Part shown: positions 1-64,000 of the stretch, piece by piece
How positions within the stretch are numbered: the first letter of the stretch is position 1
Layout of the letters: each line of letters starts with the position of its first letter
From: Neoarius graeffei
Lineage: Eukaryota; Chordata; Actinopteri; Siluriformes; Ariidae
Direction of reading: 5' to 3'
NCBI RefSeq assembly: GCF_027579695.1
Contig: NC_083592.1
Span: 31,143,961-31,207,960 of the forward strand
DNA length: 64,000 nucleotides
Translations under genes and position numbers: made by a program
The notes under the pieces: generated by a model
The model's database searches: none
What the model saw: only the letters and a program-made list of their open reading frames with translations
What the model was told of the DNA's origin: nothing

Positions 1-345
1 GCTTGATATTTGGTACCGAGCTTCAGCTTGGGGTTCTATACTGTGTCTACCGATTTCAGATCTGTTGCACATTGACTTCCTGTTTACCGACTGAATGTAT
101 TTACGAAACATATAGCGTGGATTTCCAAAATTTTCGTAACATTTTTCTCAGCAACTACAAATCACAACTGCTTGATATTTGATACCGAGCTTCAGCTTGG
201 GGTTCTATACCTTGTATACCGTTTTCAGGTCTGTCGTACAACAACTTCCTGTTTATCAACTGAATGTATTTACGAAATGTATAGCATGGATTTTGACGCT
301 ATTTCAAAATGACATTTTACCAGGATGCTATTTGAAATCCTTGGG
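1..345. repeat. Direct tandem duplication, unit about 170 bp
   Basis: The block that begins GCTTGATATTTGGTACCGAG at position 1 recurs from about 171 with only scattered differences. Both copies then share AGCTTCAGCTTGGGGTTCTA and CTGAATGTATTTACGAAA. The left copy may begin before the window. I see no convincing coding potential; the short plus-strand open frame here simply crosses the second copy. Confidence 0.75.
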
Positions 346-1390
346 GAGAGACACTGCTCTTTACTTCCTTGTTTCAGGGTTAATTATTTGTTGAAGTCAA
401 CATTCATAATAAGCGTCCTATTCCTTCGATTGCTTGCATTCTGATGTAAGCGAGAGCGGGGGGATACGTAAGTGAGCAGTAGCTCACAGTTGATCTTGTT
501 TTTTTTTTTTTTTTTGTCACCAAAAAGCACTAAATTGAAATCTGTGAAAATAGATTCTTCAAATATTTCCAACATAGATGATTTGAGTATCTTTTATAGG
601 TATGAAATGTTGCGTAAAGTCTATAGTGTGTTGGAATTCCGTGTTACTCTTCCACCCAGGGCTTCGTAGATGCCTCCGAAATCAGACCTACAAGGTTCAT
701 ACCATGTTGCTCGTGGTATTAAGATATGCATGATGTGTGTTTAAGTCGTATCTTCTAGATATAAATATAAATGAGGCTCCGACACCTTTAATCACCTTTA
801 GTTTTGGTATCCATATATTAACTCTCTGATAGCAGCATGGCATCAGCCTGAGGCTGAAGCTTCTCAAAGGAAACTCTGGCATGTCCATGTTTAGCCAAGT
901 GAAGGACAAGGACTCAGTCAAAAAGGGAGCTCTAGTGTAGCTTTTTTGAGGTGCTTAGTAATCGCAGTGTCTTTTACTATTATTAATCTAAACAATCACC
1001 CACTGATAAATTCCAGAAGGCCTAATGTAAGCGTCTTTTTAGCGACCTAGAATTGCGAGTGATTGCTGGCAGATGAAATTTTGAATGGTTGAATGTTAAG
1101 AATTAAAATTCAGCTTGTTGCACTAGTTGAAATGATGGTCTGGTATTCATTTGTTTTATGCTGCATAGTTTTTAAGGATAGCCAAGAGCAGGGGTCTTCA
1201 ACTTGTGGACCCCACAGAATATTTCAACGGTTTAAACCAATTAAGGAAACAGTACATTTTACATTTATGGCATTTTGCGGACAGTGTGCTTTGTACAGAA
1301 GTACTCTGGAATCTGTCAATAAATACATCCTTATCCTAGTTCACTCAGTCAGGGAGTATCAGTAAGATCAGCCTAAAACCCTTTTGGGGG
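346..1390. other. Unannotated stretch
   Basis: AT-rich sequence with short T-runs (near 498) and small open frames on both strands that resemble no family I know. No repeat structure, splice-bounded exon or RNA gene is visible. Confidence 0.5.
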
Positions 1391-1393
1391 TTT

Positions 1394-1396
<3 letters not shown>

Positions 1397-1445
<49 letters not shown>
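1397..1445. repeat. (GT)n microsatellite
   Basis: About 24 uninterrupted GT dinucleotides, followed by a C-rich, CA-containing stretch. Confidence 0.97.
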
Positions 1446-1446
<1 letters not shown>

Positions 1447-1540
1447 TCCCCCCCACACACGCACCATATTTCTTCAGTGCTAATTTAAGTACTTCATGAA
1501 GCCGTACAATGGAGTCCAAAAGTTGAAAACCGAATGTCTG

Positions 1541-1715
1541 TCCATCCATTGTCCGTAGCCGCTTATCCTGTGCAGGGTCGCAGGCAAGCTGGAGCCTGTC
1601 CCAGCTGACTATGGGCGAGAGGCGGGGTACACCCTGGACAAGTCACCAGATCATTACAGGACTGACACATGGAGACAAACAACCATTCATACTCGCATTC
1701 ACACCTACGGTCAAT
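1541..1715 (-). mobile_element. V-SINE-type SINE, 3' part (split copy)
   Basis: The minus strand carries the 3' half of the SINE that recurs through the window (GTCAGCTGGGACAGGCTCCA, then a GGATAAGCGGCTACGGA-type end). It stops abruptly in the middle of the family consensus at about 1715 and resumes at about 3461, so a later insertion split this SINE. Confidence 0.85.
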
Positions 1716-1724
1716 AGCCCCCAA

Positions 1725-3460
1725 GCATAACTACGTCATCGCTTATTTATCGCAATGCATTATGGGGGATAGCCGGGGTTGGTAGCTGTGCAGTATAGCA
1801 GATGTTAGATTAATTTTACGTGAGAGTGATGTGAGGGGAGTGATTTTGTTGTGCTCTGTCGTGGAAGACAGTGAAATTGGTGATTGAAAGAGGTGGATAA
1901 CATGCCGAGGGTTTACAGCAGGAAAATCTAAATCCAAATCAAGCTTGGTGAGAAGGTAAGACATAAGTGACAAGAATTCGTACAACCTAGAGATTAACTG
2001 AGTCTACCACGCTGGACATCATCAAATCTCAGAATGTCTTATCAAAACATTTATAAATGAGTGATTAGTTAAATAAAACTTGATATCAGGAAACATTACA
2101 AAACAAATCTTTGGAAACCCACTGATCTGCCGTGTCATGTTCTGTATAAATGCATTTACTTCAATAAATGCCGCTCATGAGGTTCACTGATCATTATACA
2201 CACCCGAAAGAGAACCCTTCGTGGTTTGGGAGTTTTATCGGTCCGACAGGCTCGTTCGGCTGCCGAGTGCTTCGGAACGTTGAGAGGCAAAGGCCAAAGA
2301 ATGCTGCTTTGTTTTCCAGGCTTTGGAATATCGCTAGTTCCAGACGATGAACAGTGTCGATTGTTATAATCTTCTGTAACCAAAGGCCGTTTTGCAGACC
2401 GTGAAAATATCGCTGAGTCACGGTTTAAAGGAACAGTACACCGTACTTCCATAATGAAATATGCTCTTATCTGAATTGAGACGAGCTGCTCCGTACCTCT
2501 CCGAGCTTTGCGCGACCTCCCAGTCAGTCAGACGCGCTGTCACTCCTGTTAGCAATGTAGCTAGGCTCAGCATGGCCAACGGTATTTTTTGGGGCTGTAG
2601 TTAGATGCGACCAAACACTTCCACGTTTTTCCTGTTTACATAGGTTTATATTACCAGTGACATGAAACAAGTTCAGTTACACAAATTGAAATGTGGCGAT
2701 TTTCTATACTATGGAAAGTCCACACTATAATGACAGGCGTACTAACACCTTCTGCGCGCTTCGGCAGCGCATTGATATCTGAGCTCCGTATCAATGCGCT
2801 GCCGAAGTGCGCAGAAGGTGTTAGTACGCCTGTCATTATAGTGCGGACTTTCCATAGCATAGAAAATCGCTACGTTTCAATTTGTGTAACTGAACTTGTT
2901 TCATGTCACTGGTCATATAAACCTATGTAAACAGGAAAAACGTGGAAGAGTTTGGTCGCATCTAACTACAGCCCCAAAAAATACCATTGGCCATACTGAG
3001 CCTAGCTACATTGCTAACAGGAGTGACAGCGCGTCTGACTGCGTCTGACTGACTGGGAGGTCGCGCAAAGCTCGGAGAGGTACGGAGCAGCTCGTCTCAA
3101 TTCAGATAAGAGCACATTTCATTATGGAAGTACGGTGGACTGCTCCTTTAAGTCTGTCTTTTTCCCACCAGAGAAACGTAAGCTACAAACACCTTGTCCA
3201 TTTCGATTCAGTTCGAAGGTTTTCGTTAGGGATTAAACTTGCCCATTTCTTTCTTCTCGACTGGCAGCTGATGAAAGCTCAAATTAGGCGTTCTCTTTGT
3301 TGTAGAGACACAGTAAGGCACACAACAGTTCACTTTAGGCAGCATGGTTAAAACCGGTTAGACACAACAATGCAGTGTTTAACAAAGGCAAACAATAAGG
3401 GGGAGCTGACCCCGAGTATCACCCATAATGCATTGTGATGACGTAGTCAGGGTTATTTAG
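1725..3460. mobile_element. DNA element inserted into a SINE, imperfect TIRs
   Basis: This 1.7 kb segment interrupts a SINE. A 9-bp direct repeat, AGCCCCCAA, lies on both sides (1716-1724 and 3461-3469). The termini are imperfect inverted repeats sharing CTACGTCATC and CAATGCATTATGGG. A 9-bp duplication would suit a Mutator-like element, but I see no transposase, so the class is open. It contains a nested 0.7 kb foldback at 2429-3147. A few bases of the SINE are missing at the left junction, so the exact ends are uncertain. Confidence 0.6.
2429..3147. mobile_element. Foldback element, TTAA-flanked, arms about 355 bp
   Basis: Almost the whole unit is an inverted repeat. The left arm (2429 to about 2777) pairs with the right arm (about 2789-3147) around an 11-nt centre at 2778-2788. 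The ends read AGGAACAGTACACCG and, on the other side, CGGTGGACTGCTCCT, each bordered by TTAA (2425-2428 and 3148-3151). The right arm has a small internal duplication (GCGTCTGACT). TTAA duplications are known for piggyBac and Kolobok elements; no transposase is present. Matching open frames on both strands are only mirror images of the two arms. Confidence 0.85.
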
Positions 3461-3650
3461 AGCCCCCAATTAGCCTAACCTGCATGTCTTTGGACTGTGA
3501 GGGAAACCGGAGCACCCGGAGGAAACCCACGCAGACACGGGAAGAACATGCAAACTCCACACAGAAAAGCCCCCATCGGCCACTGGGCTCGAACCCAGAA
3601 CCTTCTTGCTGTGAGGTGACAGTGCTAACCACTACACCACTGTGCCGCCC
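3461..3650 (-). mobile_element. V-SINE-type SINE, 5' part (split copy)
   Basis: The minus strand has the tRNA-derived head (GGGCGGCACAGTGGTGTAGT at the 3650 side), a B-box-like GGGTTCGAGCCC, and the conserved core with TTTGCATGTTCTTCCCGTG. It completes the SINE begun at 1541-1715. Confidence 0.85.
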
Positions 3651-3779
3651 GAAAACAATGTTTTTAAAACCAATGGATAAATGAATAAACAAAACTTCTA
3701 CTAAGGCCTATTGTATTTACTCTCATTATGACCCTGACTATTGTATTACTGGTGAGTAATATGATAAAATATCACTTTA

Positions 3780-4660
3780 TTAATCCGAGGTGGGAAATTC
3801 CAATATTACAACAGCAGGTAAGAGACAGAAAAGAATATAGTGTACAAAACTGTAGTAAATAAATACACAGAATATATAGATGATGTGCAAAATGGGACAG
3901 AATAAAACCAGGTATCACCACTCATATGCAGGTTATAACAGTGTGCAAAAATGTCACTGTGCAGCATTGGACTGGATAAAATGATTATCCTCTGAGAGGT
4001 AGTGCAGAAAAATCAATATGCCTTCTCAGATGGAGATGTTATGTGTGGAACTGTACAGTCTGATGGCTGCACAGACCTGCGAAAGGATCTACGAAAGCGC
4101 TCCTTTCTGCCCTGATTGTGGTTATTAGAGAGAGTAGGGATGCGCGATTATTCATTACGACAGTGAGCTTAGACAGCATCCTCCTCTTCACCTACCATCA
4201 CCACTGTGTTCACTCTGGAACCCATGACTGATGCAGCTCTCTTTATATTGTCGAGTCTGTTGATCTCATTTGTATGCTATGCTGTGCGTTGATGCCACTG
4301 CCCCAGCACACAGCAGCATAAAAGATAGCACTTGACACAACAGACGTGTAGAATGTTTGTAGAAGGTGACCCTGAACTCTAAAGGACCTCCTCGGAAAGT
4401 AGAGTTGCATTTGTCCCTTTTGTACAAGCTGTCCATGTTCATGTCTCACACCCCAGCTTTTCAATCAGGTGAACACCCTGGTACTTACCACTTCCCGGGT
4501 CTGTACCATCTCAGTGTTCGGACTCTCAGTTGTGTCCAGAGCTGGAACATATTTCTTCTTACGGAATTCCACCACAATCTCTTTGCTCTCTTGCTGGTGT
4601 AATCTTGTAGTCCCATGCGCATTTTTTTTAAACTGCTTGTGAATCGTCATAATAAAACGC
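3780..4660 (-). pseudogene. Rex1-like LINE 3' fragment (degenerate RT C-terminus)
   Basis: Minus-strand translations give a broken reverse-transcriptase C-terminus (FYTSVVSSAIFYAAVCWGSG, preceded by QKGQMQLYFPRRS). This matches, block for block, the intact LINE at 57.7-59.3 kb (FYQSVVASVLFYTVVCWGGS). Frames are broken many times. The left side (3780-4090) carries the same kind of 3' UTR text, including TGTACAGTCTGATGG. It is a dead, 5'-truncated copy. Confidence 0.75.
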
Positions 4661-4849
4661 ACAGGTCTAATAAGAAAGCATGTCGCATCAACACTCGATC
4701 GCACACCGGCCACAGGTGGGATGTTGGTGGGAGTTTTGGTGTAATTGAATCCTCTGTGTTTGGCTAAGACTGTAAACAAAACGTTAAAACCATTCGATTT
4801 TGAGTTAAGCTCGGATATGATGAGATAACAACCTAAGGTTGTCATAAAC

Positions 4850-5280
4850 GTGCATACAGAAGGATGAGAAGAAAAAAAACCCAGATGATGCAGTAGGTTT
4901 AGGAGTTCCCTTCTAAAATATTAAACAGTAATTTCATCTGACTAGTTATTGTCATTCAACCCCATTCTTGGTCATTTATTACTTTTTCATTGTATTGATC
5001 TATTTCTCCTTTTTTGTAGGACGTAGAATTGTACCCTGCATGTTCCGTGTTCGACCCCTGCTTCCTCCACGTCATGTCTTTCCTCCTCCCTTCCGCTGCT
5101 TTCGCCCCTATTTCTAGGTCTGATATTTTAACAAACTGTCATTGTGAGGGTTTAAACCTTCCCTTTTCTTTTGGTTATTGTTTATTCATTATATATCTGT
5201 AGAGAAATTTCACATCATTTAGACAAATTAGTAATATTAATAAAATATATTTTCTAATTTGGTGTCCTGTGTCATTTGAG
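4850..5280. other. Unannotated stretch
   Basis: AT-rich sequence with several AATAAA motifs. I see no gene or clear repeat in it. Confidence 0.4.
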
Positions 5281-5286
5281 GCAGTG

Positions 5287-5520
5287 GGAGAGAGTAGGCA
5301 AGGCCAGTTCTGTTTTTATTATACACTGAAGACATGGGTTTCAAGGCTTCAGATAAACGATGAACAGAACAGATGATCAAGATAGATCACAATTTCAGCT
5401 TTCATTTCCTAATCTTTACATCTAGATGTGTTAAACAACTTGGCACGTTTGGTGGCAGCCCACCCAATTAAGTGCGTAAAAGTATAGGAACAGATCGTCT
5501 TAAAGTAAATAACACTTCTT
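5287..5520. mobile_element. Terminal fragment of a Tc1-like element
   Basis: AAGGCCAGTTCTGTTTTTATTATACACTG-type sequence followed by GAAGACATGGG matches the ends of the Tc1-like copy at 23643-25800 (TATACACTGAAGACA). The text after it (CAATTTCAGCTTTCATTTCC) also matches that copy's terminal region. No transposase remains. Confidence 0.6.
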
Positions 5521-5997
5521 CTATCCACGCTCACTGGATATGAGCAATCGCACGCTCTGATTGGCTACTCTACTATTAGGATATCAGCTCATATACCGTG
5601 AGTAGAGAAAAACAAAGTGGTGGAGCGTGTTGCTGAACCCACCGAGGACGAAATAAAAACTCAAAAAAAAAAAAAGGAACAAAATATGGAATGAAAGTAT
5701 TTGATGGTAAGAATGTACCTTTTTTCCCCAGAATTATTATAGCATTTTTCACAAGTTGCTACAGTCATTTCACTGGTTTGTTTACATTCTTCATCTTTTA
5801 AAGGTCCCATGGCATGAAATTTTCACTTTTTGAGGTTTTTTAACGTTAAAATGAGTTCCTCTGACCTTCTTAAGTCACCCCAGTGGCTAGAAATTTCATA
5901 ATGTGTAAAGCAAACTATGCCCAACATTTGAGAATGGCGCGTCAAAATGGCGCGTTGATAAACTCTTCCCTTGCCTACGTCAGCAAGGGAGATGATT

Positions 5998-6024
5998 CCC
6001 CCCCCCCCCCCCCCCCCCCCCCCC
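5998..6024. repeat. Poly-C tract (27 nt)
   Basis: An uninterrupted C run just upstream of the THAP exon start. It yields poly-proline frames on the plus strand and poly-glycine on the minus strand, which are artefacts. The true length is probably variable or mis-sequenced. Confidence 0.95.
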
Positions 6025-6041
6025 GGATTCCCACCCACTGT

Positions 6042-6353
6042 ATGGATTGCCCGCCCAGCTCAAAAGTTGCCACCAAACATGGAAGTTGTGCTGTACATGG
6101 ATGTGACAACACAGAAAGGAGTCTGTTTTTACTGCCGACGGGAGAGCCCCTGAAGACGCAGTGGCTTAATTTTATTTACTCCAATAATACGCCGTCGAGT
6201 CTACCTAAGACGGTGTATGTTTGTCGGAAGCATTTTACTGAGGAATGTTTCCACAACTTGGGACAGTACAGGGCAGGTTTTGCACATCAACTGTCACTGA
6301 AGCCTGGGTCCGTACCAAGCATCCCTGCCACATCAGCAACAAACACCGAACAA
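6042..6353 (+). CDS. THAP-domain exon inside a transposon
   Basis: About 104 codons from an ATG placed after the poly-C tract up to a strong splice donor (CAA|GTAAGTG at 6354). The peptide has the C2CH layout of a THAP DNA-binding finger: CAVHGC (Cys-x4-Cys) near residue 15, and VCRKHF (Cys-x2-His) about 45 residues later. A LKPGSVPSI tail stands where THAP proteins carry their AVPTIF-type box. A longer upstream-open frame exists, but it crosses poly-C, so I prefer this start. THAP fingers bind DNA in the nucleus and are common in P-element and Kolobok transposases. No downstream exon is recognisable; it may be a deleted transposon gene. Confidence 0.7.
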
Positions 6354-7009
6354 GTAAGTGTATAACTGTTAAGTCGTTTTGCCGTGTTTTAAAATCGGTG
6401 CCACGTTAGCCTTGCAATGGCTACATTAGCTGTGCAGCTAACTGCTTCCTGCAGTTAGCCAGGTACTCTGCGCTACAAAACCAAAAAGCATGCAGCATGC
6501 TCTGTTATAATAGCCAATCAAAACAGTTTTTACAAAGGCACCCACATTCTTTTTTTTAAGTCACTCGTTCATTTCATTTGTTTGTTTGTTCAGTAAAAAC
6601 CCAAACATTTGTTGAATTTATTTTATTTCCTCGCGTCGCACCTTAATGACGTCAGCGCACGGTATTTTTCCCTTCGCGGTTTGTTCCTTCTCTCTTGCCA
6701 TAGTAAGACACCCACATCCGCTTGTTCTGACCCACTGGAGGTAGCGTCACAGTGCTGTTAGCCAATCAGAGGTAACTCGTTTACATGTCATGAATATTAA
6801 TGATAAGACCCGCCCCCACCCTCTACCCTTCCCCGCCTTCTGCTTCTCATTAGCAAAACGACGCACTGGGAAAAGCGCTGAAATGGGGCTTTCTCCCAGG
6901 AGGCTATATCTACGTGCCTTTCGAGAAAGGCTGCGGATATAACATCCGGAAACCTCCACGAGCCCGTTTAAAGCATCAACAAACCACCATGCCATGGGAC
7001 CTTTAAGCA

Positions 7010-7430
7010 TTACATTTTTATTTATTTTTTTTTAGACTGGTTCAAAAGCTCAAAGAAGTTTGAAAATTACATCACTGAAATGTCCAAGGAAGAATGAAAT
7101 AAATGTCTAAAGCTATTCTATACCTCAGCATGACCGCAAGATGGCACTTTCTACAAAACAACAACACTAAAGTCAATTCGTGCAGACATTGATGAGTTTT
7201 TAAGAAGTCCACCTAAGTGTAAATGATTTTGTCAGATATTTTGTATAAAGTTTTTATTTATCAAGTTTGCAAAAAATTTGAAATAAAAATGCTCTGTTTC
7301 TCAAAATCCAGTGAATGTGGATAGAATAAAACAATTATTCTACTCAATCTCATCATACATGGCTTGGAGCAAACTCAGCTCTACGTGCCTCCTCGGCTAT
7401 CAGCTTGTAAACGACTCGATTTTGTGGAAT
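7010..7430. other. Unannotated stretch
   Basis: AT-rich sequence. I see no gene or repeat family that I can name. Confidence 0.4.
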
Positions 7431-7972
7431 AATTGTTAACTATTTGGTTGCATATCTCTTGCTTATGTCAGGCTGGCGACCCACTGACTCGCCCAACTAT
7501 TGCATTCATGTTTTGTGATGCTTTTCCAGGCCACAGCTTCTTTCTGTTGTTTGTTTTGGGGGGTTTCACCCTTCAGTCTCCTCTCCAGGAGGTAAAATGC
7601 ATGCTCAGTTATGTTAAGGTCTAGAGATTGAATTGGCCAGTCTAAATCCTTCTACTTTTCCCCCGATGAAGGCCTTTTGTTATGTTGGCAGTGTGTTTTG
7701 ATTAGATTGGTTGCATTTCTTTGTGAATTAGCAGACAATGTTTCTGTAAACTTCATTCTGCTGCTACCGTCATGCATTACATCATCAATAAAGTTTAGTG
7801 CATCTGTTCCAGAAGCAGCCATGCAAATCTGAGCCATGACACAACCTCCAACCTTCTTAACCAATGAGGTTGTACGTTTTGGATCATGAGTTCTTTCCTT
7901 CTCCATACTTTGACCTTTTCCATCACTTTGGTCGAGGTTAATCATGGTTCCAGAATGTTTATCACTTCTAAT

Positions 7973-8543
7973 ACCCCTTTTCCACCAAATCAGTTCCAAG
8001 GCTGGTTAGGGGCCGGTGCTGGTTCACAACTCGTTCAACTTGTGAGCCAGGTGAGAACCAGTTTGCTTTTCCATAGCTCGCGGTGCTAAGAGAAGACACG
8101 TCATTACGTCACTGTATACGTCAGTTACGTCGTTGTATACGTCAGTTACGTCATTGTATACATCATTACGTCGCTGTATACGTCAGTTATGTCGCTACGT
8201 TTGCATAAACCTTGGCGCGAATATCGAAGCAAAAACAACACGGAAGAAGCAGCAGCAACAACAATAATAATAATGGATGACTTCGCGTTTGTACAGCTGC
8301 GGCTTCCCTTCACTTAAAAATGGCGATCTTTCACGGTCTTGTTATTGTTGTTGGTCTTAACAACTCCGCCCCCCCGCTGATGTAAGTGGTTCTTTCCTCT
8401 GGCCCAGCAGAGAGTTGGTGCTAGCCTGGAACCGGTTTTTCTGGCCCCAGAGCCAGTTCTGTGTCAGTGGAAACAGAAAACCCGGTTCCAAACTAAGCAC
8501 TGGCCCCGAACCAGCCCTGGAACTGCTTTGGTGGAAAAGGGGC
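7973..8543. mobile_element. MITE with long TIRs
   Basis: The left end ACCCCTTTTCCACCAAATCA and the inverse of the right end, GCCCCTTTTCCACCAAAGCA, match for tens of bases (through GTTCCA and GGCTGGTT). The 571-bp unit interrupts the Tc1-like relic and has no open frame of note. It includes a short tandem repeat at 8095-8205. It resembles the common fish hAT-like MITEs, but I could not fix a target duplication. Confidence 0.75.
8095..8205. repeat. Short tandem repeat with TACGTCA motifs
   Basis: A unit of about 20 bp (TGTATACGTCAGTTACGTCG type) is repeated about five times inside the MITE. At least five TACGTCA and two TACGTCG sites occur, resembling the CRE/ATF core. Whether any protein binds here cannot be told from sequence. 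Confidence 0.8.
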
Positions 8544-8981
8544 AAATGTGGTCTTTAGATTCTTACTCCTGATGAGTGCTTTATGTTTTGGTCTTTGTAT
8601 TTCTGCTCTCAGTGGTGGATTGTGATACCTTCACCCCTGCTCAGCGAAGGTTGTTGGTGATGTTTCTGGGTTTTTGTTCACAGCTCGTACAGTGTTTGTC
8701 ATCACCTGTTGTTGTTTTTTTTTTCCTTGGACATCCTGTCCAATGTCTGTTCATTAGTACACAAGTGGTTTCTTTCTTTTTCAGGACATTCCAAACTGTT
8801 GTACTGGCTATGCCCAATGCTTATGCAATGGCTCTGACAGATTTTTCTTCTTTTCTCAGCATCAGAATAGCTTGCTTTTCTCTCTTAGACAGCTCTGTGG
8901 TCTTCAGGTTGGTTTATCAGGTTAGTTTTTGACAATAAATGCAGTCTTCACTGGTAAGACTCAGGGCTCAAACCAAGTTTG

Positions 8982-9180
8982 TTAGTATTACATTAATGCC
9001 ATTTAGCAGACGCTCTTATCCAGAGCAACGTACAACATACCCAGAGCAGCCTGGGGAGCAGTTAGGGGTTAGGTGCCTTGCTCAAGGACACTTCAGCCAT
9101 TCGTGGTGGTCCAGGGAATCAAACCAATGACCTTTTGGTCCTAAAGCTGGGTCTCTAACCATTAGGCTATGGCTTCCCCA
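8982..9180 (-). mobile_element. tRNA-derived SINE, minus strand
   Basis: The minus strand begins TGGGGAAGCCATAGCCTAAT, with an A-box-like TAGCCTAATGGTTAGAG and a B-box-like GGTTTGATTCC. It runs on to GGATAAGAGCGTCTGCTAAA, an end shared by many fish SINE copies. It is a SINE head, not a tRNA gene. Confidence 0.7.
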
Positions 9181-9337
9181 TGGTACAATCCGCATGGTAC
9201 AATCTACACTTATGTATCCCCTAGAGCTTATTATTGGACTTCAAGGTGTACCTTTTTAGGGTGAAAAAGGTACATATATGTTCCTAATCAGTATATGAAT
9301 GTTACAAATAAGTACCTTAGAGAGTACTGGCCCAGTG

Positions 9338-9424
9338 ACAGCCATTCGTGCTGGTCCAGGGAATCGAACCGGTGACATTTTGATCCTAATGCTGCTTCTC
9401 TAACCATTAGAGCATGGCTTCCCC
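9338..9424 (-). mobile_element. Partial copy of the same tRNA-derived SINE
   Basis: GGGGAAGCCATGCTCTAATG on the minus strand repeats the head of the neighbouring SINE, with GGTTCGATTCCC as a B-box-like block. The tail is missing. Confidence 0.65.
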
Positions 9425-9482
9425 ATAGAGTAGACATTCAAGTGTCTTCAGTGTATAGCAAAAAACAAAAGAATTGGTGCCA

Positions 9483-9486
<4 letters not shown>

Positions 9487-9521
<35 letters not shown>

Positions 9522-9577
9522 ATGTGTATGTATTGGGCTGATGGCACACCCACATACATAGATACATACCGTACACA

Positions 9578-9612
<35 letters not shown>
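9487..9612. repeat. Paired (CA)n and (GT)n tracts
   Basis: (CA)n at about 9487-9520 and (GT)n at about 9581-9612 are separated by about 60 bp and flanked by matching TATACAC and GTGTATA text, so the whole can fold into a hairpin. The histidine/threonine- and valine/cysteine-rich open frames here are translations of the dinucleotides. CT-rich repeats follow at about 9672-9705. Confidence 0.9.
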
Positions 9613-9614
<2 letters not shown>

Positions 9615-9799
9615 ATACATGTGGGTGTGTATACATAAAAAAAAAACCAAATCACATGTGAAGCTGTTAGAGCTCTCTGTCTCTCTCTCTGTCTCTCTCT
9701 CTCTCCTCTACAGGTGCTTTGTATTTTGACGGTCCCGTTTGCCCTCCGCAGACCATCACTCCTGTTTTTCTTCACCTGGGAACACAGGATTTCTGTCCT

Positions 9800-11300
9800 G
9801 ATTTTTACATTTAATGTTCCGTCTGAAGGGGTACGTCACTGCTTGTGGCCTGACCGGACTCGCAAATTTTTTTTTTTTAACTTAACACAGGGTCATTTTC
9901 TGGTACTGAGGAAACCTTCCTTGTTTTAGCATGGATCAATAATATCCTCTGTTAAACTCAAGGAAACTCAAGACATAAATACAAAATGTGGTTTGTATTT
10001 ATGCTACGTTTATATGTTCTTTGTAAATACATATTTTTCAAAGTAAGCAATATTTTATCAGGGCTATTAGCAATAAGGAATTAGATGCACTGCTGATAGG
10101 CTACAGACAATATTCCATGCTGAAAGTCCAAAATTTATGGTATATTTGTATTTGAAATGAATAATATTGTATTTATACGAGGAAAAAACAGTTTATCAAA
10201 TGGAGTGCAGTGTAATTTAGTCCTTTCTTCCGTAATGTGGCACTTACTTAATCCAACACCATGTTATAAGCTAAAGGTATGCACGTAAATGCAAATAGTT
10301 ACACATACATAGTGTTTTTATAATAAAGGCTGTACAAATCTTTCTATGATGATTGTATTGTGGTTGAAATGTGTTGTGTGAGTTTGTGGATGTGTTTATG
10401 TAACTACTGTATTCATGTAATAACTGTATAACGTTATTAAATTTTCATTATCAGGATTAATCAACAGTGATTTTGGCATTTGTCCTAATTAAATCTTAAC
10501 CTAGTTTGTTATACTTATTAGTCTGGTCTGTGACCTGGCAAGGTTGCTTTTGGATGTGGAAGCATCTTTTCAATACACTGACAAGAAGCAGGGCAGGGGG
10601 ACGAGAGTGATTTATGAGTCAGGTGTGTGGGGTCTTATATTTTTAGGCAGAACAAAGTGGGTGAAGAGATGTGTTGTAAGATTATGTAAGGTGGGCATTC
10701 TGCAAATAAAATTCAAGACATTGTCAAGATTTTGCCAGGTCCCCTACTTCATACTCTACCACACTTTTTTTTTTTTAGGTTGAAGTTAAAATGTAATTCG
10801 AAAGTCTTAGTGTAAGCAATTTCACACATGTGCTGAGTGAATGATCATGGAATTAAATAAAAGTGATTGACAGCAAACCTTATAATGCGTGCACCTCTTC
10901 GACATCCTCTCTCCTTTTAAAAGAGTATGCCAGACATTCAATTCCCTTCGGATTAGTTAATTTCGACTGGACAGGTGAAGACTGTTAAAGACTTTTTCCA
11001 ATTTTCAACAGTCCCGTTTTCAATGAGCCTGTGCTCGCTGTAGCCTTGGGTTCCTTTTCTTGGCTGTGGGCTTTTGCTGTTGTGTCCCATCTGCCTCAAG
11101 GTTTAGCGTGTTGTGTTGTGAATGCTCTTTGGCTCCCTGTAGTTGGACAGAGTGGTTATTTGAGTTTGAGTCATTATTGCCGCCTTGTCAGCATGAATGA
11201 GTCCGGGCATTCTTTTCTGACCTCTTTCATCAACAAGATGTTTCCGTCTGCAGAACTCTCTCTCACTCACTGGAATTTTATTATTATTATTTTTTTGCAC
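9800..11300. other. Unannotated stretch
   Basis: Mostly AT-rich sequence with a few short plus-strand open frames that I do not recognise. Nothing supports a gene, RNA or named repeat. Confidence 0.4.
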
Positions 11301-11312
11301 CACTCTTATGTA

Positions 11313-12920
11313 CAGTGGTGCTTGAAAGTTTTTGAACCCATTAGAATTTTCTATATTTCTGCATAAATATGACCTAAAACAACATCAGATTTTCACACGA
11401 GTCCTAAAAGTAGATAAAGAGAACCCAGTTAAACAAATGAGACAAAAATATTATACTTGGTCATTTATTTATTGAGGAAAATGATCCAATATTGCATATC
11501 TGTGAGTGGCAAAAGTATGTGAACCTTTGCTTTCAGTATCTGGTGTGACCCCCTTGTGCAGCAATAACTGCAACTAAACGTTTCCGGTAACTGTTGATCA
11601 GTCCTGCACACCGGCTTGGAGGAATTTTAGCCCATTCCTCCGTACAGAACAGCTTCAACTCTGGGATGTTGGTGGGTTTCCTCACATGAACTGCTCGCTT
11701 CAGGTCCTTCCACAACATTTCCATTGGATTAAGGTCAGGACTTTGACTTGGCCATTCCAAAACACTAACTTTATTCTTCTTTAACCATTCTTTGGTAGAA
11801 CGACTTGTGTGCTTAGGGTCGTTGTCTTGCTGCATGACCCACCTTCTCTTGAGATTCAGTTCATGGACCGATGTCCTGACATTTTCCTTTAGAATTCGCT
11901 GGTATAATTCAGAATTCATTGTTCCATCAATGATGGCAAGCCGTCCTGGCCCAGATGCAGCAAAATGGGCTTAAACCATGATACTACCACCACCATGTTT
12001 CACAGATGGGATAAGGTTCTTATGCTGGAATGCAGTCTTTTCCTTTCTCCAAACATGACGCATCTCATTTAAACCAAAAAGTTCTATTTTCGTCTCATCC
12101 ATCCACAAAGCATTTTTCCAATAGCCTTCTGGCTTGTCCACGTGATCTTTAGCAAACTGCAGATGAGCAGCAATGTTCTTTATGGAGAGCAGTGGCTTTC
12201 TCCTTGCAACCCTGCCATGCACACCATTGTTGTTCAGTGTTCTCCTGATGGTGGACTCGTGAACATTAACATTAGCCAATGTGAGAGAGGCCTTCAGTTG
12301 CTTAGAAGTTACCCTGGGGTCCTTTGTGACCTCGCCGACTATTGCACGCCTTGCTCTTGGAGTGATCTTTGTTGGTCGACCACTCCTGGGGAGGGTAACA
12401 ATGGTCTTGAATTTCCTCCATTTGTACACAATCTGTCTGACTGTGGATTGGTGGAGTCCAAACTCTTTAGAGATGGTTTTGTAACCTTTTCCAGCCTGAT
12501 GAGCATCAACAACACTTTTTTTGAGGTCCTCAGAAATCTCCTTTGTTTGTGCCATGATGCACTTCCACAAATGTGTTGTGAAGATCAGACTTTGATAGAT
12601 CCCTGTTCTTTAAATAAAACAGGGTGCCCACTCACACCTGATTGTTATCCCATTGATTGAAAACACCTGACTCTAATTTCACCTTCAAATTAACTGCTAA
12701 TCCTCGAGGTTCACATACTTTTGCCACTCACAGATATGTAATATTGGATCATTTTCCTCAATAAATAAATGACCAAGTATAATATTTTTGTCTCATTTGT
12801 TTAACTGGGTTCTCTTTATCTACTTTTCGGACTTGTGTGAAAATCTGATGATGTTTTAGCTCATATTCATGCAGAAATATAGAAAATTCTAAAGGGTTCA
12901 CCAACTTTCAAGCACCACTA
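11313..12920 (-). mobile_element. Tc1-like DNA transposon, 1.6 kb
   Basis: The ends CAGTGGTGCTTGAAAGTTTT and the inverse of CTTTCAAGCACCACTA form terminal inverted repeats, each flanked by TA (11311-11312 and 12921-12922). Subterminal blocks such as TTATTTATTGAGGAAAATGATCC also occur inverted at the far side. A single transposase gene lies on the minus strand. Length and layout are those of a full Tc1-like element. A shortened relative lies at 36333-37079. Confidence 0.93.
11533..12555 (-). pseudogene. Tc1-like transposase with one nonsense codon
   Basis: The minus-strand frame, from the ATG of MAQTKEISEDLKK to a stop at 11533, is 340 codons, the normal Tc1 length. The N-terminal half holds paired helix-turn-helix modules (HQSTVRQIVYKWRKF) and the GRPTKITPRARR linker. 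The DDE residues are present: Asp in WMDETKIELFG, Asp in QQDNDPKHTS, and Glu in LNPMEMLWKDLK. One in-frame TAA at 11971 follows GGGSIMV, where relatives carry Trp; the frame is otherwise intact on both sides. The product would cut and paste the element at TA sites; as read here it is truncated before the second Asp. Confidence 0.92.
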
Positions 12921-12944
12921 TAAGCTTTAGAGAGTGCATTAGCA

Positions 12945-13180
12945 GTTAACTCTGTGTTAATATACCAGGAGGTCAGCGATTTCTGAAAAACTACCAACAT
13001 CCATACCAGTCAAAGGTCACATTTTTCCTCATTCTGATGTTTGATGTGAATATTAACTGAAGCTCTTGACCTGTATCTGCAATTCAGCGTGCTGCTGCCA
13101 CATAAGTGGATCTGAATAACTGCATGAATAAGCAGGGGTACAGGTGTTCCTATTAAAGTGGCTGATGAGTTTACTAGACT
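12945..13180. repeat. Fragment of a common fish repeat
   Basis: It ends AGGTGTTCCTATTAAAGTGG, a terminus I recognise from dispersed fish DNA elements. A relative in the opposite orientation lies near 36045-36140. Family assignment is from memory and the copy is degraded. Confidence 0.4.
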
Positions 13181-13733
13181 ATACTAATAATGACGGGACA
13201 CATAGTAGATTCTGAGTGGAATGGGCACTACTGCTAGTTTCTAAGTGCATTTTCTAAGTGTGAGAATGTGGTGCTTCAGCTGATTTGGATTCTCTGGAGC
13301 TCTGTTTTGCCACAGGCAATGCAAAATCACCCCCACACACTGTTTAAACCTAACAGTAATGGAAGGAAAAAGCATTCCTCTAAACTGGAACACAGCCATG
13401 ATGAGAGCTGAACTGGCCCAGGCTGTATTTCCTGTAGCGTCCTGGTGGTCCCTCCTGCTGGAATATCCGCTCGTAATGCATTTTCTAAAAATGCCCTGAG
13501 ATTTACAATCAGTTTGAACAAGATGTTTGTCCTTTGAATACACAAGTCTACATTACAGCACTTACAAACGCAGTACAATTTAAAGGTTTCATGAGGGGCT
13601 TTGAAAGAGGACTCATTAAAGGGCATCTAATTTTGTATAATAGAAATATCGGTAACTTCAGTAAAGCGGCCTCTTCTCTTTACTATGACACTAGGTTCTG
13701 CTCATTCGCTTCACGTTCCACAGACAGATGGTC

Positions 13734-13772
<39 letters not shown>

Positions 13773-14100
13773 TGGGCACACAGGAGGCCAGACTATGCGG
13801 CAGTGGCAAAAATCAGTATGGTGTGGGATGGGGCATATTTTATAACAGGCTTAGAAAGTGATGACTGCATAGTTGCTTTGCTCAGTTGAATGTCATGTGC
13901 ATAAAGGTCCTGATAAATTCCCTTGTCTTGAACTTCAATAAACTTAAAACTTTCAGTTTTAAGTCTACGTAATAAAAATTTTCAATTATTTGTCAATGTG
14001 TTATTTATATATGAATTCTGCCATGTTCTACTCAGACTCTGCCAAGTAAACTTATAACAATAAATCTAATATAGTAATTTTTATGACTAAAATGATTCAT
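13181..14100. other. Unannotated stretch with a (TC)n(CA)n tract
   Basis: A CT/CA microsatellite lies at about 13734-13772. Short open frames on both strands look random. No gene was found. Confidence 0.5.
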
Positions 14101-14112
14101 ATAGGTAGTGGT

Positions 14113-14574
14113 GGCGGCACGGCGGTGTAGTGGTTAGCGCTGTTGCCTCACAGCAAGAAGGGTCTGGGTTCGAGCCCCGTGGCTGGCGAGGGCCTTTCTG
14201 TGCGGAGTTTGCATGTTCTCCTCGTGCCCGCGTGGGTTTCCTCCATGGGTTGTGCTCCGGTTTCCCCCAAAGACATGCAGGTTAGGTTAACTGGTGACTC
14301 TAAATTGACAGTAGGTGTGAATGTGAATGGTTGTCTGTGTCTATGTGTCAGCCCTGTGATGACCTGGCGACTTGTCCAGGGTGTACCCTGCCTTTTGCCC
14401 GTAGTCAGCTGGGATAGGCTCCAGCTTGCCTGCGACCCTGTAGAACAGGATAAAGCGGCTACAGATGATGAGAATGAGATGAGATGACCAGCTAGTATGC
14501 TAATTAAGTGTGCTAATACAAGGCAAGGGAAACAAATGAGTATATGTAGCGGCTAGAGATAATGAGATGAGATG
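14113..14574 (+). mobile_element. SINE with 3' transduced flank
   Basis: A full V-SINE-type SINE (14113 to about 14484: tRNA-like head, TTTGCATGTTCTCCTCGTG core, GATAAAGCGGCT tail) is followed by 66 bp (14485-14550). Those 66 bp are the exact reverse complement of 20522-20587, the sequence immediately 3' of the SINE at 20589-20958. A second SINE-like tail (GGCTAGAGATAATGAGATGA) follows. The 10-bp duplication AGGTAGTGGT (14103-14112 and 14575-14584) brackets the whole composite, so SINE plus flank inserted in one event. Confidence 0.85.
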
Positions 14575-14712
14575 AGGTAGTGGTCTGAGTGAATGACCTT
14601 GACATCTGTGATGTCACCGCAGGAGGGCTATCGGTCTCATCGCCATTTCCGCTATACTCAAACACAGAGCTGACTGCAACTCCGATCCTCCATTTTGAGC
14701 TAATTTATCGTC

Positions 14713-14996
14713 ATGCCATGTAGATGTGTTGCTGGTGGGTGCAGCAACATGACAAAAGGTGGATTTATGTTGCATTCATGGCCCAAGAATGTTCAAACTG
14801 CAAAGATTTGGATGCGTTTTGTGAGAAGTTCACAGACACATTGGATGCCTACAAAGTGGTTTCTCCTCTGCTCTGCACATTTTACTGAAGACTCGTACGA
14901 GACCTTTGATCTGTTGAGGAGCGTTGGTTATAAGCCCGTATTGAAAAGGGTGCAGTATCAACAGTTAAAGGAAAAGAAAACTATAAGAAATGGAAA
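14713..14996 (+). CDS. THAP-domain exon (second, different copy)
   Basis: From ATG to a splice donor (AAA|GTAAGTT at 14997), about 94 codons. It begins MPCRCVAGGCSN, the usual THAP start, with Cys-x4-Cys. KWFLLCSAHFTEDSYE gives the Cys-x2-His pair and the conserved Phe. LKRVQYQ follows. An invariant Trp lies in KIWMRFV. The layout is typical for exon 1 of THAP-type transposases and their domesticated relatives. The sequence is clearly not a copy of the exon at 6042-6353. No catalytic exon is recognisable nearby; it is most likely part of a TTAA-type transposon rather than a host gene. Confidence 0.7.
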
Positions 14997-15345
14997 GTAA
15001 GTTCAGTTGCACCAGTTCTCCCGGAGTGTGAGCCGAGGGTTGTTACTAAAACCCGGGATGGAACGGGGCATGACATATTATCGCTCGGGCAGTGACCTCC
15101 CCACAGTTGTTGCTAAAACCAGTGACGTTCTGTTCTGTCCCAGGTTTTAGTAATTGCCTGAGCCGAGCAGTAATGGCGAAGTACTCAGTATGGAGAAAAT
15201 GGAGAATGAGTGGACCAGCCGTCTGATTTCTCTGCTGGATATGCTTGCCTCAGCAGCAATATCTCGCCCTTATGTGGAAGAAGTGAATGAATGGAGAACT
15301 GAATGAACAACTGAAAGTCAGATTGTTTCAAAACAATCAGCCACG

Positions 15346-15528
15346 GGGGCATTGTGGCTCAGGTGGCTAAGATGCCATACCATAAATCCGGGGACCTGGG
15401 TTCGATTCTGACCCGAGGTCATCTCCCCGTCTCTCTCTCCTGCTCATTTCCTGTCCTGTCTTTACACTGTCCTATCCAATAAAGGTGAAAAAAGCCCCCC
15501 AAAATATCTTTAAAAAAAAAACAATCAG
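15346..15528 (+). mobile_element. tRNA-derived SINE with 15-bp target duplication
   Basis: AAACAATCAGCCACG occurs on both sides (15331-15345 and 15529-15543). The head has an A-box-like GTGGCTCAGGTGGCTAAG and a B-box-like GGGTTCGATTC. It ends after AATAAAGGTGAAAAAAG with an A-rich tail. This is a different SINE family from the V-SINE type. Confidence 0.88.
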
Positions 15529-16149
15529 CCACGAGCTCGGCCTTCAAGAAGTGAGAACACAGACGGGTAAGCTCCGACTCTCATTTAGATACAAAACAAC
15601 AAAAACAGCAACACTCATTGTTTACCTGCATTTAGATTAATACATGTAACTTGTATTGTGTGTTTAAGTTACCGGTATAAGATTATTTAATTTGCTTCAG
15701 AATGTGATTGTCTCAGTTCATCTGATTATTTAATTAGCCTTTTACGTTTTATCAGTGAAAATGCATGCATGTACATGTATGTTGCATAAGTTATAACACC
15801 TATCCTGTTTTAATGAAAGTCAAACCACAATCAGTGAAGTCAAATCAGTCTTAGTTGAGCAAGTCGGTAACGCTATTTCTTACTTTCACCATAAATTTGT
15901 ATTTATATGACTTTGGTCTATAGCTGTCAAAGGCCTCGGCCTTAAAACCGGTTCCCGCTGTGACGTCACGCACTCAGGGCTGGCTGGCTCAGCGGGGCAG
16001 CTCGAATGCCAACTTTGCGCTCGATTTTAACTCTCAAAAATATATATTTTTAAATTCCCATTTATGCAGCATACCGGTACAAGAGTCAAGGATGGAGATA
16101 CTATCCACTCAAAAATCTATTTAAAAATAAAGGTTCTGCATATCTCCTT

Positions 16150-16720
16150 TAAGCGTGCACATGTTCTTTGCTTTTCTCATGCCTTTTGTATGCCCTATCA
16201 AAGTTGGCCAAATCTCCAAACCCCAGTTTTGACCAAATAATCCATCCCTGAGATGGTCTCATTAAGAAACAAGGCCAACAGGACATTCTCTTGGTCCAAG
16301 CACTCACAATTACTTTATCATACCAAGACAGCTGAAACGAGTGATTGTGTCTCCCTGACTTTTGAATTAAATCGATCTTGGCCATTGATCTGCCCTGTTG
16401 TTTTTTTTTTTAATTTTGAGCCTCATCTCGTAAAGAAGAGCATCAAATGTCTTCTCCAAAATCAGGTCAACAACATTAGCAATGTTTGCCATTTCGCACA
16501 GCTAATAGCTAGCTAGCTAGATTTCCCCTTTATTGCCTGGCTTAAAATAAACAGCATTTACTGAATCAAAACGAAAGCAAGTAACAAACTCTAGATTTAC
16601 AATTTTATTTACAGTATATACAAATGGAAATAGGAACTGTAGATTGGCAGGAAAAGAATGAGATGAGCAGCAGCTAGTCTCATGACTTCACTTGCCAACA
16701 CACGACATGGTTGAATCCCT
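16150..16720. other. Unannotated stretch
   Basis: A minus-strand open frame (16149-16385) and short frames on the other strand match nothing I know. A GCTAGCTAGCTAG run lies at about 16507. Confidence 0.4.
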
Positions 16721-16853
16721 CTGGGGCGGGTTTCCCAAAAGCATCGTAGCACAAAGATCATCGTTAAATGGTAGCGCGAGCATCACAGTAAACACACTCT
16801 CTCCTAGTTAAGATGCTCTTAGCGTTAAGAGGCTTTTGGGAAACCCGCCCCAG
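16721..16853. mobile_element. Short hairpin MITE, 133 bp
   Basis: Ends CTGGGGCGGGTTTCCCAAAA and TTTTGGGAAACCCGCCCCAG are exact inverted repeats, with short internal arms (AGCATCGT, AGATGCTC). There is no coding capacity, and I could not fix a target duplication. Confidence 0.85.
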
Positions 16854-16859
16854 ATCGAT

Positions 16860-17638
16860 GCGACGTATAATTTTAAAATGCTGTCAGTCACATGACTTTC
16901 AAAAGAGATTTGACAGTTCCTCCAATCATCATACAGAAGTCCAGCGTCCAGTCCCACCTTACGGTCACTGACTCTCCACAGACCCCCAGTGAAGCTGGGA
17001 GTCCAGAAATGACATTTTAAAAGCATATTGTCCAATAAATGTCTAGCTTTGCTGCACTAAGATCAAAGCATATCCTGTAGTGGCATTAAACTACAGAGAC
17101 CCTGAGCATCAATGGGTCGTGCTTCCATAGGCTTCTATGGGGGAAAAAAATCATGTGATCTGATTATGACGACCAGCAAGAAATAACTGCTGAACGAACT
17201 AGCTGTAAAGCTGAGCGCTTTCTAACATAAAATATTGATTTGGAATAAGAGAGTTAAGTAACGTATTGCTGTAAGTAATGTTAAATAACATATTTAACAG
17301 ACGAATGATTTGTGACATTTTTCAGGAAGCTGGGTTTCCCTTGTAGTCTTAGAGCAGTTGCCTCTGGTTACAACATTCCAATAGCCCTTATTAGCATAGT
17401 TCCCTTGGTTAGCAATGCAGCCTTCACTTTCTTACATGAGATAGCTAACCTAGCTATGTACAGGAGAGTGCAAGAAAAGCAATACCAATAAAACATGTAG
17501 CATATTAGGATTCACAGATGCTCCTCAGTCATTAGCACAAGTAATAAAATGGTCAAATAGGCTTAAGGTATTCATTGTGGAAAATAAACTATCACTTTCT
17601 TTCTGGACAATATAAATAGCCTGCAATATTGTTTGATT
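16860..17638. other. Unannotated stretch
   Basis: Nothing recognisable; short frames only. Confidence 0.4.
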
Positions 17639-17639
17639 A

Positions 17640-18322
17640 GGTGGCATGGTGGTGTAGTGATTAGCACTGTTGCTTCACAGCAAGAAGGTTATGGGTTTGA
17701 GCCCAGTGGCCAACGGGGCCCTTTCAGTGTGGAGTTTGCATGTTCTCCCCGTGTCTGTGTGGGTTTGCTCCGGTTTCCCCCACAGTCCAAAGACATGCAG
17801 GTTAGGTTAATTGGTGGCTCTAAATTGACCATGTCCGGGTTCGAGCCCCGTGGCCGGTGAGGGCCTTTCTGTGTGGAGTTTGCATGTTCTCCCCGTGTCC
17901 GCGTGGGTTTCCTCCGGGTGCTCCGGTTTCCCCCACAGTCCAAAGACATGCAGGTTAGGTTAACTGGTGACTCTAAATTGACCGTAGGTGTGAATGTGAG
18001 TGTGAATGGTTGTCTGTGTCTATGTGTCAGCCCTGTGATGACCTGGCGACTTGTCCAGGGTGTACCCCGCCTTTCGCCCGTAGTCAGCTGGGATAGGCTC
18101 CAGCTTGCCTGCGACCCTGTAGAAGGATAAAGCGGCTAGAGATAATGAGATGAGATGAAATTGACCGTGAGTGTGAATGGTTGTTTGTCTCTATGTATCA
18201 GCCCTGTGATGACCTGGTGACTTGTCCAGGGTGTACCCCGCTTCTCGCCCATAGTCAGCTGGGATAGGCTCCAGCTTGCCTGCGACCCTGCACAGGATAA
18301 GCGGTTATGGATAATGGATGGA
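17640..18322 (+). mobile_element. V-SINE-type SINE split by another SINE
   Basis: The outer SINE runs 17640-17830 and resumes at 18158-18322, ending GGATAAGCGGTTATGGATAA. The tRNA-like head is degraded (GGTGGCATGGTGGTGTAGTG). The interruption is a second SINE copy, which dates the outer one as older. Confidence 0.88.
17831..18157 (+). mobile_element. 5'-truncated SINE nested in a SINE
   Basis: It starts inside the head at GTCCGGGTTCGAGCC and ends GATAATGAGATGAGATG. AAATTGACC is duplicated on both sides (17822-17830 and 18158-18166). 5' truncation with a target duplication is the signature of LINE-driven retroposition. Confidence 0.9.
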
Positions 18323-18519
18323 TTGTTTGCTTATCTTTTGCCCGCTGTCATCTTTCTTATCGCTGAGAATTTTTATTTAGAAAACATTTGCACTCCACTG
18401 TAGGCTACAAGTAGTTAGTTTGCTTAATTAGGGCAAGCTAAATTAGGTTAATTAGCTTTGTTACTGGAGTTAGCTTACAAGAATTGCTCGTGTTAGTTGG
18501 TAATTTATCAGTTGTAGCC

Positions 18520-19430
18520 GGCTTGTTACCTCACCCACGATGGAGTAAGCAGGGTGAGGTATTGTAATCAGTGCGATTTGTTTGTTACTTGCGAAAATTG
18601 GAGATTTTTGCAAGTATGTTGATCTGTCTGTTTGTTTGTTTGTTGGTGCTCTAGCGACATCATTTCTTGGCCAAGCTTCACCAAAATGCACAGGACAACT
18701 CACTAGGGTCACACAGACATCATTAGTTTTTGATGGGTCAAGGTCACCAAGGTCAAATCTTGTAAAAACACCTAATTGGCCATAACTTCTGTTTCTTTGT
18801 GATTTTCGCAAGTATCATGCTCTGCACGACTTTTAATTTTGTTTGTTTGTTTGTTTGTGTGTGTGCCTGTTAACAATCTAGCGTCTAGACGGTTGCACTG
18901 ATTGACTTCAAATTTTCAGGGTAGATGGGCAATGGTCTGCACATCACCTGATTAAATTTTGGGGGTAATCGGGTCAAGGTGAAGGTCAAGGCTACTGGAA
19001 AGGTCAACCTTTTGGTCACAACATATTTTCCATTGTAACTCAAACAGTTGCCGATAGACAAATGTTTACTATTATGAGCATATAGGAACTCCCATATGGC
19101 CTTTCATTTGGCACCATGATCTTTGACCTTGAGTAACCCTGAAAGGTCAGACTCAAGGTCACAAATTTTCAGAGGGCTGTAACTTGAAAATGGTTGATGG
19201 TAGACAGATGTTTACCGTTATCAACTTATAGGAAGTGCCATATGGGCTTTCATTTGGCACCATGACCTTTGACCTTGAATGACTTTGAAATGTCAAACTC
19301 AAGGTCATGGATTTTCATAGGACTATAATCTGACAGCTGATGATTGAGAAATATTACCATTATCAACATATAGGTATAAAATAAGTGCTGCCGGGAGAGG
19401 TTTGTTTTGCCTGGCAACACTTATGTTAGC
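18520..19430. repeat. Repeat rich in AAGGTCA sites, with internal tandem units
   Basis: It begins TTACCTCACCCACGATGGAG and ends GGAGAGGTTTGTTTTGCCTGG, edges I associate with a dispersed animal repeat. Two internal units (about 19035-19195 and 19196-19370) repeat TTTCATTTGGCACCATGA. TCAAGGTCA occurs at 18738, 19153 and 19299, its reverse complement TGACCTTGA at 19124 and 19270, and further AAGGTCA cores in between. TGACCTTTGACCT at 19263-19275 is a perfect direct repeat with one spacer. No coding potential. Confidence 0.75.
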
Positions 19431-20520
19431 AAAACAACCTTTGTTTCAAGTAGGTCAGACTGCGGGCACACAGTACTTACATGACATGCCCTCTTTGCAA
19501 AGCCGCCCTCTTGCATACGAGCCTTGTTAGTCCTCAGGTTAAGGTTGGGATTTGGGTTAGGGTTAAGAACTTCTCAGGGGGTGTGTCGTGTGGTCTACAA
19601 GACTGCAGATAGACACTTCTCCTTTGTTTTGCTTCCAGAGTATGCTAACATTGCTAGATAGGATAGAAACACTAAAGCAAGGCGTAAAGCACATGGTGAT
19701 TTTTTTTTTTTTTAAAATCTTCAGCAGAATATTTGTCTTTGCATTAGATTATGTCATGTTTGGCTTTTTGAGTACTAAAGATGGCATTTGTCAACTAGTT
19801 CCACATTATCGGTGACGATAAGACAATATAAAATCATTTTCTTGCACCTTAAGTTTAACACATGACTTGATTGAAGGGTCTGGATTTAGTTCAAATGTAA
19901 TTTCTACTATAATGCCTAGATTATGAGTGCGATTTTATGACAATCCATAAACATGACAATGCTGACGTTTCAGCCCATTCATTATGCCCAATCAGTTATA
20001 AAAGTCCAGGGCCATACCCAGCTTTAACATCTGTCCTTATTTTGTACCTGTACATCTCAGATCAGAGATTGTTAATCAATCTGACTGCAGCCTATTCTGT
20101 CCTCAATTAGCTCCATCGATACCTGCAGTAGAGCAGTGACCTTCTCATCCTTCCCAAAGCACTCAATCTCTGTGATTGTTGCTGATGAGGGTAAATGCTA
20201 CCCCAGGGTGCTCCACATTGTACTCACTCATAATAAAGTAGGCTGGCTGAGACTTCTGCACAAGCTATTATGTAGCAGAAGTAATCTGGTATTAGAACTC
20301 AACACCATATACTGTACTCTGTGTAATATTACTGGAATAATTTGGCAGTGAAATGGGCTGGATGTGTGGTTGCCCAGCAGACATGTAGGTTCGTCAACCA
20401 GAGATATTTAAAAAAAAAATCTACTTTTGGCACAACACAAAATTTGTCACTTTGTCAGGCTGCTCATAACTAAATTATTCACTAACAACTCGATGACTTT
20501 TTCTCGGGACGTTAGCACGA
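19431..20520. other. Unannotated stretch
   Basis: No gene or recognisable repeat; includes the TTAGGGTT-like text TTGGGTTAGGGTTAAG near 19551. Confidence 0.4.
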
Positions 20521-20588
20521 TGCTACATATACTCATTTGTTTCCCTTGCCTTGTATTAGCACACTTAATTAGCATACTAGCTGGTCAT

Positions 20589-20958
20589 CTCATCTCATTA
20601 TTTGTAGCCGCTTTATCCTTCTACAGGGTCGCAGGCAAGCTGGAGCCTATCCCAGCTGACTACGGGCGAAAGGCGGGGTACACCCTGGACAAGTCGCCAG
20701 GTCATCACAGGGCTTACACATAGACACAGACAACCATTCACACTCACATTCACACCTACGGTCAATTTAGAGTCACCAGTTAACCTAACCTGCATGTCTT
20801 TGGACTGTGGGGGAAACCGGAGCACCCGGAGGAAACCCACGCGGACACGGGGAGAACATGCAAACTCTGCACAGAAAGGCCCTCGCCGGCCACGGGGCTC
20901 GAACCCGGACCTTCTTGCTGTGAGGCGACAGCGCTAACCACTACACCACCGTGCCGCC
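20589..20958 (-). mobile_element. V-SINE-type SINE, full length, minus strand
   Basis: The 13-bp duplication ACTAGCTGGTCAT flanks it (20576-20588 and 20959-20971). On the minus strand it has a tRNA-like head (GGCGGCACGGTGGTGTAGTG), B-box GGGTTCGAGCCCC, the TTTGCATGTTCTCCCCGTG core, and a GATAAAGCGGCTAC tail ending ATGAGATGAG. Its 3' flank (20522-20587) is the source-like sequence found transduced at 14485-14550. Confidence 0.93.
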
Positions 20959-21259
20959 ACTAGCTGGTCATAGGTTATTATATTACATTAGCTACACCTT
21001 TTCAGGCTAGTCATTTAGGTGTTTGGTCGAACAAACAGGGGAACACATTGGGCTTTTTACTTGCCTGATGGTTTAGCTGATATATTTGTGATTTATGTCA
21101 TGACTGGACCGACACAGAGCGATCATTTGAATCTAACATTAGCTAACAAAATATAACAGTAGCTAGACTCTTCCCATTAAAAATTGAAATTTCACTAGCT
21201 AGCTAGTGAAAAATAGCTTGCTGCTAGATATATATTTCTGAAATGATATTAAGCTTTTG

Positions 21260-21727
21260 GGCGGCACGGTGGTGTAGCACCCGGACAGTTTACAGAGCGT
21301 CCCAACTTTTTTGAAATTGGGGTTGTCTATCTGTAATTAATATAGCGTATATCAAGGTGGGGGGCGGCACGGTGGTGTAGTGGTTAGCGCTGTCGCCTCA
21401 CAGCAAGAAGTTCCGGGTTCAAGCCCCGTGGCCGGCAAGGGCCCTTCTGTGTGGAGTTTGCATGTTCTCCCCGTGTCTGCGTGGGTTTCCTCCGGGTGCT
21501 CCGGTTTCCCCCACAGTCCAAAGACATGCAGGCTAGGTTAACTGTTGACTCTAATTTGACCATAGGTGTGAATGGTTGTCTGTGTCTACCAGTATATGTG
21601 TCAGCCCTGTGATGACCTGGCGACTTGTCCAGGGTGTACCCCGCCTTTCACTCGTAGTCAGCTAGGATAGGCTCTAGCTCGCCTGCGACCCTGTAGAAGG
21701 ATAAAACGGCTAGAGATAATGAGATGA
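21260..21727 (+). mobile_element. Chimeric SINE with an internal foreign segment
   Basis: A 15-bp duplication GATATTAAGCTTTTG (21245-21259 and 21728-21742) brackets one insertion. Inside are the first 18 nt or so of the SINE head (GGCGGCACGGTGGTGTAG), then about 84 bp of non-SINE sequence, then a full SINE from 21363. The foreign part includes a Tc1-like terminal end (CCAACTTTTTTGAAATTGGG) and matches 30305-30387 with about two differences. Confidence 0.85.
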
Positions 21728-21744
21728 GATATTAAGCTTTTGTT

Positions 21745-23640
21745 CCATTAACCTGGTACTGATAACAGCTTAACATTTTTTTTACATTACAATTTTGGGC
21801 CTTTGCTATGTATGTTAGGTGACAAGAGTCAGTAGTATTAGTGGTGTCAAGGTGGTAGGGGGTGCCTACTCGGGGCTCCATAAAGGCATGGGCCGGTCCT
21901 GATTAACGTCCACTCCTAAAACCATGTTTCACCATGAGAAAAGTGAATTCACTACCTAACTAGGTGTATGAGTTTTATATATTGGGTCATATTATACAGG
22001 GATACTGTTTTCTGTGCCAGTGATCGGAAGGTTATGAGTTCAATCTCACAGCAATGTGATTGTCTTCGGACATTTAGCACAGTCCGTCTCTAATCATATT
22101 ATCAGACATGTAGTACATGTTGCTATAATATGTCTTGATTTAAAATACTATATAAATGTATCCTCATCTATGATCTAGTCTATTGCATCACAAAATAAAT
22201 CTCAGAAAGGATCTCTGCACTATATAGATTAACATGATGCAGCAGCGCCCCCTCCTGGCCACTGAGTGCAAATCAGTTGATACTAAATCGGTTGATGCAC
22301 AATAGCAGGAATAAAGCAGTTGAGATATTAGCTGACCAAACTCATCTTCAGGATGTAGATGAAGATGTAACTTAACTGATAGAACAGACCTTTACTGAAC
22401 ACCCAATTGTTTATTCAGAGTTAAATAAGAGGGTGAAATGGCTGAGGAATATTTGGGATGGTACAGAGATGAGGAGGATTTTGATTGTGATCATGACTTC
22501 AACCTTCTGTTCACAAATTCAGGAGACAAAAAAACAAAACAAAACATTCCTTGGTTTGCAACATGAGGTATTCCATCCATAAAACAGACTGGAAGAAATA
22601 GAAAACATTCACAGACATGGACAGCTATAACTTGGGTAATTGTGGGGGGGCAAATACAGTCACAGCACACATGGGTTATCGTAAAAGGGAGCACACAAAC
22701 ACAGAAACCTCAAATGTCCTCACAATAGAACAGAAATGCCTTGAACACCCCCTTGTGTTGTGATAACATGGCTCACAATAAAGCTGTTCGCACCACAAAA
22801 TATTTCATGTGTCTCCAAGTCGGTCAGAACTGATGGGAAAAAGAAAAGAAAAAAAAAGTAATAGAATAAAATACATCTCTAATCAGGGTCATGACTGCAG
22901 CTTGAAGAGCTGCTTGTAGTGGAAAGGCTTAGTGCCCTTAATTTCAATTCGAATGATCCATGGCAAAGTGTGTATCTTATTTGTGCACCAGACACTTTTT
23001 ATTTCGAGTCAAGGGCACTTTTTCCAATGTCAAATGATCATGTGTGCAGTCAGACAGGGCTTATGGGTCATATGCCAACAGGAGACTTTGCATTTCTGAT
23101 TATTGTTTCATAACAATGGGGATTCATATGTGGACCATGTTTAGTAGTACAGGGAATAAAACACTGGATGGATCCAGCTTTCAGACTGAATAAAGTAGGA
23201 AACATAAAACATTTCTCTTTCTTGTTAACATCTTAACAGAATTCAAGGATTTGTACACAAGGCATACATCAAAAAATGTTCTCGGCAAGATGGCTGTATA
23301 AAAAGGACAATATTTTTTCTTTTTTCTGTTTATACAAAAATATTCCCTTTTAAAATATAAAAGGCACTTCATCTATAGACACTTGTTGGACGTCAGCACA
23401 AACCGTCTTTCAAAGGCAATTCAACCACAGGAGATGTATGTATTTTTTTTAAAAAAAGCTGATATTCCTAGAGCACCATAAAAATGTGAGATTGGAGGTA
23501 GACATATAATGATACTTTCAAGCTTGAAACCACCTCCGTCATAGTTAACTAAACCTGATGAGATACATGTTGTATATGTTGAGTGTGTTTGTGCATGTGT
23601 GCATGCATAGATTTATGCACAGTTATTCCTGACCTTAACA
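21745..23640. other. Unannotated stretch
   Basis: AT-rich sequence with small random frames. It lies downstream of the collagen gene's stop codon, but no transcript end is identified. Confidence 0.4.
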
Positions 23641-23742
23641 TATAGTCCTCTCAGAAAATATTGGAACGCCAATATATTAGCCAATTTCTTTTTGCTATAC
23701 ACTGAAGACAGTTGGGTTTAAGATGCAAAGAAGAATGAGATA

Positions 23743-24111
23743 TCTATCCATCCATTGTCTGTAGCCGCTTTATCCTGTTCTACAGGGTCGCGGGCAAGCT
23801 GGAGCCTATCCCAGCTGACTATGGCTGAAAGGCGGGGTACACCCTGGACAAGTCGCCAGGTCATCACAGGGCCAACACAGAGACAAACAACCATTCACAC
23901 TCACACCTACAGTCCATTTAGAGCCACCAATTATCCTAACCTGCATGTCTTTGGACTGTGGGAAGAAACCAGAGCACCCAGAGGCAACCCACACAGACAT
24001 GGGGAGAACATGCAAACTCCACACAGAAAGACCCTTGTCGGCCACTGGGCTCAAACCCAGAACCTTGTTGCTGTGAGGTGACAGTGCTAACCATGACACC
24101 ACTGTGCCGCC
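23743..24111 (-). mobile_element. V-SINE-type SINE, minus strand
   Basis: GAAGAATGAGATA is duplicated on both sides (23730-23742 and 24112-24124). The minus strand starts with a GGCGGCACAGTGGTGTCATG head and keeps the TTTGCATGTTCTCCCCATG core. It is inserted in the Tc1-like relic. Confidence 0.92.
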
Positions 24112-25322
24112 GAAGAATGAGATAATTGATCAGAATTTCAGCTTTCATTTTCTGATCCATATTATGTTAAACATGACACCTTTTTATTCGAAGACTGCAT
24201 TTGTTGTTAAAAAGGACAAACCAACATGAAGACGAAGAGCTGTCTAAAGGAAAAAAAGCAAGCCATTTTGAAGCTGAAAAAAGAACGGAAATTGATCAGA
24301 GCCATTGCACAAGCATTGGGCATGGCCAGTACAACAATTTGGAATGCACTGAAAAATAAAGAAATCGCTGGTGTGCCAACAACCAGACATGGATCAGATC
24401 AGCCAAGGAAAACAATAGCAGTTGATGAACAGTGTGAGAGCTGTGAAGAAAAACCTCAAAACAACAGTCAATGACATCACCAGTGAGCTCAACAGTGCAG
24501 GGGTGAAGGTATCACAATTCACTGTTCGAAAGAAGACCGAGAGCAGAAATATATGTAGTATAGGCCATACCACAAGACGCAAACCACTCATCAGCAGTAC
24601 GAATTGGCAGGTCAGAGTGAAATGTGCAAAGAAATGACATGAGACATGAGCCACAAACATTTTGGAACCAAGATTAACCTCTAGCAAAGTGATGGAAAGT
24701 CCAAAGTATAGGGAAAGAAAGGATCAATGATCATGATCCAAAACATACAAGCTCATCAGTCAAGCACGGTGGAGGTTGTGTCATGGCTCGGATTTGCATG
24801 GCTCCTTCTGGAACAGACGCACCAATCTTTAACGATGATGTACACCATGATGGTAGCAGCAGAATGAAGTCTACAGAAAATTTCTGTCTGCCAATTTCCA
24901 GAGAAATGCATCCAATCTCAGTGTGAGGAACGTCACCATGCAGCAAGACAAAGACCCAAAACACACTGCCAACACAACAAAGGACTTCATCTTGAGAAAA
25001 AAGGTTTTAGACTGGCCAAGTCAAATCACCAAACCTTAATGCAATTGTCCATGCATTTCACCTCCTGAAGAGGAGACTGGAAGGAGAAACCCCCCAAAAC
25101 AAACAACAACTGAAAGAAGTTGTGGCATAAGCCTGGAAAAGCATCAGAAAAGAAGAATGTAAGTTTTATTCATATCATTGGATCACTGGCTTGTTGCAAG
25201 ACATATGCAACAAAATATTAAATGTTACTTATGTTAAGACTATTTGTTCCTATACTTTTGCTCACCTAACTATTGGGTGGTCTGCCACCAAAGGTGCCAT
25301 GTTCGAAGTTGTTGAATACATC

Positions 25323-25643
25323 CATCCATTATCCGTAGCTACTTATCCTGTGCAGGGTCGCAGGCAAGCTGGAGCCTATCCCAGCTGACTATGGGTGAGA
25401 GGCGGGGTACACCCTGGACAAGTCGCCAGATCATCGCAGGGCTAACACAGAGACACAGACAACAATTCACACCTACGGTCAATTTAGAGCCACCAATTAA
25501 CCTAACCTTTGGACTGTGGGGGAAACCAGAGCACCCGGAGGAAACAGGGAGAACATGCAAACTCCACACAGAAAGACTCGAACCCAGAACCTTCTTGCTG
25601 TGAGGCGGCACTGCTAACCACTACACCACCGTGCCACCCGTTT
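25323..25643 (-). mobile_element. V-SINE-type SINE, minus strand
   Basis: AATACATC is duplicated on both sides (25315-25322 and 25644-25651). The core carries internal deletions compared with the other copies. It is inserted in the Tc1-like relic. Confidence 0.88.
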
Positions 25644-25800
25644 AATACATCTAGATGTAAATATCAGGAAATGAAAGCTGAAATTCTGATCTATTGTATA
25701 CTCATATTCATGTTTTGATCTTAAATCCAAAATGTCTTCAGTGTATAACAAGAACTGGCCTTGCCATTCCAATACTTTCACAGGAGACTGCTGTCTAACC

Positions 25801-26391
25801 CATAAATCCACCAAGTATCATTAGAACAAGATCTACAGACAGAGAGACAGACACACTCACACACAGACACACTTATGCACCAAACCTGAAGAAAAGTCAA
25901 TGAGTGACAGTAAACCTTAATTCACTTGAACAGCCAAATATAGGATTCACCTTTATACAACAAAATCTCTCTCACATTGCACTTTACAAAAAATATACAT
26001 ACACATATAAATACATATGTTCATGTATAAAAAATTATATAAAATAAGTACTGTAAATGTAAATACGTGTTGAACTTCCAATTCGGCACCCATCTGTAAC
26101 AGGAAAGCACAAATGTGTGAATAAATTAACTCTTTTGGCAGTTTGAGACCGAGTGCTCAAAGTTTCTTAAAATCTTCTTTGAAAAACAGCTGGAAAGAGA
26201 AAGTAGTCCTTTAAAAAAGAGCTTTTTGTTCATTAAGCCTCCAGCTTGAGAAGTCTTGTTTACTTTCAAGATGCTCTGGATCTCATTTTCCTCCATGCTG
26301 AGTCTGCAGTCCAGGTCTGTGCAGTGGGAGCCCAAAAATCTCAGAGCGCCAAGCTATAGCACGACACCTCTCTGTTCTTTCCTTCTGTGCT
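25801..26391 (-). other. Probable collagen 3' UTR
   Basis: This directly follows the collagen stop codon on the minus strand. It contains no repeat that I recognise apart from short CA text near 25850. I see no clear AATAAA on the minus strand within it, so the poly(A) site is not located. Confidence 0.45.
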
Positions 26392-44087
<17,696 letters not shown>

Positions 44088-45280
44088 CTGATCACACACA
44101 TACAATAGCATTGTTATTATTACATAATCACACCAGCAGAAGTCACTGAATAAGATACCACCCTTTAAGCTGACTTCAAACAAATAAAGTTAAGGGGACT
44201 CAGTTAAACCCCCCAAGTTTACTGGTTGCTAGATGAGGGTCAGCTGCAGGTCCCCTTCCTGTGGCTCCTATTACAGGAGCATTTGGACTTGAACAAACAG
44301 TAAAAGGAGTCAGATTTAAGTCTTCACGTTTATTTTCGAACAATATGATCAAACTTTTTTTTTACACAACAGAACAATTATTTTACAACAATTTGTTTTA
44401 CAATACAATATTTCTTTGACAAATCCTTTTTAACAAGTATTAAGAGTTTAAAATGGCATATGAACCATTTATAGTTCTAATAGATTTATAATTCTCACTA
44501 GAAAGTTGGATAGCTTATTTCTTCTTTCTGTAATGTGTTTTCACTCACCGCTCCACTACCGATCACTACTCTGATGTTTGTGCTGAGTGAAGAAGTACAG
44601 TAGTAGACTGACTGCTCGTTTGAAATAACAGGTAAAAATAAGTCATTTTCTATGGCTAGCTAACTTGAAGATGTTTATAAAGTGATATTATACTTCAACA
44701 TGATCTCACTATGAATATTCGTAACATAACAATAGCTAACTTAATATAGAGTGTGTATGAAGACATCACTCACACTTTTTTTGAAAGAAAAAAAACCCTC
44801 ATATGCCCTCCATCTTTTGCCACTTGGGGGGTTCTGATATTGTTTGAATCGAATTGTTTGAATCGTTTTTGAGCACACGAGAGGAGAGCGAAGTGGATGG
44901 GAGGGGATGTTTCTGCATGGTCCTAGTGCCTGCACCTCTCCTGTTTTTGAGCAGGTGCTCTTTCCGTGTGGTCCTAGTGCCTGCACTCCTATTATTAATT
45001 TTTTTTGGACCTGAAAGCATGTGTGGTGGTGGGGCAATCTAATGATAGGGGAAACACTGGCACTGAAGGGTAATGAGAGCTTTCATTATTTAACAATGTT
45101 ATCCAGCAGCTTCTCATATTTTCATATATATTATCATCAAGTTCAAAGACACTGCAAAGCATCGTCTGAGAGTGGATACATTTAAAAGTGCATACTTTTA
45201 CCATTTTAATCTCATTTGACAACTTATGTCATATTATTACCAATATGGGACACAAACATCCCAGAAGCGCACAGATGTGT
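44088..45280. other. Intron sequence
   Basis: I searched the minus strand for Gly-X-Y exons and found none. Short mirrored phrases about TGCCTGCACCTCT occur near 44930-44990 (GTGGTCCTAGTGCCTGCAC twice). Confidence 0.5.
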
Positions 45281-46045
45281 AACGTATGTCAGTGCAGAAA
45301 ATATCAGTCATAAGACAACCTTATGTCAAAAAGTGTCAGAATGTCATAAGGCAACCTGATGTAACAAAAAGTTTTGTCGTGTCATAACACAAGCTTACGT
45401 TGACAAAAAGTGTTAGTATCAGAAGACAAACTTATGTCAACAAAAAAGTGTGCTAGGAAGACAACCTAATATAAAACAACCTTATGTAGACAAAAAAGGG
45501 CCAGTGTCCTAAAGACAACCTTGTCGACAATTAGTGTCATAGTGTCAAAACCCAACCATATGTCTCCAAATAATGTCATAACACAACCTTATGTTGACAA
45601 AAAGTGTCATGGCGTCATAGGACAACTTTATATCAACAAAAGAATATCAATGCCATAAGACAACAGAATATTGGCACTGATTGTCCATGTGATAAGACAA
45701 TCTTACATCAAAAAAAAACGTGTCAATCTTTTGTAAGCTTTATGTCACTTGATTTAGCTGTTATGTCATCAAAATTGACATCACAATGAAACAGTCTTTA
45801 TGACAGCTGATGTTTACAGGAAAAGGGCTTAATAAATGATCGCGTACATTAATGTCAGTTGTTAGGAAATGTTTGTGTAAGTGTCATGTAGCCATATGAA
45901 AACTACTCCTAAATTGTTACCAGTAAGACAGTTTGAACAGCAGGGAAAAAAAAAAAAATCGGACAAATGGATGTCAACAAAAAGCATTGGTGTCATAACA
46001 CAATCTTATGTCTTCAAATAGTGTCAGAGCACAAACTTATGTCTC
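45281..46045. repeat. 31-bp minisatellite, left part (diverged)
   Basis: Phrases like GTGTCATAACACAACCTTAT and GTCAACAAAAAGTGTCA repeat with variable spacing, becoming more regular towards 46045 (AAACTTATGTCTC). It continues at 50967-51153 and 57088-57431 after two retroelement insertions. Confidence 0.8.
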
Positions 46046-46354
46046 TGTAGCGGTTCTTGTAAAAGGGGTGGAGCACAGAAGACGGCAGGACAGAGATCAG
46101 GTTGATATGGCGTTTTATTGCTACACTTTTCAGTCTAACAATTATTGGGGAAATTTACAGACACACACACTCGGCGTCTGGTTCGGGGAAGAGTCCCCTC
46201 TGCTCTCGCTCTCCCTCCTTAAGTAGGGCGCGGTCACTGGGAAGACACACAAACACAGGTTAATTGCCCTCAGGTGTAGTGATTCTGCCACTTACCTTCC
46301 CTGACTCCGCCCCCCTGTCACAGACCAGCGCTTGACCACGCACTCGCTGCCACA
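46046..46354 (-). repeat. 3' LTR of gypsy copy 1
   Basis: 309 bp. The minus strand begins TGTGGCAGCGAGTGCGTGG and ends AGAACCGCTACA; an AATAAAA signal and CTACTTAAGG lie inside. A purine-rich tract GGGCGGTGGGGGTA just upstream (46355-46368) is the likely polypurine tract. Confidence 0.93.
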
Positions 46355-46369
46355 TACCCCCACCGCCCG

Positions 46370-47620
46370 ACTCAGGCTGGGTGGCCATCTGGCCTGCAGC
46401 CGACTCCCCCCCCCCCGACAGGAGAGGAAGTCCGCCACGACCATCTGCGCCCCCGGCCTGTGGACCACCTTGAAATTAAAGGGTTGGAGTGCCAGATACC
46501 AACGGGTGATCCGCGTGTTGGCATCCTTCATGCAGTGGAGCCACTGGAGGGGCACGTGGTCCGAACAGAGGGTGAAAGGGCGTCCCAGCAGGTAGTAACG
46601 GAGGGCGAGGACCACCCACTTGATCGCCAAGCACTCTTTCTCGATGGTGCTGTAGCGCTCCTCAAGCACCGACAGCTTCGTGCTGATGTACAAGACTGGG
46701 CGGTCCTCCCCCTCCGCCTCCTGGGACAAAACAGCCCCCAGCCCTCTGTCCGACGCATCTGTCTGCAACATAAAGGGGAGAGAGAAGTCAGGGGAGTGTA
46801 AAAGTGGCCCCCCACACAGTGCAGCCTTTACCTCAGAGAAAGCCCGCTGGCATTGCTCCGTCCACTGGACCGGATCTGGGGCCCCCTTTTTAGTCAGATC
46901 AGTCAGCGGGCTGGTGACGTCCAAATAATTAGGTATAAACCTAAGATAATAGCCAGCAAGCCCCAGGAACTGTCTCCCCCCCTTTTTGGTCTTGGGCCTC
47001 GGGCAGGCCGCAATTGCTGCTGTCTTGTTAATTTGGGGATGCACCTGCCCGTTGCCCAAGTGGAAGCCCAGATACCGTACTTCCACCTGCCCAATCACAC
47101 ACTGCTTTGGGTTGGCTGTGAGCCCTGCTCGCCTCAGCGACCTAAGGACGGCCCTCAGATGTTCGAGGTGCCTCGGCCAGTCATTACTATAGATGATGAT
47201 GTCATTGAGGTAGGTGGCCGCATAAGTGGCGTGGGGGCAGAGGACCCTGTCCATCAGCCGCTGAAACGTAGCGGGCGCCCCAAACAGCCCAAACGGAAGT
47301 GTGACGAATTGGTGTAATCCGAACGGTGTGGAAAAGGCAGTCTTTTCTCGGGATAGTGGAGTCAAGGGGATCTGCCAGTATCCCTTTGTCAAATCCAGTG
47401 TCGAATAAAAGCGAGCTGTGCCTAGTCGATCGAGCAACTCATCAATCCGAGGCATTGGGTACGCGTCAAATTTAGACACCGCGTTGACTTTTCTATAGTC
47501 CACACAGAACCGGATTGACCTGTCGGCCTTGGGTACCAAGACCACCGGGCTGCTCCAGTCACTGTGGGACTCCTCGATGATGCCCATTTCGAGCATGGCC
47601 TCGAGTTCTTCCCGATCCAC
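46370..47620 (-). pseudogene. Reverse transcriptase and RNase H, copy 1
   Basis: The minus-strand frame runs from EELEAMLEMGIIEES through the RT fingers and palm (FCVDYRKVN, LDLTKGYWQIPL, FGLFGAPATFQRLMD). The usual YxDD reads YLND here (AAT at 47204-47206), so the first catalytic Asp is Asn; copy 2 keeps YLDD. RNase H follows (QTDASDRGLGAVLSQ, YSTIEKECLAIKW, CSDHVPLQWL). It ends near DFLSCRGGG, close to the LTR. A frameshift at about 47665 separates it from the integrase part. Confidence 0.92.
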
Positions 47621-47653
47621 CTTTTTTTGTGTTCGGGTAGCCTGTAAGGGCGG

Positions 47654-49147
47654 CTACGCACTACCACCCCCCGGGGGCGTCTCTATGTGGTGCTCTATGA
47701 GGTCAGTGCGACCGGGCAGGAGCGAGAACACATCCGAAAACTCGGTCTGCAACTGGGCGACCTCTGCGAGTTGGGTCGGGGAGAGGTGGTCTCCACAGGG
47801 GACTGGAGAGGTACGTGATGCTAATGCCCCTTTTTGAACCTCCGGCCCCAGCTCCGTCTTCTCCAGAACCACCGAAACCAACGCCACGGGGACCTCCTCA
47901 TTCCAGAGTTTAAGCAGATTGAGGTGGTAAATCTGTAGCGCCCCACCCCTGTCTGTTCGCCTCACCTCATAGTCAACGTCCCCGACTCGCCGTGTGACCT
48001 CAAAGGGTCCTTGCCACTTGACGACCAATTTGGAGCTCGACGTGGGCAACAGTACGAGTACTTTATCTCCCGGTGCGAACTCTTTAAGGCGCATACCCTT
48101 GTTGTACAGGTGGGTTTGCCGTTCTTGGGCCTGCCGCAAATTCTCCTGGGTTAGGTGGGTGAGGGTGTGGAGTTTTGCGCGCAGGTCCATAACGTATTGA
48201 ATTTCGCTTTTGCTTTGTGAAGGCCCTTCCTCCCAATTTTCCCACAGCACATCTAGAATGCCGCACGGCTTATGCCCATATAATAATTCGAATGGGGAGA
48301 ATCCCGTGGAGGCTTGGGGAACCTCTCGCACTGAAAACAGCAAGGGCTCGAGCCACTTATCCCAATTACGTGCGTTCTCACTTACGAATTTTTTAATTAT
48401 ATTCTTGAGGGTACGGTTGAACCGTTCAACTAAGCCGTCCGTTTGTGGATGATACACGCTGGTGCGGATCGGCTTAATCCCCAATAACCCATACAGTTTG
48501 CGCAGTGTCCGTGACATAAACGTGGTGCCTTGATCAGTCAGAATCTCTTTCGGGATTCCAACTCGGGAGATAACGCGGAAGAGCGCCTCCGCAATACTGC
48601 GTGCTGAGATATTGCGCAGAGGCACTGTTTCCGGGTATCGCATTGCATAGTCCACCAGAACTAATATAAAGCGGTACCCTCGTGTCGACCGATCTAATGA
48701 CCCGACGAGATCCATCCCAACTCTTTTGAACAGGGTCTCGATTAATGGTAAAGGGCGCAAAGGCGCTTTTGGAATGGCCGCTGGATTCACTAACTGGCAT
48801 TCGCGGCACGCCGTACACCACCTACGAACATCGCCGCGAATCCCCGGCCAATAGAATTGGGCCATTATTCGGGCTAATGTCTTATCCTGCCCTAAGTGTC
48901 CAGCCATGGGATTAAAGTGAGCCGCCTGGAATACCAATTCCCGGCGGCTCTTTGGAATTAAAAGCTGCGTGACTTGCTCTTTTGTCTGAGTGTCCTGCGT
49001 CACTCGGTATAATCTATCCTTCATAATAGAAAAATAGGGGAAGGACAGGGTGGCGTTTGGCGGGAGCGTTTGACCATCGATTACTCTCACTTGGTCAAAC
49101 GCATGCCGCAGAGTCTCGTCTCGCGACTGTTCTAACGGGAAATCCAC
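47654..49147 (-). pseudogene. Integrase and GPY/F region, copy 1
   Basis: 498 codons on the minus strand. Residues 77-114 hold an HHCC zinc finger (His77, His84, CTAC with Cys111 and Cys114). The catalytic triad is Asp146 (GMDLVG), Asp205 (LTDQGTTF) and Glu241 (GLVERFNR), a DD35E spacing. A GPY/F-like module follows (KWQGPFEV) with HLNLLKLW. It sits upstream of RT. The ORF ends at 47654 because of an extra G compared with copy 2; a second indel in the A-run follows. Confidence 0.93.
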
Positions 49148-49700
49148 GAGGGATTCCCCGAGAGAGGAGCCTGTGGCTCCTCACTCTGACGCAGAGATGA
49201 CGTAGACGGCTCTGTGACAGCTGCTCCCACCAAGGCGACACTGGGACCTCCCCCTGCTGAAGTATGGCAGGACCCACTCTCCACTAAATGGCTCATCAAC
49301 TCCCCGAATCCCAGCCAATCAGTCCCCAAAATTATAGAGTGGGTGAGGCGAGGATTAACCGCCGCCTTCACTATAAATTTTCCCCCTCGGAAAAAAATGT
49401 GGACTGACACCAAAGGGTAGCTGTGAACATCCCTGTGCACACACAACACCTTCACCCCCTGTGCTTCCCCCAATGCCTCGTTTTGCACCAGGCTTTGGTG
49501 AATTGATTTTTGATTACAACCGGAATCCACCAACGCCTGATATGTATCCCCTTGAATACTCACCAGTATGCGATACGCTCCGGCCCGATCGAGGGTGGCT
49601 CCTGGCGCGTCGGGGATCTGAACCACCGTGCCCACCTCCATTGCCGTGCACTGCTGTTGGAGGTGGCCCAGCTCCCCGCAGTGCCAGCAAACCGGCCCGG
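49132..49700 (-). pseudogene. Zinc knuckle and protease, copy 1
   Basis: CWHCGELGHLQQQC is a CCHC knuckle (about 49648-49690). The aspartic protease motif ALVDSGCNQ (about 49525) and the flap or far motif HSIILGTDWL follow. The frame is +1 relative to gag and overlaps the gag end across a C-rich tract. A frameshift near 49150-49170 separates it from integrase; copy 2 is continuous there. Confidence 0.9.
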
Positions 49701-49729
49701 TCTTCCTCTCTGCACCAGTGTTCTGGGGC

Positions 49730-50611
49730 TCACTCACCTGAGGGGGGGGGAAGACAGACACAGAAGGGAGAAACGGGAGGGCACCACGGGTGCGGCAGGC
49801 CGGCTGGGGTGGCGCCGGCCCCCGCCTCCATGGTGGGGGAATGGGGCGAGGACGGGACACAGGAGGAGGGGGAGAGAGAGAGAGAGAAGAGGAGAGAAGA
49901 GGCTGTCTGCTGTCCTGCCGCCGGGACTGCCGCCAAATGGTCCTCCGCCAGCTCGATGGCCTGATCCAGCGACGCCGGGCGGTGGCACTGGACCCACTCC
50001 GCGGTTCCTGTTGGCAAGCGCGCAATGAACTGCTCCAGTACCACCTGGTCGATGATCCCCTCGGCGTCGCGGTTGTCGGCCCTCAGCTACCGCCAGCAGG
50101 CGTCCCGGAGTTGCTGGCCAAACGCGAACGGCCGGCCGACTTCCTCCAAGCGCAAAGCGCGGAAGCGCTGGCGCTGCTGCTCGGGGGTGCGCCCCACACG
50201 CTGGAGGACAGCCCGCCGAAGGTCCGCGTAGGCCAGCCGGCGGTCGGTGGGGAACTGTAGCGCTGCCAGCTGCGCCTCTCCCATTAGCAGGGGGAGGAGG
50301 CACGCCGCGCGCTGATCCATTGGCCACCCCGAGGTCTCCGCAACTTGCTCAAAGAGCATGATGAAAGCCTCGGGGTCATCCTGCGGGCCCATCTTTGTCA
50401 GGGTTAGGGGGGACGGGCCCGCGGTGGGAGCACTGGTAGACCCTGCCAACATGAGGAGGTGCCGGAACACCTGTCGATCCTCTTGCTGGGCCAACACCAG
50501 GGCCTCGAAGCGCTGCTCCTGCTCCTTATGGAGGGTGACTAGTGCCTGGTGCTGGCTTTGCTGGGCCGTGGCGAGGGCGTGGACCATGTTGGCGAACGGG
50601 GAAGACTCCAT
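49730..50611 (-). pseudogene. SCAN-like gag with one nonsense codon, copy 1
   Basis: About 293 codons from MESSPFANMVHALATAQQSQ to PPPSGE-stop. A coiled-coil-like N-terminus is followed by a capsid part with RVGRTPEQQRQRFRALRLEE and VVLEQFIARLPTGTAEWVQ. That helix pattern resembles the SCAN domain, which is held to derive from Gmr1-like gag. One TAG (50087) replaces a Trp codon seen in copy 2. A Pro/Ser-rich tail precedes the overlap with the protease frame. Confidence 0.9.
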
Positions 50612-50640
50612 GGGGCGGTTCGGCGTCTGCGCTCCAGGTC

Positions 50641-50656
50641 CCGGGTTTCGGCACCA
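50641..50656 (-). promoter_or_regulatory. Primer-binding site, copy 1
   Basis: TGGTGCCGAAACCCGG on the minus strand starts one base after the 5' LTR. Copy 2 has TGGTGCTGAAACCCGG at the same place. I did not identify the tRNA. Confidence 0.75.
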
Positions 50657-50657
50657 C

Positions 50658-50966
50658 TGTAGCGGTTCTTGTAAAAGGGGTGGAGCACAGAAGACGGCAG
50701 GACAGAGTTCGGGTTGATATGGCGTTTTATTGCTACACTTTTCAGTCTAACAATTATTGGGGAAATTTACAGACACACACACTTGGCGTCTGGTTCGGGG
50801 AAGAGTCCCCTCTGCTCTTGCTCTCCCTCCTTAAGTAGGGCGCGGTCACTGGGAAGACACACAAACACAGGTTAATTGCCCTCAGGTGTAGTGATTCTGC
50901 CAGTTACCTTCCCTGACTCCGCCCCCCTGTCACAGACCAGCGCTTGACCACGCCCCCGCTGCCACA
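50658..50966 (-). repeat. 5' LTR of gypsy copy 1
   Basis: 309 bp, the same length as the 3' LTR and about 97-98% identical by eye. Terminal TG...CA. Confidence 0.94.
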
Positions 50967-51153
50967 GTCTCCCAATAGTGTCATAACACAACCTTATGTC
51001 TCCAGTGTCATAGCACAACCTTATGTCTCTAAATAGTGTCATAGCACAACCCAATGTCTCCAAACAGTGTCATAGCACAAGTCTATGTCTCCAAATAGTG
51101 TCATAGTACAAGCTTATGTCTCTAAATAGTGTCATAGCACAACCATATGTCTC
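50967..51153. repeat. 31-bp minisatellite, middle part
   Basis: About six units of AGTGTCATAGCACAACCTTA followed by TGTCTCCAAAT. Sandwiched between the two gypsy elements. Confidence 0.93.
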
Positions 51154-51461
51154 TGTGGCAGCGGGGCCGTGGTCAAGCGCCGGTCTGTGACAGGAGGGCG
51201 GAGTCAGGGAAGGTAAGTGGCAGAATCGCTACACCTGATGTCAACTAACCAGTGTTTGTGTGTGTCTTCTCAGTGACTGCGTCCTACTTAAGGAGGGAGA
51301 GCGAGAGCAGAGGAGCTCATCCCCGAACCAGACGCTGGTCGTGTGTGTCTGTTTGGTTTAAAAGTTGTTCACTGAAAAGTGTGGCAATAAAAGCCCTATT
51401 TCCGAACCTGATCTCTGTCCTGCCGTCCTCTTTGCTCCACCCACCCATACAAACCGTTACA
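51154..51461 (+). repeat. 5' LTR of gypsy copy 2
   Basis: 308 bp, TGTGGCAGCGGGGCCGTGG to AAACCGTTACA, with CTACTTAAGG and AATAAAAG inside. The primer-binding site follows at 51463-51480. Confidence 0.94.
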
Positions 51462-51507
51462 GTGGTGCTGAAACCCGGGATCTGGAGCGCAGCAGCCGAT
51501 CAGCCCC

Positions 51508-52383
51508 ATGGAGTCCTCCCCGTTCGCCGAACTGGTCCATGCCCTCGCCACGGCCCAGCAAAGCCAGCACCAGGCGCTAGTCACCTTCTGAAAGGAACAG
51601 GAACAGCGCTTCGAGGCCCTGGTGCTGGCCCAGCAAGAAGATCGTGAGGCATTCCGGCACCTCCTCGCGTCGGCAGGGTCCACCAGCGCTCCCACTGCGG
51701 GCCCATCCCCCCTCACCCTAACCAAGATGGGCCTGCAGGACGACCCTGAGGCATTTGTCACGCTCTTTGAGCAAGTCGCGGAGACCTCGGGGTGGCCGAT
51801 GGAGTAGTGCGCGGCGCACCTCCTCCCCCTGCTAATGGGAGAGGCGCAGCTGGCCGCACTACAGCTCCCCGCCGACCACCGGCTGGCCTTATTGGACCTC
51901 CGCCGGGCCATCCTCCAGCGTGTGGGGCGCACCCCTGAGCAGCAGCGTCAGTGCTTCCGCGCTTTGCGCTTGGAGGAAGTCGGCCGGCCGTTCGCGTTTG
52001 GCCAGCAACTCCGGGACGCCTGCTGGCGGTGGTTGAGGGCCGACAACCGCGACACCAAGGGGATCATCGACCAGGTGGTACTGGAGCAATTCGTCGCTCG
52101 CTTGCCAGCAGGAACCGCAGAGTGGGTCCAGTGCCACCGCCCGGCATCGCTGGATCAGGCAATCGAGCTGGCAAAGGACCATATGGCGGCTGTCCCGGCG
52201 GCAGGACAGCAGACAGCCTCTTCTCTCTCTCTCTCTCTCCCCCTCTCCTCCTGTGTCTCATCCTCGCCCCATTCCCCCACCGTGGAGGCGGGGGCCGGCG
52301 CCACCTGTGCCGGCCCGCCGCACCCGCGGTGCCCTCCCGTTTCTCCCTTCTGTGTCTGTCTCCCCCCCCCCTCAGGTGAGTGA
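51508..52383 (+). pseudogene. SCAN-like gag with two nonsense codons, copy 2
   Basis: It begins MESSPFAELVHALATAQQSQ. TGA in the phrase VTF-stop-KEQEQR and TAG in GWPME-stop-CAA break it. The capsid part (RVGRTPEQQRQCFRALRLEE, ACWRWLRADNRD, EWVQCHRPASLDQAI) is intact and retains the Trp lost in copy 1. It ends PPPSGE-stop just after a C10 tract, while the protease frame (+1) is already open. Confidence 0.92.
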
Positions 52384-53104
52384 GCCCCAGAGCACCGGTG
52401 CGGAGAGGAAGCTGGGGCCGGTTTGCTGGCGCTGCGGGGAGCCGGGCCACCTCCAACAACAGTGCACGGTAATGGAGGTGGGCGCGGTGGTTCAGATCCC
52501 CGACGCGCCAGGAGCCGCCCTCGATCAGGCCGGAGCGTATCGCATACCGGTGAGTATACAAGGGGATACATATCAGGCGTTGGTGGATTCTGGTTGTAAT
52601 CAGACCTCAATTCACCAAAGCCTGGTGCAAAACGAGGCATTGGGGGGAGCACAGGGGGTGAAAGTGTTGTGTGTGCACGGGGACGTTCACAGCTACCCTT
52701 TGGTGTCGGTCCACATTTTTTTCCAAGGGGAAAAATTTATAGTGAAGGCGGCGGTTAATCCTCGCCTTACCCACTCTATGATTTTGGGGACTGATTGGCC
52801 AGGATTTCAGGAGTTAATGACACACTTAGTGAAGAGTGGGTCCTGCCATTTAATAGGGGGAGGTCCCGGTGTCGCTTTGGCGGGAGCAGCTGTCGCAGAG
52901 CCATCCACGTCATCTCTGCGTCAGAGTGAGGAGCCACCGGCCCCTCCTCTCTCTGTTGGGGAATCCCTCGTGGATTTCCCATTAGAGCAGTCGCGAGATG
53001 AAACTCTGCGGCATGCGTTTGACCAAGTGAGAGTAATCGATGGTCAAACGCTCCAGCCGAACGCCGAACTCCCGAGTTGGAATCCCGAAAGAGATTCTGA
53101 CTGA
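52253..53104 (+). pseudogene. Zinc knuckle, protease and truncated integrase, copy 2
   Basis: CWRCGEPGHLQQQC, ALVDSGCNQTS and HSMILGTDWP are present. The frame continues into ESLVDFPLEQSRDETLRHAF, the start of the integrase part in copy 1, and shows that the two belong to one polyprotein. About 0.5 kb of integrase is then missing at AELPSWNPERDSD: the zinc finger and the first catalytic Asp are gone. Confidence 0.9.
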
Positions 53105-54379
53105 TCAAGGCACCTCGTTTATGTCATGAACACTGAACGAACTGTATGGGTTATTAGGTATTAAGCCGATCCACACCAGCGTGTATCACCCACAAACGGA
53201 CTGTTTAGTTGAATGGTTTAATCGCACCCTCAAGAACATAATTAAAAAATTCGTAAGTGAGGACGCACATAACTTGCAGTGCGAGAGGTCCCCCAAGCCT
53301 CCACGGGGTTCTCCCCGTTTGAATTATTATATGCGTGTAAGCCGCGCGGCATTCTAGATGTGCTGCGAGAAAATTGGGAGGAGGGACCTTCACCAAGTAA
53401 AAACGAAATTCAATACGTTATTGACCTGCGTGCAAAACTCCACACCCTTATGCACCTAACCCAGGAGAATTTGCGGCAGGCCCAAGAACGACAAACCCGC
53501 CTGTATGACAAGGGTACGCATCTTAGAGAGTTCGCACCGGGAGATAAAGTACTCGTACTGTTGCCCACATCGAGCTCTAAATTAGTCGCCAAGTGGCAAG
53601 GACCCTTTGAGGTCACACGGCGAGTCGGGGACGTTGACTATGAGGTGAGGCGAACGGACAGGGGTGAGGCGCTACAGGTTTATCACCTCAATCTACTCAA
53701 ACTCTGGAACGAGGAGTTCCCCGTAGCGTTGTTGTCGGTGGTTCCAGAGAAGGCAGAGCTGGGGCCGGAGGTTCAAAAGGGAACACTGGCATCGCGTACC
53801 TCTCCGGTCCCCTGTGGAGACCACCTCTCCCCGACCCAACTCGCGGAGGTTGCCCAGTTGCAGACCGAGTTTTCGGACGTGTTCTCGCCCCTGCCCGGCC
53901 GCACCAACCTCATAGAGCACCACATTGAGATGCCCCCGGGGGTGGTAGTGCGTAGCCACCCTTACAGGCTACCCGAACACAAAAAAAAAGTGGTTCGGGA
54001 AGAACTCAAGGCCATGCTCGAAATGGGCATCGTCGAGGAGTCCCACAGTGACTGGAGCAGCCCAGTGGTCTTGGTACCCAAGGCCAATGGGTCGGTCCAG
54101 TTCTGTGTGGACTATAGAAAAGTCAACGCGGTGTCTAAATTCGACGTGTACCCAATGCCTCGTATTGATGAGTTGCTCGATCGACTAGGCACTGCTCGCT
54201 TTTATTCGACACTGGATTTGACAAAGGGATATTGGCAGATCCCCTTGACTCCACTATCCCGAGAAAAAACGGCCTTTTCCACACCATTTGGTTTACACCA
54301 ATTCGTCACACTTCCGTTTGGGCTGTTTGGGGCGCCCGCTATGTTTCAGCGGCTGATGGACAGGGTCCTCTGCCCCCAC
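53105..54379 (+). pseudogene. Integrase C-terminus and RT N-part, copy 2
   Basis: Remains of the second and third integrase motifs (LTDQGTSF-like, then altered LVEWFNRTLKN where Trp replaces Arg after the Glu) precede the open frame from 53279. That frame has KWQGPFEV (GPY/F), then RT with FCVDYRKVN, LDLTKGYWQIPL and FGLFGAPAMFQRLMD. It breaks at the hAT insertion site (54380). Confidence 0.9.
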
Positions 54380-54568
54380 CAGAGCCGGCCCGTGGCATAG
54401 GCAATATAGGCAAATGCTAAGGGCGCTGCGTCCATCCAGGGGCGCAGAAACGGGGGGAGAAAAATTATGATTTCCACTATTCTGAAAACGAGTCAGCATT
54501 ATAATGTCTTAGCCTAATTTAATTGTACAGCAAAGCATGTAGTCAGGGTGCGATTTGTCAAAAAAAGC

Positions 54569-54602
54569 GGGGTGGGGTGGGTGGGGTGGGGTGGGGTGTG
54601 GT
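54569..54602. repeat. (GGGGT)n-like tract
   Basis: Six or so GGGGT/GGGTG units inside the hAT element. G-rich enough to consider a quadruplex. Confidence 0.85.
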
Positions 54603-55211
54603 GGTGGTTGTTAATCATGAAACAATAAGCGTACAACAGTGGTTCGCCCTGTCTATAGTGTGTCTTCGGGCGCGCAAGTGCGCATCCGCGGCTATTCTCT
54701 GTTTTGGCCATGTAATCATAGCCGGCGATTGCCTACAGCGCAAAGTGTGCCCAGGGGTGCCAAGGGTGACCAAAACCCCACCAAAAAGGAGGGATGGATT
54801 TATTGAATGGAGATGTTACCAAGTGCATCAGTGGTGTACAGTGTTTTCAGCCACTGTGCTGCGCTGCCGAACTCTAGTACCGCGGAACACTAGTGTGCCG
54901 TGAGAGATCACCAAGTGTACCATGGAAAATTATAGAATGACTGTATATTGTAAATACTGGCAACAGCGTTTTAGTTTCAGTCAACATTTTCTATTGGTGA
55001 TGTGCCTTGAGATTTTTTCATTGAAAAAAGTGCGCCCTGGCTCAAAAAGGTTGAAAAACAAGTGTAGCCTACGCAGTAGTGGTCGGTGATTTCCTTATGC
55101 CTACTAAAAATGCACAGTGATAGGTTATAAGGGGGGCGGGGGGAGCGGTGTTCATCGGGGAATGAGAATGGCTATCCACTGCAAAAAGTAGCCCAGACTA
55201 CAAGTGCTTAA

Positions 55212-55290
55212 ATGAAGAAATCCAAACTCTCATGTGCGCAAGGGCGCAAACGAAGGCTACAGGAAGAAACAAATAGAGCCAAGTATAGAG
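55212..55290 (+). CDS. Residual first exon of a hAT transposase
   Basis: ATG to a splice donor (AGAG|GTAAGTC). The peptide MKKSKLSCAQGRKRRLQEET plus NRAKYR fits the basic N-terminus that many hAT transposases have before their zinc finger. No later exon survives in the element. Confidence 0.55.
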
Positions 55291-55891
55291 GTAAGTCTGA
55301 TCTAATCTCTCATATCAACCATTATAGTGGCAAATTAATATTTTAGACGCCTGAATCAATGTCTGCCTAGCTAATTAGATGCAAACAGCAATAGACTTCA
55401 ATAACAAAGTACCCATAATAGCACTTTTGTTTGAAAATACAGCCCATTGATGTCCTAACAGGGTGCTTAAGTTTGCACAATTTAGAATTGTAGAATTTTT
55501 TATTCATTTAATTTGTTAATTCTTCAGAGATGACTTAACTTTTAATAGTAAAAAAGAAACTAAAAATAATTTCTTGTTTATTGTCCATGCACTACACTTT
55601 GAACAGGGTGCGGAAGAGTTTTTGCCCATTATATGGAGATATGTATTGAATTTGTGTGGTCATTTTACTTTGTGACACTTTATGTTAATAATGATAACAA
55701 TAATAACAATAATGAAAAAGATAAAAATGACTTCTTGTTTATTGTCCATGCACCGTACATTGTTTAATAGTAATAGAATAGAGTGATGAGATTAAAGTGT
55801 TATTTATATGTTATTAGAGGGTTTTTTTTCTTGGGGGGGGCGCCAAAACTCAATCTCGCCTAGGGCAGCCAAAGACCTAGAGCCGGCCCTG

Positions 55892-56300
55892 GCCCCCACG
55901 CCACCTATGCGGCTGCCTACCTCGACGACATCATCGTCTATAGTAATGACTGGCCGGGGCACCTCGAACATCTGAGGGCTGTCCTTAGGTCGCTGAGGCG
56001 AGCGGGTCTCACGGCCAACCCGAAGAAGTGTGCGATTGGGTGGGTGGAAGTACGGTATCTGGGCTTCCACTTGGGCAACGGGCAGGTGCGTCCCCAAATT
56101 AACAAGACCGCAGGAATTGCGGCCTGCCTGAGGCCCAAGACCAAAAAGGGGGGGAGACAGTTTCTGGGGCTGGCTGGCTATTATCGTAGGTTTATACTTA
56201 ATTATTCGGATGTCACCAGCCCACTGACTGATCTCACTAAAAAGGGGGCACCAGATCCGGTCCAGTGGACGGAGCAATGCCAGCGGGCTTTTTCGGAGGT
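55892..56300 (+). pseudogene. RT C-part, copy 2
   Basis: After the hAT element the frame resumes with AYLDDIIVYSNDWPGHLEHL, an intact YLDD site, then YLGFHLGNGQV and KKGGRQFLGLAGYYRRF. It ends in the G-run at about 56318, which is one G shorter than in copy 1. Confidence 0.9.
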
Positions 56301-56762
56301 AAAGGCCGCACTGTGTGGGGGCCACTTTTACACTCCCCTGACTTTTCTCTCCCCTTTATGTTGCAGACGGATGCGTCGGACAGAGGGCTGGGGGCTGTTT
56401 TGTCCCAGGAGGTGGAGGGGGAGGACCGCCCAGTCTTATACATCAGTAGGAAGCTGTCAGTGCGGGAGGGGCGCTACAGCACTTTCGAAAAAGAATGCCT
56501 GGCAATCAAGTGGGAGGTCCTCGCCCTCCGTTACTACCTGCTGGGGCGCCCTTTCACCCTCTGTTTGGACCACGCGCCCCTCCAGTGGCTCCACCGCATG
56601 AAGGATGCCAACGCGTGGATCACCCGTTGGTATCTAGCACTCCAACCCTTTAATTTCAGGGTGGTCCACAGGCCGGGGGCGCAGATGGTCGTGGCGGACT
56701 TCCTCTCCTGTCAAGGGGGGGGGTGGGGAGTCGGCTGCAGGCCGGACAGCCGCCCGGCCTGA
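56301..56762 (+). pseudogene. RNase H, copy 2 (frameshifted)
   Basis: After a one-base loss the other frame reads LLHSPDFSLPFMLQTDASDR, then YSTFEKECLAIKWEVLALRY and CLDHAPLQWLHRM. It ends DFLSCQGGGWG. These are the Asp and Glu blocks of Ty3 RNase H. Confidence 0.9.
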
Positions 56763-56779
56763 GTCGGGCGGTGGGGGTA

Positions 56780-57087
56780 TGTGGCAGCGGGGGCGTGGTC
56801 AAGCACCGGTCTGTGACAGGAGGGCGGAGTCAGGGAAGGTAAGTGGCAGAATCGCTACACCTGATGTCAATTAACCTGTGTTTGTGTGTGTCTTCCCAGT
56901 GACCGTGCCCTACTTAAGGAGGGAGAGCGAGAGCAGAGGAGCTCATCCCCGAACCAGATGCCGGTCGTGTGTGTCTGTTTGGTTTAAAAGTTGTTCACTG
57001 AAAAGTGTGGCAATAAAAGCCCTATTTCCGAACCTGATCTCTGTCCTGCCGTCCTCTGTGCTCCACCCACCCATACAAACCGTTACA
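56780..57087 (+). repeat. 3' LTR of gypsy copy 2
   Basis: 308 bp. The likely polypurine tract GGGCGGTGGGGGTA lies just before it. Confidence 0.94.
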
Positions 57088-57431
57088 GTCTCCAAACAGT
57101 GTCATAGCACAACTGTATATCTCTAAATAGTGTCATAGCCCAACTTTATGTCTCCAAATAGTGTCATACCACAACTGTATGTCCCCAAATAGTGTCATAG
57201 CACAACCTTATGTCTCCAAATAGTATTATAGCAAAACTTTATGTCTCCAAACAGTCATAGCACAACCTTATGTCTCTAAATAGTGTCATAGCACAACATT
57301 ATTTCTCTAAATAGTGTAATAGCACAACCTTTTCTCCCTAAGTAGTGTCATAGCACAACCTTATGTCTCCAAATAGTGTCATAGCACAGAGCACAACCTT
57401 ATGTCTTTAAATAGTGTCATAGCACAACCAT
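57088..57431. repeat. 31-bp minisatellite, right part
   Basis: About eleven units of GTCTCCAAATAGTGTCATAG CACAACCTTAT type, ending at the 3' end of a Rex1-like LINE. Confidence 0.93.
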
Positions 57432-59315
57432 ATTAGATTAGATTAGATAGAACTTTATTGATCCCTTTGGGAGGGTTCCCTCAGGGAAATTAAAATTCCA
57501 GTAGCATCATTACAAGATAAACAGAGAATAGAAATAGAAAAAACTTCTAGATAAATTAAATTAAACTAGGTATTTGCATATACAAATATAAAAAAGAATA
57601 AGAATAAGATATGGGGAAGAGGAAGGGGAAAAAAAAAGTCTAACAGAAGAGATATTGCACATTATATTGCACATTGTCCAGTATTGTTTATTGTCAAGCT
57701 AGGCTACTGCTCCTTCCCGTCCTCTGTCCTCCTGTTACCCCTCCTCCCCCCCAAGAGAGGATTTGTACAGTCTGATGGTGTGAGGGACAAAGGAGTTTTT
57801 AAGTCTGTTAGTCCTGCACTTGGGAAGGAACATTCTGTCACTGAACATGCTCCTCTGGTTGCTGATGACGGTGTGCAGAGGGTGACTGGCATCGTCCATG
57901 ATGTTCAGTATTTTGTCCATAGTCTTCTTCTCTTCCACCCTCACCAGCGAGTCCAGCTTCATGCCGACCACAGAGCTGGCCCGCCTGATCAGTTTGTCCA
58001 GCCTGGATGTGTCCTTCTTGGATGTGCTGCCCCCCCAGCACACCACGGTATAAAACAGGACACTGGCAACCACGGACTGATAGAACATCCACAGGAGTTT
58101 CCTGCAGATGTTAAAGGACCGCAGCCTCCTCAGGAAGTACAACCTGCTCTGTCCCTTCCTGTACAGGTGGTTGGTGTTGCAAGTCCAGTCCAGCTTGCTG
58201 TCCAGCCACAGCCCGAGGTACTTGTAGGAATCCACAGCCTCCACCTCGACCCCCTCGATCAGAACTGGTTGTGACCTTGGTCTGGACCTCCCAAAGTCAA
58301 TGACCAGCTCCTTGGTCTTCGAGGTGTTGAGCTGCAGATGGTTCCTGTTGCACCAAATGGCAAAGTCCCTCACCAGGCTCCTATACTCCTCCTCTCTGTC
58401 GTCCCTGATACACCCCACGATGGCTGTGTCATCGGCGAACTTCTGAATGTGACACAGCTCCGAGTTGTAGCAGAAGCCCGCGGTGTACAGGGTGAAGAGA
58501 AATGGGGCCAGCACCGTGCCCTGGGGTGCTCCGGTGCTGCTAATCACAGTGTCAGACATGATGTCCTTCAGCCTGACGTACTGCAGCCTGTCGGTGAAGT
58601 AGCTGGAGATCCAGGTGACCAGGCAGGGGTTCACTCGCATCCTGTTCAGTTTGTCCTGAAGCATAAGGGGCTGGATGGTGTTGAAGGCACTCGAGAAGCC
58701 CAAGAAGAGGATCCTCACTATGCCATTTCCCTTATCCAGATGCGAGTGGGCTCGGTGTAGCAGGTAGAGGATGGTGTCTTCCACAGCAACCCCTGCCCGG
58801 TACTCAAACTGCAGACAGTCCTGGGCATGTTGCACCTGGGGTCTGAGGAGGCTGAGGAAGAGCCGCTCCAATGTCTTCATCAGATGTGAAGTGAGTGCCA
58901 CCGGTCGGAAGCCGTTCAGCTTGCTGGGACGGTTCTTCTTGGGAACTGGAATGATACATGATGTCTTCCAGAGGGTGGGCACTCTCCCCAGCTGTAGGCT
59001 GAAAATGCATTGGAGTGGTTCACCCAGTTCAGCAGCGCAGGTCTTCAGTAGTCGGGGACACACCTTGTCCGGGCCTGCTGCTTTCCTGGGGTGAAGTTTC
59101 CTCAGTTGACCTCTGACCTGGTCTGCAGTAATGCATGAAGGAGTCTGTGTTGAGGTGGGTGAGGAGGGGGCTACTGCGATGACTGGGGGGAGGTGTGTTG
59201 AGGGAAGAAAGAGAGATGGCTGCAGTGAGGGGGAGGGTGGGGGGGACGTGGGCTGGTTGAACCAGTTGAAGAAGTCATTCAACTCGTTTGCCCTCTCCAC
59301 TGTCCCTTCAATGAC
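57432..59315 (-). mobile_element. Rex1-like LINE, 5'-truncated
   Basis: Its 3' end on the minus strand is a TCTAATCTAATCTAATA-type short repeat, preceded by a GGGATCAATAAAGTTCTATC block, as in fish Rex1 copies. One RT frame is open; the 5' part with the endonuclease is absent, as is usual for truncated LINEs. It abuts the minisatellite. Confidence 0.85.
57735..59300 (-). CDS. LINE reverse transcriptase (partial, open frame)
   Basis: 521 codons without a stop. The palm motif FADDTAIVGCI is present; SSTGAPQGTVLAPFLFTLYT and FRPVALTSHLMKTLERL are further RT blocks. The C-terminus has the FYQSVVASVLFYTVVCWGGS and LDKLIRRASSVVG blocks of Rex1/Babar. The canonical LD in motif A reads LFLGFSSAFNTI, so the first catalytic Asp (usually LDFSSAF) is changed to Gly, and the enzyme is probably dead despite the open frame. 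The Met at 59300 is not the natural start. Confidence 0.88.
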   Translation of the reverse strand: MERANELNDFFNWFNQPTSPPPSPSLQPSLFLPSTHLPPVIAVAPSSPTSTQTPSCITADQVRGQLRKLHPRKAAGPDKVCPRLLKTCAAELGEPLQCIFSLQLGRVPTLWKTSCIIPVPKKNRPSKLNGFRPVALTSHLMKTLERLFLSLLRPQVQHAQDCLQFEYRAGVAVEDTILYLLHRAHSHLDKGNGIVRILFLGFSSAFNTIQPLMLQDKLNRMRVNPCLVTWISSYFTDRLQYVRLKDIMSDTVISSTGAPQGTVLAPFLFTLYTAGFCYNSELCHIQKFADDTAIVGCIRDDREEEYRSLVRDFAIWCNRNHLQLNTSKTKELVIDFGRSRPRSQPVLIEGVEVEAVDSYKYLGLWLDSKLDWTCNTNHLYRKGQSRLYFLRRLRSFNICRKLLWMFYQSVVASVLFYTVVCWGGSTSKKDTSRLDKLIRRASSVVGMKLDSLVRVEEKKTMDKILNIMDDASHPLHTVISNQRSMFSDRMFLPKCRTNRLKNSFVPHTIRLYKSSLGGEEG

Positions 59316-59619
59316 TCTGTTTGTTTGTGTTTGTGTTTATTTAGCCATAAACGTACAATAAAAACAGTACAGGTGTGGCAGGGATAATGCAAAAAAGCAT
59401 AAAAACTTGTTTCCATTGTGGTCCCTTATCACAGACAAAAAATAGCTACACACAATTAAAAAATAACAAAATAAAAATAATTTGACAATACTATATAACT
59501 GAATATCATGGGGAAGCATAGCAAAAATGTGAAAACTAATACCATAACAAATAATACTGAACAATATTGATAATGTTAATAATAGTAGAAAAACAAGAAA
59601 AGCAAAAGAAAAAAAACAC

Positions 59620-59621
<2 letters not shown>

Positions 59622-59656
<35 letters not shown>
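59622..59656. repeat. (AAT)n microsatellite
   Basis: About 11 AAT/ATA units near the LINE 3' end. Confidence 0.95.
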
Positions 59657-59661
<5 letters not shown>

Positions 59662-59684
59662 AAATGAAATTAAGACTATAGAAA

Positions 59685-61593
59685 CTAAAAATACACATAA
59701 TCTGCTGCTTTCTCATCAAATAGAATGTTGAAAAAGTGCTGTTTTACCTTCTTCTTGAACAGGGAAAATTTTTCTACTGATTTTATTTCTGAAGGTAGTT
59801 CATTCCAAATTTTGGTTGCAGTGTACAGAAAATAAGTTTTTCCAAAAGGACCACACCGGGGGAGCTGAAGAGAAGAGTGACTGGATCTTGTACTGTAGTT
59901 ATGGGTAACATTTTGAATTGCAGAAGACAAGTATTGAGGTGCTGAGAAATTTTGAATTTTGAACATCATATGGGCTTTGAGTTGTTTGGATCTAAAATCA
60001 ACTGGCAACATACCGACCCGTCTAAATTCATCAGCTCCTATGTGTGTTCTGAACGGTGCATTCAAAATAAACCTGATGATTTTATTCTGTGCACACTGGA
60101 GCCATGACTTGCTCCTTTTAGTTGTGCCAGAATACCATGCTGTGCTGGCGTACTAGTCATAGTGACTTTGTAGTAGGCCTGAAGTAAGAAGTTTCTTAGT
60201 GTCTGGACTCAGGTTGCCAGCCTGTCTATACAGAAACTTTAGTTTGGCATTAGATCTGCTGACTATTTTGTCCACAATGCCATCTCCATTTAAGGATTGG
60301 TCTAAAGTTAGACCTAAGTACTTCACTTCAGAAGCACTGGATAAAATATTGCCAGCACATTGCACCTGAATGGTTTTAAAATTGCATAGCCTCTTTTTTG
60401 AAGCAAAGAGGATGGACACTGTCTTGCCCAAATGTAGGGATAATCTATTGTTGGTCAGCCATTCCCTGATCGAATTCATTTCCCTACTTAATCTATGCTC
60501 TATTACCTCTGTACTCTTATCAGCCACAATAAGGGCAGAGTCGTCAGCGTATAGTAGCAATTTGCATGTAACAGCAGAGGTAATATCATTGGCATAGATG
60601 ATGCCAATAGATGAGAAACAGCAGTGGTCCTAATATTGACCCTTGAGGCACCCCACATGTAATACTTGCTGGATTAGACAGGGTGCCACCTATCTCTACA
60701 ACTTGCTGTCTGGGCTCCATATAAGAGCTGAACCAGTCCAATACTGAATTATCAAGACCCATTGCTTGAAGTTTCAGTTGAAGAATTTCATGATCCACCG
60801 TATCAAAGGCTTTTTGGAGATCCAGCAGAACCATACCAACATATTTGCCTTCGTCCATTCCGGATTTGATGTAGTCACAAAGGTGGATCAAACAGGTCTC
60901 AGTAGAATATGAGGGCCTGAAACCAGACTGGAACTGATAGATAAGATTATTCTGAGAGAGATGTTCACTGAGTTGATTATATACCACTCTCTCAAGTAAT
61001 TTTGACATAGTGCTGAGAATCTATATGGGGCGGTAGTTGCCAGGATCTGTTTTGGAACCTTTCTTATGGAGAGGGGTCACCTTTGCATTTTTAAAATCAA
61101 GAGGGATGGTGCCAGATGTCAGTGATAAATTCACAATATGTGCAAGAGGTGACGAGATAAGCTTGGCTCCGTCTTTCATAAAACATGGGGAAATATTATC
61201 CAAACCGGTAGCCTTGCTTGGGTTGAGAGTAGTCAAGATCCTTTCAACTTCTTCTGCAGAGATATTTTTAAAAGTAAAACTATTTGTAACTTTGTCTTGG
61301 TAAAATGAGTCAATGTGGGATTTGCCAAATAAACCTGAACTTTGAGGCAGTTTATTAACAAGATTAGAAGCTATTGAGGTAAAATATTGGTTAAAACATT
61401 CAGAAACTTTGGCTTTGTCACTGCATACTGTGTTGTCAATATTGAGACCAATGTTTCCTGACTTTGTTTGGCTTTTGGATGATGTTCCTAAATTTTTTAA
61501 AACATGCCACATTTTCTTTGGGTTCTGTTTGTGTTCGTCTATTTTACTGGCTATGTAGTCTGATTTGGCAGATTTCTTTAGCAAGTTGACTTG
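59685..61593 (-). pseudogene. Broken RT of the second LINE
   Basis: The segment from about 61593 ends KTDPGNYRPI-stop at 61021, where relatives have Ser; then MSKLLERVVYNQLSEHLSQN, FRPSYSTETCLIHL, LLDLQKAFDTVDHEIL and GVPQGSILGPLLFLIY. A 13-base insertion near 60593-60612 (duplicated ATCTATTGGC-like text) shifts the frame. LLYADDSALIVADKS follows with an intact catalytic pair. A TAG at about 60150 precedes the C-terminal block (TRSSHSSLQLPRCG, ATKIWNELPSEIK). Two nonsense codons and one frameshift: not functional. Confidence 0.85.
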
Positions 61594-61615
61594 AGCAGTT
61601 CACCAAAAAACCCCT

Positions 61616-64000
61616 ATGGAGAAAAAATCCAGGACCGTGACGTCGCCCGGTAGGACGCAGCCGGGGCCCCACCCTGGAGCCAGGCCCGGGGTTGGGGCTC
61701 GTATGCGAGCGCTTGGTGGCCGGGCCTTTGCCCATGGGGCCCGGCCGGGCTCAGCCCGAAGAGGTGACGTGGGCCCGACCTCCTGTGGGTTCACCACCCA
61801 CAGAGGTAGCAGTAGGGGTTTGGTGCAGTGTGGATTGGGTGGCAGTCGAAGGCAGGGGCCTCGACGACCTGATCCCCGGACACAGCGGCTGGCTGTTGGG
61901 ACATGGAATGTCACTTCGCTGGGGGGGAAGGAGCCTGAGCTTGTGCGGGAGGTTGAGAGGTACTGGCTAGAGATAGTCGGGCTCACCTCCATGCACAGCT
62001 TGGGCTCTGGAACCCAGCTCCTCGAGAGGGGCTGGACTTTCCACTTCTCTGGAGTCGCCCGTGGTGAGCGGCGGCGGGCTGGTGTGGGCTTCCTTATAGC
62101 TCCCCAGCTCAGCCGCCATGTGTTGGAGTTTACCCCAGTGAACGAGAGGGTCGCCTCTCTGCGCCTTCGGATTGGGGAGAGGGCTCTTGCTGTTGTTTGT
62201 GCCTACGGGCCAAATAGCAGTATAGAGTATCCGGCCTTCTTGGAGTCCCTGGGAGAGGTACTGAGGGGTGCTCAGACTGGGGACTCCATTGTGCTACTGG
62301 GGGACTTCAATGCTCACGTGGGCGATGACAGTGACACCTGGAGGGGCGTGGTTGGGAGGAACGGCCTCCCCGATCTGAACCCGAGTGGTGTTTTGTTATT
62401 GGACTTCTGTGCTAGTCACAGTTTGTCCATAACGAACACCATGTTCGAGCATAGGGGTGTCCATAAGTGCACGTGGCACCAGGACACCTTAGGTCGGAGG
62501 TCGATGATCGACTTTGTAGTCGTGTCATCTGATCTCCGACCCTATGTCTTGGACACTCGGGTGAAGAGAGGGGCTGAGTTGTCAACTGATCACCACCTGG
62601 TGGTGAGTTGGATCCGCTGGCGGAGGAGGAAGCTGGACAGACCTGGCAGGCCCAAACGTATGGTGAGGGTCTGCTGGGAACGTCTGGCCGAGCACTCTGT
62701 TGGGGAGGTCTTTAACTCCCACCTCCGGGAGAGCTTTTCCCAGCTTCCGAGGGAGGCGGGGGACATTGAGTCTGAGTGGACCATGTTCTCTACCTCCATT
62801 GTGGATGCAGCTGTTCGGAGCTGTGGCCGCAAGGTCTCCGGTGCCTGTCGTGGCGGCAATCCCCGAACCCGGTGGTGGACACCGGAAGTAAGGGATGCCG
62901 TCAAGCTGAAGAAGGAGTCCTATCGGGCCATGTTGACCTCCGGGACTCCTGAGGCAGCTGATGGGTATCGGCAGGCCAGGCGTGCTGCAGCTCGGGCAGT
63001 TGCGGAGGCAAAAACTCGGAACTGGGAGGAGTTCGGGGAGGCCATGGAGAAGGACTATCGGTCGGCCTCGAAGAAATTCTGGCAAACCGTCCGGCGCCTC
63101 AGGAGGGGGAAGCAGTACTCTGCCAACACTGTTTACAGTGCGGGTGGGGAGCTGTTGACCTCGACTGGGGACATTGTCGGGCGGTGGAAGGAATACTTTG
63201 AGGATCTCCTCAATCCCACCGTCATGTCTTCCACTGAGGAGACTGAGGCTGATGACTCAGAGGTGGACTCGTCCATTACCCAAGCCGAAGTCACTGAGGT
63301 GGTTTGCAAGCTCCTCGGTGGCAAGGCACCGGGGGTGGATGAGATCCGCCCTGAGTATCTCAAGTCTCTGGATGTTGTGGGGCTGTCTTGGTTGACACGC
63401 CTCTGCAACATCGCGTGGCGGTCGGGGACAGTGCCTCTGGAGTGGCAGACTGGGGTGGTGGTCCCTCTTTTTAAGAAAGGGGACCGGAGAGTGTGCTCCA
63501 ATTATAGGGGAATCACACTTCTCAGCCTCCCAGGGAAAGTTTACTCCAGGGTACTGGAGAGGAGAATTCGACCAATAGTCGAACCTCGGATCCAGGAGGA
63601 ACAATGCGGTTTTCGTCCTGGTCGCGGAACACTGGACCAGCTCTATACCCTTCATAGGGTGCTCGAGGGTTCATGGGAGTTTGCCCAACCAGTCCACATG
63701 TGCTTTGTGGATCTGGAGAAGGCATTCGACCGTGTCCCCCGTGGTATTCTGTGGGGGGTGCTTCGGGAGTATGGGGTTCGGGGCTCTTTGCTAAGGGCTG
63801 TCCGGTCCCTGTACGAACGGAGCAGGAGTCTGGTTCGCATTGCCGGCAGTAAGTCAGACCTGTTCCCAGTGCATGTTGGACTCCGTCAGGGCTGCCCTTT
63901 GTCACCGGTTCTGTTCATAATTTTTATGGACAGAATTTCTAGGCGCAGCCAGGGGCCGGAAGGAATCCTGTTTGGGAACCACAGGATTTCATCTCTGCTT
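61616..64000 (+). CDS. LINE endonuclease-RT ORF, open to the window edge
   Basis: An ATG at 61616 ([20 protein letters not shown]) opens a frame of exactly 795 codons that runs off the right edge without a stop. Residues from about 95 form an APE endonuclease: [47 protein letters not shown] and the STDHHLVV end. A basic linker follows ([13 protein letters not shown]). RT starts near residue 570 ([67 protein letters not shown]); the catalytic YADD-type box would lie just past the edge. Clade not decided (I/Nimb- or R1-like). Confidence 0.9.

Follow-up and report, generated by a model that had tools for sequence, protein, structure and literature searches.

In LINE/SVA 3' transduction, unique DNA located just 3' of one element is carried to the 3' end of another copy. 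At 14.1 kb in the window studied (the whole 64-kb stretch of DNA analysed), a flank that is unique within the window is joined to a SINE copy inside a target duplication, and it had been proposed that this copy is a transduction product of the SINE at 20.5 kb. The question is whether the SINE and the flank moved together. The best reading is that short patches of neighbouring DNA entered SINE ends by template switching via microhomology or tail homology.

Composition of the 14.1-kb unit and origin of the 66-bp segment

The 14.1-kb unit includes a SINE with its tail, a 66-bp segment and a second SINE tail, and its parts, junctions, identities and type differences can be read directly (Table 1). 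As originally predicted, all parts are enclosed by one 10-bp target duplication (AGGTAGTGGT, 10/10 exact), and the 20.5-kb SINE has its own 13-bp target duplication (ATGACCAGCTAGT, 13/13). Lengths of 10 and 13 bp were each reached in a fraction of 0.0006 of 5000 random pairs of a 20-nt and a 24-nt segment from the window. The inner border between the first tail and the 66-bp segment gave 4 nt only, which random pairs reach in a fraction of 0.67. Among the open reading frames listed between 14 and 21 kb, inspection by eye revealed pieces resembling mobile elements and nothing that was clearly a host gene, and comparison with known RNA families gave zero matches at gathering thresholds.

Table 1. 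Features of the two chimeric SINE units and of their matches in the window.
Feature	Position	Strand	Basis or remark
Target duplication AGGTAGTGGT, 5' copy	14103..14112	+	Exact match with 14575-14584
SINE body and first tail (CTACAGATGATGAGAATGAGATGAGA)	14113..14484	+	GTAGAACAGG type; alignment of 13 SINE segments
End of first tail, 12 nt	14473..14484	+	Same as tail of 20.5-kb SINE; part of 78-nt exact inverted match
66-bp segment, apparently copied	14485..14550	+	Final 3 nt (AGC) common to second tail
Second SINE tail, young type (CTAGAG)	14548..14574	+	Same as tails at 18131 (+) and 38008 (-)
Target duplication AGGTAGTGGT, 3' copy	14575..14584	+	Exact match with 14103-14112
Young-type SINE nested in older SINE	17833..18157	+	Tail same as second tail at 14548
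Putative template of 66-bp segment	20522..20587	-	3' flank of source SINE, with most of 3' target duplication
Target duplication ATGACCAGCTAGT, 3' copy	20576..20588	-	Exact match
Source-side SINE	20589..20958	-	GTAGAAGG and CTACAA; 4 private events, none at 14113
Target duplication ATGACCAGCTAGT, 5' copy	20959..20971	-	Exact match
Target duplication GATATTAAGCTTTTG (15 bp), 5' copy	21245..21259	+	Exact match
Isolated 18-bp SINE head (GGCGGCACGGTGGTGTAG)	21260..21277	+	SINE comparison
Filler of second chimera	21280..21361	+	81/82 identical to 30307-30388
Complete SINE of second chimera	21363..21727	+	13 private events in 369 nt aligned (21363-21731)
Target duplication GATATTAAGCTTTTG, 3' copy	21728..21742	+	Exact match
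Closest match of second filler	30307..30388	+	End of dispersed element and 35 bp of flank

The 66-bp segment is identical at 66/66 positions, in reverse complement, to the DNA 3' of the 20.5-kb SINE (E = 2e-30), and the exact inverted match extends over 78 nt (14473-14550 with 20522-20599), including 12 nt of SINE tail. No third full-length copy was found in the 64-kb window by an ungapped scan allowing ≤30 mismatches in 66, and there was no sign within the window that the segment is part of a dispersed repeat. A larger inverted duplication was ruled out, as the exact match ends on both sides at 78 nt; in the parts searched, the flanks of the two loci otherwise showed only short, weak matches within the window. 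Since this match takes in the 3' target duplication of the 20.5-kb SINE as well as the final 12 nt of its tail, copying of the segment from the 3' junction of that SINE is supported. The putative template, which is the closest match within the window, is 6 kb away and inverted, with the donor intact; its closeness is partly a selection effect because the original prediction was drawn from this window only. The first switch point is inside or at the border of the 14473-14484 run, in tail sequence common to the 14.1-kb and 20.5-kb SINEs.

The proposed descent is supported for the flank but not for the SINE body. Alignment of the 14.1-kb and 20.5-kb SINEs over 361 bases shows 17 substitutions, of which 8 are outside CpG contexts, and 6 gaps. 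The 14.1-kb SINE has GTAGAACAGG, as do the SINEs at 30213 and 24111, and the 20.5-kb SINE has GTAGAAGG. None of the four events private to the 20.5-kb SINE (three substitutions and a one-base gap) is present in the 14.1-kb SINE, though they may postdate copying at the source. As the subfamily length diagnostics differ and all four source-private events are absent, the body apparently does not share its source with the 66-bp segment, and simple 3' transduction is not supported by the sequence comparison. Descent of the 14.1-kb body from the 20.5-kb SINE could still be masked if the latter was converted afterwards.

The second tail and its junction

The second tail is real, as predicted, and belongs to a third type (CTAGAG), the first tail being CTACAG. 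There are three differences between the two tails (C/G, G/A and one of 6 bp), and the second tail shows the young-type state, which disfavours an out-and-back switch duplicating the SINE's own tail. Because the second tail is no copy of the first, an out-and-back switch within one SINE is insufficient and a third template is needed. The nested young-type SINE near 18 kb is a possible local template.

It had been suggested that the switch to the second tail occurred at GTAGC, shared by the flank and the SINE tail. Short microhomology with the second tail was indeed present, but the in-register match is AGC, and GTAGC is not shared with the SINE tail. A scan with a tail motif identified 11 places besides the junction; at 9 of these the match to the flank is AGC, and at the other 2 it is shorter, one of the 2 being not obviously a SINE tail. 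The motif used misses two tails, at 18167 and in 25323-25638. The tail at 18167 has AAGC, and that in 25323-25638 holds GTAGC three bases out of register, followed by TACGG; hence, it could not supply the GGCTAGAG found at 14.1 kb. Homology at the switch points of this first chimera comprises 12 nt of tail and AGC, and at least 3 nt would occur at a random junction in ~5% of cases, as estimated by formula.

It is doubtful that the switch equipped the transcript with a new tail that the LINE enzyme could use, since the second tail lacks GGATA and begins in the 3' arm of a weakly supported, predicted tail stem. The 5' arm of the predicted stem is missing from it, and the end piece folds without structure according to fold prediction. 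A GGAUA-loop hairpin in fish L2 tails, together with SINE partners, has been described (PMC2653535), and stringent recognition of LINE 3' ends has been reported (PMC3747384).

A second chimera and the distribution of private changes

A second chimera was found at 21245-21742 via its duplication in the list of exact matches, independently of its template. The unit consists of an 18-bp SINE head followed by an 82-bp filler and a whole SINE; as at 14.1 kb, all parts are inside one target duplication, here of 15 bp and exact. The closest match of the filler within the window, its probable template, is 9 kb distant with the donor intact. The 35 nt beyond the GGGGTTGT terminus were found in the window only in the 30307 region and at 21327 (ungapped scan, ≤12 mismatches), and 3/3 other copies found of the terminus have different flanks; the filler looks like one that spans a locus-specific junction. 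Its borders include two extra bases (CA) on the left and one G on the right, with no clear microhomology. Chance closeness of this filler is not negligible, because, with the window cut into 82-bp tiles, 41 of 587 non-SINE tiles matched another part of it at ≥95% over ≥75 bp. By sequence comparison, the fillers of both chimeras match nearby DNA.

In each chimera, private changes are more numerous in the SINE body than in the filler. This age contrast is weak and suggestive only; 'private' events may include diagnostics of subfamilies unsampled in 64 kb. In the first chimera, 15 private events were counted in 375 nt of aligned body (14113-14487) versus 0 in 90 nt of filler and second tail (Fisher p 0.038), or 10 versus 0 after exclusion of CpG sites (p 0.11). 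The corresponding values for the second chimera were 13/369 versus 1/100 (p 0.16; 0.20 without CpG sites), and for both combined p was 0.037, or a non-significant 0.11 without CpG sites. The two filler-bearing SINEs have 28 private events in 744 nt (n=2), compared with 8 in 1360 nt in four others of the same tail type.

Proposed template switching at SINE ends and its alternatives

There is about an even chance that the 14.1-kb unit is a templated patch, in which the tail of an older SINE was repaired or copied from nearby DNA with the original duplication undisturbed. In its favour are the apparently separate origins of body and segment, the position of the first switch in shared tail sequence, the closeness of both putative templates and the weak age contrast; the need for a third template, the selection effect and the frequency of close matches by chance count against it. 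An older GTAGAACAGG-type SINE would have been present first at 14113, in its own target duplication. Its tail would later have been broken, or copying would have stalled within it, and the growing end would have paired, through the tail repeat (ATGAGATGAGAT...), with tail sequence of the inverted SINE located 6 kb off. Copying of 66 nt of the unique flank of that SINE would have been followed by exit at AGC, extension on a young-type SINE tail and, via the tail repeat, closure by rejoining the old SINE at its 3' end. The outcome would be a piece of nearby DNA with a SINE tail on each side, surrounded by the older, intact target duplication. We infer this order of events, a DNA rather than RNA template, and a second tail derived either from a nearby SINE or from an aborted insertion of a 5'-truncated SINE into the old tail. 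Both SINEs were probably patched after their insertion, and the target duplications around them probably belong to the host SINE.

A single retrotransposition using several RNA templates is somewhat unlikely. Target-primed synthesis would start on the second tail of a young-type SINE RNA, jump at AGC to a read-through RNA of the 20.5-kb SINE, copy the 66-nt flank and the tail end, and then jump at the tail repeat to a GTAGAACAGG-type SINE RNA, finishing at its 5' end. Such a route is consistent with the enclosure of the whole unit in one exact 10-bp duplication, and LINE-made chimeras are documented (PMC13174262). The first jump would be placed in the stem predicted for the tail, at its 3' arm, a possible pause site of the enzyme, and a polymerase III read-through RNA would include the 66 nt, as no TTTT occurs downstream of the source SINE before 20442, ~145 nt away. 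However, two jumps among three RNAs would be needed, with a template that is 6 kb off by coincidence, and the template of the second chimera is nearby too; the 15 private events in the body versus none in the filler and second tail would also be left unexplained, which argues weakly against this route.

Transduction from 20.5 kb to 14.1 kb, followed by gene conversion in which a young SINE overwrote the source body and so hid the parentage, is decidedly unlikely. Among the six SINEs of the window with the GAGATGAGAT tail, the source alone combines GTAGAAGG and CTAC, as a conversion breakpoint might, and an inverted SINE 98% identical to it is 2.4 kb away; the same combination may, however, represent a mere intermediate subfamily. 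This history requires an extra unseen conversion in addition to a jump for the second tail, and a transcript ending in a second tail that lacks GGATA and one arm of the predicted stem. It is very unlikely that the composite was copied from, or assembled at, a third locus outside the window, both loci here being side branches; no positive evidence for this was found, and the 66 bp occur just twice in the window.

The 14.1-kb unit shares features with several known systems. The unique flank at the 3' end of another copy within a target duplication resembles LINE/SVA 3' transduction, but the 14.1-kb body mismatches the source, and the unit is closed by a second tail that belongs to a third type. 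Among LINE template-switch chimeras, RNA ligation or template switching has been given as the origin of 452 Alu/L1 chimeras bounded by duplications of at least 7 bp (PMC13174262). The Alu/L1 and U6/L1 chimeras described there also have several parts per target duplication, but join a LINE-1 part to other RNAs, whereas here the piece between the SINE ends is unique flank, 66 nt long, that originates 6 kb off. Templated sequence insertions of classes 1 and 2 likewise are short copied pieces with the donor intact, and class 2 has similar junction microhomology, but as described their donors are distant and class 2 lacks target duplications (PMC5110952), in contrast to the local piece here. In zebrafish, extra nucleotides are reported at about half of ZfL2 inserts, with genomic flank or LINE DNA as their presumed template (PMC4760211, PMC4245944). 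This fish LINE system is comparable in that respect, but the additions reported there amount to 'several' nucleotides at the 5' end, whereas the two fillers here are 66 and 82 nt long and one of the two is 3'. For L2 duplications a peak at 3-5 bp is reported in the same sources, against 10, 13 and 15 bp for the three measured here. No SINE with local filler between SINE ends was found among the literature entries listed, judged mostly by titles and abstract openings.

It is unlikely, but conceivable, that SINE termini here are repeated entry sites for 60-90 nt from 6-9 kb away via error-prone synthesis, as the 28 versus 8 private events would then reflect, recognisable as SINE end, filler and SINE end in an intact duplication, and that chimeric 'transductions' of non-autonomous elements are often local repair scars. 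If the 14.1-kb unit is a templated patch, a unique flank beside a SINE in an intact target duplication would be no proof of 3' transduction. Source-daughter trees built from such segments could then mislead, and the body would need to be compared with the source as well. With two similar cases in 64 kb, SINE ends would provide a handy natural record of short-range template switching in the vertebrate germ line.

Organisation of the two chimeric units

In the 14.1-kb unit, a full SINE is followed by 66 bp of different sequence and then by a second SINE tail. These 66 bp are identical, in reverse complement, to the DNA immediately 3' of the minus-strand SINE at 20.5 kb (the source), and the duplications enclosing the unit (10 bp) and the source SINE (13 bp) are both exact; the original prediction was correct in these respects. 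The exact match between the two loci extends to 78 nt and thus reaches 12 nt into the tail of the source SINE. The segment holds the 3' target duplication of the source and the sequence at 20.5 kb continues into other DNA, hence copying proceeded from 20.5 kb to 14.1 kb.

A second chimera was picked up by its duplication (GATATTAAGCTTTTG, 15/15), irrespective of template location. Such a match was reached in 0.0002 of 5000 random pairs, and the inner border gives 4 nt. The SINE of this chimera was ordinary in appearance before the duplication was found; upstream of it, after the 5' duplication copy, come 18 bp of SINE head followed by a filler that is 81/82 identical to a same-strand segment 9 kb away. 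The filler begins with the end of a dispersed element, and the next 35 nt were found only at these two loci in the window (ungapped scan, ≤12 mismatches). The three other copies of the element end found in the window have different flanks; thus, the filler crosses an apparent locus-specific junction. Its borders showed no clear microhomology, two bases on the left and one G on the right having no clear match to either side.

The window is rich in repeats, with elements of teleost look. A search with the source SINE revealed 13 segments of its family of at least 150 nt, the query included, and three further short pieces: two belong to a single fragment at 26.7 kb, and the third is the second tail of the 14.1-kb unit, at 14548.

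Features of the window and their positions
Feature	Position	Remarks
14.1-kb unit	14103-14584	
Source SINE	20958-20589	minus strand
Template of the 66 bp	20522-20587	
Duplication, second chimera	21245-21259, 21728-21742	
Filler, second chimera	21280-21361	
Match of filler	30307-30388	
SINE, second chimera	21363-21727	
Other element ends	40428 (+), 38879 (-), 29580 (-)	
Old SINE interrupted by 5'-truncated young SINE	17640-18320 (young SINE 17833-18157)	apparent 9-bp duplication AAATTGACC, by eye; young SINE without private events among 13 segments compared
5'-truncated SINE	29923-30213	apparent 15-bp duplication GAGACCCCGAACTGT, by eye
SINE piece	3455-3649	head present, no tail; ends abruptly after ~195 nt
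Close inverted pair, near-identical	2462-2570, ~2996-3115	exact runs 74 and 46 nt; perhaps ends of a DNA element
Open frames	14704-14997, 5874-6362	THAP-type zinc finger-like pieces, by eye

SINE body, tails and junctions of the 14.1-kb unit

Copying from one RNA, as in the predicted 3' transduction, should give a body matching the source about as well as the flank does. Instead, in 361 aligned nt the body and the source SINE are separated by 17 substitutions, of which 8 lie outside CpG contexts, and by 6 gaps; hence, simple 3' transduction is not supported. A large share of the differences is found in the 14.1-kb copy alone (private, unique among the 13 aligned segments) and could be later mutations, and the four events private to the source, which the 14.1-kb copy lacks, could have arisen later at the source locus. 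Length diagnostics are harder to explain away: GTAGAACAGG is present in the 14.1-kb copy and the SINEs at 30213 and 24111, where the source has GTAGAAGG, shared with the copies at 38351, 17833 and 21363; a second is a 14-nt AAGAAGGGTCTGGG in the 14.1-kb copy versus a 13-nt AAGAAGGTCCGGG in the source. The second tail (AGCGGCTAGAGATAATGAGATGAGATG) differs from the first: it belongs to the youngest type and matches the tails at 18131 and 38008 exactly over 28–29 nt. On these data, three sources contributed to the mosaic unit (body, flank and end). Transduction followed by conversion of the source is a possible alternative.

The first junction lies within a tail repeat common to both SINEs. At the second, where a switch at GTAGC was predicted, a short overlap exists, but it is AGC alone; GTAGC is not in register in any compared tail. 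Among the other tail-motif matches, AGC is found in 9 of 11 and less in two; two tails outside these matches carry, respectively, AAGC and (at 25323-25638) GTAGC out of register.

GGATA is missing from the second tail, which starts within AGCGG, the 3' arm of the predicted tail stem. For L2 LINEs of fish and their partner SINEs, PMC2653535 describes a GGAUA-loop hairpin thought to be recognised by the enzyme; in the fold predictions of the tail pieces, GGATA did not fall in a hairpin loop. The predicted energy was 0 kcal/mol for a 50-nt end piece with the second tail, -2.7 kcal/mol for a 21-nt inner piece, and -5.7 to -10.1 kcal/mol for three pieces with both arms, of which only one was clearly better than its shuffles (z -2.5; others -0.6 and +1.4). 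The SINE duplications measured here (10, 13 and 15 bp) exceed the 3–5 bp peak reported for L2 in PMC4245944.

Relative age and origin of the fillers

Private events number 15/375 nt and 13/369 nt in the filler-bearing SINEs at 14113 and 21363, and 4/374 (20958), 3/370 (38351), 1/291 (30213) and 0/325 (17833) in four other SINEs with the GAGATGAGAT tail. This contrast (28/744 versus 8/1360, p 2e-7), spotted post hoc, may reflect age, unsampled subfamilies or error-prone synthesis. The filler and second tail of the 14.1-kb unit have 0/90, and the filler and head of the second chimera 1/100. Fisher tests of body versus filler gave p 0.038 and 0.16, respectively (combined 0.037), and 0.11 and 0.20 without CpG sites (combined 0.11). 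These counts lean towards old SINEs with younger patches.

The main rival explanation is a single retrotransposition event using several templates. Short patches templated by neighbouring DNA are favoured mainly because the closest matches of both fillers within the window are ≤9 kb away and the second was found regardless of template position; as background, a near-identical partner in the window exists for 41 of the 587 82-bp tiles outside SINEs, mostly in what appear, by position, to be longer repeats. Such patches, entered via tail homology or microhomology, would be comparable to the templated sequence insertions described in PMC5110952 and to the extra nucleotides with genomic templates that PMC4760211 describes at the junctions of zebrafish L2.
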